Shown piece after piece: positions 1-64,000 of a DNA stretch of 64,000 nt. How positions within the stretch are numbered: the first letter of the stretch is position 1; every line of letters starts with the position of its first letter. The position numbers and the translations under genes are program-made. The DNA is from Hyphomicrobiales bacterium (lineage in GTDB: Bacteria; Pseudomonadota; Alphaproteobacteria; Rhizobiales; Beijerinckiaceae). The notes under the pieces are model-generated. The model was not told where the DNA came from, ran no database searches, and saw only the letters and a list, made by a program, of their open reading frames with translations. The stretch lies in contig CANGLU010000002.1 of NCBI GenBank assembly GCA_947455025.1, positions 1 through 64,000 of the forward strand, written 5' to 3'.

Positions 1-99
1 CTCCGCGTCTATGGCGGCGCTGATCATCCGCATGTCGCCCAGTCGCCAGCCGTCCTCGATGTCGGCGCGATGAACCGCAAGAATGTGAGGAGCGCCTAA
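1..99 (+). CDS. rplM: 50S ribosomal protein L13, C-terminal end (partial)
   Basis: The first 32 codons are open from the window edge and end in TAA two bases before the rpsI start. The translated tail reads [14 protein letters not shown] and ends MNRKNVRSA, which matches the C-terminus of alphaproteobacterial L13, where HPH and LNRKN-type endings are usual. L13 is an early-assembling protein of the large ribosomal subunit. rplM directly precedes rpsI in nearly all bacteria, and the two-base gap to rpsI implies translational coupling. The N-terminal part lies outside the window. Confidence 0.93.
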
Positions 100-101
100 T
101 C

Positions 102-578
102 ATGGCCGAAACGCTTCAATCTTTAGCCGATCTTAAGGGATCGCCATCGGCCGCGCCTGAGGCGCCCCGTCACGTCCAAAAGCTCGACAAGCAAGGCCGC
201 GCCTATGCAACGGGCAAGCGTAAAGACGCGGTAGCCCGCGTCTGGATCAAGCCAGGCAAAGGCACGATTACGGTCAATGGCCGTGCGCTCGAAGTTTACT
301 TCGCGCGTCCCGTGCTTCGCATGATCTTGCAGCAACCATTCGGCATCGCTTCACGCGCTGGCCAATATGATGTTGTGGTTACCGTTGCAGGCGGTGGTCT
401 TTCGGGGCAGGCCGGTGCAGTGCGCCATGGTCTTTCGAAGGCTCTGACCTATTTCGAGCCAGAACTGCGTGGCGTGTTGAAAAAGGCAGGCTTCCTGACC
501 CGCGACAGCCGTACGGTCGAGCGTAAGAAATACGGCCGCAAGAAGGCTCGTCGTAGCTTCCAGTTCTCGAAGCGCTAA
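102..578 (+). CDS. rpsI: 30S ribosomal protein S9
   Basis: This 158-residue protein is S9 of the small ribosomal subunit. The core is unmistakable: [20 protein letters not shown] near residues 35-54, [19 protein letters not shown] near 97-115, and the invariant C-terminal SKR tail that reaches the P-site tRNA. It carries an N-terminal extension of roughly 28 residues, rich in Ala, Pro and Gln, compared with the 130-residue E. coli protein, which is common in alphaproteobacteria. GAGGAGC upstream is a strong Shine-Dalgarno. It forms the rplM-rpsI operon and is followed by an intrinsic terminator. Confidence 0.98.
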
Positions 579-630
579 GCTTTCAAAGGCTTGCCGGGTT
601 TCCCTATCCGGCTTCAATTCAATACATCAA

Positions 631-656
631 AGCCACGCCTTGCGTGGCTTTTTTGT
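631..656 (+). terminator. Rho-independent terminator of rplM-rpsI
   Basis: An 8-bp perfect stem (AGCCACGC, loop CTT, GCGTGGCT) is followed directly by a run of T. It lies 53 bases after the rpsI stop and closes the ribosomal protein operon. Confidence 0.9.
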
Positions 657-687
657 TTATACTGTCAGGGCTTGGCGCAGCCGAGCC

Positions 688-855
688 TTAATGGAGCTTT
701 TGCAGGTTTTTTGCCTTGGCAAAGGCCTTCGCAAAGATTTCAAGCGTCAAGCCATCGTCTTTTTTCGGTTTTGGAGAAGACGGCAACTTGCCTTGGCTTT
801 GCTCGCGGGCGGCCTTTAAGGCGCTTAAAAGGTCTGGCGGCGGTGGCTTTGCCAT
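688..855 (-). CDS. Small hypothetical protein, Lys/Pro-rich, 55 aa
   Basis: I do not recognise this family. The start is placed at the ATG giving MAKPPPPDLLSALKAAREQ, preceded by AAGGG about 7 bases upstream. A longer frame upstream has no ribosome binding site. The protein has a proline-rich N-terminus, a short helix, a basic linker (SSPKPKKDD) and a second helix (TLEIFAKAFAKAKNLQKL). It lies about 60 bases downstream of an MFS gene on the same strand and faces the rpsI terminator. Codon usage is similar to its neighbours. It is plausibly a real small protein, but nothing in the sequence shows what it does. Confidence 0.5.
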   Translation of the reverse strand: MAKPPPPDLLSALKAAREQSQGKLPSSPKPKKDDGLTLEIFAKAFAKAKNLQKLH

Positions 856-918
856 GGCGGTGCCCTTTTCTTTGTTAGACGACCTTTTTATCATAAGGGC
901 CAGAATAGACAAAGAGGG

Positions 919-2112
919 TCAGACGGACCCGCGCCGCGTTCGGATGACGTCCTTCGAAACGATATAAATCGCTAAGGCCACGACGAGCGATACGCCGAAA
1001 GAGAAATGCAGCGTTGCATAGCCTTCGGCGATCGGGAGGTCTTTCATCTGGTTCATCACCGCACCGGAGATAGGCTGAACAATGCCGGCACCGCCGATGA
1101 AAAGAATATTCATGAGGGTCAAGCCACGGCCAAGCAAATGATCGGGCACGAAGGAACGGCCATGCGCCATTAAAACACCATAGGTCATCCCGCTTGCGCC
1201 CAAAATCGAAAGGGTAAGAATGGCTGCCGATGTCGATGGATTTGCAAGGCCGAGATAAAGAAAACAAAGGGCGGTAATCGCCGTGCCCGTGGCGACAATC
1301 CATTTATTGGTGCCAAGCCAATGATCCAGCGGGCCGTAGACCATCGCACCCAATGACATGGCCGCAGCCATAACCAACAGACCATTCCCGCGATCAACCG
1401 GACCAAGCCCGTGAACATTGGAAAGATAAGGTCCTGCCCAAAGCCCGCGCTCGGCGATCAATACGGCATAGCTGATGGCCGTGAGAGGTAGGATGGGCCA
1501 CAGCGCCTTAATTCGTAGCACCGTCCAAATGCCGCTCCAGAATCCATCATGACGCGTATTTTCGGATTTTTTCGGATCACGAATGGTGAGGAAGAGCAGG
1601 GCCGTTGCAAGCAGTGCGATGAAGGCCATCACATACATGGCATTTCGCCATCCGATTGCGGTGGCGGTCCATGATAAAGGCGATGCCGCCAATAAATTCC
1701 CTGCGGAACCGATTCCAATCAACCATGAGCACAGCAGTGCAAAACGTTTGGCACTGTAGATGCGGCCCATCACGAAAATGGCGCCCATATAGATCGCGCT
1801 GCAGCCGACGCCCACAAGAGCAAGAGCGATATCGAGTTCAAGCGCTGACTTGGCGCGTGCAAACAGTGTCGCGCCTAGAATGGCGGCGAGCATCGTCGTT
1901 GTAACAGTCTTCTTTGGACCGACGATATCAAGAGCCCAGCCGACCGGAAACTGCATAATTGTAAATCCGAGAATCCAAGCCGTTTGCATCGTCGCCAAGG
2001 CCTGTGGATCAAGCGATAATTCGACAGCAAGCTCCGGAGCGATAACGGCGAGAAAGGATCTAAAAAATTGGCTTAAGATATAACCTGTAAGGAAGGAGGA
2101 AAATACCAACAT
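919..2112 (-). CDS. MFS transporter
   Basis: This 397-residue protein has about 12 hydrophobic segments arranged as two halves, typical of the major facilitator superfamily. The first segment (FLTGYILSQFFRSFLAVIAPELA) resembles sugar, nitrate or organic-anion MFS carriers that begin with a YxxxxFxRS pattern. The loop between segments 2 and 3 (PVGWALDIVGPKKT) is the degenerate MFS motif A. The substrate cannot be read from the sequence. It follows a flavin reductase gene on the same strand after a 52-base gap, so the two could be cotranscribed. A drug or aromatic-compound role would fit that neighbour, but this is only inference. Confidence 0.85.
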   Translation of the reverse strand: MLVFSSFLTGYILSQFFRSFLAVIAPELAVELSLDPQALATMQTAWILGFTIMQFPVGWALDIVGPKKTVTTTMLAAILGATLFARAKSALELDIALALVGVGCSAIYMGAIFVMGRIYSAKRFALLCSWLIGIGSAGNLLAASPLSWTATAIGWRNAMYVMAFIALLATALLFLTIRDPKKSENTRHDGFWSGIWTVLRIKALWPILPLTAISYAVLIAERGLWAGPYLSNVHGLGPVDRGNGLLVMAAAMSLGAMVYGPLDHWLGTNKWIVATGTAITALCFLYLGLANPSTSAAILTLSILGASGMTYGVLMAHGRSFVPDHLLGRGLTLMNILFIGGAGIVQPISGAVMNQMKDLPIAEGYATLHFSFGVSLVVALAIYIVSKDVIRTRRGSV

Positions 2113-2164
2113 CGCAAACCCGTTTCTCGATCATTCGATCCGTTCAGTCTAACGAGATAACCTC

Positions 2165-2698
2165 TTAGGGTAGGTTTCGATAGGCCCTGTCTTGATAGGC
2201 AAGGGGTTTGTGGTCACTGGTTATAAGGCCGATAACTCTTCCGATGAGAACGGAATGGGTTCCTGCTTCGACGGCGTTATACATTTCGCACTCGAAGCTC
2301 GCCGTTGCGTTGACGAGACTACGCGCGCCCGAAATACCGGTCGTCCAGCTTGCTGCGTTGAAATCATATGGCGCGATGGTTGGCGATCGTCCCGCAAAGG
2401 CGTCGGCCAAATTGGCTTGGTCGCTTGAAAGAACATTGACACAGAAGACGCCATTGTGGCGGATCGCCGCCTCAATTTGATTTGTCCTTTTGATGCAGAC
2501 AAGAACCAAGGGTGGATCGGCAGAGACGGAACTAAACGCACTTACTGTTAAACCAAATTCACCTGCCGCACCCGCCGTTGTTACCAGTGTAACCGGTGTG
2601 ATCGCGTACCGCATCGCTTCGACAAAGGACTCAATCATAATATTACTAGGGCTATTGGAACTATCAGATAGCTCTCGTTTGGTGGATTGATCGACCAT
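2165..2698 (-). CDS. Flavin reductase-like FMN-binding split-barrel protein
   Basis: The 177-residue protein matches the flavin reductase domain family (HpaC/NtaB type). It has MRYAITPVTLVTT followed by GLTVSAFSSVSADPPLVLVCI, the conserved FMN-binding strand-loop-strand. FCVNVLSSDQANLADAFAG follows about 45 residues later. Such proteins reduce FMN or FAD with NAD(P)H and usually feed a flavin-dependent monooxygenase. No monooxygenase is adjacent here. The first 19 residues are Ser-rich and atypical, and an internal ATG (MIESFVEAM) is a possible alternative start. The next gene on the strand is an MFS transporter. Confidence 0.85.
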   Translation of the reverse strand: MVDQSTKRELSDSSNSPSNIMIESFVEAMRYAITPVTLVTTAGAAGEFGLTVSAFSSVSADPPLVLVCIKRTNQIEAAIRHNGVFCVNVLSSDQANLADAFAGRSPTIAPYDFNAASWTTGISGARSLVNATASFECEMYNAVEAGTHSVLIGRVIGLITSDHKPLAYQDRAYRNLP

Positions 2699-2842
2699 AG
2701 AATACTATTACCCTCATATTGCGTCATCCATCGCGACGACGACATACGCTCTTATCATACTCCGTCTGGGGTAATTCAGATTTACTTTATTTCATAGGCG
2801 CATAGCGCTAGTCTTCCGGTGCATCCCCATGGAAACGACATC

Positions 2843-3055
2843 ATGACGCATTTAGACCCCGAAACAGGCCGCTTAGACGCCGTTGAAATCCGATTGGCGC
2901 ACCAAGACAAGATGATCGCGGATTTGAACGAGGTCATTACGGCGCAATGGCGAAAGATCGATGGGCTTGAGCGTCAATTGGGCAGGCTTCGGGAAGAGAT
3001 GCAGACGCTCGAGCCACAGCGGCAATCTCCGGAACCGCCACCGCCGCATTATTGA
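2843..3055 (+). CDS. slyX: SlyX family protein
   Basis: This 70-residue protein is almost wholly a coiled coil. Heptad spacing runs from VEIRLAHQDKMIADLNEVI through QWRKIDGLERQLGRLREEM, and it ends in a proline-rich PEPPPPHY tail. That C-terminal PPPHY signature is diagnostic of SlyX. The function of SlyX is not well defined. The start was set at the ATG preceded by GGAAACGA. An upstream in-frame start would add eight residues without a ribosome binding site. It converges with the DUF1003 gene 21 bases away. Confidence 0.88.
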   Translation: MTHLDPETGRLDAVEIRLAHQDKMIADLNEVITAQWRKIDGLERQLGRLREEMQTLEPQRQSPEPPPPHY

Positions 3056-3076
3056 AATGCAGCAGAGCAGACTTTT

Positions 3077-3919
3077 TTAAACAATCTCGCTCACGGGCGG
3101 TGCGGGCTCGCTCTTTTTGCTGGTCAGCTTTTTCGAGCGTTTTTTCTTGATCACAATTTTACGGGGACTTTTTGTCCTTAATTGAAGCAGGTTTTCCTGC
3201 ATCAATTCCATTTGCATTTGCTGCATCTCGGAAAGACGCTGCCATTGTTTGGTTAAAAGATAATCGAGCTTTTCTTGAATATGGCGGATTTCAAGTTCGG
3301 CTTTGAGGTTAACTTTATAATCGTTGAACGCGCGCAAGCGGTCTTTTGTTTCTTGGCGCTTCTGGCTCATCATAATGATTGGCGCTTGAATAGCGGCAAT
3401 GCAGGAGAGCACAAGGTTGAGGAGAATAAACGGATAAGCGTCAAACGCTTGCTGTTCGCCAAGCCAGATATTGACCGCCATCCAGATGACAAGCACCGCA
3501 AAGAAGCTGATCAAGAAAGCCCACGAACCACCAAAGGCGGCAAGCCCATCGGATATACGCTCGCCAAAAGTACGCGTTTCTTCAAATTCTTCTTCGATGT
3601 TTTCAACGATTGTATCGTGATCGGCGAGGCTTTCCGCAACTTGGCGATCAAGCTCGGTCAGCTCGCCATGTTCCAGTTTAAGCATCTCTTCGACATAGAG
3701 CGTGCGATACCGTTCAACTTCGTTGAGCGCGATATAGGCGTCTTCTTGTAAGTCCGGATAATCTTCACGAATACGATCAGCGAGCGAGGGACGAAGCGAG
3801 CCCAGCTCAACCAATTTCTTACGCGGCAATTCCTTATGCGTGATTGCGCAGAACAGCTTTTTAGGGCGGGGCGTGATACCGACCGCAAGGGTATCTTCAG
3901 AGTGTTCTGTATCCGTCAT
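3077..3919 (-). CDS. DUF1003 family membrane protein
   Basis: The 280-residue protein has the DUF1003 core: RTFGERISDGLAAFGGSWAF, then two membrane segments (WAFLISFFAVLVIWMAVNIW and FILLNLVLSCIAAIQAPIIMM), then SQKRQETKDRLRAFNDYKVN. The N-terminus has a CAITHKELPRKKLVELGSLRP motif typical of the family. The C-terminal half is a coiled coil, ending in a strongly basic stretch (KSPRKIVIKKKRSKKLTSKK). The function of the family is unknown. It lies downstream of a DUF4337 gene on the same strand, separated by about 200 bases carrying three inverted repeats. Confidence 0.9.
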   Translation of the reverse strand: MTDTEHSEDTLAVGITPRPKKLFCAITHKELPRKKLVELGSLRPSLADRIREDYPDLQEDAYIALNEVERYRTLYVEEMLKLEHGELTELDRQVAESLADHDTIVENIEEEFEETRTFGERISDGLAAFGGSWAFLISFFAVLVIWMAVNIWLGEQQAFDAYPFILLNLVLSCIAAIQAPIIMMSQKRQETKDRLRAFNDYKVNLKAELEIRHIQEKLDYLLTKQWQRLSEMQQMQMELMQENLLQLRTKSPRKIVIKKKRSKKLTSKKSEPAPPVSEIV

Positions 3920-3975
3920 GACTGGAATTCCGCGCCTTGCCGATCCATTGATCCTATTTCAACCGCTTCAGTAAT

Positions 3976-4018
3976 TTCATCGGGTGATTAAGAAAACATT
4001 TTCCGATCACCCGATGAA
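3976..4018. repeat. 13-bp perfect inverted repeat (hairpin) before DUF1003 gene
   Basis: TTCATCGGGTGAT at 3976-3988 is repeated in inverse at 4006-4018 around a 17-base loop. It lies between the DUF4337 stop and the DUF1003 start, both on the minus strand. No T-run follows on either strand, so it is not a classical terminator. It could be an operator or an RNA structure in the DUF1003 leader. Confidence 0.6.
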
Positions 4019-4023
4019 TTTAT

Positions 4024-4085
4024 GACTGCCGTGGCAGTCGGTTAGTTTTATGACATGATGATGACAACTTTAAAAATCATCATCA
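4024..4085. repeat. Two further inverted repeats in the DUF4337-DUF1003 spacer
   Basis: GACTGCC-GT-GGCAGTC at 4024-4039 is a compact 7-bp stem. TGATGATGA at 4056-4064 pairs perfectly with TCATCATCA at 4077-4085 across 12 bases. Together with the hairpin at 3976-4018, three inverted repeats occupy 110 bases of a non-coding spacer. One of them may terminate DUF4337 transcription. Confidence 0.5.
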
Positions 4086-4117
4086 ATTCCATCGGATGGA
4101 CTGCCTTGACGGGTCGG

Positions 4118-4711
4118 TTAGTGACCGCCAAACAAAGCTAATACAAGATGGAACATTCCAGGCGCAAAAGCAGCAATCGCGGTTAGTACCACACCCAAAG
4201 CACCGCCAATGCCGGCAAGAACGACAAACATCGACATTCCCGTCACAACCGATGTTGACGCCAAAACGACCGAAATTTGCAAAACAACGCCTGCGATTTC
4301 GAAGACGTGATAATGTTCCATCGCCGAGTCACGTTGATGCTCAAATGACATCGCCTTTTCGGTCAATTCTTTTTTGCCTTCGTTTTTGACGGGGTCGCTC
4401 TCATACCGATCAGCCGTTGATTTCCAATCAGCGATGACCTTTTTTTGGCTCGCAACCAATTCAGGGGATGCAGCAGGATCTAAAGAGGCTTCTAGACTTT
4501 CTGCAGCCGTCCGCAGTGTTGTCTGCTTAATCGTTTTTGCTTGATAGAAGGCCCAAGTATCGGCGGCGTTCACATTGAAAGCGATGGCATCGGTCTGGGA
4601 GCTTTTTGCGCCGAGTTCCGCCAGAGCAAACAGCAACGCCAGAGTGGTAATGAACAAAGCTACTTTGCGGTTCGACTTTTCTGGCATTTCCGGAACTTCA
4701 TCGTCAGACAT
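4118..4711 (-). CDS. DUF4337 family membrane protein
   Basis: The 197-residue protein begins with a short acidic cytoplasmic tail. A membrane segment follows (VALFITTLALLFALAELGA), then a helical region with NAADTWAFYQAKTIKQTTLRTAAESLE. Two C-terminal membrane segments follow (VVLQISVVLASTSVVTGMSMFVVLAGIGGALG and LTAIAAFAPGMF). The DTWAFYQAKxIKQ motif is characteristic of DUF4337. The biochemical role is unknown. GGGAG lies 9 bases before the ATG. It reads toward the DUF1003 gene. Confidence 0.88.
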   Translation of the reverse strand: MSDDEVPEMPEKSNRKVALFITTLALLFALAELGAKSSQTDAIAFNVNAADTWAFYQAKTIKQTTLRTAAESLEASLDPAASPELVASQKKVIADWKSTADRYESDPVKNEGKKELTEKAMSFEHQRDSAMEHYHVFEIAGVVLQISVVLASTSVVTGMSMFVVLAGIGGALGVVLTAIAAFAPGMFHLVLALFGGH

Positions 4712-4806
4712 ATATCAGGCTCCCTTACGCTTTACATGGAAACAGACCGATCCGGTTGTTACGCTGATTCGGATGGTCGTACCTATGATGCTGGCTTCGT
4801 ATGAAG

Positions 4807-5736
4807 CTATTTTGACCGCATCTGTCCCTGAAGAGGCGGCAGGGATTTCAGATAAATCGCCATGGCCATGCGGTCCATATCGCTGAGTTCGGCGGTATTG
4901 CGAACAACCTCGGCCATGGATCCGCCAACGGAGTCAAAATCGGGCGTAAATCCGTCTTTAAGCAGGCTTGCTATGTCGGCTTCTGACCATGCAGCAAGTC
5001 CCGTTTTATCCGGCGTTATATTGGGCACCGTACCTTTGCCTTCTAAATTAGGCCCGCCCGATAATCGCTTCTCGTCGATGATCGCACCAGCAAAGTTTCG
5101 GGGCGAATGACATTCCGCGCAGTGGCCTACGCCTTCAACGAGATAACGGCCCCGATTCCAACTCTCACTCCGATTGCCTTCGGGCTCAATAACGCTGCCA
5201 TTGAGATAGGCGAGCTTCCAGAGACCGACGCCACGGCGGATCGAGAATGGAAAGGTCAAATCATGGTTCGGTGGCTTACCGCTGACGGGTGGGAGGGTTC
5301 GAATATAGGCAAAGATATCGATCGCATCATCGGGCGAGAGATGCCGATAGGATGTATAGGGGAAGGACGGGTAATAAGGGCGACCATCGGGAGCGGTGCC
5401 ATCGCGTATCGCGCGAATAAATTGGGTTTCCGTCCAGCGGCCGATACCGTCTTTAAGATCCGGCGAAATATTGGGCGGATAGAATGTGCCGAAGGGCGTT
5501 TTGAGCGGCTTGCCACCGCCTAAATGCACACGGTCATCGGCGCCCGAGGAAGCATGGCATGAAATGCAGCCACCCGCTGAGAAAAGCACTTTTCCGTTAA
5601 CAGGGTCGGCCGCGCGCGTCGCCTTCCAACGCCCATCACCCATAAAGGCGAAATGGGCGTCGAAATCCGTGAGCCAATAGCCTGCGGCCAGAATAAAGAC
5701 GCAGAAGACCAATAAGAGGCGCGCAGGCAAATTCAT
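4807..5736 (-). CDS. Diheme c-type cytochrome
   Basis: The 309-residue protein starts with an uncleaved or signal-type hydrophobic segment (LLLVFCVFILAAGYWL). It then has two class I cytochrome c domains, each with a CXXCH haem site: CISCH near residue 58 and CAECH near residue 213. The likely axial-ligand regions are PPNISPDLKDGIGRWTETQF and VPNITPDKTGLAAWSEADI. It is expected to be anchored on, or exported to, the periplasmic side and to carry electrons from a dehydrogenase. The ATG is chosen over an in-frame TTG two codons earlier because the only AGG upstream lies at proper distance from the ATG. It follows a cytochrome c' family gene by about 20 bases, which suggests an operon. Confidence 0.9.
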   Translation of the reverse strand: MNLPARLLLVFCVFILAAGYWLTDFDAHFAFMGDGRWKATRAADPVNGKVLFSAGGCISCHASSGADDRVHLGGGKPLKTPFGTFYPPNISPDLKDGIGRWTETQFIRAIRDGTAPDGRPYYPSFPYTSYRHLSPDDAIDIFAYIRTLPPVSGKPPNHDLTFPFSIRRGVGLWKLAYLNGSVIEPEGNRSESWNRGRYLVEGVGHCAECHSPRNFAGAIIDEKRLSGGPNLEGKGTVPNITPDKTGLAAWSEADIASLLKDGFTPDFDSVGGSMAEVVRNTAELSDMDRMAMAIYLKSLPPLQGQMRSK

Positions 5737-5759
5737 GGCCAAGCCTATATCGGTTTTGA

Positions 5760-6206
5760 TTACTGCGCATCCTTAATGCGCCAAGCTTCATGGCATGCGC
5801 CGCAATTGCTTTTGAGAACATTCGGCATTGTCGCTTTAAACGTTGCCTCATCAATGATGGCGACAGAAGCCGCTTTGGCGTCAGCTTTAAACTTCTCATT
5901 GGCCGCTAAGAAGCCCGCCATATCGTCCCAGATTTTGGGTGATGCCGATGTCTTCTCGCCGGTTTTGGAATCATCGGGGAAAAGCGTCACGAATTTGGTT
6001 GTATTGTCTTGATAGGTCGCGAGCGCCTTTTGCACGGTAGGAAGGTCAAAAGGCGCTTCGCCCTTTAGCATTCCCATAATGGATTTAGTGGCGGCGCCAT
6101 TCGATTTCATCACTTGCTGGCGTTCACCAATGGCGGCGGTCGAAGCCACCGCAAATGTGGCCATCACGGATAATGACAGTGCGAGAACGGCATGGTGAAG
6201 TTTCAT
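5760..6206 (-). CDS. Cytochrome c' / c556 family protein
   Basis: The 148-residue protein has a clear Sec signal peptide (MKLHHAVLALSLSVMATFAVA). The body is a four-helix bundle that starts IGERQQVMKSNGAATKSIMGML and ends with a single haem site near the C-terminus, NCGACHEAWR. A C-terminal CXXCH in an all-helical protein is the hallmark of class II cytochromes c. They act in the periplasm in electron transfer or in binding small gaseous ligands. AGGAG lies 7 bases before the chosen ATG, and an in-frame start 20 codons earlier lacks one. It precedes a diheme cytochrome and lies downstream of xsc. Confidence 0.9.
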   Translation of the reverse strand: MKLHHAVLALSLSVMATFAVASTAAIGERQQVMKSNGAATKSIMGMLKGEAPFDLPTVQKALATYQDNTTKFVTLFPDDSKTGEKTSASPKIWDDMAGFLAANEKFKADAKAASVAIIDEATFKATMPNVLKSNCGACHEAWRIKDAQ

Positions 6207-6287
6207 CCTAAGCTCCTGATTAAAATTGTTACGTTCTTTTACGCACGAGTTACATGGCAGGATCATGACCGAAACGGCGCCAATGCG

Positions 6288-6324
6288 AAAGAGCCCCCGC
6301 TTCGGTGTGAAGCGAGGGCTCTTA
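6288..6324 (-). terminator. Terminator-like hairpin after xsc
   Basis: Read on the minus strand, AAGAGCCCTCGCTTC pairs with GAAGCGGGGGCTCTT with a single mismatch around a 5-base loop, and is followed by TTTCG. It starts about 30 bases after the xsc stop. It probably separates xsc transcription from the cytochrome genes downstream, although read-through is possible because the T-run is short. Confidence 0.65.
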
Positions 6325-6354
6325 GCAAGCGTTATTGAGTAGATCGCGTTTGGA

Positions 6355-8130
6355 TCAACCGACCGTCTGCGGCCTAAAATCGGCAGGATTGATACCCGCT
6401 ACTTCGACCGGCTTTTTCATGGCGTCGCGCCGGAATGGCTCGCCCAGTTCTTGGTTGAGAACGATTTCGATAAAGGTTGTGACGCCCTTTTTCTGAGCCT
6501 CGCAAGCTTCTTTAAGCGCCGCCGTTACTTCCGCCTGGGTTTTGACGGTTACGCCTTTCAGTCCGCAGCCTTCGGCTACACGGGCGTAAGAAAGATGCGG
6601 GTCTAGCTCGGTGCCAACGAAATTGTCGTCGTACCAAAGCGTCGAATTGCGCTTTTCCGCGCCCCATTGATAGTTGCGGAAGATTACCATGGTAATCGCT
6701 GGCCATTCGTCGCGTCCGATCGAGCTCATTTCAGACATTGAAATGCCGAAGGCACCATCACCGGCAAAACCGACAACCGGCGTATCCGGATTGCCAATCT
6801 TTGCGCCAATAATCGACGGGAAACCATAACCGCATGGCCCAAACAGGCCCGGTGCCAAATATTTCCGTCCCTGTTCGAAGGTCGGATAGGCGTTACCAAT
6901 CGCGCAATTATTGCCAATATCCGACGAGATGATCGCATCGGCGGGCAATCCTGCCTGAATGGCGCGCCAAGCCTGGCGTGGCGACATCCGGTCTGGGTTG
7001 GCTTTGCGGGCGCGATCATTCCATGTCGTGCCTGGATCATCATCTTCATGATCCATAGAGGAGAGCTGCTGCAACCAGGCTGATTTGGTCTGGTGAACCA
7101 ATGCTTTGCGGGCATCGCGTCCATCATTGCCGGCAGTCGGCGCAAGCTGTGCTAAGATTTGCTGGGCCACTTGCTTCGCGTCACCGCAAATACCAACGGT
7201 CACGGGCTTCGTAAGTCCGATGCGATCAGGGTTGATATCGACCTGAATGACTTTGGCCGTCTTAGGCCAGTAATCAATGCCATAGCCGGGGAGCGTCGAA
7301 AACGGATTAAGACGTGTACCAAGGGCTAGAACAACATCGGCCTTCGCGATCAGCTCCATGGCAGCCTTCGAGCCATTATAGCCCAAAGGACCGGCTGCCA
7401 GGCGATGGCTACCAGGAAAGCTGTCATTGTGCTGATAGTTGCTGCATACCGGCGCATCGAGCCGCTCAGCCAACGCAACGCAATCGGGAATAGCGCCACC
7501 GAGCACAACACCCGCGCCTGAAAGGATGACGGGGAATTTTGCCTCAGATAGTAATTTTGCAGCTTCCGCGATGGCATGCGCGCCGCCAGAGGGGCGTTCA
7601 AATTCGAGGATTGTCGGCATCGGAACATCGATGACTTGGGTCCAGAAATCGCGCGGAATATTGATCTGGGCCGGTGCCGATAGCCGCTTGGCTTTCAAGA
7701 TCACTCGGTTCAAAACTTCGGCGACGCGGCTCGGGTCGCGCACTTCTTCCTGATAGCAAACCATGTCGCGGAACATGGCCATCTGCTCGACTTCTTGGAA
7801 GCCGCCCATGCCGATCGTCTTGTTGGCCGCCTGCGGGGTTACGAGAAGAAGCGGTGTGTGATTCCAATACGCAGTCTTCATGGCCGTTACGAAGCCCGTA
7901 ACGCCTGGGCCGTTCTGCGCGATCGCCATGGCAATTTTGCCCGTTGTGCGCGTATAGCCATCGCAGATCAGGCCGCCATTGGTTTCATGGGCGACATCCC
8001 AGAATTTAATGCCAGCCTTCGGAAAAAGATCCGAAATTGGCATAAAGGCCGAACCGATAATGCCAAAAGCGTGCTCGATGCCATGCATCTGCAAGACTTT
8101 TACAAAAGCTTCTTCGGTGGTCATTTTCAT
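6355..8130 (-). CDS. xsc: Sulfoacetaldehyde acetyltransferase
   Basis: The 591-residue protein is a thiamine-diphosphate enzyme of the acetolactate synthase fold. The opening (MTTEEAFVKVLQMHGIEHAFGIIGSAFMPISDLF), the VAHETNGG site with the catalytic Glu, and GNAYPTFEQGRKYLAPGLFGPCGYGFPSIIGAKIG identify Xsc rather than other members. The cofactor motif is GDGAFGISMSEMSSI, followed by an Asn some 25 residues later. Xsc converts sulfoacetaldehyde and phosphate to acetyl phosphate and sulfite, the desulfonation step of taurine and related sulfonate use. The length agrees with known Xsc (about 590). No pta, tau or sulfite dehydrogenase gene is in the window. The start is preceded by GGGAGAG. Confidence 0.93.
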   Translation of the reverse strand: MKMTTEEAFVKVLQMHGIEHAFGIIGSAFMPISDLFPKAGIKFWDVAHETNGGLICDGYTRTTGKIAMAIAQNGPGVTGFVTAMKTAYWNHTPLLLVTPQAANKTIGMGGFQEVEQMAMFRDMVCYQEEVRDPSRVAEVLNRVILKAKRLSAPAQINIPRDFWTQVIDVPMPTILEFERPSGGAHAIAEAAKLLSEAKFPVILSGAGVVLGGAIPDCVALAERLDAPVCSNYQHNDSFPGSHRLAAGPLGYNGSKAAMELIAKADVVLALGTRLNPFSTLPGYGIDYWPKTAKVIQVDINPDRIGLTKPVTVGICGDAKQVAQQILAQLAPTAGNDGRDARKALVHQTKSAWLQQLSSMDHEDDDPGTTWNDRARKANPDRMSPRQAWRAIQAGLPADAIISSDIGNNCAIGNAYPTFEQGRKYLAPGLFGPCGYGFPSIIGAKIGNPDTPVVGFAGDGAFGISMSEMSSIGRDEWPAITMVIFRNYQWGAEKRNSTLWYDDNFVGTELDPHLSYARVAEGCGLKGVTVKTQAEVTAALKEACEAQKKGVTTFIEIVLNQELGEPFRRDAMKKPVEVAGINPADFRPQTVG

Positions 8131-8231
8131 GATCGGATCTCTCCCTAAGCTATAAAAAGCGGTAAGCGCCGCGCGACAATAATTCAATCATTGCCATTAG
8201 GCCGAGTTTTTCTCTAGGGCCAGCGGATTTC

Positions 8232-8518
8232 TGCTCGGTATGCCAAGCGAAAAAGAAAGTGAATTTAACAAAAATAGAAATCATTTAAATATTAAATTTA
8301 TAAATCACATTTTCTTTGTTTTATTTTTAAAAAGATAAAAATATAGAATATAATTTTTAAAATACTGTAGATTTGATTTAATTTATTCAAAAAATATAAT
8401 CAAATTAAATCTATTTATTACTATTAAAATAATCATAAATCATCGATATATTTTAATTTTATTCAAATATCAAAATTAATATTTGAATTTAAAATCGGTT
8501 GCCATTATTTATTAATAT
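8232..8518. other. Extremely AT-rich non-coding island
   Basis: The stretch has no plausible gene on either strand. Counting bases, 8281-8460 contains only 19 G or C in 180 (about 11 percent), against a window that is visibly balanced. It holds a perfect 10-bp inverted repeat (ATTCAAATAT at 8461-8470 with its inverse at 8479-8488). It also holds an imperfect 16-bp inverted repeat (8368-8383 with 8398-8413). It separates the divergent xsc and cold-shock genes and so must contain their promoters. Confidence 0.85.
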
Positions 8519-8554
8519 GCCGTAACGTAAGTTAATTCAGTAGAGGTGAGTCGC

Positions 8555-9160
8555 ATGGTTAAAGAAGGTTTGGGTGCTCCGATGCCGTCAGAAAATCGCC
8601 GCAGCCAGGATGGGAGTGATGTTTCGGCGAATTCGATATTGACGGCTCCGGTGTCTTTATCCGGGTCGATAAAATGGTTTGATGTAGCCAAAGGGTTTGG
8701 ATTTGTCGTTCCGGACGGCGGCGGCCCCGATATTTTATTGCATGTCACATGCCTACAACGGGACGGATTTCGGGTTGCCTATGAGGGAACACGCCTTGTT
8801 TTTGAGGCGATAGCGGGACGGCGTGGCTGGCAAGTGTTGCGCATTGTTTCGATGGACTTATCAACGGCCGTGCATCCCTCGCAATTGCCGCCGCCACGCA
8901 CCCATATCGCTGTGACACCGACGAGCCCCTTGGTTAAAGTTAAGGTCAAATGGTTCAATCGGTTGCGCGGCTTCGGATTCGCCAATGAGGGAGAAGGTTC
9001 GCCTGATATCTTCCTTCATATGGAAGTCCTCCGCCGTTATGGCTTAGCCGAAGTCCGGCCCGATCAGGAGCTGCTGGTCCGTTATGGTCCCGGGGCTAAG
9101 GGGCTTATGGCCTCGGAAATCCGTTTGGTTGATGGCGAAGGCATACCGTTTTCGCATTGA
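8555..9160 (+). CDS. Two-domain cold-shock protein
   Basis: The 201-residue protein contains two cold-shock (OB-fold) domains. The first runs from about residue 30 (LSGSIKWFDVAKGFGFVVPDGGGPDILLH) and the second from about residue 128 (VKVKWFNRLRGFGFANEGEGSPDIFLH). Both keep the RNP1-like GFGF core. A duplicated CSD protein of about 200 residues is a standard alphaproteobacterial type, believed to bind single-stranded nucleic acid as an RNA chaperone or transcription modulator. AGAGGTGA sits 5-6 bases before the chosen ATG. A GTG three codons upstream overlaps that ribosome site and was rejected. The promoter must lie in the AT-rich island. Confidence 0.9.
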   Translation: MVKEGLGAPMPSENRRSQDGSDVSANSILTAPVSLSGSIKWFDVAKGFGFVVPDGGGPDILLHVTCLQRDGFRVAYEGTRLVFEAIAGRRGWQVLRIVSMDLSTAVHPSQLPPPRTHIAVTPTSPLVKVKVKWFNRLRGFGFANEGEGSPDIFLHMEVLRRYGLAEVRPDQELLVRYGPGAKGLMASEIRLVDGEGIPFSH

Positions 9161-9192
9161 CCATTAGGGCTTCAGCCGTCAAAAATGAGGCT

Positions 9193-9675
9193 ATGAAACC
9201 TCCTTTCCGCCTGCCGTTCTATTTTGTTATGTCTTCAATCATTGCTGCCGTCTGCTTTTTAGCATGTGCAGGCCCGTCCGCACGGGCGGAAGGGCGCATC
9301 GAAACGGTCACGATTGAGGCAGCAATGGGTTCCGTGCGGTTTGATTGCGAAATCATGCGCACAGAAACCGAGCGCGAACAGGGATTAATGTTTCGTCCCT
9401 ATCTCCCTGAATTGCGCGGCATGCTTTTCGATTTTGGCGAAGAACGTCCGGTTCAAATGTGGATGAAGGATACGCTCATTCCGCTTGATATGATTTTCAT
9501 TCGGGCCGATGGAACAATTGCGCGCATCATTGCTAATGCCGAACCCTATTCAACCCGTGTATTGCCTTCGGGCGAACCTGTTCTGGCAGTTCTTGAGATC
9601 AATGCGGGATTAGCAGCGAAATATAAGATCGAAGCGGGTGCCCATGTGACACACCCGCTTTTTCTCAATCATTAA
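9193..9675 (+). CDS. DUF192 family exported protein
   Basis: The 160-residue protein has a signal peptide (FYFVMSSIIAAVCFLACAGPSARA). The DUF192 domain follows: FDCEIMRTETEREQGLMFRPYLPELRGMLFDFG, then VQMWMKDTLIPLDMIFIRADGTI and AVLEINAGLAAKYKIEAG. The family is small, secreted or periplasmic, and without an established activity. The start is the ATG at the head of the signal peptide. A TTG start overlapping the preceding stop codon would add a non-hydrophobic extension. It converges with topA, whose stop lies ten bases away, and no terminator is visible between them. Confidence 0.87.
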   Translation: MKPPFRLPFYFVMSSIIAAVCFLACAGPSARAEGRIETVTIEAAMGSVRFDCEIMRTETEREQGLMFRPYLPELRGMLFDFGEERPVQMWMKDTLIPLDMIFIRADGTIARIIANAEPYSTRVLPSGEPVLAVLEINAGLAAKYKIEAGAHVTHPLFLNH

Positions 9676-9684
9676 AAACCGAAC

Positions 9685-12393
9685 TCAGGCCTTTGCCTTG
9701 GTGGTTTTCTTTGGCGCTGCTTTTTTTGCAGCAGGCTTTTTAGCGGCAGGCTTTTTGGTCGTCGTTGCCTTTGGTGTCGTTACCGCTTTCTTTGCGGTCG
9801 CTGCCTTCTTGGCTGTTGGTTTTTTCGCCGCGGCAGGCTTTTTGGCCGTCTTCTTCGCCGGTGCCACCGCAGCCCTTGCGGTGATTAAGGCAATCGCTTC
9901 TTCAAGCGTTACCGCGTCAGGCGTTGAACCCTTGGGTAGGGTGGCGTTTACGCCGTTCCAGCTGACATAAGGGCCATAGCGACCATCCTTTGCCGTGATT
10001 TCGCCACCCTCAGGATGGGCCCCCACGACACGACCAGGGGCGGCGGCTGCGCGACCAAAGCGTGATCCGCCAGTGCCTGACTCTTTTGCAATGATTAAGT
10101 CGATGGCCCGGTTGGCACCGATTTCAAGCACATCGTCCTCGACGCCAAGATTGGCATAGGTTTTCCCATGCTGCACATAAGGGCCGTAGCGACCAATATT
10201 GGCTAAAATAGGCTCACCCGATGTCGGATGTTTAGCAACTTCACGCGGAAGCGAGAGGAGCTTGAGAGCTAATGCCAAATCAACGGAGCTTGGGCTTGTG
10301 CCCTTCGGCAATCCTTGGCGCTTAACTTTTTCGCCCTCGCCAAGTTGCACATAAGGTCCAAAGCGTCCGTCACGAAGCGTGATATCGTCGCCGGTAGCCG
10401 GATCTTTGCCCAGTACGCGTGTTCCCGGTGTGCCGCCTTCGCCGCCTTCACCGTTTTCTGAGCCCTCAGCAGGTGCCCCCAATTGCCGTGTGAAACGGCA
10501 TTCAGGATAATTCGAACATCCGATAAAGGCGCCGAATTTGCCAAGCTTCAGCGAGATACGGCCGGTACCGCAGGAAGGGCACCCACGCGGATCAGATCCA
10601 TCCGCTTTCGCAGGGAAAATATGCGAGCCCATTGTCTCATTGAGCGCATCAAGTACTTTCGTCCGCTCAAGCTCGGTCGTGCCTTCGATAGCAGCGGAGA
10701 ATTCTTTCCAGAAGGCGCGTAGCACTTCTTTCCAGCCAATCTCGGAGTTCGAAATCTTGTCGAGATCTTCTTCAAGTGCCGCTGTAAAATCATACTCGAC
10801 ATATTTGGAAAAGAAGCTTTCGAGGAAGCCCGTTACCAACATGCCTTTGTCCTCGGCATGAAGACGCTTCTTTTCAATGCGAATATATTCGCGTTCTTTC
10901 AGAACGGCCAAAGTCGACGCATAGGTTGAAGGCCGTCCAATGCCCAATTCTTCCATGCGCTTGACAAGGGAAGCTTCGGAGAAACGCGGTGGCGGTTCGG
11001 TGAAATGTTGATCGGCTTTGATCTCGCGCTTGGCAAGTTTTTCACCTTGCTTCATCGGCGGCAGACGGCGCGCATCTTCATCTTCCGCGTCGTCGTCGCG
11101 CGATTCTTGGTAGAGTTTCAAAAAGCCGTCAAAGGTTACAACCTGTCCGGTCGCTTTGAGATCAAGCTTGCGAGAGCCTGCTTCGGCCAAAATATCAACG
11201 CTCGTGCGTTCAAACTCAGCGGATTCCATTTGGCAGGCGAGCGTGCGCGTCCAAATCAATTCATAGAGTTTGGCTTGTTCGGCATCGATCAGCTTGGCGA
11301 CTTGTTTGGGATGACGGGAAATATCCGTCGGGCGGATTGCTTCATGCGCTTCTTGGGCATTCTTCTGCTTGGAAGAATATTTCCGAGGCACGCCGGGAAG
11401 GTAAACGCTACCGAATTCTTTTTCGATCATACGGCGAACGGCACCAACAGCTTCAGGCGCCATATCGATACCGTCGGTACGCATATAGGTAATCAGGCCA
11501 ACGGTTTCACCACCGATATCGACGCCTTCATAGAGACGCTGTGCGAGCTGCATCGTGCGCGCTGGAGCCAGCCCCAATTTGCGGCTGGCTTCTTGCTGCA
11601 AGGTCGACGTGGTGAAAGGCGGGTAGGGGTGGCGTTTGGCCGGTTTCGATTCAACCGATGTTACGGTGAAGGACGCTGACTCAAGATCCTTTTTAAAAGC
11701 CTCAGCTTCTTTGCCAGAGCCAATATCAAGGCGCGCTATCTTTTTGCCATTCGCCCCAACAAGGCGCGCGTCAAACTCTTGTCCCGCAGCGGTCGTGAGT
11801 TTGGCAAGCAGTGACCAATATTCGCGCGTAATGAAAGTGTCGATTTCGCGTTCACGCTCACAAACAAGTCTTAAAGCGACCGATTGAACGCGACCTGCCG
11901 AACGTGCGCCTGGCAGCTTGCGCCATAAAACGGGCGACAGGCGGAAGCCTACGAGATAATCGAGAGCGCGGCGCGCGAGATACGCATCGACCAGCGCTTG
12001 ATCCACTTGGCGCGGATGCGCCATCGCGTCGAGAACGGCGTCTTTCGTGATAGCGTTGAAGGTAACGCGTTCGACGGGCACGCCCTTTAAAGCGCGGCGA
12101 TTATTGAGTGCTTCAACAATGTGCCACGAAATGGCTTCTCCTTCGCGATCCGGATCGGTTGCGAGAATGAGGCCGTCGGAGCCTTTGACAAGGTTTACAA
12201 TGTCGGAAACGCGCTTGGAGGCCTTGCTGTCGACCTCCCAGGTCATGTCAAAATCCTTCTCAGGATCAACGGAGCCGTCCTTTGGAGGCAAATCTCGGAT
12301 ATGGCCGAACGAGGCAATCACCTCGTAGCCTTTTCCAAGATATTTGTTGATCGTCTTGGCCTTAGCGGGCGATTCGACGACGACAACCTTCAT
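9685..12393 (-). CDS. topA: DNA topoisomerase I
   Basis: The 902-residue type IA topoisomerase relaxes negative supercoils. The TOPRIM domain opens with VVVESPAKAKTINKYLG and has the metal-binding DPDREGE at residues 80-86. The catalytic tyrosine is in GLITYMRTDG (Tyr303). One four-Cys zinc element follows (residues 605-632, CPSCG with GCSNYPEC). Three Topo C-terminal repeats then appear around residues 675, 734 and 803 (each with a RxGPYV core). Residues from about 840 form a low-complexity Lys/Ala/Pro tail that would add non-specific DNA affinity. In many relatives topA lies downstream of dprA on the same strand. Here it is on the other side of pyrB and divergent from it. Confidence 0.97.
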   Translation of the reverse strand: MKVVVVESPAKAKTINKYLGKGYEVIASFGHIRDLPPKDGSVDPEKDFDMTWEVDSKASKRVSDIVNLVKGSDGLILATDPDREGEAISWHIVEALNNRRALKGVPVERVTFNAITKDAVLDAMAHPRQVDQALVDAYLARRALDYLVGFRLSPVLWRKLPGARSAGRVQSVALRLVCEREREIDTFITREYWSLLAKLTTAAGQEFDARLVGANGKKIARLDIGSGKEAEAFKKDLESASFTVTSVESKPAKRHPYPPFTTSTLQQEASRKLGLAPARTMQLAQRLYEGVDIGGETVGLITYMRTDGIDMAPEAVGAVRRMIEKEFGSVYLPGVPRKYSSKQKNAQEAHEAIRPTDISRHPKQVAKLIDAEQAKLYELIWTRTLACQMESAEFERTSVDILAEAGSRKLDLKATGQVVTFDGFLKLYQESRDDDAEDEDARRLPPMKQGEKLAKREIKADQHFTEPPPRFSEASLVKRMEELGIGRPSTYASTLAVLKEREYIRIEKKRLHAEDKGMLVTGFLESFFSKYVEYDFTAALEEDLDKISNSEIGWKEVLRAFWKEFSAAIEGTTELERTKVLDALNETMGSHIFPAKADGSDPRGCPSCGTGRISLKLGKFGAFIGCSNYPECRFTRQLGAPAEGSENGEGGEGGTPGTRVLGKDPATGDDITLRDGRFGPYVQLGEGEKVKRQGLPKGTSPSSVDLALALKLLSLPREVAKHPTSGEPILANIGRYGPYVQHGKTYANLGVEDDVLEIGANRAIDLIIAKESGTGGSRFGRAAAAPGRVVGAHPEGGEITAKDGRYGPYVSWNGVNATLPKGSTPDAVTLEEAIALITARAAVAPAKKTAKKPAAAKKPTAKKAATAKKAVTTPKATTTKKPAAKKPAAKKAAPKKTTKAKA

Positions 12394-12572
12394 GCGTAAA
12401 TTCCCTAGCGCTTTGAAAAACCTAGCAGGACTGCTCTATTGGAGGCCTCATGTCGCAAGCGAATGGCGGCGCGTCAAGGGCAAGCTTTGGTTAAATTAAT
12501 CCACACAGGCCTTTCAGGCATCGCATCGAACCGCTTGATTGCTGCCTCACTCCCCTCTATAGCCGACTTTTA

Positions 12573-13538
12573 ATGAGCAATTTGACCGCCCCGGGCCGGC
12601 TTTTTCCACACCGTCATCTTCTCGGCATCGAGGGATTGGCGCCTGATGACATTATTCAACTTCTGGATTTAGCCGATGAAGCCGTTGAGGTTTCTCGTCA
12701 AATCGAGAAGAAAAAGGCCACTTTAAGGGGCAGAACGCAGATTAATCTGTTTTTTGAAGCCTCAACGCGCACCCAAGCCTCGTTTGAACTGGCCGGAAAA
12801 CGGCTCGGTGCCGACGTCATGAACATGTCGGTTGGCTCATCCTCGATTAAAAAGGGGGAGACGCTGATTGATACGGCCATGACGCTCAATGCCATGCGAC
12901 CAGATTTAATTGTGGTCCGGCATCATTCAGCGGGTGCCGTCCAACTTTTGGCCCGAAAAGTCGATTGCTCGGTCATCAATGCTGGCGACGGTCAGCACGA
13001 ACATCCGACGCAAGCGCTGCTTGATGCGTTGACCATCAGGCGCAATAAGGGCCGTATCCGCGGCCTTGTTGTTGCCATTTGTGGTGACATTCTGCATTCG
13101 CGTGTCGCGCGCTCCAATCTTATTTTGCTCAATGCCCTTGGCGCCGATGTGCGCGTCGTCGGTCCATCGACGCTTTTGCCGACCGGCATCGAAAATATGG
13201 GTGCCAAGGTTTTTAACAATATGCGCGAAGGCCTGAAAGACGCCGATATCGTCATGATGTTGCGCCTGCAGAGAGAGCGGATGAACGGATCTTTCGTTCC
13301 ATCGGTCAAAGAATATTTCCGCTATTTTGGATTGGATTCCGAAAAGCTCGCGCTTGCCAAACCGGATGCGCTTGTGATGCATCCCGGCCCGATGAACCGG
13401 GGCGTAGAGATTGCATCTGACATTGCCGATGGCGCGCAATCGCTCATTCGCGAGCAGGTCGAAATGGGCGTTGCCGTTCGCATGGCGGTTCTTGAAGCGC
13501 TGTCCCGTCATCTCCCAAACAGTGAGGTGCGCGCATGA
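12573..13538 (+). CDS. pyrB: Aspartate carbamoyltransferase catalytic subunit
   Basis: The 321-residue protein catalyses carbamoyl phosphate plus L-aspartate to N-carbamoyl-L-aspartate, the committed step of pyrimidine synthesis. It has the carbamoyl-phosphate site STRT at residues 64-67, HPTQALLDA near 144, and [11 protein letters not shown] near 271. No regulatory pyrI gene is present. Instead the stop codon overlaps the start of a degenerate dihydroorotase, as in other bacteria where the two proteins form one large complex. The region upstream shows no obvious attenuator. Confidence 0.97.
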
Positions 13539-14830
13539 TGACGCCGCGTCCCGTCCTCATCATAAACGCCCATCTCGTTGATCCTCTCACAGCCACTGAG
13601 ACCAATGGTTCTTTGGCGGTCGAGAACGGCGCTATTCACGCCTGGGGACGGACGATTGACGCCTCGGCTCCGCCTGAAGGTGCGTTGGTCATTGATGGTC
13701 GTGGCCGCACCCTATCGCCGGGCTTGGTTGATTTGCGGGCCTTTGTTGGTGAACCCGGTGCCGAGCATCGCGAAACACTGTCTTCGGCTAGTCGTGCTGC
13801 AGCCGCTGGCGGTGTGACAACGGTGGTTTCCATGCCGGAAACCAATCCTCCGGTGGATGATCCGGCGGTCGTTGATTATCTCGTTCGGCGCGCGCGTGAA
13901 AAAGCCGGCATTCGGTTGCTTCCGGCGGCCGCCTTAACCAAAGGTCTCAATGGTAAAGAGATGACCGAAATCGGCCTTTTGAAAGAGGCTGGTGCCGTAT
14001 TTTTTACCGATGGCGCGCGGTCCATTGCCAATGCGCAAGTCATGCGTCGCGCGCTCACTTATGCGCGTGATTTTGGTGCCTTGATTGTCCACCATCTCGA
14101 AGACGCGACCCTTGCTGACGGTGGGGTGATGAATGAAAGCGAACTGTCAAGTCGCTTAGGTCTGCCTGGCATCCCGCGGGAAGCGGAAACGATTATGCTG
14201 GAGCGAGACATCAGCCTCGTTCGCTTAACGGGCGGCCGTTATCATGCCGCCATGATTTCATGCGCGGCATCGCTTGATATTATTGCAAGAGCAAAGGCCG
14301 AAGGCCTACCCGTGACCTGCGGTGTGTCGATTAACAATCTCACCTTGAACGAAAACGATATCAGTACCTATCGCACCTTCTTGAAATTATCGCCGCCCTT
14401 GCGCGATGAAGATGATCGCCGCGCAATGGTTGAGGGTGTTGCGTCGGGTCTGATCGATGTCATCGTATCCGATCACAATCCGCAAGATGTTGAAACCAAG
14501 CGCCAACCCTTTGCGGAATGCGCGGATGGTGCCATTGGTTTAGAAACTTTGTTATCGGCAGCCTTACGCCTGGTGCACAGCGACGACGTTGCATTGCCGC
14601 GCCTTTTACAAGCGCTGTCAACGCGGCCTGCCAATCTAATTGGATTACCGCAAGGACGCCTTTTAAAAGGCGCTCCGGCTGACCTTATTCTTTTTGATCC
14701 GGACGAGCCGTTTGTTCTTGATCCTGAAACGCTTCATTCACGCTGTAAAAATACTCCATTCGATGGCGCGCGGCTTCAGGGGCGCGTGCATATGACAATG
14801 GTTGGCGGTCACATTGTTCATGAAGCCTGA
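13535..14830 (+). CDS. pyrC: Dihydroorotase-like protein, probably non-catalytic (PyrC'/PyrX type)
   Basis: The 431-residue protein is a class I dihydroorotase homologue overlapping pyrB by four bases (ATGA). The zinc ligands are largely gone. The canonical HxH after the GLVD strand is replaced by R68-A-F70 in [13 protein letters not shown], and the usual PHH in the fifth strand reads INN. The late Asp-His (VSDHNPQD, around 313) remains. Known PyrC'-type proteins of this kind are inactive and are required to assemble dodecameric aspartate carbamoyltransferase. A separate active dihydroorotase must then exist elsewhere in the genome. Databases usually label this gene dihydroorotase. The fold and operon are certain; the lack of activity is inferred from the missing ligands. 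Confidence 0.9.
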
Positions 14831-14851
14831 TCATTTGAAAAGGATTGGCCG

Positions 14852-15493
14852 ATGCTAGGATACGAAGCGATCATTGCCTCAGCCTTAATCGGCTATCTGC
14901 TCGGTTCGATCCCTTTTGGCGTCCTGCTAACCCGGTTTTTTGGCGCGGGTGATTTAAGGCAAATCGGTTCGGGTAATATTGGGGCGACCAATGTCCTGCG
15001 GACCGGCCGAAAAGGTCTGGCTGCTGCGACCCTTCTAGGTGACATGCTCAAGGGCACTGTTGCGGTATTGGTCGTCGCCACCTTCGTCGGATCTGATTTT
15101 ACGCTTCTTGCAGGCCTTACCGCCTTTTTTGGCCATCTTTTTCCCGTGTGGTTGCGGTTTAAAGGTGGAAAGGGTGTGGCCACCTATTTGGGCGTCACCC
15201 TTGCGCTGGTTTGGCCCGCAGCACTTGGCTTTGCCGCCCTGTGGTTGCTGACCGCTTTTATCACCCGTTACTCGTCGTTGTCTGCGCTTGTCGCCAGTCT
15301 CGTTTCGCCCCTCATTGCGTTTTATTTAGACGGCCTGCCAATCGCTGTGACCCTGTATTTTATGACAGTTGTACTTTGGTGGATGCATCGCGCCAATATT
15401 GCTCGTTTATTAAATGGAACCGAAGGCCGTATCGGATCAAAAAATGAGCGACCAAGCGGTGGGACACAAACTAACGGATCGCCAAAGGCTTGA
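14852..15493 (+). CDS. plsY: Glycerol-3-phosphate acyltransferase PlsY
   Basis: The 213-residue membrane protein transfers the acyl group of acyl-phosphate to glycerol-3-phosphate, the first step of phospholipid synthesis. It has the family's conserved loops: [14 protein letters not shown], then [17 protein letters not shown], and [20 protein letters not shown], which binds phosphate. About five membrane segments are visible. AAAAGGA precedes the ATG. It sits 21 bases after the pyrC-like gene, and its C-terminal coding region overlaps the start of dprA. Confidence 0.96.
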
Positions 15494-16706
15494 TTGGCTT
15501 CGCCTGTCACGTACCGAAGGCGTTGGACCTCGAACCTTTCGTACCTTAATTAATCGATATGGTGGTGCGGGAGAAGCGCTGGACGCGCTGCCGTCACTTC
15601 TTGCCCATCAAGGCCGCATCGGCCGCGTCACGACGGTCACGGAGGCCGAAGACGAAATAGCCGTCGCCTCCCGTTATGGCGTACGGTTTATTGCGATGGG
15701 CGAACCTGATTATCCGCGCCTGTTACGAATGATCGATTCTGCGCCGCCAATGATCGGACTTCGCGGAAACGCCGCTTTGTTTGAGCGTCCAACGGTTGCG
15801 ATTGTTGGTTCCCGAAACGCATCGGGCGGCGGATTGAAAATGGCAGAAATACTGGCCGAGGGACTAGGCCGCGCCCATTGCGTCGTCATATCGGGACTCG
15901 CACGTGGCATTGATTCTCACGCGCATCGCGCGTCTTTGACCACAGGTACCGTTGCTGTGCTCGCAGGTGGACACGATAAAGTCTATCCGAGCGAAAATAT
16001 CGAATTATTGGACCTCATTTTGGAAACCGGCGCCGCCATTTCCGAAATGCCGATGGGGTGGGAGCCTCGAGGGCGCGATTTTCCGCGAAGAAACCGCGTT
16101 ATTTCCGGTCTTTCTTTGGGGGTTATTGTGGTCGAAGCCGCGTTACGATCTGGGTCGTTGATAACGGCCCGCTTTGCGACGGAGCAGGGCAGGGATGTGT
16201 TCGCTGTCCCAGGCTCGCCGCTTGATCCACGGGCTGAGGGAACCAATGATTTGATCCGGGAAGGCGCAACGCTCATCGGTTCCGTTGAACATGTAATGGC
16301 TGCTTTAGCGCCCATGTTGGGGCGCGAAGATTGGCCGCCGCAGGCTTACGAATCCGGTGACCATTCGGCTGACGAGCCCTTCTGGGACGAATTGGACCTG
16401 GATGAAAAAGGGTTTCGCGAGGTTAATAGAGCGAGATCGGCGTCGAAAAAAAATGATCCCGTTGCCTTGGAGGATGACGACAACGGGACCTTAACGGGAT
16501 ACGCAGTACAAAAGCCTAAGCAACAAATTTTACAACTGATGGGGCCATCCCCAATATCCATTGACGATTTGGTTCGTTTAACGGGCCATAGCGCGGCGAT
16601 GGTACAAACAATCTTACTCGAATTAGAATTAGAGGGCGTGATTGAGCGCGGCAGCGGCGGTCTCGTATCGGCCAGCGCTCAATCTTATTCCAATCGAATT
16701 AGTTAG
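15444..16706 (+). CDS. dprA: DNA-processing protein DprA
   Basis: The 420-residue protein belongs to the DprA/Smf family, which loads RecA onto incoming single-stranded DNA during transformation. The Rossmann-like core has [48 protein letters not shown] and [22 protein letters not shown], then [23 protein letters not shown]. The N-terminus has a short helix-hairpin-helix-like region ([22 protein letters not shown]). The C-terminus carries a winged-helix-like DML1 domain ([33 protein letters not shown]). The ATG chosen overlaps plsY by 50 bases; another ATG ten codons earlier is possible. It ends overlapping a convergent small gene. Confidence 0.94.
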
Positions 16707-16941
16707 GCGCTCTCAACACACCGGCATGACCTTTGGCTTCGATCCGAGCCATTTCAAGGAAATAACCAAGAAGGTCATATTGAGCGCTGCGGGCGAGAGC
16801 GGCAAGTTCGCCCGTCATTTGCGCGAGATAAAGCGCAATTTCCTCGCGCTCTGTTCCGTTTGTTAAAATTGGTGCGGAATCAATCGCTGTGATTTCGCTA
16901 TTGGATGCGTCCGATGTTTTCTTGAAGGCGATGGCAACCAT
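16699..16941 (-). CDS. Conserved small hypothetical protein, 80 aa
   Basis: The protein is not assigned to a named family. Its second half ([37 protein letters not shown]) is an amphipathic helical pair that resembles small uncharacterised proteins found widely in Hyphomicrobiales. No membrane segment, signal peptide or cofactor motif is visible. AAGG lies about 9 bases before the ATG. Its 3' end overlaps the dprA stop by eight bases in convergent orientation. The 311-base region upstream contains two inverted repeats that may be part of its promoter. Confidence 0.7.
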
Positions 16942-17252
16942 GTGTTGAAACCTTTTTGGCGGGATGAATTACGATATACGCCGAACTAAACCACACGCTC
17001 TTCCGGGAAGACATTCTACAATCTATGCAGGAAATATAGAATATAAATCCCTTTAAGTTGTGTTACGACCATTTTAAAATTTGATCAAGTCGACGTACGC
17101 GACGCTAACTTCGTCGACCTGACGCAGAGTGAGATACGGTCAATTTTTAAAATTGACACGAAAAATGCTGATATTTACATGTTAAATGGAAATTTTAAGC
17201 GCTAAATCGATCGAAAATCTTCAATTATTGGATCGAGGATTGATCTTCGATT
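16942..17252. promoter_or_regulatory. 311-base non-coding region with two inverted repeats
   Basis: No gene is visible. GTCAATTTT-T-AAAATTGAC at 17139-17157 is a perfect 9-bp inverted repeat. GTCGACG at 17089-17095 is inverted at 17112-17118 with 16 bases between. The region lies after the AEC transporter stop and before the 80-residue gene, both on the minus strand. It could hold the terminator of the first and an operator for the second. Confidence 0.45.
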
Positions 17253-18176
17253 TTATCCGAGACTGGCCAATAGGACAGGCATCGATACCATCGCCCCCAA
17301 GGTTTGCAGGGTTAAAATCTCGGCCATCAGAATGGCATTACCGCCCAGCTGCTTGGCTAAAATATAAGATGCACTGGCGGTTGGCACAGCCATGCAAAGT
17401 AATGTAACGGCCAGCGGTACTCCCGAAACACTGAACAGCGCGGCGAAAAAACTCGCGATAAGTGGCATGGCGACGAGTTTAGCGATGCTGGGAACAAGAT
17501 GATGGAGCGTCGGTCGCCGGAGGGCTGCCAATTCAAGACCTGAACCGGCGGCAAGCAACCCCGCCGCAAGCGAGGTTTGGCCAATCATCGCCAGCGGTGC
17601 AAACAGGGCCGTCGGGACAAAACTGATAATGGGGCGTAGCGCTAATCCGATCAGGCAGGACCAGATGAAGGGGTTCTTGATCAACGTTTTAAAAAAATCT
17701 ACCGGTGTTGGTCGTTTTGCTGCTGCATAACGGGCTAAAACACCTACTGCTAACACGTTAAGCAACGGAATCATCGCTGCAATGGCAACAGCGCAAAGGG
17801 CGGCACCTTGTTTTCCGTAAAGGCTCGATGCCATGGCAAAAGCGACAAACGAGTTCCAGCGGATCGATCCTTGAAATACGGAACTGAATGAGGGGCCATC
17901 CATATCAAGCCAGCGGGCGAGCCATGGCCGCAAAATGAGCAGAAGGGCCGCAACGGTAAGCAGCGATAAAACCAGAGTGGCACCAACGGCTATAAAAGGC
18001 GTGGCCGCGAGGTCGGCGGTTGCCATTGTTGACATCAACATCGCCGGGAAAAGAACAAAATAGGTAATCCGCTCAAACCCGCGCCAATTCTCCTGAACGA
18101 TGGCGCCTGTGCCCCGAAGGGTAGCGCCTACGGCGATAACAAGAAAAACCGTTAAGAGATTTGGAAAAGCGGACAT
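17253..18176 (-). CDS. AEC family transporter
   Basis: The 307-residue protein has ten hydrophobic segments in two five-helix halves, as in auxin efflux carrier (AEC/PIN-like) proteins of bacteria. Family landmarks include NLLTVFLVIAVGATLRGTG at the start, NPFIWSCLIGLALRP in the middle, and PTASASYILAKQLGGNAILMAEILTLQTLGAM near the end. Bacterial AEC proteins include malonate and malate carriers, but the substrate cannot be read here. An ATG start was preferred to a TTG four codons upstream. It follows ruvX by about 30 bases on the same strand. Confidence 0.88.
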   Translation of the reverse strand: MSAFPNLLTVFLVIAVGATLRGTGAIVQENWRGFERITYFVLFPAMLMSTMATADLAATPFIAVGATLVLSLLTVAALLLILRPWLARWLDMDGPSFSSVFQGSIRWNSFVAFAMASSLYGKQGAALCAVAIAAMIPLLNVLAVGVLARYAAAKRPTPVDFFKTLIKNPFIWSCLIGLALRPIISFVPTALFAPLAMIGQTSLAAGLLAAGSGLELAALRRPTLHHLVPSIAKLVAMPLIASFFAALFSVSGVPLAVTLLCMAVPTASASYILAKQLGGNAILMAEILTLQTLGAMVSMPVLLASLG

Positions 18177-18206
18177 TGGCAGTTTCAAGCAACCAGAAAT
18201 TAGAGG

Positions 18207-18689
18207 TTAGAAGGAGGAATTTGTGGTGTTAACCCGATCGATAAACGATTGCAGGATATAGGCGGCGGCCAATTTATCGACCAATTCTGCTCGCCGAGAG
18301 CGTGAAGCATCGGCGTCAATCAAGGTTCGCGTAACGGCGGCGGTCGAAAGTCTTTCGTCTTGAAACAGAACCGGAAGGGGCGAGAGGGTCGATAAATTAC
18401 GAACAAAAGCTCTTGTTGCCTGAGCGCGGGGGCCTTCGCTGCCGTCCATATTGAGCGGAAGACCTATTACCAGCGCCGCTACCCCGTGCTTTTCTGCCAG
18501 TCCAAGCAGTGCCGTGGCATCCGCCTTGAATTTGACCCGACGAATCGTTTCAAGCGGTGTTGCAATACGGCGCTCGACGTCCGAAAGGGCGAGACCGATG
18601 GTTTTGGTACCCAAATCCAGCCCCATAAGACGCGAACCGCGCGGCAAAGCGAGGTTAAAGGCAGCATCGGAGCGGTTTTTTTCATCCAT
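18207..18689 (-). CDS. ruvX: Putative pre-16S rRNA nuclease / Holliday junction resolvase-like protein YqgF
   Basis: The 160-residue protein has the RNase H-like YqgF fold. It shows [15 protein letters not shown] with the first catalytic Asp, then [23 protein letters not shown], and [15 protein letters not shown] with the catalytic Glu. A further Asp lies in [10 protein letters not shown] near the C-terminus. The family processes the 5' end of 16S rRNA and was earlier proposed to resolve Holliday junctions. It is divergent from gatC, an arrangement common in alphaproteobacteria. The first 21 residues before LMGLDLG are probably flexible. Confidence 0.95.
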
Positions 18690-18815
18690 AAAGCGGGGTT
18701 AGCATGCCTCGCCGTCCGATACCAAGTCGAAACGCCCGGATCCTCCATTGCGGCGCTTCCCGCGTGGGTGCTATAGGCGGCATATTCGAATCCTGACCTT
18801 TGCTCTGGAGTTATC

Positions 18816-19103
18816 ATGTCTGTTGATCAGGCTACTGTCCGGCGAATTGCGCGTTTGGCGCGCATTGCCGTTACCGATGAGGAAGTCCCCCATCTGATGG
18901 GCGAACTTAACGCCATGCTTTCCTTCGTCGAGCAACTCGGGGAAGTGGATGTCACGGGCGTCGAGCCAATGACCTCCGTCACGCCTATGGCGATGAAGAA
19001 GCGTGTCGATCAGGTGAGCGATGGCGGATATCCAGAAACGGTCACAGGCAATGCGCCGATGACCGAAGACCATTATTTTCTTGTTCCTAAAGTCGTCGAA
19101 TAG
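18816..19103 (+). CDS. gatC: Asp-tRNA(Asn)/Glu-tRNA(Gln) amidotransferase subunit C
   Basis: The 95-residue protein has the GatC core: [48 protein letters not shown]. GatC wraps around GatA and stabilises the GatCAB complex, which converts Glu-tRNA(Gln) or Asp-tRNA(Asn) to the amidated forms. GGAG lies 7 bases before the ATG. gatA follows after eight bases, while gatB is about 2.5 kb further on and separated by two unrelated genes. Confidence 0.97.
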
Positions 19104-19111
19104 GCGCCATC

Positions 19112-20632
19112 ATGACCGACCTTACCCATATGACCCTGGCCGATGCGCGTGATGCGCTGAAGGCTAAAAAGATTTCTTCGGTTGAATTGACGCAGGCTCA
19201 TATCGCCGCCGTTGAAGCCGCGCGCCCGATTGGCGCTTACGTCCTCGAAACGCCCGATCAAGCGCGTGCTATGGCGCAAGCATCCGACGAGAAAATTGCC
19301 AAAGGCGAGGCAGGGCCGCTCGAGGGTATTCCGCTCGGCATTAAGGATCTTTACGCAACCAAAGGCGTTCGCACGACGGCATGCTCGAATATTCTGGCTA
19401 ATTTTGTGCCGCAATATGAATCAACCGTCTCGAGCCAATTATGGCGCGATGGCGCGGTGATGCTCGGCAAATTATCGAATGATGAGTTTGCGATGGGTTC
19501 ATCGAATGAATCCTCTGCCTTCGGTCCCGTTGCTTCGCCGTGGACGCCGCCCAATTGGTCGGCTGAAAAAGCCAAAGCCGCACTCGCTGGTGATAAAAAA
19601 GGCTTGCTTGTTCCAGGTGGTTCGTCGGGCGGTTCGGCCTCGGCCGTTGCTGCAGGGCTTTGCCTTGGGGCTACGGCAACCGATACGGGCGGCTCCATTC
19701 GCCAACCCGCAGCCTTTACCGGAACCGTTGGCATTAAGCCGACCTATGGACGCTGCTCGCGTTGGGGCATTGTCGCCTTCGCTTCCTCTCTCGATCAGGC
19801 AGGGCCGATTGCCCGTACCGTTCGGGATACGGCGATTATGCTCCGTTCCATGGCGGGACATGACGCAAAAGATACAACATCGGTTGATCGCGCCGTTCCC
19901 GATTACGAGGCAGCGATTGGTCGCTCCGTGAAGGGCATGAAGATCGGTATTCCGAAAGAATACCGCGTGGAAGGCATGTCGGCTGAAATCGACGCGCTTT
20001 GGACCAAGGGTGCCGAAATGCTTCGCGCTGCGGGTGCAGAGATTGTCGAAATCTCGCTGCCGCATACGAAATATGCTTTGCCGGCCTATTACATTGTTGC
20101 CCCCGCCGAAGCGTCCTCGAACCTCGCGCGCTATGATGGTGTTCGCTATGGCCTGCGCATTCCAGGCAAAGACATCACCGACATGTATGAAAAGACCCGC
20201 GCCGCAGGCTTCGGGCCCGAAGTGCGGCGTCGCATCATGATTGGCACCTATGTGCTTTCGGCTGGTTATTACGACGCCTATTATGTGCGCGCGCAGCAAA
20301 TCCGCACGCTGATCAAGCAGGACTTCGAGAAGGCCTATGCATCCGGTGTGGATGCCGTGCTAACGCCTGCTACACCATCCCCTGCCTTTGGTATTGGCGA
20401 GAAGAGCGGTGCGGATCCAGTCGAGATGTATTTGAACGATGTGTTTACCGTGACCGTAAACATGGCAGGTCTTCCCGGCTTGGCCGTTCCTGCGGGTCTA
20501 TCGTCCGACGGGTTACCATTAGGCTTGCAGCTGATTGGTCGTCCTTTTGATGAGGAAACCTTGTTCTCGCTCGGCGAAGTTATCGAACAAGCAGCAGGCA
20601 GGACCAAGCTTCCAGAAGCTTGGTGGGCCTGA
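19112..20632 (+). CDS. gatA: Asp-tRNA(Asn)/Glu-tRNA(Gln) amidotransferase subunit A
   Basis: The 506-residue amidase-signature protein releases ammonia from glutamine for tRNA transamidation. The catalytic Lys is in [10 protein letters not shown] (Lys78). The cis-Ser lies within [12 protein letters not shown] near residues 168-179, and the nucleophile is in [10 protein letters not shown] (Ser195). The sequence [22 protein letters not shown] is typical of GatA rather than other amidases. The length is slightly above the usual 485, owing to an insertion around residues 140-165 ([20 protein letters not shown]). Such an insertion is common in this bacterial class. Confidence 0.97.
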
Positions 20633-20970
20633 TGCCGCTTTATGAAGCGCTCTATGAGGGGCTAAAGCCCTTCACATGGCTTATTCTCGAGGCGATCTTT
20701 GATCCCTTCGTGGTTGGCATCGGCTTGTTAATGGGGTGGAAGGCCAATCAATTCGGCAAATTGATTTTGGCGGGGCTTGCCGCCGGACTTGCGGGTACTG
20801 TTGTCACATTCGTGCTTCGAATGCTCGATATTTCTTGGTTTGAAGGTGGGTATATTTTTGGTGGCGCTCACGCTCTCTTTCGTGTTTTGGCTGGCTATGG
20901 CTGGAGCATCATCGGCTACAGCGCAGCGCGTATTAATGCGCGACGTTCCGATAAATCGCCTCAAGTTTAA
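20632..20970 (+). CDS. Hypothetical membrane protein, 112 aa
   Basis: The ATG overlaps the gatA stop codon (TGATG), which implies translational coupling. The protein has three or four hydrophobic segments: FTWLILEAIFDPFVVGIGLLMGW, LILAGLAAGLAGTVVTFVLRML, and YIFGGAHALFRVLAGYGWSIIGY. It ends with a short basic tail (RINARRSDKS). I do not recognise a family. The last 38 bases overlap the 3' end of the convergent Uma2 gene. Confidence 0.7.
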   Translation: MPLYEALYEGLKPFTWLILEAIFDPFVVGIGLLMGWKANQFGKLILAGLAAGLAGTVVTFVLRMLDISWFEGGYIFGGAHALFRVLAGYGWSIIGYSAARINARRSDKSPQV

Positions 20971-21493
20971 TCGATAGCCCCAAAGCGGGCAGGGCGATCG
21001 CCCCGTCCCGCGTTTCGATAACCTCCGGCTTTTGCGGGAAACCCTCTTCCCCTTTAATCCACGCCCAGACACACACGGTGTCTTGCGCGACGATTAAATA
21101 GGCCTGAAGCGAAGATAGCGCGAGATATTCACGCTGCTTGTCACCAAAATCATCCGTCGCGGTCGAGGGCGATAGAATTTCGATGAGCACAACGGCTTCG
21201 TCCGTGCGGTGATCTTTTGCGGAACGATTTGAGGGCGTAACCATAATGTCCGCCAGTCGAACCGTATCGACACCTGTTTGAAGCGCAAAATCGCCTGAGG
21301 CTATATGATAAATGTCTCGATCAACCGATTGTAACAAGACTGAAAGCAAGTTGGTTGTAATTTTTGAATGGTTCCATGAGGTCTGGTTCATCATCACGGG
21401 ACGGCCTCGCACAAGTTCATACCGCCCGTCTTGCCAATCGGCCCAGGCTAGGAAAGCATCGATACTCATACGCGGAATCACAGGACGGTTCAT
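20933..21493 (-). CDS. Uma2 family endonuclease-like protein (DUF820)
   Basis: The 186-residue protein has the PD-(D/E)XK-like Uma2 fold. It starts with MSIDAFLAWADWQDGRYELVRGRPVMM, which carries the family's YELVxGxxV motif. DTVRLADIMVTP has the conserved Asp, and AVVLIEILSPSTATDDFGDKQREYLAL has the ExLSPST motif with the D...K pair. The biological role of Uma2 proteins in proteobacteria is not established. They are abundant in cyanobacteria and are not by themselves evidence of mobility. It sits between gatA and gatB on the opposite strand and interrupts what would otherwise be a gatCAB series. Confidence 0.88.
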   Translation of the reverse strand: MNRPVIPRMSIDAFLAWADWQDGRYELVRGRPVMMNQTSWNHSKITTNLLSVLLQSVDRDIYHIASGDFALQTGVDTVRLADIMVTPSNRSAKDHRTDEAVVLIEILSPSTATDDFGDKQREYLALSSLQAYLIVAQDTVCVWAWIKGEEGFPQKPEVIETRDGAIALPALGLSIKLEAIYRNVAH

Positions 21494-21641
21494 GGCGGAG
21501 CCTCATTGCGAGCGGCCAAGGTCACTTCACCCCAGAGATTAGAACAGCGACCTAGCCCTGTAAAGCACGGTTAGCCCTTGACCGGATGCATCGGGGCAAG
21601 CAAAACAGGGGTCGATTCAGTGGAATGTTGAGGCTACCCGT

Positions 21642-23129
21642 ATGAACGCGATCGTGGATACCAGAACGCTTGACCCTAAAAAGCTCATCAAGGGCGCAAC
21701 GGGCGATTGGGAGGTCATTATTGGCCTCGAAATCCATGCGCAAGTTACCTCGCATGCTAAACTCTTCTCCGGCGCATCAGCCGAATATGGCGGCGAGCCT
21801 AACAGCCATGTCTCGCTGGTCGACGCGGCCATGCCGGGCATGTTGCCCGTGATCAACGAGGAATGCGTGGCCCAAGCCATCCGCACCGGCTTGGGGCTGA
21901 AGGCACAGATCAATCTCCGCTCGGTCTTTGATCGTAAGAATTATTTCTATCCGGATCTGCCGCAAGGCTATCAGATTTCGCAGTATAAAAGCCCTATCGT
22001 TGGTGAAGGCGAAGTCATCGTCGATTTGCCAGAAAGCGGTGGCCAGATCACGGTCGGCATTGAACGCCTGCATCTGGAACAAGACGCGGGCAAATCACTG
22101 CATGATCAGTCGCCATCTTTGAGCTTCGTTGATTTGAATCGCTCGGGCGTCGCATTGATGGAAATCGTCTCGAAGCCCGATATGCGCTCATCCGAAGAAG
22201 CGCGCGCCTATGTCACGAAGCTGCGCACGATTTTGCGCTATCTCGGTACATGTGACGGCAATATGGATGAAGGCTCTTTGCGTGCCGATGTGAACGTTTC
22301 TGTTCGCCGTCCGGGTGAAGGATTTGGCACGCGCTGCGAAATTAAAAATGTCAATTCGATCCGCTTTATGGGGCAGGCGATTGAGTATGAGGCGCGCCGC
22401 CAAATCGGCATTTTGGAAGATGGCGGAAAGATTGATCAGGAGACCCGTCTATACGACGCGTCGAAGGGCGAAACCCGTTCGATGCGTTCGAAAGAGGAAG
22501 CCCATGATTATCGCTATTTCCCCGATCCGGATTTGTTGCCGCTCGAATTCACGCAAGACTATGTCAACGAGTTGGCGCGTCATCTGCCCGAGCTGCCGGA
22601 CGACAAGAAAGCGCGCTTCATCAAAACCTATGGTTTGACGGCTTATGATGCAGGTGTCTTGATTGCTGAACGCGATCAGGCGGATTATTTTGAAGCGGTT
22701 GCAAAAGGCCGCGATGGTAAGCTTGCGGCCAATTGGGTAATCAACGAACTTTTTGGAAGGCTCAACAAAGAAGGCAAGACGGTTGCAACGTCGCCTGTCT
22801 CTGCTGACCAGCTTGGCGCAATTGTTGATCTCATCAGTGAGAATGTCATTTCGGGCAAGCTTGCGAAAGATTTGTTCGAAATCATCTGGACCGAAGGCGG
22901 CGACCCGCGGCAGGTTGTTGAAGCTCGCGGCATGAAGCAGGTTACCGATACGGGCGCCATTGAAAAAGCGATTGACGCGGTCATTGCGGCTAATCCCGAT
23001 AAGGTTGCGCAGGCCCAAGCCAAGCCGACGATGATCGGTTGGTTCGTCGGCATGGTAATGAAAGAAACGGGCGGGAAGGCCAATCCGCAAGCGGTCAATG
23101 ATTTATTGAAATCAAAGCTTGGAATTTAA
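21642..23129 (+). CDS. gatB: Asp-tRNA(Asn)/Glu-tRNA(Gln) amidotransferase subunit B
   Basis: The 495-residue kinase-like subunit activates the tRNA-bound carboxylate with ATP. It has [48 protein letters not shown] and [16 protein letters not shown]. These are followed by [18 protein letters not shown] and [23 protein letters not shown]. The C-terminal helical tail domain that contacts tRNA (residues about 350-495) ends with the GatB/YqeY pattern [20 protein letters not shown] lies 8 bases before the ATG. It completes the GatCAB complex with the genes at 18.8-20.6 kb. Confidence 0.97.
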
Positions 23130-23245
23130 AGCGCCAGCTATTCTACTAAGCATTCGACATTCTTGAAAGAGTGTCGCACGTTTGAAAAATTTGGGTTGTA
23201 TTCGATGAAGAATGCAACGGTGCCTTAAACCATGAAGGATATCCT

Positions 23246-23890
23246 ATGACTGCTCGTTACGCTCTCCACGGTTTCTTTATGTCCGGGCCGACCTATAAAA
23301 TCGGGTTGATGCTCACACTTTGCTGCGAAGCCTTTGACTATATCAGCGTCAATTTGCGCGCGGGTGACCATAAAACTCCGGAGTTTTTAGCGATCAATCG
23401 CTTCGGTCAGGTGCCCGCTTTGGTCGATACGTCAAATGGCCGGGCCCTTTGCCAATCGGGCGCCATCCTCGATTATCTCGCCGACAAGACCGGACAATTC
23501 GGCGGCGCGACGTTGGATGATCGCCTCCGCGCCCGCGAATGGCTGTTCTGGGGATGGGACAAGCTCGACGCGCCGATCTATCGCTTGCGCGGATGGAAGC
23601 GCGGGTTCCGCCAGTTAGAGGCGCCGCAAGTGGCGATGTATGAAGCAGAGCGTAAAGCTGCCCTTGATACGCTCGAGCAGTGGTTTGCGTCGGGCCATCA
23701 TTGGCTCGCAGGCGCGCAACCGACCATTGCGGATATTGATCTGTTCGGCGTCGTCATATTCGCCGATGAAAGTGGTGAAGACCTCAGTGCCTATCCAACC
23801 ATACGTGCTTGGATGGACCGTTTATCCGCTCTGCCACATTTTGCCCCGCCCTCGACATTGCTGACGGCTGAGTCCCGGAAGGCCGGATGA
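23246..23890 (+). CDS. Glutathione S-transferase family protein
   Basis: The 214-residue protein has an N-terminal thioredoxin-like domain (SGPTYKIGLMLTLCCEAFDYISV, then NRFGQVPALVD, where the cis-Pro follows Val, then LCQSGAILDYLADKTG). An all-helical C-terminal domain follows, with HWLAGAQPTIADIDLFGVVIF carrying the N-capping box. The QSGAI motif binds the gamma-glutamyl group of glutathione. Substrate is unknown. AAGGA precedes the ATG. The stop overlaps the start of a GNAT gene by four bases. Confidence 0.9.
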   Translation: MTARYALHGFFMSGPTYKIGLMLTLCCEAFDYISVNLRAGDHKTPEFLAINRFGQVPALVDTSNGRALCQSGAILDYLADKTGQFGGATLDDRLRAREWLFWGWDKLDAPIYRLRGWKRGFRQLEAPQVAMYEAERKAALDTLEQWFASGHHWLAGAQPTIADIDLFGVVIFADESGEDLSAYPTIRAWMDRLSALPHFAPPSTLLTAESRKAG

Positions 23891-24318
23891 ACGACAAGGT
23901 CGTTTTTCGAAAGGCGATAAAGGCTGATTTACCGGCCATTATCGCCCTGCATGAAGCTGATGAAATTGGCGGCCATGGTGATGCGTGGACGCCTGAAAAT
24001 AGACCTGCCTATGAGGCAGCCATAGATGCTCTGCTCGCCGATCCGGGCGAGCATTTGTTGGTGGCCGAGGAGCAAGGCATTCTTATTGGCAGCATGATCG
24101 CCACGGTTCTCGTCGAACTTACCGGGCGGGGGCGCCCCCATGTTTTATTTCGCTCCATTCAAGTAGCTGCAACCCATCGCAACCGTGGCATTGGCGCTGC
24201 GATGATGGCATATGCCGAGGACGAATCTCGCCAATGGGGTGTGGCCGTCGCCGAGCTGACATCCAGTCATAAGCGTAAGGATGCGCATCGCTTTTATGAC
24301 CGATTGGGTTATGCTTAG
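23887..24318 (+). CDS. GNAT family N-acetyltransferase, apparently truncated by an amber codon
   Basis: The protein has the GNAT fold: FRKAIKADLPAIIALHEAD at the N-terminus, GSMIATVLVEL, then the acetyl-CoA pyrophosphate loop VAATHRNRGIGAAMMAYAEDESRQWG, and HRFYDRLGYA. Relatives continue after FYxRLGY with a final strand resembling xSHxGFKxxL. Here a TAG at 24316-24318 stops the frame. The next codons in the same frame read SHLGFKKKL and end in TGA at 24346-24348, so the usual last strand is preserved behind the stop. TAG differs from CAG (Gln) by one base. The gene may be freshly truncated, or the stop may be a sequencing error. It starts within the preceding GST stop codon. Confidence 0.82.
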   Translation: MNDKVVFRKAIKADLPAIIALHEADEIGGHGDAWTPENRPAYEAAIDALLADPGEHLLVAEEQGILIGSMIATVLVELTGRGRPHVLFRSIQVAATHRNRGIGAAMMAYAEDESRQWGVAVAELTSSHKRKDAHRFYDRLGYA

Positions 24319-24376
24319 TCTCATCTAGGCTTTAAAAAGAAACTCTGAATTTTTGCTGCAATCGAGGAGAAATCAA

Positions 24377-25087
24377 ATGTCCGAGAGCCCAAAAAACGCC
24401 ATCGATCTTTACTATTGGCCAACGCCCAATGGTCAAAAAATCTCGATCATGTTGGAAGAATGCGCACTACCCTACAATCTTCATATTGTGAACATCGGCA
24501 AGGGTGATCAATTCAAGCCCGAATTTTTGGCGATTTCACCGAACAATCGCATACCAGCCATTGTCGACCCGAATGGGCCGGATGGCCAACCGATCTCGAT
24601 TTTCGAGTCGGGAGCCATCTTGCAATATCTCGGTCGCAAGACGGGTAAATTCTATCCAGCGGATGAGCGTAAACGCGTCGCCGTTGAAGAATGGCTCTTC
24701 TGGCAAGTGGGTGGTTTGGGACCAATGTCTGGTCAAGCCAATCACTTCCGCATCTACGCGCCGGAAAAAGTTGAATACGGCATCAACCGCTACACCAATG
24801 AGGTTAATCGCCTCTATGGCGTCATGGATCGCCAACTCGCCAAGCATGAATATTTGGCGGGTGATTATTCGATTGCCGATATGGCTTCGGTTGGTTGGGT
24901 AAAGGGACATGAACGTATCGGTCAAAAGCTCGAAGACTTTCCTCATCTGAAGCGGTGGTATGAGGCCTTGATAGCGCGTCCGGCGGTAGAGCGTGGCCTT
25001 GCCGCGGGCGCTGACGCACCCAATAAATATAATCTAGCCACCGATAAGGACGCTCAAGCGGTCTTATTTGGCCAAAAAGCGCGCTAA
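24377..25087 (+). CDS. Glutathione S-transferase (YghU/Ure2-like)
   Basis: The 236-residue protein begins IDLYYWPTPNGQKISIMLEECALPYNLHIVNIGKGDQF, a pattern of the nu-class, disulfide-bond-oxidoreductase-like GSTs (YfcG/YghU group). It continues with PNNRIPAIVDPNGPDGQPISIFESGAILQYLG. The Asn in TPNGQK is the glutathione-contacting residue of that group. The C-terminal domain has HEYLAGDYSIADMASVGWV. GAGGAGA lies 8 bases before the chosen ATG. These enzymes reduce disulfides or peroxides with glutathione, but the physiological substrate is unknown. Confidence 0.9.
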   Translation: MSESPKNAIDLYYWPTPNGQKISIMLEECALPYNLHIVNIGKGDQFKPEFLAISPNNRIPAIVDPNGPDGQPISIFESGAILQYLGRKTGKFYPADERKRVAVEEWLFWQVGGLGPMSGQANHFRIYAPEKVEYGINRYTNEVNRLYGVMDRQLAKHEYLAGDYSIADMASVGWVKGHERIGQKLEDFPHLKRWYEALIARPAVERGLAAGADAPNKYNLATDKDAQAVLFGQKAR

Positions 25088-25100
25088 CTTACAAAAGAGA

Positions 25101-25134
25101 TAAAAAATCCCCGGCGAGAAACTCGGCCGGGGAT
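25101..25134 (-). terminator. Intrinsic terminator facing the minus strand
   Basis: ATCCCCGGC and GCCGGGGAT form a 9-bp stem. On the minus strand it is followed by six T. It lies about 115 bases after the methyltransferase stop at 25249 and probably ends that transcription unit. On the plus strand it follows the GST gene without a T-run. Confidence 0.75.
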
Positions 25135-25248
25135 GAAAGTCACAGATGGGAGGAAATTGGACGAAATCCAAAGTCCAATTGCACCTACGGGTTGTCTAGC
25201 GAACGGATCACCGTTTAAACAGTCGTTTTTTGCGATGCGGTGATAAAA

Positions 25249-25857
25249 TTATGAGATGGCGTGGAAGGACAGGCGGTTTTTGTTGTCGCGCCAAAGCACT
25301 TTGAAGCCGTGGCTTTTTAAAACTTCGCGATCAATATCAAAGGCATAGGCAATGATGGAGCCGTGCCTTTGGAAATGCCGGCGATTAAAAGATATAAACC
25401 GCGACATTGTGATCGCATCAAAAGGATTGAACAAAAAGACGAGAGTCGGACCATCCGGCAGCAGATAGGTTTGGGCATCGGCTTGAACGAATTCGACCTG
25501 CGAGGTGCCACCCATTTGAATTCTATTATCGCGTGCAATTGAAATGAGGGGTGATGATATTTCAACCCCGACTACCCGTCGAAATGCGCCTGTTCGCCCC
25601 ATATATAAACAGGCCTTGCCTTTACCGCAGCCCATATCAACAAAATTGCGGAACGGGATGCCTGTTGCCTTTGCACTTTTTAAGATGCGCTTGAGATAGC
25701 GAACGGGGATGGGTTGGTAAAAGGTTCCGCGCGCGGTGGCCGCTAGCTCTGCAGACGCGATAGCCGCAACCGGTAAAATTCCTTCGACATCGACGCCATG
25801 CCATCGTTGGAACAAACGATCACGCCAATCGGGATCGTAATATTTTTCCGTTTCCAT
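25249..25857 (-). CDS. Class I SAM-dependent methyltransferase
   Basis: The 202-residue protein has a Rossmann-type SAM site. Motif I is NFVDMGCGKGKACLYMG, an acidic residue ends the second strand (VVGVEISSPLI), and motif II-like VEFVQADAQTYLLPDGPTLVFLFNPFD follows. The N-FNPFD sequence recalls small-molecule or protein methyltransferases, and no specific substrate can be assigned. The gene starts 16 bases after the stop of the P1 peptidase gene, suggesting cotranscription. Confidence 0.82.
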   Translation of the reverse strand: METEKYYDPDWRDRLFQRWHGVDVEGILPVAAIASAELAATARGTFYQPIPVRYLKRILKSAKATGIPFRNFVDMGCGKGKACLYMGRTGAFRRVVGVEISSPLISIARDNRIQMGGTSQVEFVQADAQTYLLPDGPTLVFLFNPFDAITMSRFISFNRRHFQRHGSIIAYAFDIDREVLKSHGFKVLWRDNKNRLSFHAIS

Positions 25858-25873
25858 TAAGGCGGTTACTCAC

Positions 25874-26971
25874 TCAGACCAGTAAGGACAGCAAGCGGTC
25901 ATGATCGATTCCAATAGCCGTATTTCCATCGGCGCCAGTCATCGTTTCATTCGCGATGATGGAATCAAGAATCGCTTCTTCTGTTGCTTGTGCGGTCGCT
26001 TCGAATAAAGCATCAATTGTTCGCCCTGTTGCCAAAGTGCGCATTGATACCATTGCGGAGCTCGCAGAAAAGGCTTCGTGGTTGGCAGTCGAAAATGCAA
26101 TAAAAATATCGCCTGAGCCATTGTGACCAATGCCGCCGGTTCGTGCGATACCAACGGGCACGCGACGTGCCAACCGCTTTAATTGATGCGGCAATAAAGG
26201 CGCATCGGTCGCTATCACGGTGATGATGGATCCCACGGGGCGCCCACGTAATTCGCCACCCGGCATTTCTTTGCCGACGCGATGACCATCAACAATCATT
26301 TCGTAGCGACGTCCAAAATTGGATTGCACGAATGCCCCGACAGTAAATGTTTCACCCGCAATGGATATAAGGCGGGATGCCGAACCGGATCCGGCCTTAA
26401 AATCAAAAGTTAGCATGCCGGTGCCGCCACCAACGCTACCTAGTTCAATTGGCCCGCCACGCGCATTGTCTAATGCTTGGATGACATGTTCCGCTTTGAC
26501 ATGAAATCCGTTGATGTCATTGAGCTCGCCATCATAGGTTTCACCAGCCACCGGCAGGCCCCAATCTTGAGCGGGCTGATCTTTTCGGGTGACGAGCCAT
26601 TGAATGGTGGCATCACGTGCAACGCCGCAGCTATGGGTATTCGTCAACGTAATAGGTGTTGTCAGTTCGCCCGATTCCTCGACCCAGTGCAAACCGGTCA
26701 ATTCGCCATTGCCATTGAAGGAATAGCATCCCGCCGCGCAAGCCGTTTGCGGATCATCTCGTCCCCGCGGCAAGATCGCCGTGACACCGGTACGGATAGG
26801 ACCCTCGCCAACCACGCGCGGGCCGTCTCCTGATATCAGCGTCGTGTAACCGACTTCTACACCACCAACATCAGTAATGGCATTGCAGGTTCCCGGCGTG
26901 CCGGGAAGATGAATTCCAAGTCCGCGAAGGCGCTTTTTGCCGGATGGCGTTTGGTTCCAATAGGCTGACAC
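25874..26971 (-). CDS. P1 family peptidase (DmpA-like aminopeptidase/esterase)
   Basis: The 365-residue protein belongs to the DmpA/L-aminopeptidase D-esterase family, whose precursors split themselves into two chains. It starts with GIHLPGTPGTCNAITDVGGVEVGYTTLI. VGGGTGMLTFDFKAGSGSASRLI contains the self-cleavage region where a Gly-Ser pair provides the N-terminal Ser nucleophile. The C-terminal half has RVPVGIARTGGIGHNGSGDIFIAFSTAN. Substrates in this family include beta-peptides and D-amino acid amides. A GTG start preceded by AGGAA is preferred. An upstream in-frame GTG lacks a ribosome site. The gene lies between an AbgB-like hydrolase and a methyltransferase. Confidence 0.9.
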   Translation of the reverse strand: MSAYWNQTPSGKKRLRGLGIHLPGTPGTCNAITDVGGVEVGYTTLISGDGPRVVGEGPIRTGVTAILPRGRDDPQTACAAGCYSFNGNGELTGLHWVEESGELTTPITLTNTHSCGVARDATIQWLVTRKDQPAQDWGLPVAGETYDGELNDINGFHVKAEHVIQALDNARGGPIELGSVGGGTGMLTFDFKAGSGSASRLISIAGETFTVGAFVQSNFGRRYEMIVDGHRVGKEMPGGELRGRPVGSIITVIATDAPLLPHQLKRLARRVPVGIARTGGIGHNGSGDIFIAFSTANHEAFSASSAMVSMRTLATGRTIDALFEATAQATEEAILDSIIANETMTGADGNTAIGIDHDRLLSLLV

Positions 26972-27048
26972 GGAATTCCTAATCACAAAGCAAACAGATT
27001 CGTTGCGCGATCATTCCCTGCTTTTACCCGAAGGTCCAGTGTTACGCG

Positions 27049-28653
27049 TCATCGGTGCATTGCTCGATCGGTGGCCGTTTCTGGAATCCACCATTCATGA
27101 CCGCGCGATGTTTGAATATAGTGTGGCCAAGGATGTTCAATCGGGGCAGTGTAATCGCACCAAGGCGCTTCCCATTTCTCACCACCAACACCGCCACCGG
27201 TTCGGGTATTGAACTCCTCGCGCGCCGACGCACGAAGCGTTGCGTCGCTGATAATGTCGAGTAGCGTTAACCCTATCGTTTTTGAAGCGGTGATGATCAT
27301 CGGATCAATGCACGAGCGAAGGCCCCCCAGTGCATTCATCACCCAGTCCGGATAGGTGAATCCATCCGTTGCCTTTAAGGCAGGGCGACCGATATAAAGC
27401 CTTACGGTGGGCGCATGCCATGTCATGTCCGTATAATCATCAGACGTATAATGGGTTTGCCAGTCTGGAATTTCCGCTCGCATCAGACGTTCGGCTTCTT
27501 GCGGGTGTAGCAATTTTTCAATCGCATCAATAAAAGGCTTCGCGGTCGGCTTTAAGCCTAGTTCTTTTTGAATGGCGTGGGCCGATATTATGGCGTCACC
27601 ATCAAAGCGAGGCGCGCCGACGCGCGTAAGATGATCGTAGGTGCGTTGTGCCATCGCATGATTAGCAAGGCCCGGTCGCGACTTTGAAACCCAGTGACGC
27701 TTTACAGTGCAATGGGAGGCAAGGGCCGCTGCTTCTGCCGTTCGATCAAGGACAGCCAGCATACGATCGAGCATTTCGCGCGAAGGTGCGCGCATGGCAT
27801 ACATAATCTGCGACATCTGCGCTGGCAGATTATCAGCTGTTGCTTGGCCTGATGCGAGGATCGTTTCGTTCACTGTCCATGTACCGGAATGCGGTAGCAT
27901 ATGATCACGCGCGGTTTTGCCGAGCGTAAACATCATCGTTACCGCATCATTCGCACCGGGCGCACGCGCCATGGTATGCGCGGCTGGAATGGGATTGCCA
28001 CTCGACGATTTGCCTACATCTGCGAGCCATGATTCAGGCTCTTCGCATAGAAATTCGTAAATTACGCCGTAATACGGTCCGCAATGCGTTTCCCATCGGC
28101 ATGTATTGCTGAGCGGCAACATATAGAACGGATGAAACGAGACGATGCCGTCGAGACCGTCATAATATCCTTTGGCGGCATGAATGGGTTTTGAGCCGCG
28201 AACTTTCTCTGCGGGTTCGCCCATAAAGCGCAGCGTGCCCTTGATATCATGCTTTTGCATCACCGCTTTGGTTGCCAATAACCCCCCAAGCCCGCTCATG
28301 CCCAAGGCGGAATGCGGGTCTGTATGGCCGCTTGCAAAGCGCGATAATCCTTCACGTGGCGCACGATAAGTGTCTGCCTTCTGGCAATTGCCGGGGACGG
28401 CATCATATTCGGCATAGGTCATCGCCGATGGGCCGTCACCATTCGACCAACGCGCAGAGAAGGCCGTTGGCATGCCGCCCGAGCCTTCTTCAACCTCGAA
28501 CCCTTCTTCCCTTAGACGCGCCACATACCATGCAGCCGAGCGCTCTTCGCGCCATGCGGTTTCGGCAAAATTCCAGATGGTTTGGTTCCAATCGGAAAGC
28601 TGCCCGCGATGGGTGTCGATCCATGTCAGAATATCTGCGCCGATATCAGCCAT
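27049..28653 (-). CDS. M20 family metallo-amidohydrolase, AbgB-like
   Basis: The 534-residue protein resembles the B subunit of p-aminobenzoyl-glutamate hydrolase and related amidohydrolases. It has NFAETAWREERSAAWYVARLREEGFEVEEG and MTYAEYDAVPGNCQ near residue 75. ASGHTDPHSALG carries the metal-binding His-x-Asp, and MGEPAEKVRGSKPIHAAKGYYDGLDG carries the catalytic and metal Glu. A late SDDYTDMTWHAPTVRLYIG motif is typical of AbgB. The family cleaves N-acyl amino acids in the cytoplasm. The start is set at the ATG behind CGGGGAA; earlier in-frame ATGs have no such site. It is followed by a P1 peptidase and preceded by an NCS1 permease. Confidence 0.87.
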   Translation of the reverse strand: MADIGADILTWIDTHRGQLSDWNQTIWNFAETAWREERSAAWYVARLREEGFEVEEGSGGMPTAFSARWSNGDGPSAMTYAEYDAVPGNCQKADTYRAPREGLSRFASGHTDPHSALGMSGLGGLLATKAVMQKHDIKGTLRFMGEPAEKVRGSKPIHAAKGYYDGLDGIVSFHPFYMLPLSNTCRWETHCGPYYGVIYEFLCEEPESWLADVGKSSSGNPIPAAHTMARAPGANDAVTMMFTLGKTARDHMLPHSGTWTVNETILASGQATADNLPAQMSQIMYAMRAPSREMLDRMLAVLDRTAEAAALASHCTVKRHWVSKSRPGLANHAMAQRTYDHLTRVGAPRFDGDAIISAHAIQKELGLKPTAKPFIDAIEKLLHPQEAERLMRAEIPDWQTHYTSDDYTDMTWHAPTVRLYIGRPALKATDGFTYPDWVMNALGGLRSCIDPMIITASKTIGLTLLDIISDATLRASAREEFNTRTGGGVGGEKWEAPWCDYTAPIEHPWPHYIQTSRGHEWWIPETATDRAMHR

Positions 28654-28733
28654 TGCGATGTTTCCCCGTTTCATTGTGGCGAAGGTCTCTGGGCCCTTAT
28701 CTTCCATGATCGTGAAGCACTGTACAGAGAGCT

Positions 28734-28768
28734 ATAAAAAAAGCCCGCAGCGGATAGGCTGCGGGCTT
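28734..28768 (-). terminator. Rho-independent terminator after NCS1 permease gene
   Basis: On the minus strand an 11-bp perfect stem (AAGCCCGCAGC, loop of six, GCTGCGGGCTT) is followed by seven T. It lies about 20 bases after the permease stop and separates it from the AbgB-like gene. Confidence 0.92.
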
Positions 28769-28789
28769 CATCGATGAGTGTAATTTTAC

Positions 28790-30226
28790 TTAGTGCGCAG
28801 GTTCTCCCGAACGCATGACATAATAGACGGCACCGGCAATGATAACGCCAATGAACCAGCCATAAATGCCCCACCAGGATGGCAGGATCGTCGTGAAGAA
28901 CGGCAAGATCGTCGAGAAAATTCCGGCGATGCCAGCGGCAATAAAGGCCTTCGTATTCCAGCCATTGCCAAAGCGATATTCACCTTGTTCCTGATAAAGC
29001 GCTTCGACATTGATAACGCCTTTTCGGATGAGGAAATAGTCGACCATCAGCACGCCGAAAATCGGACCCATTGTGGAGCCGATGAAATTGACGAACTGCG
29101 CCGCGCCGCCTTCCCATGGTGCAAACGGATAGAGCACCAAAGCAATACCGGCGGCGATGTAACCACCCTTTTTAAAGTCGATCTGCTTTGGAAAAACGTT
29201 AGCAAAGTCGAAGGCTGGCGATACGAAATTGGCCACAACATTGATTCCGAGAGTCGCGACTGCGAACGTCAAGGCAGCAAGCAAAGCGAGGAACCAATTG
29301 TCGAATTTGGCCGAGATCTGGTCAGGGTGAAGCAAGACCTCACCATAGACCTTGAAGGCTGCCGTTGTTGTGATGCCGGCCACCAAGGTGAACAGAATGA
29401 GGTTGATTGGCAGACCCCAGAGATTACCCGTACGAAGCGCTTTTTCGTCTTTGGCATACCGCGAGAAATCGCAGAAGTTGAGATAAAGCGCACCGAAATA
29501 GGTTATCCACGTAGCAGCAACGGCAAAGAGCGCGCCGATCGAACCGGGTTCACCAAAACTTCCAGCATCCTTCGTCTTGTCGAGCAAAACGTCGCGCGGA
29601 ATGTCCGAGCCAAAGGAAATGCCACCGGCTTGGATCGTCAGAGCAACGGCCAAGACAAGCATCATGAGCCAAACGGCGGGGCCGGCCCAGTCTTGGAATT
29701 TGCGAACCGTTTCCATGCCCCGCTGAATGATGAGGAGTTGGAGGGCCCAGACGATCACGTAGCAAATCACTTCAAGCGTTGAATGGCCGAGCATATGGCT
29801 CGACTGTTGAAAGGCCATCATGCCTTCCGAGCGCGTGAGGAGGGCGACGATGGCGCCCGATGCCGCACTGGTCTGCGCGCCATACCAGAAGCACGCGACG
29901 ATGGCGCGGACCAAGGCTGGAATATTGGCGCCCCAAATGCCGAACGAGGCGCGGGCAAGAACCGGATATGGAACGCCGGTTCTGACACCGGCCAAGCCGA
30001 CCATGTTCATGAGGAAGTAAATCACCACCGATCCGAGGCCGATCGCGACAATGAAATTAACGAAATTGCCGCAAATCAGAAAAAGACTAGCGGCAAGATA
30101 GTAGCCCCAAAGGCTGTGAACGTCCGATGTCCAGACGTTAAAAATACTGAACGCACCCCAATTGCGGTCGGTACTTGGTGCCAAATCGTCATTATAGAGC
30201 GATGGCGAGGCATTTTTTAAAGCCAT
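28790..30226 (-). CDS. NCS1 family nucleobase/allantoin/hydantoin-type permease
   Basis: The 478-residue protein has 12 hydrophobic segments and the NCS1 hallmarks. These are NRNWGAFSIFNVWTSDVHSLWGYYLAASLF at the N-terminus (here written from TDRNWG), GVPYPVLARASFGIWGANIPALVRAIVACFWYG, and NFCDFSRYAK. The family symports purines, pyrimidines, hydantoins, allantoin or thiamine across the inner membrane. GGGGA lies about 8 bases before the ATG. A strong terminator follows. The neighbours, an M20 amidohydrolase and a P1 peptidase, suggest uptake of a nitrogen compound to be hydrolysed, but the ligand cannot be deduced. Confidence 0.92.
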   Translation of the reverse strand: MALKNASPSLYNDDLAPSTDRNWGAFSIFNVWTSDVHSLWGYYLAASLFLICGNFVNFIVAIGLGSVVIYFLMNMVGLAGVRTGVPYPVLARASFGIWGANIPALVRAIVACFWYGAQTSAASGAIVALLTRSEGMMAFQQSSHMLGHSTLEVICYVIVWALQLLIIQRGMETVRKFQDWAGPAVWLMMLVLAVALTIQAGGISFGSDIPRDVLLDKTKDAGSFGEPGSIGALFAVAATWITYFGALYLNFCDFSRYAKDEKALRTGNLWGLPINLILFTLVAGITTTAAFKVYGEVLLHPDQISAKFDNWFLALLAALTFAVATLGINVVANFVSPAFDFANVFPKQIDFKKGGYIAAGIALVLYPFAPWEGGAAQFVNFIGSTMGPIFGVLMVDYFLIRKGVINVEALYQEQGEYRFGNGWNTKAFIAAGIAGIFSTILPFFTTILPSWWGIYGWFIGVIIAGAVYYVMRSGEPAH

Positions 30227-30302
30227 AAGCGTGTCCCCTAAAGATTATAAATGCCCATTTTTGGGCTTAGTAGCTCTATAGAGATAACGTGAATCGCTAA
30301 AA

Positions 30303-30330
30303 TGTCCAATTATTGATTGTTTATTGGACA
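30303..30330. promoter_or_regulatory. Operator-like inverted repeat between NCS1 and alpha-hydroxy-acid dehydrogenase genes
   Basis: TGTCCAAT at 30303-30310 is perfectly inverted at 30323-30330 (ATTGGACA) across 12 bases. It lies in the 214-base divergent intergenic region, 77 bases before the permease ATG on one side and 111 before the dehydrogenase ATG on the other. The position fits a site controlling either or both genes. No regulator gene is adjacent. Confidence 0.5.
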
Positions 30331-30440
30331 GAATTTGCGGTTGCATCGCGCTCGTTGGGCGAGGGATTCTATCAACGGCCTTCTCAAAATGGGTAAATCG
30401 TACTACCGATAGGGTCTGTTTGACGAATGAGGATGTAAAA

Positions 30441-31598
30441 ATGTCTGCCCTTCAATCCTGCCTGACGATTGCTGATCTGAAGAAACTCGCGAAACGTCGT
30501 GTTCCGAAGATGTTTTTTGATTATGCGGATTCGGGCAGTTGGACCGAGACGACCTACCGCAACAATGAAAGCGATTTTCATCAAATCATGTTGCGCCAGC
30601 GCGTGGCCGTCAACATGGAAGGACGCTCGCTTAAAACCGAAATGTTGGGCGAGACGATCGCGATGCCGGTGGCTCTGGCGCCGACGGGCCTGACGGGGAT
30701 GCAAAATCCTGATGGTGAAATCAAAGCGGCAAAGGCGGCCGAAAAATTCGGTATTCCCTTCACGCTCTCGACCATGAGCATTTGTTCGATTGAGGACGTC
30801 GCCGAAAACACGACCAAGCCCTTTTGGTTCCAGCTTTATGTGATGCGCGACCGCGGCTTTATCGAGCGCCTGATTGACCGGACAAAGGCTGCGAAATGCT
30901 CGGCACTTGTCTTGACCATGGATTTGCAGATTTTAGGCCAGCGCCACAAGGATATCCGGAATGGATTATCGGCCCCGCCCAAATTTACCCCGAAACATAT
31001 TTGGCAGATGGCGACGCGTCCCGCGTGGTCGCTAGGGATGCTCGGCACCCACCGCCGCACCTTTCGTAACCTTGTGGGGCATGTTGATAATCTCGTCGAT
31101 TTGAGTTCGCTTTCGGCTTGGACGGGTTCGCAATTTGACCCGACATTGAGCTGGAGCGATGTCGGTTGGATCAAAGATCGATTTGGCGGCAAAGTGATCG
31201 TTAAAGGCGTGTTGGACGCGGAGGACGCGCGCTCGGCGGTTGCCAATGGTGCAGACGGCATCATCGTATCGAACCACGGCGGAAGGCAATTGGATGGCGC
31301 ACCATCCTCAATCCGCGTGCTTCCCGAAATCGTCGCAGCGGTTGGCGGGAAGACAGAGATTTACATCGATGGCGGTATTCGCTCCGGCCAGGACGTCATC
31401 AAGGCTTTGGCGCTTGGGGCCAAGTCGACCTTTATTGGCCGGCCGTTTCTTTATGGTTTGGGGGCAGGCGGCGAAGCGGGCGTAACCCGCGCCTTGGAGA
31501 TTATCCAAAAAGAGATGGATATCACCATGGCGCTCTGTGGCGAACGCGACATTAAAAACATCGGCCCGCATACCATTTATAAAAATGGTCTGGTCTGA
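30441..31598 (+). CDS. FMN-dependent alpha-hydroxy-acid dehydrogenase (L-lactate dehydrogenase-like, LldD family)
   Basis: The 385-residue protein has the FMN barrel of the lactate/glycolate/mandelate family. It has TIADLKKLAKRRVPKMFFDYADSGSWTETTYRNN, MPVALAPTGLTGM, and STMSICSIEDVAENTTKPFWFQLYVMRDRGF. The catalytic His and Arg lie in SNHGGRQLDGAPSSI, and GGIRSGQDVIKALALGAKSTFIGRPFLYG binds FMN phosphate. It oxidises a 2-hydroxy acid to the keto acid, probably L-lactate, passing electrons to quinone or oxygen. The ATG behind GAGGA is chosen; a longer frame upstream has no ribosome site. The neighbouring permease is divergent and may be unrelated. Confidence 0.92.
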   Translation: MSALQSCLTIADLKKLAKRRVPKMFFDYADSGSWTETTYRNNESDFHQIMLRQRVAVNMEGRSLKTEMLGETIAMPVALAPTGLTGMQNPDGEIKAAKAAEKFGIPFTLSTMSICSIEDVAENTTKPFWFQLYVMRDRGFIERLIDRTKAAKCSALVLTMDLQILGQRHKDIRNGLSAPPKFTPKHIWQMATRPAWSLGMLGTHRRTFRNLVGHVDNLVDLSSLSAWTGSQFDPTLSWSDVGWIKDRFGGKVIVKGVLDAEDARSAVANGADGIIVSNHGGRQLDGAPSSIRVLPEIVAAVGGKTEIYIDGGIRSGQDVIKALALGAKSTFIGRPFLYGLGAGGEAGVTRALEIIQKEMDITMALCGERDIKNIGPHTIYKNGLV

Positions 31599-31626
31599 GG
31601 TCTGCGATAAAATTAGGCGCTTGCGA

Positions 31627-31866
31627 CTATTCGCCTTTTAAAAACGGCTCGACTTTGCCTTTGAGCTTGATCGTCATGGCGTTGCCGTGACGGTCTTTCG
31701 CGGTTCCGGCGGCAACCCTGACCCAGCCCTCGCTCACGCAATATTCCTCGACATTGGTCTTCTCCACGCCATTGAAGAGAATTCCAACGCCGCTTTGAAG
31801 CAATTTAGCATTGTGAAAGGGGCTGTCGGGATGGATCGAAAGGCGGTCAGGGAGTGTCGCGGTCAT
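31627..31866 (-). CDS. DUF3297 family protein
   Basis: The 79-residue protein MTATLPDRLSIHPDSPFHNAKLL...VGILFNGVEKTNVEEYCVSEGWVRV matches DUF3297, a small single-domain family frequent in proteobacteria (glutathione peroxidase-associated in some annotations, without known function). The C-terminus is basic and ends MTIKLKGKVEPFLKGE. The frame is open for 55 more codons upstream, but that part has none of the family pattern and overlaps the promoter region of the divergent cold-shock gene, so the internal ATG is used. Confidence 0.85.
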   Translation of the reverse strand: MTATLPDRLSIHPDSPFHNAKLLQSGVGILFNGVEKTNVEEYCVSEGWVRVAAGTAKDRHGNAMTIKLKGKVEPFLKGE

Positions 31867-32032
31867 GGAATAGGCCTCAAAAATTGAATAGAGGCTGTTT
31901 AATCGACCCATCTTCACTTGGCAAACCGGCAGTCTGATAATGGTCGATTCCGACGAATTGTTCAAAATACGACATTTGACGATTTTATTTCCGAAAATAT
32001 TGCCATGTCGAAATTTGCAGGTTACGTTCAAG

Positions 32033-32053
32033 ATCCGTCAGCGGTTGACGGAT
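32033..32053 (+). promoter_or_regulatory. Hairpin in the cspA leader, just before the ribosome binding site
   Basis: ATCCGTCA at 32033-32040 pairs with TGACGGAT at 32046-32053 around a five-base loop. The Shine-Dalgarno GAGGG follows six bases later. Cold-shock mRNAs often have temperature-sensitive leader structures, so this stem may tune translation of the gene. Confidence 0.4.
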
Positions 32054-32068
32054 TTCTTCGAGGGCGTG

Positions 32069-32278
32069 ATGGCTACAGGAACTGTTAAGTGGTTTAATGC
32101 AACCAAAGGTTATGGATTTATTCAGCCAGATGGCGGCGGCGCGGATGTGTTTGTACACATTTCAGCTGTCCAGCAGGCTGGATTACAGGATCTGCAAGAA
32201 AAGCAAAAAGTCAGCTATGAGCTGATTATGGATCCACGGAAAAACAAGACAAGCGCTGGCAATCTCAAGCTCGCTTAA
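32069..32278 (+). CDS. CspA family cold-shock protein
   Basis: The 69-residue protein is a single cold-shock domain: [38 protein letters not shown]. Both RNA-binding motifs (KGYGFI and VFVHI) are intact. It is an RNA chaperone of the CspA type. GAGGG lies 4-8 bases before the ATG. An open frame extends upstream but is not protein-like. The leader carries a hairpin and the gene is followed by a G-rich hairpin. Confidence 0.95.
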
Positions 32279-32296
32279 TTGTTTTTTTGACGATAG

Positions 32297-32323
32297 CCGA
32301 AGGAGGGGTTACCCCTTCTTCGG
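32297..32323 (+). terminator. Strong hairpin after the cspA-like gene
   Basis: CCGAAGGAGGGG pairs with CCCCTTCTTCGG (12 bp, one G-T wobble) around a three-base loop, 18 bases after the stop. It has no T-run behind it, so it is either an atypical terminator or an mRNA-stabilising stem. Confidence 0.45.
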
Positions 32324-32382
32324 AGGGTGTAAGGCAGGCTTATGGGTCGCCGCACGCGTGCGGTGGAACATGAAAGGTGTCG

Positions 32383-33405
32383 ATGAGCGTGCTTAACCGT
32401 TTCATTGAGGCCATGCCAAAGGCCGAACTCCACCTTCACATCGAAGGCACATTGGAGCCTGAGATGATGATCGCGCTCGCGGAGCGCAACGGCATCCAGC
32501 TTCCCTATGCGGATGTCGAAGCCGTTCGGCGCGCGTTCGCCTTTGGCTCACTTCAGGATTTTTTAGACGTCTATTATGCGGGCATGTCGGTGCTTGTGAC
32601 GTCACGCGACTTCTTTGATTTGGCATTCGCGTATCTTAGCCAAATGCACGTCCAAAATGTGCGGCATGTTGAAATCTTTTTTGATCCCCAAGGCCACACG
32701 GCGCGCGGTGTTTCCTTTGATACCGTCCTATCCGGATTGGTCGATGCGCTTGAACGCGCCAAGCGCGATTTTGGGATCTCATCCAAACTGATTATGTGCT
32801 TCTTGCGCCATCTTCCGGAAGAAGAGGCGTTTGCAACGCTCAAGGATGCCTGCCGGTGCCGCGATCATATTTTTGCGATTGGTCTTGATTCATCAGAGAA
32901 GGGCCATCCACCCTCCAAATTCTCGCGCGTCTATCGTGAGGCCCGTCAGCAAGGGTTTATTGCTGTCGCCCATGCGGGTGAAGAAGGCCCGCCCGCCTAT
33001 GTTTGCGAAGCCTTGGACGATTTAAAGGTTAAACGCATTGATCACGGCAACCGCGCGTTAGAAGATCCCCATCTGGTTCAACGATTGGTCAATGATAAGG
33101 TCCCGATGACGGTTTGCCCCCTATCCAATCAAAGACTGCAAGTCTGTCCGGATCTCACGCAACACCCGTTGCGCCGAATGTTGAAAGCAGGCCTATTGGT
33201 GAGTGTTAATTCGGATGATCCATCCTATTTCGGTGGGTATATCACCGATAATTTTCTGGCGATCCAATCGGCCCTTGAGCTGGATCGGAAAGAGATCATC
33301 CAACTCGGCCGCAACGCGTTTAAATCATCCTTTATGACCGATTCTGAAAAGCAATCCGCGCTCGATCAATTTGATCACTTTGTCGAGCGCTTTGATGGGC
33401 ACTAA
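32383..33405 (+). CDS. add: Adenine deaminase-type member of the adenosine deaminase family
   Basis: The 340-residue protein has the metal site HLHIEGTLEPE near residue 18 and the catalytic Glu within VAHAGEEGPPAYV. IDHGNRALEDPHL follows, then CPLSNQRLQV, and the final metal Asp is in SVNSDDPSYFGGY. HIEGxLEPE and HAGEEGP are the variants seen in adenine deaminases of the ADA family (fungal Aah1 and bacterial homologues), whereas true adenosine deaminases read HLDGxL and HAGE. It probably converts adenine to hypoxanthine in the cytosol, although many databases say adenosine deaminase. AAAGG precedes the chosen ATG. The stop overlaps that of the convergent BKACE gene. Confidence 0.88.
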   Translation: MSVLNRFIEAMPKAELHLHIEGTLEPEMMIALAERNGIQLPYADVEAVRRAFAFGSLQDFLDVYYAGMSVLVTSRDFFDLAFAYLSQMHVQNVRHVEIFFDPQGHTARGVSFDTVLSGLVDALERAKRDFGISSKLIMCFLRHLPEEEAFATLKDACRCRDHIFAIGLDSSEKGHPPSKFSRVYREARQQGFIAVAHAGEEGPPAYVCEALDDLKVKRIDHGNRALEDPHLVQRLVNDKVPMTVCPLSNQRLQVCPDLTQHPLRRMLKAGLLVSVNSDDPSYFGGYITDNFLAIQSALELDRKEIIQLGRNAFKSSFMTDSEKQSALDQFDHFVERFDGH

Positions 33406-34337
33406 TCAATCGATGTCTGCGTACTGCCTTTAAGCCCCAAAATCGCCCGTGCTTCATCGGGTGTTGCAACCGCGTGGCCGAGGCCTTCAATCAAACCTCG
33501 CGCGATTGTTACCTGTTCTGCATTGGATACGGCTAAACGTCCCGGTGCCGCCCAAATTGAATCTTCAAGACCAACCCGGACATGGCCTCCGGTCGCCGCT
33601 GAGATCGCGGCAATCGGCATTTGATTTCGGCCTGCGCCAAGTACCGACCATTCGAAATCTCTACCAAACAAGCGATCAGCCGTCCGCTTCATATGCATCA
33701 CATCATCGGGATGCGGGCCAATACCACCCAAGATACCAAAGACGGTTTGAACAAAGAGCGGTGGCGTCACAAGTTTGCGATCAAGAAAATGCGCGAGATT
33801 ATAAAGATGCGCCGTATCATAGCACTCATATTCAAAACGGGTGCCCGCATCTTTTAACGTTGCAAGGACATATTCGATATCTTTGAAGGTATTGCGAAAC
33901 ACAAGATCGCGCGAATTTTCAAGGACGATAGGCTCCCATTCATGCTTGAATTCGGAGAAGCGCCCCAGCATCGGAAATAGTCCAAAATTCATCGAGCCCA
34001 TATTGAGCGATGCAAGCTCCGGTTTGAAATGGGCTGCAGGTTGAACGCGCTCTGCAACCGTCATGGATGGCGCGCCACCCGTCGTGAGATTAATCACACC
34101 ATCGCACGCATTTTTGATGGTCGATAAAAATCTTCCAAAGGCTTCGGGCGATTGATCTGGACGCCCGTTTTCAGGGTTGCGGGCATGAAGATGGACAATA
34201 GCCGCCCCGGCCTTTGCAGCCTCAATGGCGGAAGCTGCAATCTCGTCTGGCGTGACGGGCAAATGCGGCGACATGGAAGGCGTATGAATAGCCCCTGTAA
34301 TCGCGCATGTGATAATAACTTTACGCTGCTTGGCCAT
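33402..34337 (-). CDS. 3-keto-5-aminohexanoate cleavage family enzyme (BKACE, DUF849)
   Basis: The 311-residue protein matches the BKACE family of beta-keto acid cleavage enzymes. It has VIITCAITGAIHTPSMSPHLPVTPDEIAASAIEAAKAGAAIVHLHARNPENG, where HLHAR provides zinc-binding His residues. INLTTGGAPSMTVAERV, LNMGSMNFG and VRVGLEDSIW follow. Members transfer an acyl unit from a beta-keto acid to acetyl-CoA, for example in lysine or carnitine breakdown. The specificity pocket cannot be read by eye. It follows an SDR dehydrogenase gene by 17 bases, and such a dehydrogenase could supply the keto acid. AGGAA precedes the ATG; a GTG one codon upstream is possible. Confidence 0.93.
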   Translation of the reverse strand: MAKQRKVIITCAITGAIHTPSMSPHLPVTPDEIAASAIEAAKAGAAIVHLHARNPENGRPDQSPEAFGRFLSTIKNACDGVINLTTGGAPSMTVAERVQPAAHFKPELASLNMGSMNFGLFPMLGRFSEFKHEWEPIVLENSRDLVFRNTFKDIEYVLATLKDAGTRFEYECYDTAHLYNLAHFLDRKLVTPPLFVQTVFGILGGIGPHPDDVMHMKRTADRLFGRDFEWSVLGAGRNQMPIAAISAATGGHVRVGLEDSIWAAPGRLAVSNAEQVTIARGLIEGLGHAVATPDEARAILGLKGSTQTSID

Positions 34338-34354
34338 CACAAATTCCTGCTTAA

Positions 34355-35146
34355 TCAGAGTGCTTCAACATTACCGTCAACGCCAAGGGATTGACCTGAA
34401 ATATGGCGGCCCGCAGCAGAAAGTAAAAAGAGAACGGTGCCAGCAACATCGCCAGCCGTTACCATGCGACGCATTGAGACGCGGTCAAGATAGGTCTTTT
34501 CCATCGCCGTATAACTCACGCCCGTTTGCTCGGCACGCGCTTTGATCACATTGGTCATGCGCGGTCCTTCCACAATACCCGGCAAGATCGCGTTCACCCT
34601 TATATTATCGGGACCAAGCTCTTTGGCGAGCGATTGCGTGAAGCCGATCACGCCCCATTTGGCGGCGGCATAGGGAGTGCGAAACGCATAGCCGAAGCGC
34701 CCTGCGGCCGACGATAAATTTACGAGCGATCCGCCACCGGCCGCCTTGATGAGAGGTACCGCGCGTCGCGCGCATAGAAATTGTCCGGTGAGGCAAATAT
34801 CCAGCGTTCTTTTCCACTCCATAGGATCAAGCTCTTCCACCTTACCCGTGGGCCCAGCGATACCGGCATTGTTGATCAGCGCATCAAGACCGCAAAGCTG
34901 GTGTTTTGCTTCATCGAACAAATGGTCGACATCGCTTTCGTTCGAAACATCGGCTTTTGTTGCACCATGCGTCGGATGGGTTCGTTTGAAATCATCTAGA
35001 TGGGCATCATCCAGGTCACAAATATGGACGCGCGCACCACAATCAATCAACAGATCCGCAATGGCACGCCCGATGCCCGAAGCACCCGCTGTGATGAGAA
35101 CACGATTTTCTTTTCCAAGCGAAAAAACATCGGCAATAGATGACAT
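34355..35146 (-). CDS. SDR family oxidoreductase
   Basis: The 263-residue protein is a classical short-chain dehydrogenase. It has the cofactor motif LITAGASGIGRAIADLLID, an Asp after the second strand (VHICDLDD, favouring NAD), NNAGIAG, the catalytic Ser in NLSSAAGRFG, and the YxxxK motif in TPYAAAKWGVIGF. NAILPGIVEGPRM follows. GGAG lies 6 bases before the chosen ATG. It lies upstream of the BKACE gene on the same strand, so oxidation of a 3-hydroxy acid before beta-keto cleavage is a natural guess. Confidence 0.92.
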   Translation of the reverse strand: MSSIADVFSLGKENRVLITAGASGIGRAIADLLIDCGARVHICDLDDAHLDDFKRTHPTHGATKADVSNESDVDHLFDEAKHQLCGLDALINNAGIAGPTGKVEELDPMEWKRTLDICLTGQFLCARRAVPLIKAAGGGSLVNLSSAAGRFGYAFRTPYAAAKWGVIGFTQSLAKELGPDNIRVNAILPGIVEGPRMTNVIKARAEQTGVSYTAMEKTYLDRVSMRRMVTAGDVAGTVLFLLSAAGRHISGQSLGVDGNVEAL

Positions 35147-35226
35147 CAATAACTCCGGCTTGCCCGCGATCAGATTTACTGATCGTATGCGAGGCGGATT
35201 GGGAAGCGCAAGGGCAGGGAAACGAG

Positions 35227-36060
35227 ATGCCGTTAAAGGATCAAGCCTGGTACGAGTTAGAATATAACCCGCGTCTCAGCGTATCAGATGCTGCAGATTA
35301 CGGCCCTAAATGGACGGAATGGGGCGAAGCAACGCGGCAAAGGCTTCACCACCAAAGCAATCTTGCCTATGGCGATCATCCACGCGAGATCACGGATGTG
35401 TTTGCGGTGAAAGAAGCCAAGGCGGCCGTTATTTTTATTCATGGCGGCTATTGGCGAGGATTTTCTAAAGATGTCTTTTCGTGGGTGGCCGACGCGTTGA
35501 ACACCCGCGGCATAACGGTTGCGGTAATCAATTATCCCTTATGTCCAGAAGTAACGATTGCCGATATCGTCGTATCGTGCCGAAAGGCCATCGCAACGCT
35601 GTGGCATCAAACGCTAACCGATGATGAGAAGAAAAATGTGATCGTCACCGGTCATTCAGCGGGCGGCTATTTGACGGCTGCGATGTTTGCGACGGATTGG
35701 ACAGGCTTCACCATGCCGGCCACGCCGTTTAAAGGCGGCGTTCCAATATCGGGTGTTTTTGATGTCAAACCCTTGATCCAAACGAGCATCAACGAACAAG
35801 CCCGCTTAACGGATGAAAGCGCATCAGCGCTTAATCTTTTTACGCAACAGCCTTTGGTGAGGGCACCCTTGATTCCGGTTTATGGTGCGCTTGAATCATC
35901 CGAATTTCGTCGACAGAGCGAAGAGATAGCCAGGCGTTGGTCAATTGCTGAGCCTGCGCTTGGGTTTGCCAATCGCCATCATTTCAATGTCGTTGAGGGA
36001 ATAAACGAACCGGACTCACCTATTTTTGATGCCCTGCTTCGTTTGGCCCTTCAAGCATAA
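35227..36060 (+). CDS. Alpha/beta hydrolase, arylformamidase-like
   Basis: The 277-residue protein has the hormone-sensitive-lipase-type oxyanion motif IFIHGGYWRG near residue 75 and the nucleophile elbow VIVTGHSAGGYLTAAMF. A C-terminal His lies in FANRHHFNVVEG. HGGYW with GHSAGGYL is the pattern of kynurenine formamidase (AFMID-type) hydrolases. The start is placed at the ATG preceded by AGGGAAACGAG; the frame is open 29 codons further up without a start site of that quality. It is divergent from the SDR-BKACE pair. The natural substrate is uncertain. Confidence 0.85.
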   Translation: MPLKDQAWYELEYNPRLSVSDAADYGPKWTEWGEATRQRLHHQSNLAYGDHPREITDVFAVKEAKAAVIFIHGGYWRGFSKDVFSWVADALNTRGITVAVINYPLCPEVTIADIVVSCRKAIATLWHQTLTDDEKKNVIVTGHSAGGYLTAAMFATDWTGFTMPATPFKGGVPISGVFDVKPLIQTSINEQARLTDESASALNLFTQQPLVRAPLIPVYGALESSEFRRQSEEIARRWSIAEPALGFANRHHFNVVEGINEPDSPIFDALLRLALQA

Positions 36061-36087
36061 AAAATCCGGCGAGTTGCCTCGCCGGAT
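36059..36087 (-). terminator. Intrinsic terminator of the nitroreductase gene
   Basis: A 10-bp perfect stem (ATCCGGCGAG, loop TTGC, CTCGCCGGAT) is followed on the minus strand by six T. It lies 46 bases after the nitroreductase stop and abuts the stop of the convergent hydrolase gene. Confidence 0.9.
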
Positions 36088-36132
36088 AGAGTATATTTGG
36101 GGAAGATCATAGAAAGAAGAGGTCGTGCTCAA

Positions 36133-36747
36133 TCAGACGATCTTGACTTGCTCGGCAAGCGGGCGACGTGGCTTGCGTGGCCAGTTGCCAGGCGCTGCGC
36201 GGCCGACGGCGATGAGCATAACAGGCACTTCGTTCGGGCCAAGGCCAGCAACGGTTGCAACCTGATCAGGAACGAAGCCGCTCATCGGGCCTGAGACGTA
36301 ACCTTTGGCCTGTGCAGCCAACATCAAGGTCATCGAAGCAAGCGAAGCCGAACGGAAAGCTTCATCGTGTTGAAGCTGTGGGTTGTTCTCATGCGAGCCA
36401 ACCGTCATGCCAACCCAGCCGTCATATGCGGCTTGGTCAATCGCGCCATTGTCGAGCAATGGCTTGGCGAGACGGGCGATTTCCTTGTAGCCGTCCTTGA
36501 TACCAACGACGACGAAAGTAACAGCGGCGTCGACAGCTTTCTGCTGGCCGTAAGCTGCACCCTTAAGGGCTTCCTTCTGCGCCTTTGACGAGAAGGCGAC
36601 AACGCGCCAATTCTGCAAATTGAAGGCCGTTGGGGCGTGCTGGGCGAAGGAGACAAGCTCCTCGATCTCGGCAGCCGTCATGACATGCGTCGGATCGAAA
36701 TTATTGGCGGAAGTGCGGTTTGTGATATTGGACAATGCGTCGGTCAT
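36133..36747 (-). CDS. Nitroreductase family protein
   Basis: The 204-residue FMN-dependent protein has the nitroreductase features RTSANNFDPTHVMTAAEIEELVSFAQHAPTAFNLQNWRVVAF, where the Arg and the SxxNxQ-type loop bind FMN phosphate. Further on are SLASMTLMLAAQAKGYVSGPMSGF and a C-terminal VPVMLIAVGRAAPGNWPRKPRRPLAEQV. It probably reduces nitro compounds or quinones with NAD(P)H. GGAG lies 7 bases before the ATG. It is divergent from the haloacid dehalogenase gene. The intergenic region contains the palindrome ACTTGCAAGT at 36833-36842. Confidence 0.92.
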   Translation of the reverse strand: MTDALSNITNRTSANNFDPTHVMTAAEIEELVSFAQHAPTAFNLQNWRVVAFSSKAQKEALKGAAYGQQKAVDAAVTFVVVGIKDGYKEIARLAKPLLDNGAIDQAAYDGWVGMTVGSHENNPQLQHDEAFRSASLASMTLMLAAQAKGYVSGPMSGFVPDQVATVAGLGPNEVPVMLIAVGRAAPGNWPRKPRRPLAEQVKIV

Positions 36748-36894
36748 GGAATTCTCCGGTGCGGTCTGAAAATGTCCGAGGGGACAATGAAATGGCACAA
36801 GCACTGAATAGTCCTATTGGATGGCAATTCCTACTTGCAAGTTGGCAAGGTTGAGCTTGCACCATCCAAACGGCTTATAAGGAGAATAGGATCG

Positions 36895-37578
36895 ATGACG
36901 AGCCAAATGATTAAGGGAATCCCCGTCGAAACGGTCGTTTTTGATGCTTATGGGACGATTTTCGATGTTCACGCCGCCGTCATGAAAAGTGCCGCGGTGT
37001 TGGGGCCCCTCGCTCGGCCTCTGTCCGAGCTTTGGCGGGCCAAACAGCTTGAATATACGTGGATCCGCTCGCTTTCGGCCCGTTACGTATCATTTTGGCA
37101 GCTGACGGAAGAATCGCTCGATTACGCCTTGGCAACCATCGCGCCGGATCATCGCTCGCTGCGCTACACCATCCTCGAGGCCTATCGCGATCTCGATGCC
37201 TATTCCGATGCCGCATCCGCTCTCGCCTCCCTTCGCTCAACGGGAATTAAAACCGCCATTCTGTCCAATGGTGATGCCGCAATGCTCGAACGCGCCGTCT
37301 CGTCCGCGCATCTGAGCGGTATGTTTGATGCGCTTTTATCGGTTGAAACCATCGGCGTTTATAAAACAGACCCCGCCGCTTATCGCTTGGTTGAGCAGCA
37401 TATGGGAGTTTCACCCAAAGCCACGGCGTTCGTCTCGTCCAACCGATGGGATATTGCAGGTGCAAAGGTCGCAGGCTTTCATTGCATTTGGCTCAATCGG
37501 CTATCGCGCGCCGATGAATATTCGGACATGCCGCCAGCCGCCGTTATTCAATCCCTTGCCGAATTGCTGACGGATTAG
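36895..37578 (+). CDS. Haloacid dehalogenase, type II (L-2-haloacid dehalogenase-like)
   Basis: The 227-residue protein is an HAD-superfamily enzyme. The nucleophile Asp is in VVFDAYGTIFDVHAAV, and an Arg-rich helix follows with LWRAKQLEYTWIRSLSARYVSFWQLTEESLDYAL. AILSNGDAAMLERAV, GVYKTDPAAYRLVEQHMG and FVSSNRWDIAGAKVAGFHCIWLNR complete the L-DEX pattern. Such enzymes hydrolyse L-2-haloalkanoates to D-2-hydroxyacids. The WxxKQxxYxW helix argues for dehalogenase rather than phosphatase. AAGGAG lies upstream, and a second in-frame ATG follows four codons later. It converges with the EamA gene by four bases. Confidence 0.9.
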   Translation: MTSQMIKGIPVETVVFDAYGTIFDVHAAVMKSAAVLGPLARPLSELWRAKQLEYTWIRSLSARYVSFWQLTEESLDYALATIAPDHRSLRYTILEAYRDLDAYSDAASALASLRSTGIKTAILSNGDAAMLERAVSSAHLSGMFDALLSVETIGVYKTDPAAYRLVEQHMGVSPKATAFVSSNRWDIAGAKVAGFHCIWLNRLSRADEYSDMPPAAVIQSLAELLTD

Positions 37579-38480
37579 GAACGTCGTCCCCATATTTGCC
37601 CGAGCGAATGGCCGATCAGAGCTCCGAGCACGATAAGGCCACCGATAATCGTGAGCAGGCTCGGCGTCTCGCCATGGATCAACCAGACCCAAACAGGTCC
37701 GAGCACCGGCTCAGCGGTTCCAATCAGCGAGGCGATCGAGGCCGGAATGCGCCGCGCCCCGCTGATAAACATGGCCAAACCCCAACCGAGATTAAGGGCA
37801 CCAAAGGCAAACAGAACAAGCATATCGTTGGGCGTTACGGCAAAATTCTGCACGTTAAAATAAGCCACGCAGAACGAGATCAATACGCCCAAAGTAACCG
37901 CCGGCACCATTTCGACATGCGCATAGCGCCGTGTAATCACGGTGGCGACCGCAAACACCAATGAGATGGTGAGTGATAAAAGACCACCGATGGGCGAAAT
38001 ATTGCCATCAAGCGATTCCGATTCCATCACCCCAATCCCCAGAATAACGGTCGCGATGGCGACCCATGTTCCGAGTGAAACTTTTTCGCGAAAAAAAAGC
38101 CAAGCGAGGGAGGCCGCAATCAAGGGGCCACCGGCTTGCACCAATAAAATATTGGCGACGCTGGTATATTGAAGCGCTACCACAAACGCCATGGATGCGA
38201 TGGCAAAACAAAGGCTAACCGCTATGCCGGGGATCCCCATCTGGCGAAAATGGACCAGCGCACGCCGCGCTCCATCGCGCTTGAGCATATAGCCAATCAA
38301 GAAGGCGGCCGCCCAACCCGACCGCCAGAAGATGATCGACCATGGGTCGGAAACGGACAGGAAGCGGGCCAGTGCGCCACCAAAACTCCATACAAGCGCA
38401 GATCCTAAGACGAACAACATGCCGATGTGCCGATCATGGGCGGCGGGCCGCTCATGGGAAATAGGCTCAGTTGGGCGCAT
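37575..38480 (-). CDS. EamA/DMT family transporter
   Basis: The 301-residue protein has ten hydrophobic segments in two EamA repeats. The first starts GMLFVLGSALVWSFGGALARFLS and contains VALQYTSVANILLVQAGGPLIAASLAWLFFREKVSLGTWVAI. The second ends ISGARRIPASIASLIGTAEPVLGPVWVWLIHGETPSLLTIIGGLIVLGALIGHSL. The substrate is unknown and related proteins export amino acids or other metabolites. The start is at the ATG giving MRPTEPIS; a GTG eight codons earlier is possible and neither has a clear ribosome site. Confidence 0.88.
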   Translation of the reverse strand: MRPTEPISHERPAAHDRHIGMLFVLGSALVWSFGGALARFLSVSDPWSIIFWRSGWAAAFLIGYMLKRDGARRALVHFRQMGIPGIAVSLCFAIASMAFVVALQYTSVANILLVQAGGPLIAASLAWLFFREKVSLGTWVAIATVILGIGVMESESLDGNISPIGGLLSLTISLVFAVATVITRRYAHVEMVPAVTLGVLISFCVAYFNVQNFAVTPNDMLVLFAFGALNLGWGLAMFISGARRIPASIASLIGTAEPVLGPVWVWLIHGETPSLLTIIGGLIVLGALIGHSLGQIWGRRS

Positions 38481-38590
38481 GGCACTTGAAGATTGGGCGG
38501 GCACGGGTGTTTAAACTCCCCAGATGAATCATTATTGATTGTTATTAGTCTTGCCAGTACCAAACGGCTCGGTAAAGAACAGAGACGCAT

Positions 38591-39517
38591 ATGCATACCC
38601 ACGAAATTGCAGCCTTCTATAAGTTTCAGCGAGTCGCTGATCCCGTCGATTTGCGCAAACGGCTCCATGCCATTTGTGAAAAGGCAGGCGCTCGAGGCAT
38701 TTTGCTGGTGGCCAAGGAAGGCATCAACGGAACCTTGGCCGTCGAAAGTGGTGGCATCGCAGATTTGATCGACGCGATTAAACGCGAGGCGGGGATTGTT
38801 GAGTTAACCCCGCGCTTTTCATTTGATGATGAAATGCCCTTTTTGCGGCTTAAGGTGCGGCTAAAGAAGGAAATCGTCACCATAAGCGCGCCGGAAGCTG
38901 ATCCGACGGCGTTGGTGGGCACCTATGTCGCGCCGCAGGATTGGAATGCGCTGATATCCGACCCGGACGTCATTGTGCTCGATACGCGGAATGATTACGA
39001 GGTGAAGATCGGCACGTTTAAAGGCGCGCTTGATCCCGAGACGCGAAGCTTTAGCGAGTTTCCGCACTATGTTCAGTCCCATCTCGATCCCGCAAAGCAT
39101 AAGAAGGTCGCGATGTTCTGCACCGGAGGCATCCGCTGCGAGAAGGCGTCGAGCTATATGTTAGCCCATGGATTCAATGAGGTGTTCCACCTTCAAGGCG
39201 GCATTCTGAATTATCTCGAAAAAATATCGCCCGAAGAAAGCCTTTGGGAAGGGGGATGCTTTGTCTTTGATCGCCGTGTCGCGGTCGGAAGCGGGCTCGA
39301 GCCCCTCGATTTAGACCTTTGCTATGGGTGCCGCTCACCCTTAACGGCTGAAGATCGTCAATCGGAAGACTTTGAAGAAGGCGTCTCTTGCCCGCATTGT
39401 GCATCGCTGATGACGCCGGCACAAAAAGCATCGTCGCGAGAGCGCCATCGTCAAACCCTCTTGGCCGAAGCGCGCGGCGAAAACCATCTTGGCCCGCGTT
39501 TGACCGAAGGGACGTAA
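38591..39517 (+). CDS. trhO: tRNA uridine(34) hydroxylase (UPF0176, rhodanese-type)
   Basis: The 308-residue protein has the N-terminal acylphosphatase-like domain of the YceA/TrhO family (AAFYKFQRVADPVDLRKRLHAICEKAGARGILLVAKEGINGTLA). A rhodanese domain follows with the catalytic Cys in FCTGGIRCEKASSYML. The C-terminal region has GGCFVFDRRVAVGSGL and a Cys-rich element (LCYGCRSPL, SCPHCASLM) likely to bind zinc. TrhO performs oxygen-dependent 5-hydroxylation of U34 in certain tRNAs. The gene ends exactly where the convergent cfa gene ends. Confidence 0.95.
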   Translation: MHTHEIAAFYKFQRVADPVDLRKRLHAICEKAGARGILLVAKEGINGTLAVESGGIADLIDAIKREAGIVELTPRFSFDDEMPFLRLKVRLKKEIVTISAPEADPTALVGTYVAPQDWNALISDPDVIVLDTRNDYEVKIGTFKGALDPETRSFSEFPHYVQSHLDPAKHKKVAMFCTGGIRCEKASSYMLAHGFNEVFHLQGGILNYLEKISPEESLWEGGCFVFDRRVAVGSGLEPLDLDLCYGCRSPLTAEDRQSEDFEEGVSCPHCASLMTPAQKASSRERHRQTLLAEARGENHLGPRLTEGT

Positions 39518-40777
39518 TTAGGCTGCGATTTGAAGCGACCGGCTCACCGGAGCAACGACCGTTGCGGGAGGATGGGCATTTTCAAAGGCGGTAATATAGT
39601 CCCGCGTGATCGGTACCGCTCCGGATTGCTTGGCCAATTGGATTTGAAAAACCATCTGGCCTTGGTAGCGAAACGCCAATTCACTGGTAATCAAATAAAA
39701 TTCCCACATCCGACAAAACCGGTCATCGTAAAGGGCGCGGATTTTGTCACGGTTCGCATTAAAGCGTTCCCGCCATTTTTTCAGCGTTTCAGCATAATGC
39801 AGCCTCAGGATTTCGATATCGGTGACGAGAAGCCCCGCTTTTTCGATTGCCGGAATAACTTCGGATAAAGCCGGACAATAGCCGCCCGGGAAAATGTATT
39901 TATCGATCCAAGGATTGGTATGGCCAGGCCCATCGGCACGGCCTATGGCATGGATCAAAGCAACGCCGTCATCCGCCAAGGCATCAGAGATTTTTTCGAA
40001 AAACGCATCAAAATGATTAACGCCGACGTGTTCGAACATGCCGACGGAGACAATTCGATCATATTTTCCTGCTTCAGCCCTGTAATCCAGTAATTTGAAT
40101 CGGACGCGATCAGCGACGCCCGCCTTTTCTGCCCGTTCATTGGATACGGCATATTGATGTTCGGACAGCGTTAGACCGGTAATATCAGCGCCTGAAATAT
40201 CGCCCAAATAGAGGCCGAGGCCACCCCAGCCGGAGCCGATATCCAGAACGCGATGGCCTTTTTTCATCAGAAGTTTGGCCGCGATATGGCGCTTTTTCTG
40301 TGCTTGGGCCGTCTCCAGCGTGTCATCGGGGGACATGACATAAGCGCAGGAATATTGCCGGTCGGCATCGAGGAAAAGATCATAAAGCGTGTCGGACAAA
40401 TCATAATGATGCGCGACATTGGCTTTCGAACGGCTGGCGGGATTGAACTGGTCGACCCGCCTAATCCAAGTCCTCAGCTGCTCTGTTATGCCGCTCAATG
40501 GATAGCGCAGGGGGCTTAGACCAATATTTTTGAAACAAAGCTCAAGAAAATCATAGAGCGAGCCTTCTTCAACCGTGAGTTGGCCCTCCATAAAGGCTTC
40601 ACCAACCGCTAATTGCGGGTTGAACATCAGGCGCCATGCCGTGGCCAAATCATGAACGCGGATGGTTGCCGGCGTGCCCGTGCCATCGCCATAGACGGCG
40701 AGGCGGTTTTTCCAATCAACAACACGAAGATTTCCATTATGAATCAGTCTCTTAAGTACCGGATCAAGAATGGCCAT
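39518..40777 (-). CDS. cfa: Cyclopropane-fatty-acyl-phospholipid synthase
   Basis: The 419-residue protein is a SAM-dependent CFA synthase. The N-terminal domain (residues 1-120) has GEAFMEGQLTVEEGSLYDFLELC. The catalytic domain follows with NVAHHYDLSDTLYDLFLDADRQYSCAYV, the SAM motif VLDIGSGWGGLGLYLG, GLTLSEHQYAVS, and VGMFEHVGVNHFDAFFEKI. The end has KYIFPGGYCPALSEVIPAIEKAGL and HYAETLKKWRERFNAN. It methylenates cis double bonds in membrane phospholipids. GGGA lies 8 bases before the ATG chosen; a frame open ten codons further has no site. Confidence 0.95.
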   Translation of the reverse strand: MAILDPVLKRLIHNGNLRVVDWKNRLAVYGDGTGTPATIRVHDLATAWRLMFNPQLAVGEAFMEGQLTVEEGSLYDFLELCFKNIGLSPLRYPLSGITEQLRTWIRRVDQFNPASRSKANVAHHYDLSDTLYDLFLDADRQYSCAYVMSPDDTLETAQAQKKRHIAAKLLMKKGHRVLDIGSGWGGLGLYLGDISGADITGLTLSEHQYAVSNERAEKAGVADRVRFKLLDYRAEAGKYDRIVSVGMFEHVGVNHFDAFFEKISDALADDGVALIHAIGRADGPGHTNPWIDKYIFPGGYCPALSEVIPAIEKAGLLVTDIEILRLHYAETLKKWRERFNANRDKIRALYDDRFCRMWEFYLITSELAFRYQGQMVFQIQLAKQSGAVPITRDYITAFENAHPPATVVAPVSRSLQIAA

Positions 40778-40901
40778 GGCATTGTCCCAAAGGTGAAAGC
40801 AAACCAATCCGGTAAATTATGCCACTGTCGGAATTTTGACGAAAGAGGTTAATTTAACGCTGGTGTTGCAAGGCTAACGCTTTCACAGTCCATTTTAGGC
40901 A

Positions 40902-40941
40902 TAGGGGCATCCCCTAATAGTGCTTTGGCACATTCTTTGCT
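40902..40941 (+). promoter_or_regulatory. Sigma-54 promoter with adjacent inverted repeat
   Basis: TTGGCAC followed by five bases and TTGCT (40925-40941) matches the sigma-54 consensus at both the -24 GG and the -12 GC with exact spacing (GG at 40927-40928, GC at 40939-40940). TAGGGG-CAT-CCCCTA at 40902-40916 is a short inverted repeat just upstream. Transcription would start near 40952, about 47 bases before the ATG of the 54-codon frame. Confidence 0.72.
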
Positions 40942-40998
40942 TAAGTAATTCTGCTCGGCATAAGCCAAGCGGTTAAAACATTTCGGGGGAAAGCCGTT

Positions 40999-41163
40999 AT
41001 GAATGACACAGTAATGAATGGTGCATTAGATCTGCAATTGGCACGCGCCGAGCGCCGGATGGAAGAATTGATGAATTGGGCCAAGCTTCGTAAGCGGCTT
41101 GCCACGTCAGTTCGTCGGCAAATTAAGCTCGCCCGCCAAGCAGGGTCGATCGAAACACGTTGA
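40999..41163 (+). CDS. Small basic protein, 54 aa, unknown
   Basis: This reading frame runs from an ATG with a strong GGGGGAAAG ribosome site to TGA. The product starts MNDTVMNGALDLQLARAERR and is predicted to be mostly helical. The second half is strongly basic (WAKLRKRLATSVRRQIKLAR), which could contact nucleic acid or an acidic partner. I do not recognise it. It is preceded by a near-consensus sigma-54 promoter and followed, after 175 bases, by flgM on the same strand. That setting suggests a flagellum- or sigma-54-linked role. The size is below usual gene-calling limits, so it may be unannotated. Confidence 0.6.
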   Translation: MNDTVMNGALDLQLARAERRMEELMNWAKLRKRLATSVRRQIKLARQAGSIETR

Positions 41164-41259
41164 TAAATAGCCTTTTAGGCGGAAATTTCGCTGATATTGG
41201 CTATTTTCTGGGCAGTTTTTGGATTTTTGAAAAAAAATAAAAAAAACTCAAAATTCGAT

Positions 41260-41286
41260 TAAAGTTTTTGAATCGAAAGCCGTCTT
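41260..41286 (+). promoter_or_regulatory. Sigma-28 (FliA)-type promoter before flgM
   Basis: TAAAGTTT at 41260-41267 equals the sigma-28 -35 consensus. After exactly 11 bases comes GCCGTCTT at 41279-41286, which keeps the GCCG half of the -10 consensus GCCGATAA. Transcription would begin roughly 45 bases before the flgM ATG. FlgM is a classical sigma-28 target, which supports the assignment. Confidence 0.65.
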
Positions 41287-41338
41287 ATAAGGTACAAGAA
41301 CGTGTAGCTTTCTTCGACGCACGCGTTGGAGGTGTATG

Positions 41339-41647
41339 ATGATAGACTCTATTGTGAACAAGGCGATGATTTCCGATGCGACGGTCCGTAAAGGCCCGAA
41401 GGCGGATTTGAAGGTCGCAATTCCTTCTGCATCCGTTTCCGATACGGCGACGGTACAAAAGGAAGCCGCGACCATGGTTGAAGTGACGATTGCGAAGGGC
41501 AATGGCCTTTCGGAACCGCCTTTCGACTACGCAAAAGTGATTGCGCTCAAGCAGTCGATCAAGAACGGCGATTACAAAATCGACTTCGGCAAGCTTGCTG
41601 ACTCGATGATTGGAACGGATATCTTGAACCCAGTCCGGGGCAAGTAA
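41339..41647 (+). CDS. flgM: Flagellar anti-sigma-28 factor FlgM
   Basis: The 102-residue protein has a long low-complexity N-terminal half, as in FlgM, which is largely unfolded until it binds its sigma factor. The conserved C-terminal helix pair reads YAKVIALKQSIKNGDYKIDFGKLADSMI. This aligns closely with the enterobacterial FlgM pattern [27 protein letters not shown]. FlgM holds sigma-28 inactive until the hook is complete and is then exported through the flagellum. GGAGGT lies 5 bases before the second of two adjacent ATG codons, which is preferred. No other flagellar gene is in the window. A sigma-28-like promoter precedes it and an intrinsic terminator follows. Confidence 0.85.
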   Translation: MIDSIVNKAMISDATVRKGPKADLKVAIPSASVSDTATVQKEAATMVEVTIAKGNGLSEPPFDYAKVIALKQSIKNGDYKIDFGKLADSMIGTDILNPVRGK

Positions 41648-41674
41648 GTCGTTAGCCGGGTTATGACGGTTTAG

Positions 41675-41697
41675 GCGAGCGGATGAATGCCGCTCGC
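41675..41697. repeat. Inverted repeat downstream of flgM
   Basis: GCGAGCGG and CCGCTCGC form a perfect 8-bp stem with a seven-base loop, 28 bases after the flgM stop. It has no T-run and precedes the better terminator at 41734. Confidence 0.45.
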
Positions 41698-41733
41698 TCA
41701 CGCGATAGCTTTGTTTAAAATTGTAGTCGATCA

Positions 41734-41770
41734 AGCCGCAGCACCCAATGTGCTCGCGGCTTTTGTCGTT
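41734..41770 (+). terminator. Rho-independent terminator of flgM
   Basis: AGCCGC-A-GCAC, loop CCAAT, GTGC-TC-GCGGCT forms a two-part stem and is followed by TTTTGTCGTTTT. It lies about 90 bases after flgM and faces the end of the convergent pabC gene. Confidence 0.78.
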
Positions 41771-41796
41771 TTGGACGATGATCCGTCAGATCGGCT

Positions 41797-42648
41797 TTAG
41801 GGTGTTAATGCGAACCCTTTGCATTCCTGGCTAACCGATTCCGCTACCGCATTTTTTAACGCCATCCAAGCTTCAGACGAATGGTTTGATAGAGGCCAGT
41901 CGTCCACCCCTATAATCCTCGTTAAAAAGCGAACGCTATTGGATGCGACCACAAGATCGGCCTCGAGCAGCTCGGCGATCGAGCACGCTCTTTCGCTCAC
42001 GATGAAGCCAAGTTTCGGTGCCAGATCGAGAATAAGCCGCCGGATAATTCCGGGTAGAACACTGCCATCCAAGGCCGGCGTTACAAGACTATTCCGATTC
42101 AAAATGAACATGTTAGCCATGCTTGTGCATGCGATACTGCCGGACGTTGACACGATTAACGCGTCATCCGCTCCTTTTGCTTTCGCTTCTTGCAAACTTA
42201 GCACCGGATCAAGATAGGCCAAGGTTTTCATCGAGCTTGTCGGAGAGGTCGGGTTTCGCTGAATGGAAACCGTGGCAAGCTTTGCTTGTCCAAAAGCCAT
42301 AGCGTTGTGCCAAGGTGCGCGCGTGGCAAAAACAAGAGGTGTTGCATGTTCCGGCGGTGCCAATCCGCGCGGACCCGTGCCGCGAGAGGCCGTGAGGCGA
42401 ATGACACAAGGGGCTTCATCCAAACCTGCGACGGCAAGAACCGCTTCTTGAAGAACCGCCCGGTCTAAATTCATGCCAAGACGTTGGGCTGAATGGATCA
42501 TCCGATCGAGATGAGCCTCAAGCTGAAACGGGATGTGGTTGAAGGCTGTCAGCGTTTCAAATAGCCCATCGCCAAGCAAAAGACCGCGATCGGCCAGATC
42601 AAATTTAACCTCATCGGCTGTGACCAGCTTCTCCTTATACCAGAGCAT
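41797..42648 (-). CDS. pabC: Aminodeoxychorismate lyase (class IV aminotransferase fold)
   Basis: The 283-residue PLP enzyme has FDLADRGLLLGDGLFETLTAFNHIPFQLEAHLDRMIHSAQRLGM, an Arg in VIRLTASRGTGPRGL, and the PLP lysine in TSSMKTLAYLDPVLSLQEAKAKGADDALIV. The C-terminus has GSVLPGIIRRLILDLAPKLG and ADLVVASNSVRFLTRI. KTLxYLxxVL after the PLP Lys, and the position next to pabA and pabB, identify 4-amino-4-deoxychorismate lyase rather than branched-chain transaminase. It releases pyruvate to give p-aminobenzoate for folate. Its start overlaps the end of pabA by 14 bases. Confidence 0.88.
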   Translation of the reverse strand: MLWYKEKLVTADEVKFDLADRGLLLGDGLFETLTAFNHIPFQLEAHLDRMIHSAQRLGMNLDRAVLQEAVLAVAGLDEAPCVIRLTASRGTGPRGLAPPEHATPLVFATRAPWHNAMAFGQAKLATVSIQRNPTSPTSSMKTLAYLDPVLSLQEAKAKGADDALIVSTSGSIACTSMANMFILNRNSLVTPALDGSVLPGIIRRLILDLAPKLGFIVSERACSIAELLEADLVVASNSVRFLTRIIGVDDWPLSNHSSEAWMALKNAVAESVSQECKGFALTP

Positions 42649-43231
42649 TGTTGGCTACCCTACTGTCGAGACTCAAGAAATTGCCGATGAGTTGCTGACC
42701 ATATTCGGTTAAAATTGATTCCGGATGAAACTGCACACCAAAGGTAGAATGGAACCGATGGCGCAATCCCATAATCTCGCCTTCCTCAGAACGGGCCGTG
42801 ATCGCTAAAGGCGAATGTTCTTCATCGGGCAGGGTAACAATCAAGGAATGGTAACGGCCGGCTTGGAACCGATTGGGAATACCGTCAAAAATTCCTGTTC
42901 CATCATGCTCAATGGAAGAAGCCAAACCATGCATCGGGCGTTTGGCCCGCGTAATGGTCCCGCCAAACGCTTCACCGATACATTGATGGCCAAGGCAAAT
43001 ACCAAGGATCGGAATATGGCCTGAAAAGTGTCGGATAAGATCGAGCGAAAGCCCCGCTTCACGCGGCCCACAGGGACCGGGCGATAGAATAATCCGCTCG
43101 GGCTTCAAGGCTTCGATATCCGCAAGCGTGCCGGCATCATTGCGTCGCACGAGCGTTTCGGCACCCAGCTCATGGCAATAGCGAACAATATTGAAAACAA
43201 AGCTGTCATAATTATCGAGGATGAGGATCAT
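42635..43231 (-). CDS. pabA: Aminodeoxychorismate synthase glutaminase component
   Basis: The 198-residue class I glutamine amidotransferase has ILDNYDSFVFNIVRYCHELG, ERIILSPGPCGPREAGLSLDLI, and the nucleophile elbow PILGICLGHQCIGEAFGG. The His-Glu pair lies in GVQFHPESILTEYG. It supplies ammonia to PabB; the same protein may also serve anthranilate synthase as TrpG. It is translationally coupled to pabB (four-base overlap) and to pabC, which supports assignment to p-aminobenzoate synthesis. Confidence 0.92.
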   Translation of the reverse strand: MILILDNYDSFVFNIVRYCHELGAETLVRRNDAGTLADIEALKPERIILSPGPCGPREAGLSLDLIRHFSGHIPILGICLGHQCIGEAFGGTITRAKRPMHGLASSIEHDGTGIFDGIPNRFQAGRYHSLIVTLPDEEHSPLAITARSEEGEIMGLRHRFHSTFGVQFHPESILTEYGQQLIGNFLSLDSRVANNALV

Positions 43232-44637
43232 TGACCCTCCTCGCCGAAAGGCAGTCGGAAAGCGCGGAAAATACGCTCGGCCTTAACAAGGGTTTCCTCA
43301 TATTCCGCCGCCGGATCTGAAAGCGCCGTTATGCCGCCGCCCGCGTGAAACTGCGCGGCGGAGGGCGTGAAGGTCACTGTGCGAATAGCAACGCTCAAAT
43401 CCATTGAACCGTCGACACCGATATAGCCAATCGATCCGCAATACACACCGCGCGGCACGGCTTCCACATTGCTGATCACTTCCATGGCTTTGATCTTGGG
43501 CGCTCCCGAGATCGAACCGCAGGGGAAAGCCGCTTTGATCAGGTCCACGCCATCGCATGTTTTGGCGAGCGTGGCTTCGACCACCGATACAAGATGATGC
43601 ATGGAGGCATAGGTTTCGAGGCCGCAAAGGACCGGAACCTTAACGCTATGGAGCTCGGCCACCCGAGAAAGGTCATTGCGTAAAAGATCAACGATCATCG
43701 TATTTTCGGCGCGATCTTTCATCGATTCTTTTAGGCCTTGCGCCAGTCTTTCATCCTCGATGACCGTTGCACCGCGGGGCGCCGTCCCCTTGATCGGTCG
43801 GGCCTCGATATGCCGCTCTTTCAGCGTCAAAAACCGCTCGGGTGAATTGGACGCCAAGGTCACATCACCAAACCTCAGATAGGCTCCGAAGGTCGATGGG
43901 CTCATGCTGCGTAGATTGGCGTAAAACACAAGCGGATCAAAATCAGCCGGAAGGGATGTCACAAAACGCTGCGCCAAATTGGCCTGAAAGAGGTCTCCGT
44001 TCAAAATCCGTTCAATCGTCCCTGAAACGGCGGCTTCAAACCGCGTGCGGTCCATATCAAACTGCCACGTGTCGATGACTGGATTTAGGGCCTCATCCGA
44101 TGCTGGTTCATCAAGCGCGTTCATGAGCCATGCCATTCGCTCTTCAGCCCGCCTGTCGCGCGCTAACGGGTTCTCTTCGGGCCAGCCTGAGGAAAGAATG
44201 AAACTCCGGTTTTCGGCGTGGTCATGGGCGAAAACGACATCATAAAACCCGAATTCAACATCTGGCATATGGGTGTCGGGCGGCACCATGCCGGGCACGG
44301 TTTCAATCAAACGCGCCGCCTCATAGCTTAAAAACCCGATCGCTCCGGTTTGAAAGGGGGGTAATTCCGCGTTGGCTGGTCGATCGTAGCGGCTTAATAG
44401 AGCCCGAAGGGCCTCAAAGGGCGGCTCAACTAGGGCGCTTCCGTTCCAATAGGCAACGCCATCGATTACGCGAAATACGCCGAAAGGATCAGCCGCGACA
44501 TAGGAATATCGCCCAAGGCCTTCAGGGTCCTTACCACTGTCAAGAAAGGCCAAATGCGCGTGCCGCTTTAGTTTGCGAGCAACGTCAAGCGGCTCCCGTG
44601 CGGAAATCTCGCGATAATGGATAGAGCCATTCGACAT
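43228..44637 (-). CDS. pabB: Aminodeoxychorismate synthase component I
   Basis: The 469-residue chorismate-utilising enzyme has a variable N-terminal half (LGRYSYVAADPFGVFRVIDG near residue 40) and the conserved catalytic half. That half has ILNGDLFQANLAQRFVTSLPADFDPLVFYANLRSMSPSTFGAYLRFGDVTLASNSPERFL, PIKGTAPRG, DRAENTMIVDLLRNDLSRV, and AAFPCGSISGAPKIKAMEVI. The C-terminus YCGSIGYIGVDGSMDLSVAIRT is typical. PIKGT, with Lys in the active site, distinguishes PabB from anthranilate synthase, which has PIAGT. It forms 4-amino-4-deoxychorismate from chorismate and ammonia. It leads the pabB-pabA-pabC operon. Confidence 0.94.
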   Translation of the reverse strand: MSNGSIHYREISAREPLDVARKLKRHAHLAFLDSGKDPEGLGRYSYVAADPFGVFRVIDGVAYWNGSALVEPPFEALRALLSRYDRPANAELPPFQTGAIGFLSYEAARLIETVPGMVPPDTHMPDVEFGFYDVVFAHDHAENRSFILSSGWPEENPLARDRRAEERMAWLMNALDEPASDEALNPVIDTWQFDMDRTRFEAAVSGTIERILNGDLFQANLAQRFVTSLPADFDPLVFYANLRSMSPSTFGAYLRFGDVTLASNSPERFLTLKERHIEARPIKGTAPRGATVIEDERLAQGLKESMKDRAENTMIVDLLRNDLSRVAELHSVKVPVLCGLETYASMHHLVSVVEATLAKTCDGVDLIKAAFPCGSISGAPKIKAMEVISNVEAVPRGVYCGSIGYIGVDGSMDLSVAIRTVTFTPSAAQFHAGGGITALSDPAAEYEETLVKAERIFRAFRLPFGEEGQ

Positions 44638-44734
44638 GGCATTTCCTGCTCACAAAGGAAATTAGGCGATACAATTGGATAAACCAAAGGCAATGGAAGC
44701 GTCTGTTCCAATCACGCCTGTGGGGCGACGGAAA

Positions 44735-45232
44735 TCAGCCGATTAACTTGCCGATCCATCCCTTTTTCTTCGGCTCGCCTTCAACTTCAGGGCCGGGCGC
44801 GACAACTTCGCTGAATTTCTCGAAGAAATCACCCGCCAGCTTTTTGCTTGTCGCATCAATCAAGCGACCGCCAAGCTGGGCGAGCTTTCCGCCAATCTGC
44901 GCCTCGACCGTGTAGTGCAGAACCGTTGCATCGCCATCGGCCTCAAGCGAAACCTTAGCTCCACCCTTGGCAAAGCCTGCAGCCCCGCCCGATCCTTCAC
45001 CCGTAATCGTATAGCCATTCGGCGGATCGAGGTCAGATAGCGTCACTTTGCCGGCGAATGAGGCCTTAACCGGTCCAATTTTGAGAGTGACCTTCGCCGT
45101 CATTTCATTATCAGACGTCTTTTCAACCGTTTCACAGCCGGGAATGCATTGGCGCAATACGTCCACATCGTTGAGAGCGGCATAAACGACTTCACGAGAA
45201 GCCTCGATGCGTTGCGAGCCTGTCATATCCAT
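44735..45232 (-). CDS. coxG: CoxG family SRPBCC protein (carbon monoxide dehydrogenase subunit G-like)
   Basis: The 165-residue protein has the CoxG/SRPBCC fold: GSQRIEASREVVYAALNDVDVLRQCIPGCETVEK, KIGPVKASFAGKVTLSDLDPPNGYTITGEGSGGAAGFAKGGAKVSLE, and VEAQIGGKLAQLGGRLIDATSKKLAGDFFEKF. The C-terminus ends in KKKGWIGKLIG, a basic amphipathic segment that could touch the membrane. CoxG-type proteins are linked to molybdenum hydroxylases and may anchor them to the inner membrane. A CoxL-like large subunit lies about 9 kb away, not adjacent. The gene follows a Rossmann-like unknown on the same strand. Confidence 0.88.
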   Translation of the reverse strand: MDMTGSQRIEASREVVYAALNDVDVLRQCIPGCETVEKTSDNEMTAKVTLKIGPVKASFAGKVTLSDLDPPNGYTITGEGSGGAAGFAKGGAKVSLEADGDATVLHYTVEAQIGGKLAQLGGRLIDATSKKLAGDFFEKFSEVVAPGPEVEGEPKKKGWIGKLIG

Positions 45233-45299
45233 GGCGCTGTTTCCCCTCGTCGATATGGTCTGAACCTGTCAGCCTTGTAGCCCATTTAGGCTTTGCTTG

Positions 45300-46022
45300 T
45301 CACCTTGGCGTGACGCTTCCAAACTCAACAATGTGAAGCCAATCTGCCAATAAGGGCCACGCCATCAAATGCCGTTCGGTGCCTTCAGGCAAGACATTAA
45401 CGGTGAGATGGTCAAGCCATTGTCCAGCTAGTCCAAGATCGGAGGCAAGCGTGGCGCTTTCAATGGCATGAGGAACCGATTGCGCGGGCGGGAGCTCTTT
45501 TCCTTGCGGATAAGCGCCCGAAAGTCGATCATGAAAAGAAGCCCAGTAGCGCTTGGAAAGACTCAGCTTTACGGCCTCGATGGTCGCCTGCGCGCGGGTC
45601 TGATCCTCATCATGAAAGAGATGCTGACCCAAGACATTGGAAAACAGAATCGCGTGCTCTGGATAGGCTTCAAGGATCGAGTCGAACGCTTTGAAAAGAT
45701 TCATCTTATGAAAATTAAGCGATGTACCCGCACGCGCAAGCGCAAGGCCATGATTAAACCGGAATAAAGCGGGGGCCAACGGATCAATATCGACAGCATC
45801 AATCGTTTTAAACCGCGTCAGAAACGATGACGGCAAGCACCAGCCGGCGCTCGGCCCCATTAACAGCAGGCGTTCGGAAGGCGGATTCCAATGCGCAAGA
45901 TGCTGCGCCAATTCGGTTTTAAATCCTGCCCAACGCCATTGGCGCCACAGCGCGCGCCAATGCCACACCGGACCACCGCTCGGGATAAAGAGCGCGCCTT
46001 CATAAGGATCCGTCGAAGCCAT
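45300..46022 (-). CDS. Hypothetical protein with a methyltransferase-like Rossmann motif
   Basis: The 240-residue protein is not one I can assign. Residues 50-80 read ERLLLMGPSAGWCLPSSFLTRFKTIDAVDIDPLAPALF, a pattern like the SAM-binding strand-loop and acidic strand of class I methyltransferases, though the glycine loop is weak. ILFSNVLGQHLF later in the sequence resembles motif IV placement. The N-terminus is Trp-rich (GGPVWHWRALWRQWRWAG). No signal peptide or membrane segment is visible. It starts five bases after the dienelactone hydrolase stop, so it is probably cotranscribed with that gene and coxG. Confidence 0.65.
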   Translation of the reverse strand: MASTDPYEGALFIPSGGPVWHWRALWRQWRWAGFKTELAQHLAHWNPPSERLLLMGPSAGWCLPSSFLTRFKTIDAVDIDPLAPALFRFNHGLALARAGTSLNFHKMNLFKAFDSILEAYPEHAILFSNVLGQHLFHDEDQTRAQATIEAVKLSLSKRYWASFHDRLSGAYPQGKELPPAQSVPHAIESATLASDLGLAGQWLDHLTVNVLPEGTERHLMAWPLLADWLHIVEFGSVTPR

Positions 46023-46027
46023 CCCAA

Positions 46028-46699
46028 TTAGGCCGCGAGGTTGCTCGCAAAAAACTCTAGCGTTCTTGTCCGCGCGAGTTCGGCGCTGGGTTGATCATAG
46101 CTACCGCGCTGGTCGCAGTTGAAGCCGTGATCGGCGTGATACACATAGACAGGCACCTTGGGCTGCGCCTTCTTGATCTCGTTCACGCCTTCAATCGGGA
46201 TGTGTTTATCCAATTCACCGAAATGCAAAATCGTTGGCACCTGAGGTGTTTCATCTTTCATGGCGATGATGCCGCCACCGTAATATCCGGCAACTGCTGA
46301 TAGGCCTGAGAGTTGGCAGGCCGAGGCATAGGCCATTGTGCCACCCCAGCAATAGCCAACCAAACCAACTTTGCCCGCCTGTTTGGCATAATCGATGGCC
46401 GCCGCGATATCGAGCAATGTCTTTTCGCGCTTTACTTGCTGCACAAGGGCATAACCGGTTTGCATGTCGTCCTGAGTGTATCCGACTTCAAATCCGGGCT
46501 CCACGCGATCAAAAAGGGCAGGGGCGATCACCAGATAGCCATGTGAAGCGTAAAGGTCAGCAACGCTGCGGATATGCGAGTTCACCCCGAATATTTCTTG
46601 CAACACCACCAAGCCCGCACGGGGTTTTCCGGCCGGCTTTGCGACATAGGCACTGATTTCAACGCCATCTTTGGTCTTTAAGGTGATCGTCTCGCCCAT
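46028..46699 (-). CDS. Dienelactone hydrolase family protein
   Basis: The 223-residue alpha/beta hydrolase has GLVVLQEIFGVNSHIRSVADLYASHGYLVIAPALFDRVEPG, with the conserved Glu of dienelactone hydrolases. The Cys nucleophile is in KVGLVGYCWGGTMAYASA, and the Asp and His are in HFGELDKHIPIEGVNEI and YVYHADHGFNCDQRGSYDQPSAELARTRTLEFF. It is complete and of usual length. Such enzymes hydrolyse lactones in chloroaromatic or related breakdown, but many act on other esters. It lies 43 bases after the glutathione peroxidase gene on the same strand. Confidence 0.92.
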   Translation of the reverse strand: MGETITLKTKDGVEISAYVAKPAGKPRAGLVVLQEIFGVNSHIRSVADLYASHGYLVIAPALFDRVEPGFEVGYTQDDMQTGYALVQQVKREKTLLDIAAAIDYAKQAGKVGLVGYCWGGTMAYASACQLSGLSAVAGYYGGGIIAMKDETPQVPTILHFGELDKHIPIEGVNEIKKAQPKVPVYVYHADHGFNCDQRGSYDQPSAELARTRTLEFFASNLAA

Positions 46700-46742
46700 T
46701 GTCGTTACTCCGAATCCTGAATGCTACACTCTAATGCTTCGC

Positions 46743-47312
46743 TTAACTGTCGCCCAGTTCTGTGACAATAGCGCTAATGACGCGAGGGTTTGTCGGCTCC
46801 GTGGCCGTCGGGAAGATCGCCGCAAGTCGGCCATCGCGACCGATCAGGTATTTATGGAAATTCCAGCGAGGCGTTTCCGATGGCTTGAGCTGCGCTGTCC
46901 ATTGATAAAACGGATGGGCGTCGGCACCCTTTACGACCTGTTTGGCCGCAATTGGGAAGGTGGCGTGGTATTCGCCCTGCGCCGTTGCCAAAATTTCATC
47001 GACTCCGCCAGGCTCTTGGCTGCCGAAATCATTCGAAGGCACGGCGATCACAACGAGGCCGCGGGGACCATAACGCGTATAAAGCTGCTCCATTCCCGCC
47101 AATTGTCCGCTAAAACCGCATTGGGACGCGGTATTGATGACAAGGATGGGCTTGCCCTTAAAATCAGCCAGCTTGATATCGCCGCCTTTGAGCGCCGGAA
47201 AGGAAAAGCGATAGGCGTTGATCGCCGTCATATCCGTCGCCCGAGCGAGAGAAGGTGCAAAAGCGAGGCTGCTCAAGAGAGCCAAACCCTGTCTGCGGCT
47301 AAAATGTCGCAT
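46743..47312 (-). CDS. Glutathione peroxidase family protein, probably exported
   Basis: The 189-residue protein has a leader (MRHFSRRQGLALLSSLAFAPSLARA) with an arginine pair before the hydrophobic stretch, which could be a Sec or Tat signal. The thiol peroxidase domain follows. It has the active-site Cys in LVINTASQCGFSGQLAGMEQLY, the Gln in PSNDFGSQEPG, and the Trp in PRWNFHKYLIGRDG. It is expected to reduce hydroperoxides in the periplasm, more likely with thioredoxin-like donors than glutathione. It heads a minus-strand run with dienelactone hydrolase. Confidence 0.9.
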   Translation of the reverse strand: MRHFSRRQGLALLSSLAFAPSLARATDMTAINAYRFSFPALKGGDIKLADFKGKPILVINTASQCGFSGQLAGMEQLYTRYGPRGLVVIAVPSNDFGSQEPGGVDEILATAQGEYHATFPIAAKQVVKGADAHPFYQWTAQLKPSETPRWNFHKYLIGRDGRLAAIFPTATEPTNPRVISAIVTELGDS

Positions 47313-47412
47313 GGAATGCTCCTGTTTTGGTCATGAATATGAAGCTTGTACGCTTTAGACGGGTTGGTGGATGCTTCCATTTTCGCTTTCCATGTCGCGA
47401 AAGGGCTTTGGC

Positions 47413-48297
47413 ATGACGATGGTAGCCTATCCTTTTCCTACCTCACCAGATTATAAGCCCGCCATGGATGTGATGACGCAACAGGCTTTTGACGCTGCGG
47501 GTCGCCGATTGGGCGGCTATAGCCGCACGCTTGTCATGGGTATTTTGAACGTTACACCCGACTCCTTCTCGGATGGCGGCCGGTTTGATTCCCTTGAGCG
47601 CGCGGTCATCCATGCGGTTGAAATGATGGAGCAAGGCGCGGATATTTTGGATATCGGCGCGGAATCGACCCGCCCCGGGCATGAAGCCGTCCCGGCGGAC
47701 GTCGAGATAAGCCGCCTTATTCCGGTTTTAGATGCGCTGAAGGGCCGTGTTTTTTGTCCTATTTCGGTTGATACGACCAAAGCGAAGGTCGCCGAAGCCG
47801 CTCTCGCTGCGGGTGCAACCATCGTCAACGATGTTTGGGGCTTTCAAAAAGACCCCGGCCTTGCCGACGTTACGGCCACAAATGGGGCGAGTGTCGTCTT
47901 GATGCATAATCGGGCAGATATCGATCCGATGATTGATATTGTCGACGATATGCTGCGCTTCTTGGAAAAATCATTGTCGATTGCTCAGAAGGCGGGCATT
48001 TCGCTCGATCGAATATCCCTGGATCCCGGAATTGGCTTTGGTAAGACGTTAGAGCAAAATATTACCGCGATAACGCAACTGTCGCGGCTTAAGACATTGG
48101 GGTGTCCTATATTGGTTGGTGCCTCGCGCAAATCGATGATTGGCAAAATTATTGAGTCCACGACCGATGAGCGTTTGCCCGGAACGCTCGCAATTCATAC
48201 TGCGGCAATCTTGAACGGCGCGGACATCATTCGCGTCCATGATGTAAAAGAGGCGGTACAAGCCGCCCGTGTGACCGATCGTTTGAAGGATATCTGA
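47413..48297 (+). CDS. folP: Dihydropteroate synthase
   Basis: The 294-residue protein joins p-aminobenzoate to the pterin pyrophosphate. It has LVMGILNVTPDSFSDGGRFDSLERAVIHAVEMMEQGADILDIGAESTRPG, ISVDTTKAKVAEAALAAGATIVNDVWGF, VVLMHNRAD, LDPGIGFGKTLEQN, and LVGASRKSMIG. The end has RVHDVKEAVQAARVTDRL. The start is placed at the ATG behind AAAGGG. Two in-frame ATGs occur further upstream without a ribosome site and two more lie downstream. It is translationally coupled to folB (stop and start overlap by one base). Confidence 0.95.
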   Translation: MTMVAYPFPTSPDYKPAMDVMTQQAFDAAGRRLGGYSRTLVMGILNVTPDSFSDGGRFDSLERAVIHAVEMMEQGADILDIGAESTRPGHEAVPADVEISRLIPVLDALKGRVFCPISVDTTKAKVAEAALAAGATIVNDVWGFQKDPGLADVTATNGASVVLMHNRADIDPMIDIVDDMLRFLEKSLSIAQKAGISLDRISLDPGIGFGKTLEQNITAITQLSRLKTLGCPILVGASRKSMIGKIIESTTDERLPGTLAIHTAAILNGADIIRVHDVKEAVQAARVTDRLKDI

Positions 48298-48668
48298 TGG
48301 ATAAGATCCGTATCAATGTCACGAAGCTCTCGCTGTTTGCCTATCATGGCGTCAATGACGAGGAGCAGCGTTTGGGCCAACGTTTTTATGTCGATCTGGC
48401 GCTGACGGTCGCAAACGTATCGGCCACGCAAACAGATTTGCTGGATGGCACGATTTCATACGAGCATGTCATCCAAGAAGTATCCGCTGTTTTCTGTGGC
48501 GAAAAATTTCGGACCATCGAGCGTGCTGCACGGGCGGTCTCGGATAGTGTGATGGCGCGTTTTCCAACCATCGAGTCCTTAACGGTTACGGTGCATAAAC
48601 CGTCTGCTCCGGTCGCTGCGATTTTTGACGATGTCGCCGTTAGCGTGGAAGCCCATCGGAATGTCTGA
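48297..48668 (+). CDS. folB: Dihydroneopterin aldolase
   Basis: The 123-residue protein has the FolB fold: DKIRINVTKLSLFAYHGVNDEEQRLGQRFYVDLALTV, where YHGVxxxE carries the substrate-binding Glu. It then has DGTISYEHVIQEVSAVFCGEKFRTIERAARAVSDSVMARFP and TVTVHKPSAPV, which bears the catalytic Lys. It cleaves 7,8-dihydroneopterin to 6-hydroxymethyl-dihydropterin and glycolaldehyde. It is embedded in folP-folB-folK with overlaps on both sides. Confidence 0.95.
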   Translation: MDKIRINVTKLSLFAYHGVNDEEQRLGQRFYVDLALTVANVSATQTDLLDGTISYEHVIQEVSAVFCGEKFRTIERAARAVSDSVMARFPTIESLTVTVHKPSAPVAAIFDDVAVSVEAHRNV

Positions 48669-49140
48669 CGTTCTTTTGAGCCTCGGAAGCAATATCGGCG
48701 ATCGTGCCGCCAATATTGCCGAGGCCGTTCGACGGTTAAATGACGAAACGGGTGTCAGTGTTAAAGCACTGTCACCGCTGTATCGCACTGTTCCCGTTGG
48801 CCCCGTTGCGCAAGATGATTTTATCAATGGTGCTGTGCGGATTGAGACGACGCTCGAAGCGGAAGAGCTCATGCGCCGCTGTCTTTCGATTGAGGCCGCC
48901 ATGGGCCGCGACCGTGTGAACGGTTTACGCTGGGGCCCGAGGATTATTGATATTGATATCATCCTCTATGATGATCTCACCATCGCAACCGATGTGCTTA
49001 CCTTACCGCATCCGCGCTTTCGCGAGCGCGCTTTTGTTCTGGTGCCGCTTGCCGATATTGCTCCGTCATGGATGATCGATGGTCGTAGCCTGAATGAGCT
49101 TGCCTTGAGCATCGATCATGTAGGGATTGAACGGGCTTAA
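48661..49140 (+). CDS. folK: 6-hydroxymethyl-7,8-dihydropterin pyrophosphokinase
   Basis: The 159-residue kinase has SDVLLSLGSNIGDRAANIAEAVRRLN, LSPLYRTVPVGPVAQDDFINGAVRIETTLEAEELMRRCLSIEAAMGR, WGPRIIDIDIILYDD with the metal-binding Asp pair, and LPHPRFRERAFVLVPLADIAP. It transfers pyrophosphate from ATP to the pterin, giving the substrate of FolP. The start overlaps folB by eight bases; an in-frame ATG 12 codons earlier lies deeper in folB and is less likely. Confidence 0.95.
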   Translation: MSDVLLSLGSNIGDRAANIAEAVRRLNDETGVSVKALSPLYRTVPVGPVAQDDFINGAVRIETTLEAEELMRRCLSIEAAMGRDRVNGLRWGPRIIDIDIILYDDLTIATDVLTLPHPRFRERAFVLVPLADIAPSWMIDGRSLNELALSIDHVGIERA

Positions 49141-49174
49141 CCGCTCCCGTGACGATACCGATCCGGCGTTTCAA

Positions 49175-50122
49175 TTAAATCGGCTTTAATCCCGCCTCGA
49201 TCTGCGCGCGACGTCCTTCCAAAAACGGTGGTAGGGCCAGTTTTTCACCAAGGCTCTCCATCGGTTCATCCGCGTCGAACCCTGGGCCGTCGGTTGCAAT
49301 TTCAAACAGAATACCGTTCGGCTCGCGGAAATAGAGCGAGTGGAAATAGAACCGGTTTACCTCACCCGAAAATGGAATTTTCAAGGCTTTTAATCGCTCA
49401 GCCCATGCATGATATTCGTCCATATCCGGCGTGCGGAAGGCAACATGATGCACCGCACCGGCGCCTTGTTGCGCCATTGGCAAATCTTGCCGTTCAACAA
49501 CATGGACTTCCGCTGCAGCGCCACCGGGACCCATTTTATAGACATGCACGCGATGGTCGGGACTGTCGGGTGATTTATAATCGCGTATTTCCTCCATGCC
49601 CAAAATTTTTGTGAGCGCTAAATCCGTATAACGACGATCAGCAACGGTCAGCGTAATCGGACCAAGCCCGCGAATTTGATGCTCTGCAGGTATTGGGCTT
49701 TTTTCCCATGGATGGCTTTCACCCACACCGCCATCATCGACGAGGGCCAAGCGCTGCCCTTCGGGATCTTCAAACAGCAAGGTAAGGCGACCATCGTGAA
49801 CATTGGTTTTTTTATAGGTAAGTCCCGCATCCGCGATGCGCTTTTCCCAATAATTAAGGGTGGCTATGCCATTGACCCGAAAACCTGTGCGCGAGATCGA
49901 GTTGGTGCCGCGTTGCTCAGGCCCCACGGGCCAATCGAAAAAGGTCATATCGGACCCGGGCGAGGCTTTGCCATCGGCAAAGAAGAGATGATAGGCGCTG
50001 ACATCGTCCTGATTGACGGTCTTTTTGACGAGCCGCAAGCCCAGAAACTGCGTGTAGAAATCGTGATTGCCTTTTGCATTGGCCGTTATCGCCGTCAGAT
50101 GATGAATGCCTTGCAGTTGCAT
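49175..50122 (-). CDS. Ring-cleaving dioxygenase (glyoxalase fold, MhqO/MhqE-like)
   Basis: The 315-residue protein has two vicinal-oxygen-chelate units. It starts LQGIHHLTAITANAKGNHDFYTQFLGLRLVKKTVNQDDVSAYHLFFADG, the signature of the MhqO/YdfO group of hydroquinone-type dioxygenases. Metal ligands are the His in GIHHLT, the His in AVHHVAFR and a Glu in GILFEIATDGPGF. It probably opens quinol rings or related aromatic compounds. The ATG chosen has GGAG 8 bases upstream, while a longer frame of 47 codons has none. It is divergent from a DCC-family gene and next to a MarR-controlled efflux operon, and MarR-type regulators often control such dioxygenases. Confidence 0.88.
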   Translation of the reverse strand: MQLQGIHHLTAITANAKGNHDFYTQFLGLRLVKKTVNQDDVSAYHLFFADGKASPGSDMTFFDWPVGPEQRGTNSISRTGFRVNGIATLNYWEKRIADAGLTYKKTNVHDGRLTLLFEDPEGQRLALVDDGGVGESHPWEKSPIPAEHQIRGLGPITLTVADRRYTDLALTKILGMEEIRDYKSPDSPDHRVHVYKMGPGGAAAEVHVVERQDLPMAQQGAGAVHHVAFRTPDMDEYHAWAERLKALKIPFSGEVNRFYFHSLYFREPNGILFEIATDGPGFDADEPMESLGEKLALPPFLEGRRAQIEAGLKPI

Positions 50123-50278
50123 CGTGCGGTCTCCGATTTCAGTGTTCGCGCTCACCATATGGAGGTGTAGCGGATTAAACAAAAGCTTTTCCCGATTGCA
50201 TGACAACAAGTTCCCCTTTGCGGGGCATCCTTTTGGCGGTCTCGAACGTAAGCCTGTCAGCAATCAAAGGAATTTTCA

Positions 50279-50653
50279 GTGTCCGATCTATCCCAACCCA
50301 AGCAATTGACGGTCTATTTTGATGGTGATTGCCCCATTTGTCGGTTCGAAATTGACCATTACAAACGGTGTACCGGCAGCGAAAAGGTCAATTTTGTTGA
50401 TGTCGCGGCTGAAGTTTTGCCCGATTTGGGGGAGGAACTTGATCGGGATAAGGCGCTCGCGCGGTTTCATGTGCGTCGCGCCGATGGCTCGCTTGTCTCG
50501 GGTGCTGAAGGCTTTGCGCTGGTTTGGCAGACGCTTCCTTCTTGGCGGATTCTGGGCCGACTAGCGGTATGGCCACCGCTTCTTGCCCTAATGGAAGCGG
50601 GTTATCGTGGTATTTTGCCCATTCGGGCGCGAATTTCCGCCTTCTTGCGCTAA
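50279..50653 (+). CDS. DCC family thiol-disulfide oxidoreductase-like protein (DUF393)
   Basis: The 124-residue protein has the DCC signature YFDGDCPICRFEIDHYKR at residues 13-30, with a CxxC thioredoxin-like motif. It continues with VNFVDVAAEVLPDLGEELDRDKALARFHVRRADGSLVSGAEGFALVWQTLP. The C-terminus (RLAVWPPLLALMEAGYRGILPIRARISAFLR) ends as is usual in the family. The function is unproved and a redox role is inferred from CxxC. It starts with GTG, supported by AAAGGA eight bases upstream. Confidence 0.87.
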   Translation: MSDLSQPKQLTVYFDGDCPICRFEIDHYKRCTGSEKVNFVDVAAEVLPDLGEELDRDKALARFHVRRADGSLVSGAEGFALVWQTLPSWRILGRLAVWPPLLALMEAGYRGILPIRARISAFLR

Positions 50654-50707
50654 AAATGCAGAGCTGAGCTTCCAAGATTGCGGTTGCGAATGCAGGGCAA
50701 ATAAATC

Positions 50708-50736
50708 ATAAGCATGCTTATCATAAGCTTGGTTAT
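50708..50736. promoter_or_regulatory. Two operator-like palindromes upstream of marR
   Basis: ATAAGCATGCTTAT at 50708-50721 is a perfect 14-bp palindrome. ATAAGCTTGGTTAT at 50723-50736 repeats it with three differences, with start-to-start spacing of 15 bp. Both lie between 3 and 32 bases before the marR ATG. This is the size and symmetry of MarR-family binding sites and suggests autoregulation of the efflux operon. Confidence 0.62.
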
Positions 50737-50739
50737 GCA

Positions 50740-51222
50740 ATGCCCCTTTTATCGTCGCCCCGCCGTGAACTTGGCTTTCTTTTGTCGGACGCCGCCCGCG
50801 CCTTGCGCACTGTCGTCGATCAGCGGGCGCGTGAATTTGGCATGACTCGGGCGCAATGGTCGGTGCTCGCCCGCGTTCAGCGTAGTGAGGGGCTGAAACA
50901 GTCGGACCTCGCCTCGCAAATTGATATTGCTCCGATCACACTGGCCCGGATCATCGACAGGTTGAGCGCAACGGGCCTTGTCGAGCGCCGGCATGATCCT
51001 GAGGACCGTCGAGCTAACCGGCTTTATCTCACACCTGCGGCCCTTCCGGTATTAGAGAAGCTCGCTGCAACCGGCGAGGGCGTCATGCGGGAAGCCCTCA
51101 CAGGCCTCGATGAGACCGCGATCCAAGCGCTTTCGCAACAATTACTGACCATCAAAACAAATTTAAAAGCCTGCCAAAAGCCGCTCGCTTTTCCGATTGA
51201 AAATGGAGACGATCATGAATGA
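50740..51222 (+). CDS. MarR family transcriptional regulator
   Basis: The 160-residue winged-helix protein has RELGFLLSDAARALRTVVDQRAREFGMTRAQWSVLARVQ, the recognition region EGLKQSDLASQIDIAPITLARIIDRLSATGLVERR, and the wing HDPEDRRANRLYLTPAALPVLEKL. The D-x-R-x-N/R pattern in the wing is the MarR hallmark. It begins the marR-emrA-emrB operon, overlapping emrA by eight bases, and is preceded by two palindromes. It probably represses the operon until it binds a small lipophilic or phenolic ligand. Confidence 0.92.
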   Translation: MPLLSSPRRELGFLLSDAARALRTVVDQRAREFGMTRAQWSVLARVQRSEGLKQSDLASQIDIAPITLARIIDRLSATGLVERRHDPEDRRANRLYLTPAALPVLEKLAATGEGVMREALTGLDETAIQALSQQLLTIKTNLKACQKPLAFPIENGDDHE

Positions 51223-52309
51223 TGCAACGCCCCACACAACGGAGCGCCAATCAAAGCTAAACCGGCGCATGGTCTTGCTGGTGGGTATCCCATGTATCGC
51301 CCTCATCGGTGCCGCTGCCGCCTATTTGATGGGTGGCCGTTATATCTCGACCGACAATGCCTATGTCGCCGCGCAAAAGATTATCGTGACCCCGTCGGTT
51401 GCGGGTCGGGTTATTTCGATTGAGGTATCGGAAGGGCAGCGCGTGAAACCAGGCGATCCATTATTTGTGATTGATCCGGGTTCATATGAACTCGCCGTTA
51501 AACAGGCGGACGCGCATTTGGTGCAAACGATAACGGGTTTTGAGAGTTTGGGTATCAGTCTGAAAAGCGTCGAGCGGCAAATCGAACTCGCCAAGGAAAC
51601 GCTTAATTTAAGACAGGCGGATTCAGACCGTAAGACCGATTTGCTGGCGACCAAAGCAACCTCAAAAAACGATGTCGATAGCGCCAATATCGCTCTAGCC
51701 AATGCACGCAACGCGCTTGAAGCCTTAGTCGCGCAAAAAGCAACGGCGCTAGCTCAATTGCAAGGCAAAGCCGATCTCGTGATTGATGAGTATGCGCCCT
51801 ATATCGAAGCAAAAGCAGCGCGGGATCGTGCCGTTCGCGACTTGGACGGCACCATTGTTCGTGCGTCGATTTCAGGCGTTGCAACGCAAGTTCCCTCGAT
51901 CCAGCTTGGTCGCTATCTAACACCGGGAACGGCTGTACTTGCGCTTGTCGCGGATGAGCATCCATGGATCATGGCCAATCCGAAAGAGACAGACCTTACC
52001 TATCTTCGGACGGGGCAGCCTGTGTCGATTTCAATTGATGCCTATCCTGGTCGTGTATGGCATGGAACGGTCGCTTCTTTAAGCCCGGGAACGGGTGCTG
52101 AATTCGCCGTTCTTCCGGCTCAAAACGCCAGTGGCAATTGGGTTAAAGTCATTCAGCGCGTTCCCGTTCGGATCGAGTTTGTTGACGGTGGCGATCTGAC
52201 TTTATTGCGGACAGGTATGAGCGCACAAATCGAAATTGATTCTGGGCACACGCGCTCGCTTGCCTCGCTCATTGGAATAGCCTCTGCAGCCCACGCAGAA
52301 GGACAATAA
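51215..52309 (+). CDS. emrA: HlyD/EmrA family periplasmic adaptor of an efflux pump
   Basis: The 364-residue membrane fusion protein has one N-terminal membrane segment (RMVLLVGIPCIALIGAAAAYLMGG). It is followed by YISTDNAYVAAQKIIVTPSVAGRVISIEVSEGQRVKPGDPLFVIDP, the lipoyl half-motif. A coiled-coil hairpin of about 110 residues comes next, then GTIVRASISGVATQVPSIQLGRYLTPGTAVLALV, the second half-motif. The final barrel has KVIQRVPVRIEFVDGG and LRTGMSAQIEID. It connects EmrB to an outer-membrane channel. GGAG lies 7 bases before the ATG, inside the end of marR. Confidence 0.94.
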   Translation: MNDATPHTTERQSKLNRRMVLLVGIPCIALIGAAAAYLMGGRYISTDNAYVAAQKIIVTPSVAGRVISIEVSEGQRVKPGDPLFVIDPGSYELAVKQADAHLVQTITGFESLGISLKSVERQIELAKETLNLRQADSDRKTDLLATKATSKNDVDSANIALANARNALEALVAQKATALAQLQGKADLVIDEYAPYIEAKAARDRAVRDLDGTIVRASISGVATQVPSIQLGRYLTPGTAVLALVADEHPWIMANPKETDLTYLRTGQPVSISIDAYPGRVWHGTVASLSPGTGAEFAVLPAQNASGNWVKVIQRVPVRIEFVDGGDLTLLRTGMSAQIEIDSGHTRSLASLIGIASAAHAEGQ

Positions 52310-52316
52310 GTTTCAA

Positions 52317-53852
52317 ATGGCCGATCAAGATTCGGAAGCGTTTAAGCGGATCGCCATCACCATTTGCGTGATGATGGCAACGATTATGCAAGCGCTTGAT
52401 ACGACAATTGCCAATGTGGCTTTGCCCTATATGCAAGGCTCTTTGGCAACGACACAGGATCAAGTAAGCTGGGTACTGACGTCTTATATTGTAGCGGCTG
52501 CCATTATGACATCGCCCTTAGGGTGGATGTCGATGCGGTTCGGCCGCAAAAAATTATTTATTGTGTGCGCCGCAGGCTTTACGGTTGCGTCGATGTTATG
52601 CGGTGTTGCTCAAAGCATTGAGCAAATGGTTTTATTTCGCCTCTTACAAGGCGTGTTCGGCGCAGCCCTCGTCCCCTTGTCGCAAGCCGTTATGCTGGAT
52701 GCTTACCCGATCGAACAACGCGGGCAAGCCATGGCCATTTGGGGCATGGGCGTTATGCTTGGTCCAATTATGGGGCCAACCCTTGGCGGGTGGCTAACCG
52801 AAGCACTAAGCTGGCGCTGGGTGTTCTTTGTGAATTTGCCCTTTGGCATTCTGACTGTTTTAGGGCTTTCAGCCATTATGGAAGAAACGCCTGCACGAAA
52901 AGATGTTCCGTTTGATTGGCTAGGCTTTATTGCTCTGTCGATTGCCATCGGATCGTTTCAGTTGATGCTGGATCGCGGCGAGCAAGTCGGTTGGTTTGAC
53001 TCGCTTGAGATCATCGCCGAGGCGGCCATCGCAGCATCGGGCCTTTATATTTTTCTGGCCCATGCTTTGACAACCGAGCGTCCCTTTATTCCTTTGGCGG
53101 TATTTAGGGACTGGAATTTTACGGTCGCTTTGTTTTTGATGTTTATCGTTGGCATCATCCTGCTGGCATCGATGGCTTTGATCACACCCTTCATTCAAAA
53201 TGTCATGGGCTATCCGGTATTGGCAGCGGGTGAATTATTAGGCGCGCGCGGCATAGGCACCCTTGTCGCCATGATGCTCGTAGGGCGCCTTTTAAAATCG
53301 ATTGATTCAAGGCCTCTCGTGGCTGTCGGGCTGCTGATGTCGCTTTGGTCGATCTGGCAGAATATCTATTTCTCTCCCGATACATCGGCGTGGTGGATTG
53401 CCGAAACCAGTATCGTGCAGGGCATCGGTTTGGGCTTTATTTTTGTGCCCCTAAACAGTGCGGCCTTTGCAACCCTACCGGCGTCCTTGCGTACTGATGG
53501 CGTTGCGCTGTGGACGCTGATTCGAAATCTTGGCAGTTCCATCGGCGTTTCGATTGTCATTTCCCAATTAATTTCGGGCACGTCCCTCTATCGGACGAGG
53601 ATGGCCGAATCATTGTCGCCCTTCAGTTTTGGGCTCCCGCTGAGTGGCGCATCGGATATGCTCGACCCATCAACGGCAATGGGGCAGGGGATGGTGGAAG
53701 GCCTTGTGATGCGCGAAGCAACCATCATTTCCTATAGCAATGACTATTTATTGATGTTTGGCGTCACCTTATTGGCCATTCCGCTGGTATTTCTGCTGAG
53801 AAAGCCACGTGGCACCCCTGCGACGCCGGCGCCTGCGGTACACGCGGATTAA
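52317..53852 (+). CDS. emrB: DHA2 family MFS drug exporter, EmrB/QacA-like
   Basis: The 511-residue protein has 14 hydrophobic segments. It has MQALDTTIANVALPYMQGSLATTQDQVSWVLTSYIVAAAIMTSPLGWMSMRFGRKKLF (motif D1 followed by motif A), then QGVFGAALVPLSQAVMLDAYPIEQRGQAMAIWGMGVMLGPIMGPTLGGWLTE (motifs B and C, the latter diagnostic of drug:proton antiporters). It expels hydrophobic compounds using the proton gradient, together with EmrA. It starts seven bases after emrA. Confidence 0.95.
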   Translation: MADQDSEAFKRIAITICVMMATIMQALDTTIANVALPYMQGSLATTQDQVSWVLTSYIVAAAIMTSPLGWMSMRFGRKKLFIVCAAGFTVASMLCGVAQSIEQMVLFRLLQGVFGAALVPLSQAVMLDAYPIEQRGQAMAIWGMGVMLGPIMGPTLGGWLTEALSWRWVFFVNLPFGILTVLGLSAIMEETPARKDVPFDWLGFIALSIAIGSFQLMLDRGEQVGWFDSLEIIAEAAIAASGLYIFLAHALTTERPFIPLAVFRDWNFTVALFLMFIVGIILLASMALITPFIQNVMGYPVLAAGELLGARGIGTLVAMMLVGRLLKSIDSRPLVAVGLLMSLWSIWQNIYFSPDTSAWWIAETSIVQGIGLGFIFVPLNSAAFATLPASLRTDGVALWTLIRNLGSSIGVSIVISQLISGTSLYRTRMAESLSPFSFGLPLSGASDMLDPSTAMGQGMVEGLVMREATIISYSNDYLLMFGVTLLAIPLVFLLRKPRGTPATPAPAVHAD

Positions 53853-53971
53853 AAGCCCCTGTGCTGTGGGCGACTATCGGCCCTGCACGGTCATGGACTT
53901 CCAAATTGACGATGATGCGTTAAAGTTGTGATCATGCAATATAGACTTCTGCGTTCGTATGGAAAACTGCG

Positions 53972-54310
53972 ATGACCTCTGAGAGACCTCCTTCTGTCGA
54001 AAATTTGATGGTTGATGCCATTAAATCAGGCCTTGAAACGTCGTCGATCCTTCTGGTTGACGTTCGCGAGGCGCATGAGTTTGAAGCCGGCCATATTCCG
54101 GGTTCGGTTCTGGTTCCGCTATCGACTTTTAATGTTGCCGAAATTCCGGATGCGGCAGGTCGTCGCATCGTGTTGTCTTGCCGCTCTGGAAGGCGCTCGC
54201 TCACCGCCGCTGCCATGGCCTTTGAACAGGGCCTTGCGATAGACGCGCATTATGCCGGGGGCTTTTTGGATTGGGTCGATCACAACGAACCAGTTGAAAC
54301 GGGATTGTAA
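53972..54310 (+). CDS. Rhodanese-like domain protein
   Basis: The 112-residue single-domain protein has ILLVDVREAHEFEAGHIPGSVLVPLSTFNVAEIP and the active-site loop IVLSCRSGRRSLTAAAMAFEQG, where Cys is followed by RSGRRS, a loop of sulfur-transfer size. It ends AHYAGGFLDWVDHNEPVE. It moves sulfane sulfur in the cytoplasm. It sits 75 bases before the CoxL-like gene on the same strand. A sulfur-delivery role for that molybdenum enzyme's cofactor is conceivable but not shown. Confidence 0.9.
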   Translation: MTSERPPSVENLMVDAIKSGLETSSILLVDVREAHEFEAGHIPGSVLVPLSTFNVAEIPDAAGRRIVLSCRSGRRSLTAAAMAFEQGLAIDAHYAGGFLDWVDHNEPVETGL

Positions 54311-54350
54311 TTCGGCGCTGACACGCCAAAATGTCATAAAAATCTGTTTA

Positions 54351-54362
54351 ATTCATATGAAT
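54351..54362. promoter_or_regulatory. Palindrome before the CoxL-like gene
   Basis: ATTCATATGAAT is a perfect 12-bp palindrome 24 bases upstream of the ATG. It may be a regulator site, although AT-rich palindromes of this size can occur by chance. Confidence 0.3.
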
Positions 54363-54385
54363 AAAGTCAAATCGGGGAAGAAGCT

Positions 54386-56704
54386 ATGAGCGTTAAAAAA
54401 TTTGGTATCGGTCAACCCCTTCGTCGCGTCGAAGATGTGCGTCTTCTGACCGGGGGCGGCCATTACACGGCTGACTATTCACCCGACAAGGAATTGGTAT
54501 CCTTCGTTTTGCGCAGCCCTTACGCGCATGCCAATTTCACGATCAAGGATGTTGAAGCTGCGAAAGCCGTTAAAGGCGTCAAGCTCATTTTGACCGCCGA
54601 TGATATCGCGGATTTGGGCAATGTGCCTTGCTTGGCACCGCTTGAAAATGATGATGGTTCGCAAAACCATGTCGCTGATATTCCGGTCCTTGCCAAAGGC
54701 GCTGTTAAGTTCGTTGGCGATGCCATTGCCTTTGTGGTGGCAGAAACCTTGAACGCTGCAAAAGAAGCAGCCGAGGCCATTGATATCGAGTTTAAGGCCT
54801 TGCCTGCTGTCTCCGATATTCGCTCGGCAATGGTAAAAGGCGCGCCTATCGTATGGTCGCAGATGAAAGACAATCTGGCCTATGACAAAAATCTGGGTGA
54901 TCACAAAAAGGTCGATGCGATTTTTGCAAAAGCCCATCGTGTTTTAACCATCGAAATCGAGAATAATCGTCTCATCACCAATTACATGGAAACGCGTGGC
55001 GCCGTCGGTGAATATGACAGCGCGACCAAAACCATGAAATTGACGGTAGCGAGCCAAGGCGTTCACGGCCTGCGCGATACGCTGGCTGAAAAGATCATGA
55101 AGGTGAATGCCGACAAGGTTCACGTGATGACAGGCGATGTTGGTGGTGGTTTTGGTACCAAGAGCTTCATGTATCGCGAATATCCGTTGGTCCTCGAAGC
55201 CGCACGCCGCCTAAAGCGTCCGGTAAAATGGATTGCCGATCGCGCCGACCATTTCTTGGGCGATGCGCATGGTCGTGACAACATTACAACGGCTTCGCTT
55301 GCCGTTGATAAATCGGGCAAGTTCTTGGCGCTCAAAGCGGATGTGATTGGTAATCTCGGTGCCTATTGCTCGCAATTTGGTCCCTATATCCATTATCTCT
55401 GCGCCTCCATGATGACGGGCGTTTATAAAACGCCTGATATCGCGGTTCGCTTGCGCGCGGTTTACTCCAACACGGTGCCTGTTGACGCGTATCGTGGCGC
55501 AGGACGTCCGGAAGCAGCGTATAATCTCGAACGTCTTGTTGATTATGTGGCACGCGAACTCGGTATGAAGCCGGAAGCGGTTCGTCGCAAAAATTTCATT
55601 GCGCCATCGGCGATGCCGTACAAGACACCGATCGGCAAGCGCACCTACGACACAGGTGATTTTGATCAACACATGACGCAAGCCATGGCTGTTGCAGGAT
55701 GGGCAAGCTTCAAGGATCGTCTCAAAGCTTCTAAAAAGGCCGGTAAGCTGCGCGGCATCGGTATGGCTACTTATATCGAATGCACGGCGTGGGGAGATGG
55801 CGAAGAAGTAGCCGTTGATCTTGAAAAGGACGGCTCGGTCACGATCTATTCCGGCACGCAATCAAACGGTCAGGGCCATGCTACGGCCTATGCTCAATTT
55901 GCCTCGCAGCATCTCGACTTGCCGCTTGATAAGATCAAGGTCGTGCAAGGCGACACCGCACGCGTCGCAACGGGCCATGGTACAGGTGGTTCGCGTTCGA
56001 TCCCGGTCGGTGGTGTATCCACTTTTGTGGCTGCAAAAGACCTGTCGGAAAAGCTCAAGAAATTGGCGTCCGATAAGCTTGAAACCAATGTGGCCGATCT
56101 TGAAATCGTCGACGGTACCGTGCGCGTCGCTGGTACCGATAAGAAGCTGACTTTTGCTGACATCGCCAAGCTACCCGGTGCAACGCCCGATATGACCCGG
56201 GGGCTTGGAAATTTCACCCCGCCAGATGCAACCTATCCAAACGGCACGCATATCGCGGAAGTCGAAGTAGATCCGCTGACGGGTGTTGTGGAAATCGTCA
56301 ACTACACAATCTGTGACGATTTCGGCATTGCGATCAATCCAATGTTGCTCGCAGGCCAGGTCCATGGCGGCGTCGCTCAAGGCATCGGCCAAGCACTGAT
56401 GGAACACACCGTCTATGACAAGGACGCGCAGCTGATTTCAGCAAGCCTCATGGACTACACGCTGCCGCGTGCCGATAATCTGCCAAACTTCCATTTCGAG
56501 ACGAAAAACGTACCGTCAACGACCAATCCTTTGGGTATTAAGGGTGCGGGCGAGGCGGGTTCGATTGGCTCAACACCTGCCATTATGAATGCGGTGATTG
56601 ATGCTCTTGATCATGGGTACGGCATTCATCATCTGCAAATGCCTGCAACACCATCGCGCATTTTCGAGGCCATTCAGGCCGCGAGTAAAATGGCCGCTGA
56701 GTGA
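54386..56704 (+). CDS. Xanthine dehydrogenase family molybdopterin-binding subunit (form II CoxL-like)
   Basis: The 772-residue protein is the large, molybdenum-binding subunit of a xanthine oxidase-type hydroxylase. It starts FGIGQPLRRVEDVRLLTGGGHYTADY and has GDVGGGFGTKSFMYREYPLVLEAARRLKRPVKWIADRADHFLGDAHGRD. The active-site loop is VPVDAYRGAGRPEAAYNLERLVD, then QSNGQGHATAYAQFASQHL and IKGAGEAGSIGSTPAIMNAVIDAL with the catalytic Glu. AYRGAGR marks form II; true CO dehydrogenase has AYRCSFR, so carbon monoxide is not the likely substrate. The FAD (CoxM) and iron-sulfur (CoxS) subunits are not in the window. GGGGAAGAAG precedes the ATG. A strong terminator follows. Confidence 0.93.
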   Translation: MSVKKFGIGQPLRRVEDVRLLTGGGHYTADYSPDKELVSFVLRSPYAHANFTIKDVEAAKAVKGVKLILTADDIADLGNVPCLAPLENDDGSQNHVADIPVLAKGAVKFVGDAIAFVVAETLNAAKEAAEAIDIEFKALPAVSDIRSAMVKGAPIVWSQMKDNLAYDKNLGDHKKVDAIFAKAHRVLTIEIENNRLITNYMETRGAVGEYDSATKTMKLTVASQGVHGLRDTLAEKIMKVNADKVHVMTGDVGGGFGTKSFMYREYPLVLEAARRLKRPVKWIADRADHFLGDAHGRDNITTASLAVDKSGKFLALKADVIGNLGAYCSQFGPYIHYLCASMMTGVYKTPDIAVRLRAVYSNTVPVDAYRGAGRPEAAYNLERLVDYVARELGMKPEAVRRKNFIAPSAMPYKTPIGKRTYDTGDFDQHMTQAMAVAGWASFKDRLKASKKAGKLRGIGMATYIECTAWGDGEEVAVDLEKDGSVTIYSGTQSNGQGHATAYAQFASQHLDLPLDKIKVVQGDTARVATGHGTGGSRSIPVGGVSTFVAAKDLSEKLKKLASDKLETNVADLEIVDGTVRVAGTDKKLTFADIAKLPGATPDMTRGLGNFTPPDATYPNGTHIAEVEVDPLTGVVEIVNYTICDDFGIAINPMLLAGQVHGGVAQGIGQALMEHTVYDKDAQLISASLMDYTLPRADNLPNFHFETKNVPSTTNPLGIKGAGEAGSIGSTPAIMNAVIDALDHGYGIHHLQMPATPSRIFEAIQAASKMAAE

Positions 56705-56731
56705 TCGTTCTTCAGCGCTTTTAGACCTAAG

Positions 56732-56758
56732 AAAAACGGGCCGAAAGGCCCGTTTTTT
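56732..56758. terminator. Bidirectional intrinsic terminator
   Basis: AAAACGGGCC, tetraloop GAAA, GGCCCGTTTT with T-run on the plus strand and A-run before it. It ends the CoxL-like gene and overlaps the last codon region of the convergent XRE-cupin gene, which it can terminate from the other side. Confidence 0.93.
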
Positions 56759-57374
56759 ATTCCATCACGGCGGCTTTTAAGATGCAAACCATGGTGGCAT
56801 GCGCAGGTGCATCCGAAACGTTTCGCACAATATGCGGTCGGTCACACCGATAGCGAAGGGTTTCGCCTGCTTTGGCCGTTTGCACGACGCCGGCGACTTC
56901 CACCTCATATTCGCCTTCAAGCACGGAAAGACATTCAATTGATCCGCGTTGATGGGCGTCTGATTCAAGTACGCCGCCAGGCTCGGCATGAACATCATAC
57001 CATTGCAGCCATTCAACCGTCTTGATCCAGCCGATAATCCCAAGGCGCACTTTACCATCGTCGGATAACAGGATCGGCGTATCGCCGCGTGACGTGCGAT
57101 CGATGAAGGGCTCGTCTTCCGAAATCGACAAAACGCGTTCAATCGAGACATCAAGCGCCTGCGATAGGCGCCATATCGTTGCAAGCGTCGGGTTGGTCTC
57201 GTTCCGCTCAATCTGGCTGATGATGGATTTGGCAACGCCTGATTGTTCCGCAAGCTCGGAGAGAGAAAGGTGATAGGCCTTCCGCAGCCGTTGAATGGTT
57301 TTACCAAGCTGGCCCGAAAGCGCGTGAGCGCCACTTTCAAGCACACGAACCTTGTCTTTACCTTCGACGCCCAT
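56757..57374 (-). CDS. XRE family regulator with cupin sensor domain
   Basis: The 205-residue protein has an N-terminal helix-turn-helix (LGKTIQRLRKAYHLSLSELAEQSGVAKSIISQIERNETNPTLATIWRLSQALDVSIERVL). It then has a C-terminal cupin (WLQWYDVHAEPGGVLESDAHQRGSIECLSVLEGEYEVEVAGVVQTAKAGETLRYRCDRPHIVRN). Such regulators often control catabolic or polyamine genes and bind a small molecule in the cupin. The target is unknown here. The minus-strand genes after the short gap upstream (MFS, thiD) are candidates. The region before the ATG has the AT-rich repeat TGTTTTAATTAACA. Confidence 0.92.
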   Translation of the reverse strand: MGVEGKDKVRVLESGAHALSGQLGKTIQRLRKAYHLSLSELAEQSGVAKSIISQIERNETNPTLATIWRLSQALDVSIERVLSISEDEPFIDRTSRGDTPILLSDDGKVRLGIIGWIKTVEWLQWYDVHAEPGGVLESDAHQRGSIECLSVLEGEYEVEVAGVVQTAKAGETLRYRCDRPHIVRNVSDAPAHATMVCILKAAVME

Positions 57375-57475
57375 AACGGAAAAACTCCTAAAATCGCCTG
57401 CAGGAGATCACAGCAAGCGTTTGATAGTAAGAACGCTTTTGTTAATTAAAACAGTCCAAAATGGCAAGATGAATT

Positions 57476-58702
57476 TCAGGCGTTACGCTTCGATAGGCGG
57501 AAAAGGGCGGCCATGGCGAAGGTTGCCAGCAGGCTAACTCCGAGCACGAATAAGATCGCAGATGAGGGACCAAAACCTGCGAGAATGGCACCAAAGAGTG
57601 CAGGTGCCGCGGCTTTGACCATCAAAGCGGGCGCCGCCACCAATCCCAAACGGCGGCCATATCCGTCCGAGCCAAAGAGCGCATAAGGCACGACGCCTCT
57701 GGCAATCGTCGCCAACCCATTAGCCGCACCATAAACAATACCGAATCCAATAGCCACCATTGGTCCGGCTGTCATGACAAGCGGAATAACAAAGGCGAGC
57801 GGCATTAGAATAACGGGAATCATACCCAGCCCAACGGCGCTTAACCGCCGGCCATAAGCAAGCTCAATGACGCGCGCGCCCACTTGTGCAGGCCCGATTA
57901 AGGAACCCGCCACAATAGCCGATGCAAGATCGATATGAAGGGTTTGGAAAAGGGTAATCACATGAACGGAAAGGGCATTGGCAACAAAGCCGAGGGCTGC
58001 CAACACAATCGAAAAAAGCACCATAGCGGAGGCAAAGCTCTCACGCAGAATTAGGGGAGCTAACAGTGCCTGCGGATTGGCAGTCCGCTGATCGTCGCTA
58101 TGCATCACCGCATCCGGTTTTTTGCGTGCCCCTTTTAGCGCGATGATGATCAAAGGTACGCTGATAAAAAGAATTAAACCGGCATCAATCAAACAAATGC
58201 CACGCCAATCAACGAACTGTAACAATGCCGAAGTTGCAGGCCAAATCACCGTTGAGGCAAAGCCCGCAATAAGCGTGATTAGCGAGATGGATTGACGCGT
58301 TGCCGCGCCCGCAAATTGGGCGATGGATGCGAAGGCTGAATCATAAAGGCACGCCGACATGCTAGCCCCGATCACCGCCCAAGCCAGCATATAGGTTACA
58401 CCATCGCTAGCGACGCCCAAGAGGAGCATGCCCAATGCGCCTATAACGGTACCCGACACCATTACAGGTAGGCCGCCCATGCGATCAATGCAGCTGCCCG
58501 AAAGTGGTGAAAAAAGCCCGGTTACCAGCGTTGCAACGGCAAATCCTGAATAGACAAAAGCGTCAGACCAGCCTGTCTCGCTAACGATATGCGGTCCGAT
58601 AAGTGCTAGAGTATAATAAAGCACGCCCCAATTGATAATCTGGGCAAAGCCCAGCGCTGACAATCGAATCCGCAACCGAGGTATCAGCCAATCCGGTATC
58701 AT
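57476..58702 (-). CDS. MFS transporter, coupled to thiD
   Basis: The 408-residue protein has about 12 hydrophobic segments. It starts LRIRLSALGFAQIINWGVLYYTLALIGPHIVSETGW. A degenerate motif A lies in TGLFSPLSGSCIDRMGGLPVMVSG, and the central loop is basic (KGARKKPDAVMHSDDQRT). The ATG overlaps the thiD stop by four bases (ATGA), which indicates translational coupling. A role in uptake of a thiamine precursor is therefore possible. The family itself gives no substrate. Confidence 0.87.
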   Translation of the reverse strand: MIPDWLIPRLRIRLSALGFAQIINWGVLYYTLALIGPHIVSETGWSDAFVYSGFAVATLVTGLFSPLSGSCIDRMGGLPVMVSGTVIGALGMLLLGVASDGVTYMLAWAVIGASMSACLYDSAFASIAQFAGAATRQSISLITLIAGFASTVIWPATSALLQFVDWRGICLIDAGLILFISVPLIIIALKGARKKPDAVMHSDDQRTANPQALLAPLILRESFASAMVLFSIVLAALGFVANALSVHVITLFQTLHIDLASAIVAGSLIGPAQVGARVIELAYGRRLSAVGLGMIPVILMPLAFVIPLVMTAGPMVAIGFGIVYGAANGLATIARGVVPYALFGSDGYGRRLGLVAAPALMVKAAAPALFGAILAGFGPSSAILFVLGVSLLATFAMAALFRLSKRNA

Positions 58703-59499
58703 TTCCAGAAGTGATAAAAATGATGCACCGGACCGCTTCCTTTACCGATATCGAGCGTTTCCGACGCTGCGAGCGCTTCCGTCACATAGGCTTTTGCTGT
58801 GCGGATCGAAGCAGAAAGCGAATGCCCTTTGGCAAACTCTGCTGCGATGGCGGAGGATAAAGTGCATCCCGTTCCATGCGTATTTTTTGTCGCAATACGG
58901 GGCGCTTTAAAATGCTCGATCGTGTTCGCAGTCACAAGAACATCAATGCTTTCATTGCCCGTACCGTGTCCGCCTTTCATCAAAACCACGTGGGCACCAC
59001 GCTTCATAAGCGCCTTGCCTTGTTGTTCCATCGCGTCGAGTGTTTGCGCCATAGGTTCATTTAAAAGCGTCGCAGCTTCGGCTAAATTGGGCGTGATCAA
59101 TTGCGCTCTCGGAAAAAGCCGCGTGACGATCGCCTCAACCGCATCGTCTCTTATCAGTCGATCGCCACTTGTAGCGACCATAACGGGATCAAGCACTGTA
59201 TAGGCAGGCTTCCAGCGATCAAGCCCATCGGCAACCGCATGAATAATATCGGTGCGGCTCAGCATTCCGATTTTGACGGCATTGACGGTTAAGTCCGAAA
59301 AAACCGCATCGATTTGGGCGTTTACAAAATCGGCCGGAGCATCATGGATGGCGCTGACGCCTATCGTGTTTTGAGCGGTGAGCGCCGTGATCACGCTCGC
59401 GCCATAAACGCCTAAGGCCGAGAAGGTTTTAAGATCGGCTTGAATACCCGCTCCACCACCTGAATCAGATCCTGCAATCGTTACAGCAATAGCGGTCAT
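58699..59499 (-). CDS. thiD: Hydroxymethylpyrimidine kinase / phosphomethylpyrimidine kinase
   Basis: The 266-residue ribokinase-fold protein has AVTIAGSDSGGGAGIQADLKTFSALGVYGASVITALTAQNTIGV, GMLSRTDIIHAVAD, VLDPVMVATSGDRLI, ITPNLAEAATLL, VLMKGGHGTG, and NTHGTGCTLSSAIAAEFAKGHSL with the catalytic Asp replaced in register by the GTGC anion hole of the family. It phosphorylates HMP and HMP-P in thiamine synthesis. It is followed by the overlapping MFS gene and preceded by an EamA gene after 10 bases. No thiamine riboswitch is visible, as the upstream space is coding. Confidence 0.95.
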   Translation of the reverse strand: MTAIAVTIAGSDSGGGAGIQADLKTFSALGVYGASVITALTAQNTIGVSAIHDAPADFVNAQIDAVFSDLTVNAVKIGMLSRTDIIHAVADGLDRWKPAYTVLDPVMVATSGDRLIRDDAVEAIVTRLFPRAQLITPNLAEAATLLNEPMAQTLDAMEQQGKALMKRGAHVVLMKGGHGTGNESIDVLVTANTIEHFKAPRIATKNTHGTGCTLSSAIAAEFAKGHSLSASIRTAKAYVTEALAASETLDIGKGSGPVHHFYHFWK

Positions 59500-59509
59500 A
59501 AGCGTCTAC

Positions 59510-60439
59510 TCAGAGGAGGGTTTCTGTTAAGGGGTGATGGGCAGCATGTCGCGCTTGGCTCATCCGCCTTTCGCGATAAACGACATATAATCCCGATGCA
59601 ATAACGATCGCTGCGCCTGCGAACACAGCCGGATGCGGGATATCGCCAAACAAGAAAAAGCCAATCGCCACAGCCCAGACAAGGCTTGTATATTCAAAGG
59701 ACACAATCACCGATGCATCAGCAAACCGATAGCTCGACGTGATGAGAATTTGTCCAATGCCACCCAAAAAGCCAGAGCAAACCAAGAGCACCATTTGATG
59801 AGGTGTAGGTTGCTGCCACGCGAATAACGAAAGGAAAAGTCCAATCGTGGAGGTCACCAGCAGAAAATAAAAAACAATCGTACCGGTTCGCTCAATCTGC
59901 GCGAGCTTTCGAATTTGAATGGATGAAAATCCGTTGCATGCCGATGCCGTCATTCCGGCAAGCGCGCCAAGTGCTGGACCTGCTGTTAAAAAAGCGGATA
60001 CATCGCGCTGGGCCATATGCGGCGCAACCATCACAAGCGTTCCGAGAAACCCAACGCCGACGGCGAACCAGCGATTGGGCCTCACATCTTCCTTCAATAA
60101 AAATGAGGCGAGCACAGTCGCAACCAGCGGCGCAAGATACCCAATCGCCGTTGCATCGGGCAAGGGAAGCAAAGCAAGCGATGCAAAGCCAAAATACATG
60201 CCCCCCGATCCGGATATTGACCGTACGAGATGGCCTGACAGCCGCGTTGTCTTAACCGCACTGCGCAATTCATCGGTCCACCACAACCAAAGGCCGAGCG
60301 GCACAAGCGCGAAGAAGGCGCGGAAAAACATCAGCTCGCCAATCGGCATATCGGAGCTTGCGAGTTTAACCAAAGTCGACATCGCGAGAAACGCGAAGGT
60401 CGAAATAATTTTAAGCCCGATGCCAATAAGCGGATTCAA
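59510..60439 (-). CDS. EamA/DMT family transporter
   Basis: The 309-residue protein has ten hydrophobic segments in two EamA repeats: LASSDMPIGELMFFRAFFALVPLGLWL, then SLALLPLPDATAIGYLAPLVATVLASFLLKEDVRPNRWFAVGVGFLGTLVM. The second repeat has VIVSFEYTSLVWAVAIGFFLFGDIPHPAVFAGAAIVIASGLYVVYRE. The frame begins with TTG. The next ATG would remove the first membrane segment, so the TTG is preferred although its ribosome site is distant. It starts 24 bases after the SDR gene and ends ten bases before thiD. Confidence 0.85.
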   Translation of the reverse strand: MNPLIGIGLKIISTFAFLAMSTLVKLASSDMPIGELMFFRAFFALVPLGLWLWWTDELRSAVKTTRLSGHLVRSISGSGGMYFGFASLALLPLPDATAIGYLAPLVATVLASFLLKEDVRPNRWFAVGVGFLGTLVMVAPHMAQRDVSAFLTAGPALGALAGMTASACNGFSSIQIRKLAQIERTGTIVFYFLLVTSTIGLFLSLFAWQQPTPHQMVLLVCSGFLGGIGQILITSSYRFADASVIVSFEYTSLVWAVAIGFFLFGDIPHPAVFAGAAIVIASGLYVVYRERRMSQARHAAHHPLTETLL

Positions 60440-60463
60440 ACGACGCGCGCCTTACCTCTAGGA

Positions 60464-61243
60464 TCAGAAGGCCGAGCGGAACGCGCCGCCATCGATCAAA
60501 AGATTTTGTCCGGTGATGTAACCGGCATGCGCACTCGCAAGGAACGCTGCAAGATTGCCGAATTCATCCGCTTCGCCCAATCGTTTGGCTGGAACCCCAT
60601 TAATCCGATCCGCGCGGATTTTATCTTCCGGAACATTTTGCCGCGCAGCCGCATTGGCAAAATTATTGCGAATACGGTCGGTGTCAAACATGCCAGGCAA
60701 AATGGCATTGATCGTCACATTCGCATGCGCCACATCACGCGCAACGCCCGCCAAAAAGGCCGTAAGGCCGGCACGCGCACCGGAGGAGAGATCGAGGCCA
60801 CTCAACGGCGTTAAAACCGAGGCGGACGTGATATTGATAATGCGCCCGAATTTCCGCGCCACCATGCCATCAATCACCCGTTGAACGAGCTCAATTGGCG
60901 TCACCATATTTTGCACAACGCCGCCTAAAATGGCCTCACGGTCGAGTGTGCGAAAATCCTTGAGCGGTGGGCCGCCATTGTTGTTGATCAGAATATCGGG
61001 CTCAGCGCACGCTGCAAGGAGGGCGTCCTGCACGCTGCGTTCGGATACATCGCCGCCAACCTCATGAACAACCGCGCCCGTCTTCTCGCGAATTTCCTTC
61101 GCGGTCGCGGACAGAATATCCAATTGGCGGCCATTGATGGTGATTTCACATCCGGCTTCGGCGAGGGCCATGGCGCAGCCTTTGCCCAATCCTTTGCTTG
61201 AGGCACAAATAATGGCCTTACGGCCGGCAATTCCGAGATCCAT
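60464..61243 (-). CDS. SDR family oxidoreductase
   Basis: The 259-residue short-chain dehydrogenase has AIICASSKGLGKGCAMALAEAGCEITINGRQ, a variant cofactor loop with ASSKGLGKG instead of TGASxGIG. INNNGGPPLKDFRTLD and NITSASVLTPLSGLDLSSGARAGLTAFLAGVARDVAHANVTINAILPG follow. The usual YxxxK is replaced in this region by SSGARAGLTAF, in which the Tyr and Lys are missing. A related SDR subgroup with the NNNGGPP motif shows the same substitution, so the reaction may differ from a normal dehydrogenase. The end GYITGQNLLIDGGAFRSAF is typical. It reads toward the EamA gene. Confidence 0.87.
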   Translation of the reverse strand: MDLGIAGRKAIICASSKGLGKGCAMALAEAGCEITINGRQLDILSATAKEIREKTGAVVHEVGGDVSERSVQDALLAACAEPDILINNNGGPPLKDFRTLDREAILGGVVQNMVTPIELVQRVIDGMVARKFGRIINITSASVLTPLSGLDLSSGARAGLTAFLAGVARDVAHANVTINAILPGMFDTDRIRNNFANAAARQNVPEDKIRADRINGVPAKRLGEADEFGNLAAFLASAHAGYITGQNLLIDGGAFRSAF

Positions 61244-61347
61244 GACGCGTACTCCCTATCGCTCTTCTACAAGGATAAGACGGCATAGCCCGGAAGGATG
61301 CAAGGGCCAATCGCGGACATCTGCCATTCCCAAACAGAATGCGGGGG

Positions 61348-62010
61348 TTATGCGCCTTGCTCAAGGGCCGGATTGCGTTCGTCGCCACCCTCATCCCCGT
61401 CCACCTGATCATTGGCGGCCGGCCCCAGGGGCGTCTCGCTCAGGGTAAGGGGCCCATAGGAATGGATAATGTCCGTTAATCGGCTTTTGACGTGTCGTTG
61501 AATTTCCGCCAGCGCTTCAAATCGGCGCATCGATGTCATTTGTTCGGATGATAAACGCACCAGTTCGGTCAGCTGATAGTCCAGCTCGGCTATAGCGTCA
61601 TTTTCGCTGTTCGATTCAACAAGGCGCGCGGCGATATCGCGGGCCGCATCGGCCACAACGGCCATTTCGATGCAGGTCTTTTCGCTTGTCAGAACAAACT
61701 CGTTGAGCTTTTGCGGGCCGTCTTTCGTATTTGAAACGTCGCCTGTTAAAGCCGCGACAAGCGTATCGATGTCGCCGCTTAATCCGATCAGCTTCGTCCG
61801 CATTTCAATGCTGCCATCGAGCGGACCGGAGCGGGCGATCACGCGTTCCAGACGCGACAGGGATTTTAACAGGCTTACCGTTTCCGCTTGCCGGTTACGC
61901 ACGGCGAATTCAGCCAAAAACCAGCGCCCACGGGCAGTTTCCATAACCGCCTGTTCAATTGCCTCAAAGCTTTCCTCGTCGGCCAGGGCAGCCTGCGACC
62001 GGTCATCCAT
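61348..62010 (-). CDS. Conserved alphaproteobacterial hypothetical protein, coiled-coil
   Basis: The 220-residue protein is not in a family I can name. Residues 15-45 (EAIEQAVMETARGRWFLAEFAVRNRQAETVSLLKSLSRLERVI) contain ARGRWFLxEFAxRNR, a motif I associate with uncharacterised Hyphomicrobiales proteins. The rest is helical with coiled-coil character up to about residue 185, and the C-terminal 30 residues are acidic and probably disordered. A resemblance to CheZ-like helical bundles is only superficial. It is divergent from the mlaE operon. Confidence 0.7.
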   Translation of the reverse strand: MDDRSQAALADEESFEAIEQAVMETARGRWFLAEFAVRNRQAETVSLLKSLSRLERVIARSGPLDGSIEMRTKLIGLSGDIDTLVAALTGDVSNTKDGPQKLNEFVLTSEKTCIEMAVVADAARDIAARLVESNSENDAIAELDYQLTELVRLSSEQMTSMRRFEALAEIQRHVKSRLTDIIHSYGPLTLSETPLGPAANDQVDGDEGGDERNPALEQGA

Positions 62011-62055
62011 GGTTTATTTCGTCCTGAGCTTAGATTTTAGCCAAAAAGAGCGTGT

Positions 62056-62202
62056 ATGAACGGCAGTATAGCTGCGTTATCTCAACGGATCGTTACCGAG
62101 ACCTGTGGTAATTTCGATGGCAACTATGCTGTTGACGGCTCTCAAACGATCATCGCGGCGCACCTTACCGGCATGATATCTGAGGCTGGAGTGGCGCAAT
62201 AA
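62056..62202 (+). CDS. Possible small ORF of 48 aa before mlaE
   Basis: An ATG at 62056, preceded by AAAGAG, opens 48 codons that end in TAA 21 bases before the mlaE ATG. The product starts MNGSIAALSQRIVTETCGNF and shows no recognisable motif. It could be a leader peptide or simply chance, as the frame is short. Confidence 0.25.
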   Translation: MNGSIAALSQRIVTETCGNFDGNYAVDGSQTIIAAHLTGMISEAGVAQ

Positions 62203-62223
62203 GGCATGTGAGCGGGCGATAAT

Positions 62224-63354
62224 ATGGCTGAAAGGCCCGGATTTACCTTTTCGACGGGACCAGGCGGACGCCTTCTGTGGTTGGAGGGCGCCTGGTCGTC
62301 GGCCTATGCGGATGATGTTGAACGGACCGCCGATCTTTTACAAAAAACCTCCGGAACCGGACCGCTGATCATTGATTTGAGCCGATTGGCATCGTTCGAC
62401 ACATTGGGCGCCCTGTTGATCAATCGGGCGATACGCGACTGGCAGGGGGCGGGCCGGATTATTTCCATTCAAGGGACGAGCGAGGCTACCCGTGTCCTGC
62501 TTGACGAGATTCGCCTTGTACCCGCGCCCGTCATTGTTGCGTCAGGAGAAAATAAAGCCGTTGGTCTCGTCGCCGATATTGGCGAAAGCGTCGTCATTGC
62601 CGGTCGGGATTTTATGGGCTCGACCAGCTTTCTTGGCCAAGTCATCGCGGCTTTCGGCAAACTCATCCTCGCACCCTATCGGATCAGGTTTACCTCGATC
62701 GTCGCTCAAATCGAACACGTCGCTTTTCGGGGCGTGCCAATAATCATGCTGATCTCGTTTCTTGTCGGCGCCATCGTGGCGCAGCAGGGCATTTTTCAAC
62801 TGAACCGATTTGGTGCATCTACCTTTGCCGTAAATCTCATCGGCATTCTGGTCCTTCGAGAATTAGGCGTCTTGCTGACATCGATTATGGTGGCGGGCCG
62901 ATCAGGCTCGGCCTTCACCGCCGAATTAGGATCGATGACAATGCGGGAAGAGGTTGATGCACTTCGCGTCATGGGGTTAGATCCTATCGAAATATTGGTA
63001 CTGCCGCGCGTCATAGCTCTGGTTGTCGGTTTACCTTTGCTGACCTTTATCTCTGATCTTTCGGCGCTGTTTGGTGGCGGCGTCGTATCTTGGCTTTATG
63101 CGGGCATATCGAGCGACGTCTATTTGGAGCGCTTGAAGGACGCGATTGCCTTACAAACCATTTTTGCGGGCCTGATCAAAGCGCCCTTTATGGCGTTGGT
63201 TATTGCGCTCGTTGCGTGTGGTGATGGACTTTCGGTTCGGGGGTCAGCGGAATCGCTTGGTCGTCAAGTAACCGATGCGGTGGTCAAATCGATCTTTATG
63301 GTCATCGTTGTCGACGGTATTTTCGCCATGTTTTTTGCAGCGATCCGTTTCTGA
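62224..63354 (+). CDS. mlaE: MlaE family ABC transporter permease with STAS domain
   Basis: The 376-residue protein has an N-terminal STAS-like domain (residues 1-105, LLWLEGAWSSAYADDVERTADLL and IIDLSRLASFDTLGALLINRAIRDW). The MlaE permease follows with FRGVPIIMLISFLVGAIVAQQGIFQLNRFGASTFAVNLIGILVLRELGVLLTSIMVAGRSGSAFTAELGSMTMREEVDALRVMGLDPIEILVLPRVIAL. The RSGSAFTAELGSM and EEVDALRVMG segments are diagnostic. It moves phospholipids across the inner membrane as part of a system that maintains outer-membrane asymmetry. The fused STAS is usual in alphaproteobacteria. It is followed at once by the ATPase. Confidence 0.95.
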   Translation: MAERPGFTFSTGPGGRLLWLEGAWSSAYADDVERTADLLQKTSGTGPLIIDLSRLASFDTLGALLINRAIRDWQGAGRIISIQGTSEATRVLLDEIRLVPAPVIVASGENKAVGLVADIGESVVIAGRDFMGSTSFLGQVIAAFGKLILAPYRIRFTSIVAQIEHVAFRGVPIIMLISFLVGAIVAQQGIFQLNRFGASTFAVNLIGILVLRELGVLLTSIMVAGRSGSAFTAELGSMTMREEVDALRVMGLDPIEILVLPRVIALVVGLPLLTFISDLSALFGGGVVSWLYAGISSDVYLERLKDAIALQTIFAGLIKAPFMALVIALVACGDGLSVRGSAESLGRQVTDAVVKSIFMVIVVDGIFAMFFAAIRF

Positions 63355-63362
63355 GGGGGATG

Positions 63363-64000
63363 ATGGCTGATCCTTCACACACCCCGCACCGCGAAGCGCT
63401 CAAGGAGGTGATTATCTCCGTGCGCAATCTTGTCGTGGCCTTCGGTCCCAAGCGGGTAATGGATGGGCTGACGATCGATGTACGGCGTGGCGAGATTATG
63501 GGATTTATCGGACCATCGGGGTCTGGAAAATCCGTCCTGATGCGGAGCATTTTAGGGCTGATCAAAAAGTCGTCCGGACACATCACGGCCTTCGGTTCAG
63601 ACCTTGATCGCATCTCACAGGCCGATAGGCGGTTGATTGAACGTCGCTGGGGCGTTCTCTTTCAGCAAGGCGCACTTTTCTCCTCGCTGACCGTGTTACA
63701 AAATGTCCAAGTTCCGATGCGGGAATATTGGCATTTGTCGCCCCGTTTGATGGACGATCTGGCCTATGCGAAATTGGCCCTTGTTGGATTAAAGCCGGAT
63801 GCCGCTTCGAAATTCCCATCCGAATTATCTGGCGGCATGATTAAACGTGCGGCCCTCGCTCGTGCCTTAGCACTTGATCCCGAAATTGTTTTTTTGGACG
63901 AACCTACCTCCGGGCTTGATCCCATCGGGGCATCCGAATTTGACGAGCTGATCGTAACATTACGTAACACGCTCGGCCTCTCGGTCTTTATGGTGACGCA
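63363..64000 (+). CDS. mlaF: MlaF family ABC transporter ATP-binding protein (partial)
   Basis: The frame is open from an ATG to the end of the window. The product has VIISVRNLVVAFGPKRVMDGLTIDVRRGE, Walker A GPSGSGKS, a Q-loop in GVLFQQGALFSSLTVLQNVQVPMREY, the signature LSGGMIKRAALARALA, and Walker B IVFLDEPTSGLDPIG. VLFQQGALFSSLTVxxNV is typical of MlaF. It powers lipid transfer with MlaE. Two adjacent ATG codons occur after GAGGGG, and the second has better spacing. The C-terminus and the expected mlaD gene lie beyond the window. Confidence 0.93.
   Translation, partial: MADPSHTPHREALKEVIISVRNLVVAFGPKRVMDGLTIDVRRGEIMGFIGPSGSGKSVLMRSILGLIKKSSGHITAFGSDLDRISQADRRLIERRWGVLFQQGALFSSLTVLQNVQVPMREYWHLSPRLMDDLAYAKLALVGLKPDAASKFPSELSGGMIKRAALARALALDPEIVFLDEPTSGLDPIGASEFDELIVTLRNTLGLSVFMVT

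Follow-up and report, generated by a model that had tools for sequence, protein, structure and literature searches.

Why does a 54-codon gene with an apparent sigma-54 promoter stand directly before flgM, the gene of the anti-sigma-28 factor? The question arises from a window of 64,000 nucleotides (the whole stretch of DNA analyzed), in which the original prediction saw a near-perfect sigma-54 site ahead of an unannotated small protein and suggested that this protein could be a part of the switch between the two sigma factors. The reading that we favor, with a probability of roughly 0.55, is that the locus is a sigma-54 flagellar unit that supplies FlgM early and encodes a new small flagellar protein with a putative role in the switch. 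The comparisons below cover the window's own genome (G000) and the other genomes of its genus (n = 12 in all, labeled in the style G001), and the features described lie on the plus strand.

The putative sigma-54 (RpoN) promoter, TGGCAC-N5-TTGCT, occupies positions 40926 to 40941, an assignment based on its exact consensus and its conservation. Positions 40925 to 40941 read TTGGCACATTCTTTGCT, that is TTGGCAC-N5-TTGCT, so that the GG and GC elements stand 10 bases apart (GG-N10-GC), and the genome contains both RpoN, which is present in all 12 genus genomes, and a gene for an enhancer-binding protein. The exact pattern TGGCAC-N5-TTGCW is matched nowhere else in the window, where shuffled sequences give an expectation of 0.12 matches. 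When up to one mismatch is allowed, the window holds one match against 2.87 expected, and the weight of the site therefore rests on its exactness and above all on its conservation. There are 13 copies of the small gene; one begins at a contig end, and every one of the 12 with upstream DNA (11 from clades 1 and 2, plus that of G002) has the exact site. The invariant dinucleotides at exact spacing are thus borne out, and by its recurrence before these copies this is a conserved sigma-54 site.

Downstream of the promoter, a GGGGG Shine-Dalgarno sequence at 40985 to 40989, recognized from sequence and alignment and reading GGAGG in three of the five clade relatives of the window's genome, is followed nine bases later by an ATG at 40999. 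This opens the 54-codon gene (40999 to 41163), which encodes a basic, predicted all-helical protein. The predicted order of a strong Shine-Dalgarno sequence, a short basic helical protein and then flgM is confirmed by this start codon, by a pI of about 11.5 and by the helix model described below. Ten of the 12 genus genomes, the window's own counted, have the protein by sequence search at E < 1e-7. The G002 copy is divergent and was borderline in the first search (E 0.027), and a profile built without it recovers it at E 8e-6 from 1409 frames in four stretches of that genome, the next-best frame scoring 0.56. The frame is therefore kept in 11 of 12 genus genomes, G001 giving no match in the profile search, and the conservation in relatives on which the proposed gene depended is found. 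Among equal-length copies inside each of the two main clades, variable columns are distributed over codon positions 1, 2 and 3 as 23/17/45 (clade 1) and 20/19/45 (clade 2), and dN is below dS in every computable pair (for example, 0.076 vs 0.71), with dS saturated in three pairs. The substitutions are thus codon-biased, the opposite of what would have spoken against the gene. Fifteen residues are invariant across 12 copies of the protein. Judged by these patterns, the small gene is a genuine protein-coding gene under protein-level selection. Two diverged copies each are present in G005 (contigs C78 and C149) and G007 (C51 and C68), and in G005 flgM and its CMAS-type methyltransferase neighbor also occur twice; mixed bins seem likelier than duplications as the source of these doubled copies.

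Outside the genus, 48 genomes from the family and order gave a best E of 0.06 to the small protein. A profile search of 298 family genomes produced weak matches alone in 31 non-genus genomes (best E 0.002), and one of 397 order genomes produced two weak non-genus matches, neither with a sigma-54-like site. These profile searches scored no more than 16 to 22 candidates per genome, and very divergent members may escape them. Among the 19 family loci that were kept, even a loosened pattern finds no sigma-54-like site in the 400 nt upstream of 15, which were rejected as relatives; one (L096) has a poor partial site, and three (L087, L094 and L095) lie near a contig end and are untestable for a site. 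Taking family and order together, 17 of all 21 weak-match loci examined have no such site, one has the poor partial site, and 3 are those near a contig end. Within the candidates scored per genome, then, the protein family looks restricted to the genus. Five named public records contain the small gene, all of them MAGs labeled Beijerinckiaceae, Rhizobiales or Hyphomicrobiales, and the gene was not found in viral contigs or plasmids. Literature searches confined to the open PMC library turned up no description of the gene or its protein family.

The protein is basic throughout the family, with a pI of 10 to 11.7 and a net charge of about +5.5 to +6.6. A structure model made from 13 sequences predicts one helix from residue 2 to residue 53 (pLDDT 89.7, pTM 0.54). 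Searches of Pfam, NCBIfam, PHROGs, PDB sequences and PDB folds return no significant relative, a fold search with the single helix gives no match, and the known flagellar small proteins and chaperones (FlgN, FliS, FliT and others) match it neither in sequence nor in fold. The weak matches that do appear were taken as chance: NCBIfam ZapD, far below cut-off, in 3 of 13 members with a best E of 0.004; a best PHROGs value of 0.019; Pfam HIND at 0.86; and, in the PDB, ribosomal protein L18 at 0.5 and titin at 0.9. The window protein itself matches designed repeat proteins alone in the PDB, through summed weak repeats. By eye, the protein may resemble an arginine-rich RNA-binding peptide of the phage N type, a likeness not borne out by PDB and Pfam searches, in which no such peptide appeared even with E values as high as 10. 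At the alpha-helical angle of 100 degrees, the hydrophobic moment is ordinary, with 42% of shuffles at least equal to it. If the angle is left free, the moment peaks near 106 degrees; this peak is equaled by 5 to 148 of 1000 shuffles in 12 members and by 789 of 1000 in the G002 member, which is no more than suggestive of a coiled coil. Such a helix could act by self-association or through contact with a partner helix or nucleic acid.

The gene that follows, flgM (41336 to 41647), is identified by Pfam FlgM at 35.9 bits against a cut-off of 25 and by the NCBIfam FlgM equivalog at 43.4 against 40.75. It has a sigma-28 (FliA)-like promoter of its own at 41260 to 41284, TAAA-N15-GCCGTC, proposed from conservation of the pattern. 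TAAA-N15-RCCGT stands upstream of 11 of the 12 genus flgM copies, the twelfth (G004) having C in place of R, and TAAA-N14-16-RCCG is upstream of 10 of 19 flgM copies from other genera of the family. The sigma-28-like pattern is not enriched in the window's own genome, where 41 sites compare with 66 for a reversed control. An approximately 20-base block over the flgM ribosome-binding site (41313 to 41332 in the window) is kept in all 11 aligned clade-1 and clade-2 copies, with 14 invariant columns. Several folds place a hairpin over its Shine-Dalgarno sequence; the hairpin was rejected because 43 to 217 of 300 shuffles are as stable in all clade-1 and clade-2 copies tested. The block itself is a possible translational control site of flgM.

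Across the family, flgM is rare (31 of 298 genomes, 5 of 43 genera), and it is present in 11 of the 12 genus genomes. It sits behind a flgA-type gene in 19 of 19 loci from four other genera, and also in G002; Pfam confirms FlgA for the G002 locus and for one locus from each of the four genera, the rest being assigned by eye. In G000 and G001, a Pfam-confirmed flgA is followed by a short gene that occupies the flgN position and matches nothing in Pfam, and flgM is missing from between the two. On the near side of the small gene, the CMAS-type methyltransferase is found in 11 of 12 stretches, namely those that reach that side, and on the far side of flgM the genes vary by clade (pab-type, peptidase M20-like or other, by eye). 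In G002, the small gene has no flgM beside it; about 4 kb separate it from the orthologous CMAS gene (67% identity), and it has an exact sigma-54 site of its own. It is therefore more than a flgM leader, and the arrangement speaks for a separate task of the small protein during the sigma-54 phase. The same genome has an exact sigma-54 site within the 3' end of flgA, 115 nt upstream of flgM (locus L113, G002:C8:30083-30098). G001 contains neither the small gene nor flgM, a joint absence that may reflect one deletion or an assembly gap and is weak evidence because the orthologous CMAS gene is missing too (best match 38% identity).

These arrangements leave room for a tentative alternative that we consider somewhat unlikely, in which the small gene serves the flagellum or motility independently under sigma-54 and has no role in the FlgM/FliA switch, flgM having become its neighbor through a past rearrangement and being served by its own sigma-28-type promoter only. 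G002 fits such a history, as its small gene is alone under sigma-54 and its flgM lies behind flgA, and so do the conserved promoter-like site of flgM and the other FlgM-bearing genera of the family, which have no convincing match to the small gene. What speaks against an accidental neighborhood is that flgM lies directly behind the small gene in 10 of 12 genomes even though the genes on the far side vary by clade.

A flagellar setting for the locus is suggested by the company that its promoter keeps. There are nine exact sigma-54 sites in the window's own genome, four of which immediately precede flagellar genes, namely flgB and genes of the flgE, flgF and flhA types (assigned from Pfam families and by eye). 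One precedes a gene divergent from flhA that encodes a 159-residue protein with a lipoprotein-like start (L054, 1550 to 2029), another is 57 nt upstream of a periplasmic-binding-protein gene, and the remainder are the site before the small gene and two sites within open reading frames. G001 and G002 combined have 15 exact sites against none for the reversed control pattern, and 7 of the 15 stand before flagellar genes as judged by eye. With up to one mismatch, the own genome has 100 sites against 60 for the control, and inexact sigma-54 sites are therefore untrustworthy. A gene for a sigma-54 activator (Sigma54_activat, HTH_8) is separated from flgE by fliS alone, and the FHIPEP flagellar-export gene is found in all 12 genus genomes. 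Two or three FHIPEP (FlhA-type) matches occur in seven of these (G001, G002, G004, G005, G007, G009 and G010) and one in each of the other five, the window's own genome among them; the extra matches may come from mixed bins or, in some species, from an additional export system of flagellar or type III kind.

It is possible to read the same promoter as part of a non-flagellar sigma-54 response, such as nitrogen or transport, with the small gene near flgM by accident. Its neighbors in the window other than flgM are indeed non-flagellar (the CMAS-type methyltransferase and, by eye, pab-type genes), and the site before the periplasmic-binding-protein gene shows that at least one exact site of this genome has such company. 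We nevertheless hold this to be very unlikely, given that the identified genes behind own-genome exact sites number four flagellar to one that is not, and given the persistent linkage to flgM.

In the proposed hierarchy, FlgM would hold off a FliA-type sigma factor. The window's own genome has a candidate (G000:C87, L044) beside MinD/FlhG-like and FlhF-like genes, all three of which score below curated cut-offs. Its NCBIfam FliA scores are 178.7 against 201 and 176.2 against 189.6 bits; the FliA models match it best, and we word it FliA-like because the cut-offs lie above these scores. A clear FliA-like match is present in 10 of the 12 genus genomes and exceeds the curated cut-off in one. The signal in G007 (83% complete) is a 21-position C-terminal fragment, and G004 (100% complete) has no FliA-like match, only RpoD- and RpoH-sized ones, together with the small gene, flgM and two FHIPEP matches. 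G004, which also has the off-pattern flgM site, counts against a simple FlgM-FliA reading of its own locus. It weakens the early-FlgM explanation and strengthens the view of the small gene as an independent flagellar gene, which G004 keeps without a FliA-like match. The original comparison with a two-step flagellar hierarchy holds for the most part. A sigma-54 unit before a sigma-28-type flgM, the presence of RpoN and of a FliA-like gene, and the flagellar sigma-54 sites agree with it, and G004 does not.

Counting from the promoter, transcription would start at about 40952, which would place a predicted stem-loop (40951 to 40972) at the 5' end of the sigma-54 transcript, as indicated by fold stability and by the clade-1 alignment. 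The stem-loop of the window has a predicted stability of -11.1 kcal/mol, reached by 1 of 300 shuffles, and the corresponding counts for G004, G009 and the two G005 copies (G005a and G005b) are 0, 0, 1 and 0. In clade 1, 87% of pair cells are kept, compared with 24 to 44% in slid controls; three pairs have changed on both sides, a number reached by 67 of 500 shuffles, and the covariation score is reached by none of 500. In clade 2, 89% of pair cells are kept, there are no two-sided changes, and the score is no better than that of shuffles. Folds of single sequences place a stem at the same position in both clades, built from different pairs, and each of the 11 leaders examined from clades 1 and 2 is predicted to form a stem-loop at its 5' end. 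Conservation of this structure is thus likely for clade 1 and possible for clade 2. These observations invite an explanation in which the leader is dual-function or RNA-controlled, the stem-loop stabilizing the mRNA or binding a protein, so that RNA and peptide would be of equal importance; possibly the arginine-rich small protein itself binds the leader, which would amount to autoregulation. The presence of the stem-loop in every clade-1 and clade-2 leader examined, the five of 12 leaders that are more stable than nearly all shuffles, the two-sided changes in clade 1 and the use of different stem pairs in the two clades are all in keeping with this idea. We give it very little credence nonetheless, as the clade-2 alignment adds no covariation, six of the 12 leaders are ordinary (24 to 92 of 300 shuffles as stable), and that of G002 has no fold in the tested stretch and folds weakly in a longer one. 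A comparably strong 5' hairpin also occurs in one of 15 control sigma-54 leaders, that of flgF in G001 (L108, G001:C2:27794; 0 of 300 shuffles). The sole Rfam match reaches 20.9 bits, far under the gathering score of 55, and the protein sequence is clearly under selection.

Between the stem-loop and the small gene lies a conserved TAAA-N15-GCCGTT block (40974 to 40998) that is sigma-28-like by pattern and uncertain in function. As TAAA-N15-GCCGTTAT, it covers the ribosome-binding site and the start codon and is invariant in six of six clade-1 genomes; in clade 2, its TAAA part is not at the same spacing. A second sigma-28 promoter at this place was considered and rejected, as its start would fall inside the open reading frame, the TAAA spacing is lost in clade 2 and the pattern is unenriched genome-wide. 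Upstream, an inverted repeat is indeed present at 40902 to 40916, where the original prediction saw a possible activator or repressor site. Similar repeats occur in 34% of shuffled versions of the intergenic stretch and in 35% of 191-nt window tiles, and the exact 6-base repeat is missing at the same place in the other five clade genomes; at chance level and unconserved, the repeat was rejected as an operator. Downstream of the small gene, a short-loop consensus scan finds no plus-strand terminator before flgM. There is a longer stem, pairing 41165 to 41172 with 41199 to 41206 and followed by T-rich sequence (-16.2 kcal/mol; 12 of 200 shuffles are as good), and in 2 of 10 copies this feature ranks in the top three repeats. 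Because this stem and T-rich sequence lie between the genes, full read-through into flgM is an assumption.

With that assumption, the sigma-54 flagellar unit that we prefer would operate in two steps. RpoN and a flagellar enhancer-binding protein would start transcription at about 40952, and the transcript would encode the 54-residue protein and probably continue into flgM. The early FlgM would hold the FliA-type sigma factor off during the period in which rod and hook are built from other sigma-54 genes, and once the hook is done, maintenance of FlgM would pass to the FliA-type promoter immediately upstream of flgM. In this reading, the small protein is a genuine flagellar protein particular to the lineage, a long basic helix that perhaps self-associates, and would most likely be a regulator within the flagellar programme. 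The sequence itself shows the gene, the sigma-54 site with its conservation, the flagellar neighbors of such sites and the linkage to flgM with its exceptions, whereas transcription, read-through, timing, the activator and the regulatory role belong to the model. A more specific role is conceivable, in which the 54-residue arginine-rich helix is a new flagellar switch factor that is made in the sigma-54 phase only and acts on the handover between FlgM and FliA. It might bind FlgM, the FliA-type sigma factor or RNA and so set the amount of early FlgM, candidate RNA targets being the stem-loop at the start of its mRNA and the conserved block that covers the ribosome-binding site of flgM. We think this specific role distinctly unlikely. 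The broader suggestion of the original prediction, that the protein is part of the sigma switch, is possibly right: that the two genes are linked in 10 of 12 genomes and absent together from one fits such a role, which G002 and G004 do not require.

If the sigma-54 flagellar unit is the right reading, the locus is a clear test case for the early supply of FlgM and offers a candidate small regulator. The genus consists of freshwater bacteria, and the previously unnamed small gene is a candidate part of their sigma-factor handover. Hierarchies that run from sigma-54 to sigma-28 are described for gammaproteobacteria (PMC3930126) and for the fla1 system of Rhodobacter sphaeroides (PMC7277832). According to a 2025 paper, Alphaproteobacteria have no known flagellum-specific sigma factor (PMC12826043). 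This genus, whose named records are Beijerinckiaceae/Rhizobiales MAGs, appears to have a hierarchy from sigma-54 to sigma-28. The novelty lies in the position of flgM, which has left flgA and now follows a new small gene preceded by an exact sigma-54 site.

The early-FlgM model is drawn by analogy with R. sphaeroides and Vibrio. One close parallel is the Fla1 hierarchy of R. sphaeroides (FleQ/FleT, sigma-54, FliA/FlgM), another Alphaproteobacterium, where the sigma-54 class is reported to include FlgM together with the basal body and hook genes, export of FlgM freeing FliA after the hook is made (PMC7277832). The relevant section of that account names no small gene ahead of flgM, whereas here flgM follows a 54-codon sigma-54 gene and lies away from the flagellar clusters seen. 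Vibrio and the gammaproteobacterial flgA-flgM arrangement, which recurs in the other genera of this family, offer the likeness of an upstream gene's promoter, proposed as the source of early FlgM before hook completion (PMC3930126). The upstream partner in our locus is instead the small gene and its promoter is sigma-54, whereas the Vibrio flgA promoter is described as independent of both RpoN and FliA (PMC3930126). A further likeness is found in Campylobacter jejuni, where small transcripts are reported to fine-tune a hierarchy of sigma-54 followed by sigma-28 (PMC11187230). The products in C. jejuni are sRNAs (PMC11187230), whereas selection at the codon level indicates that the product of the locus described here is a protein.
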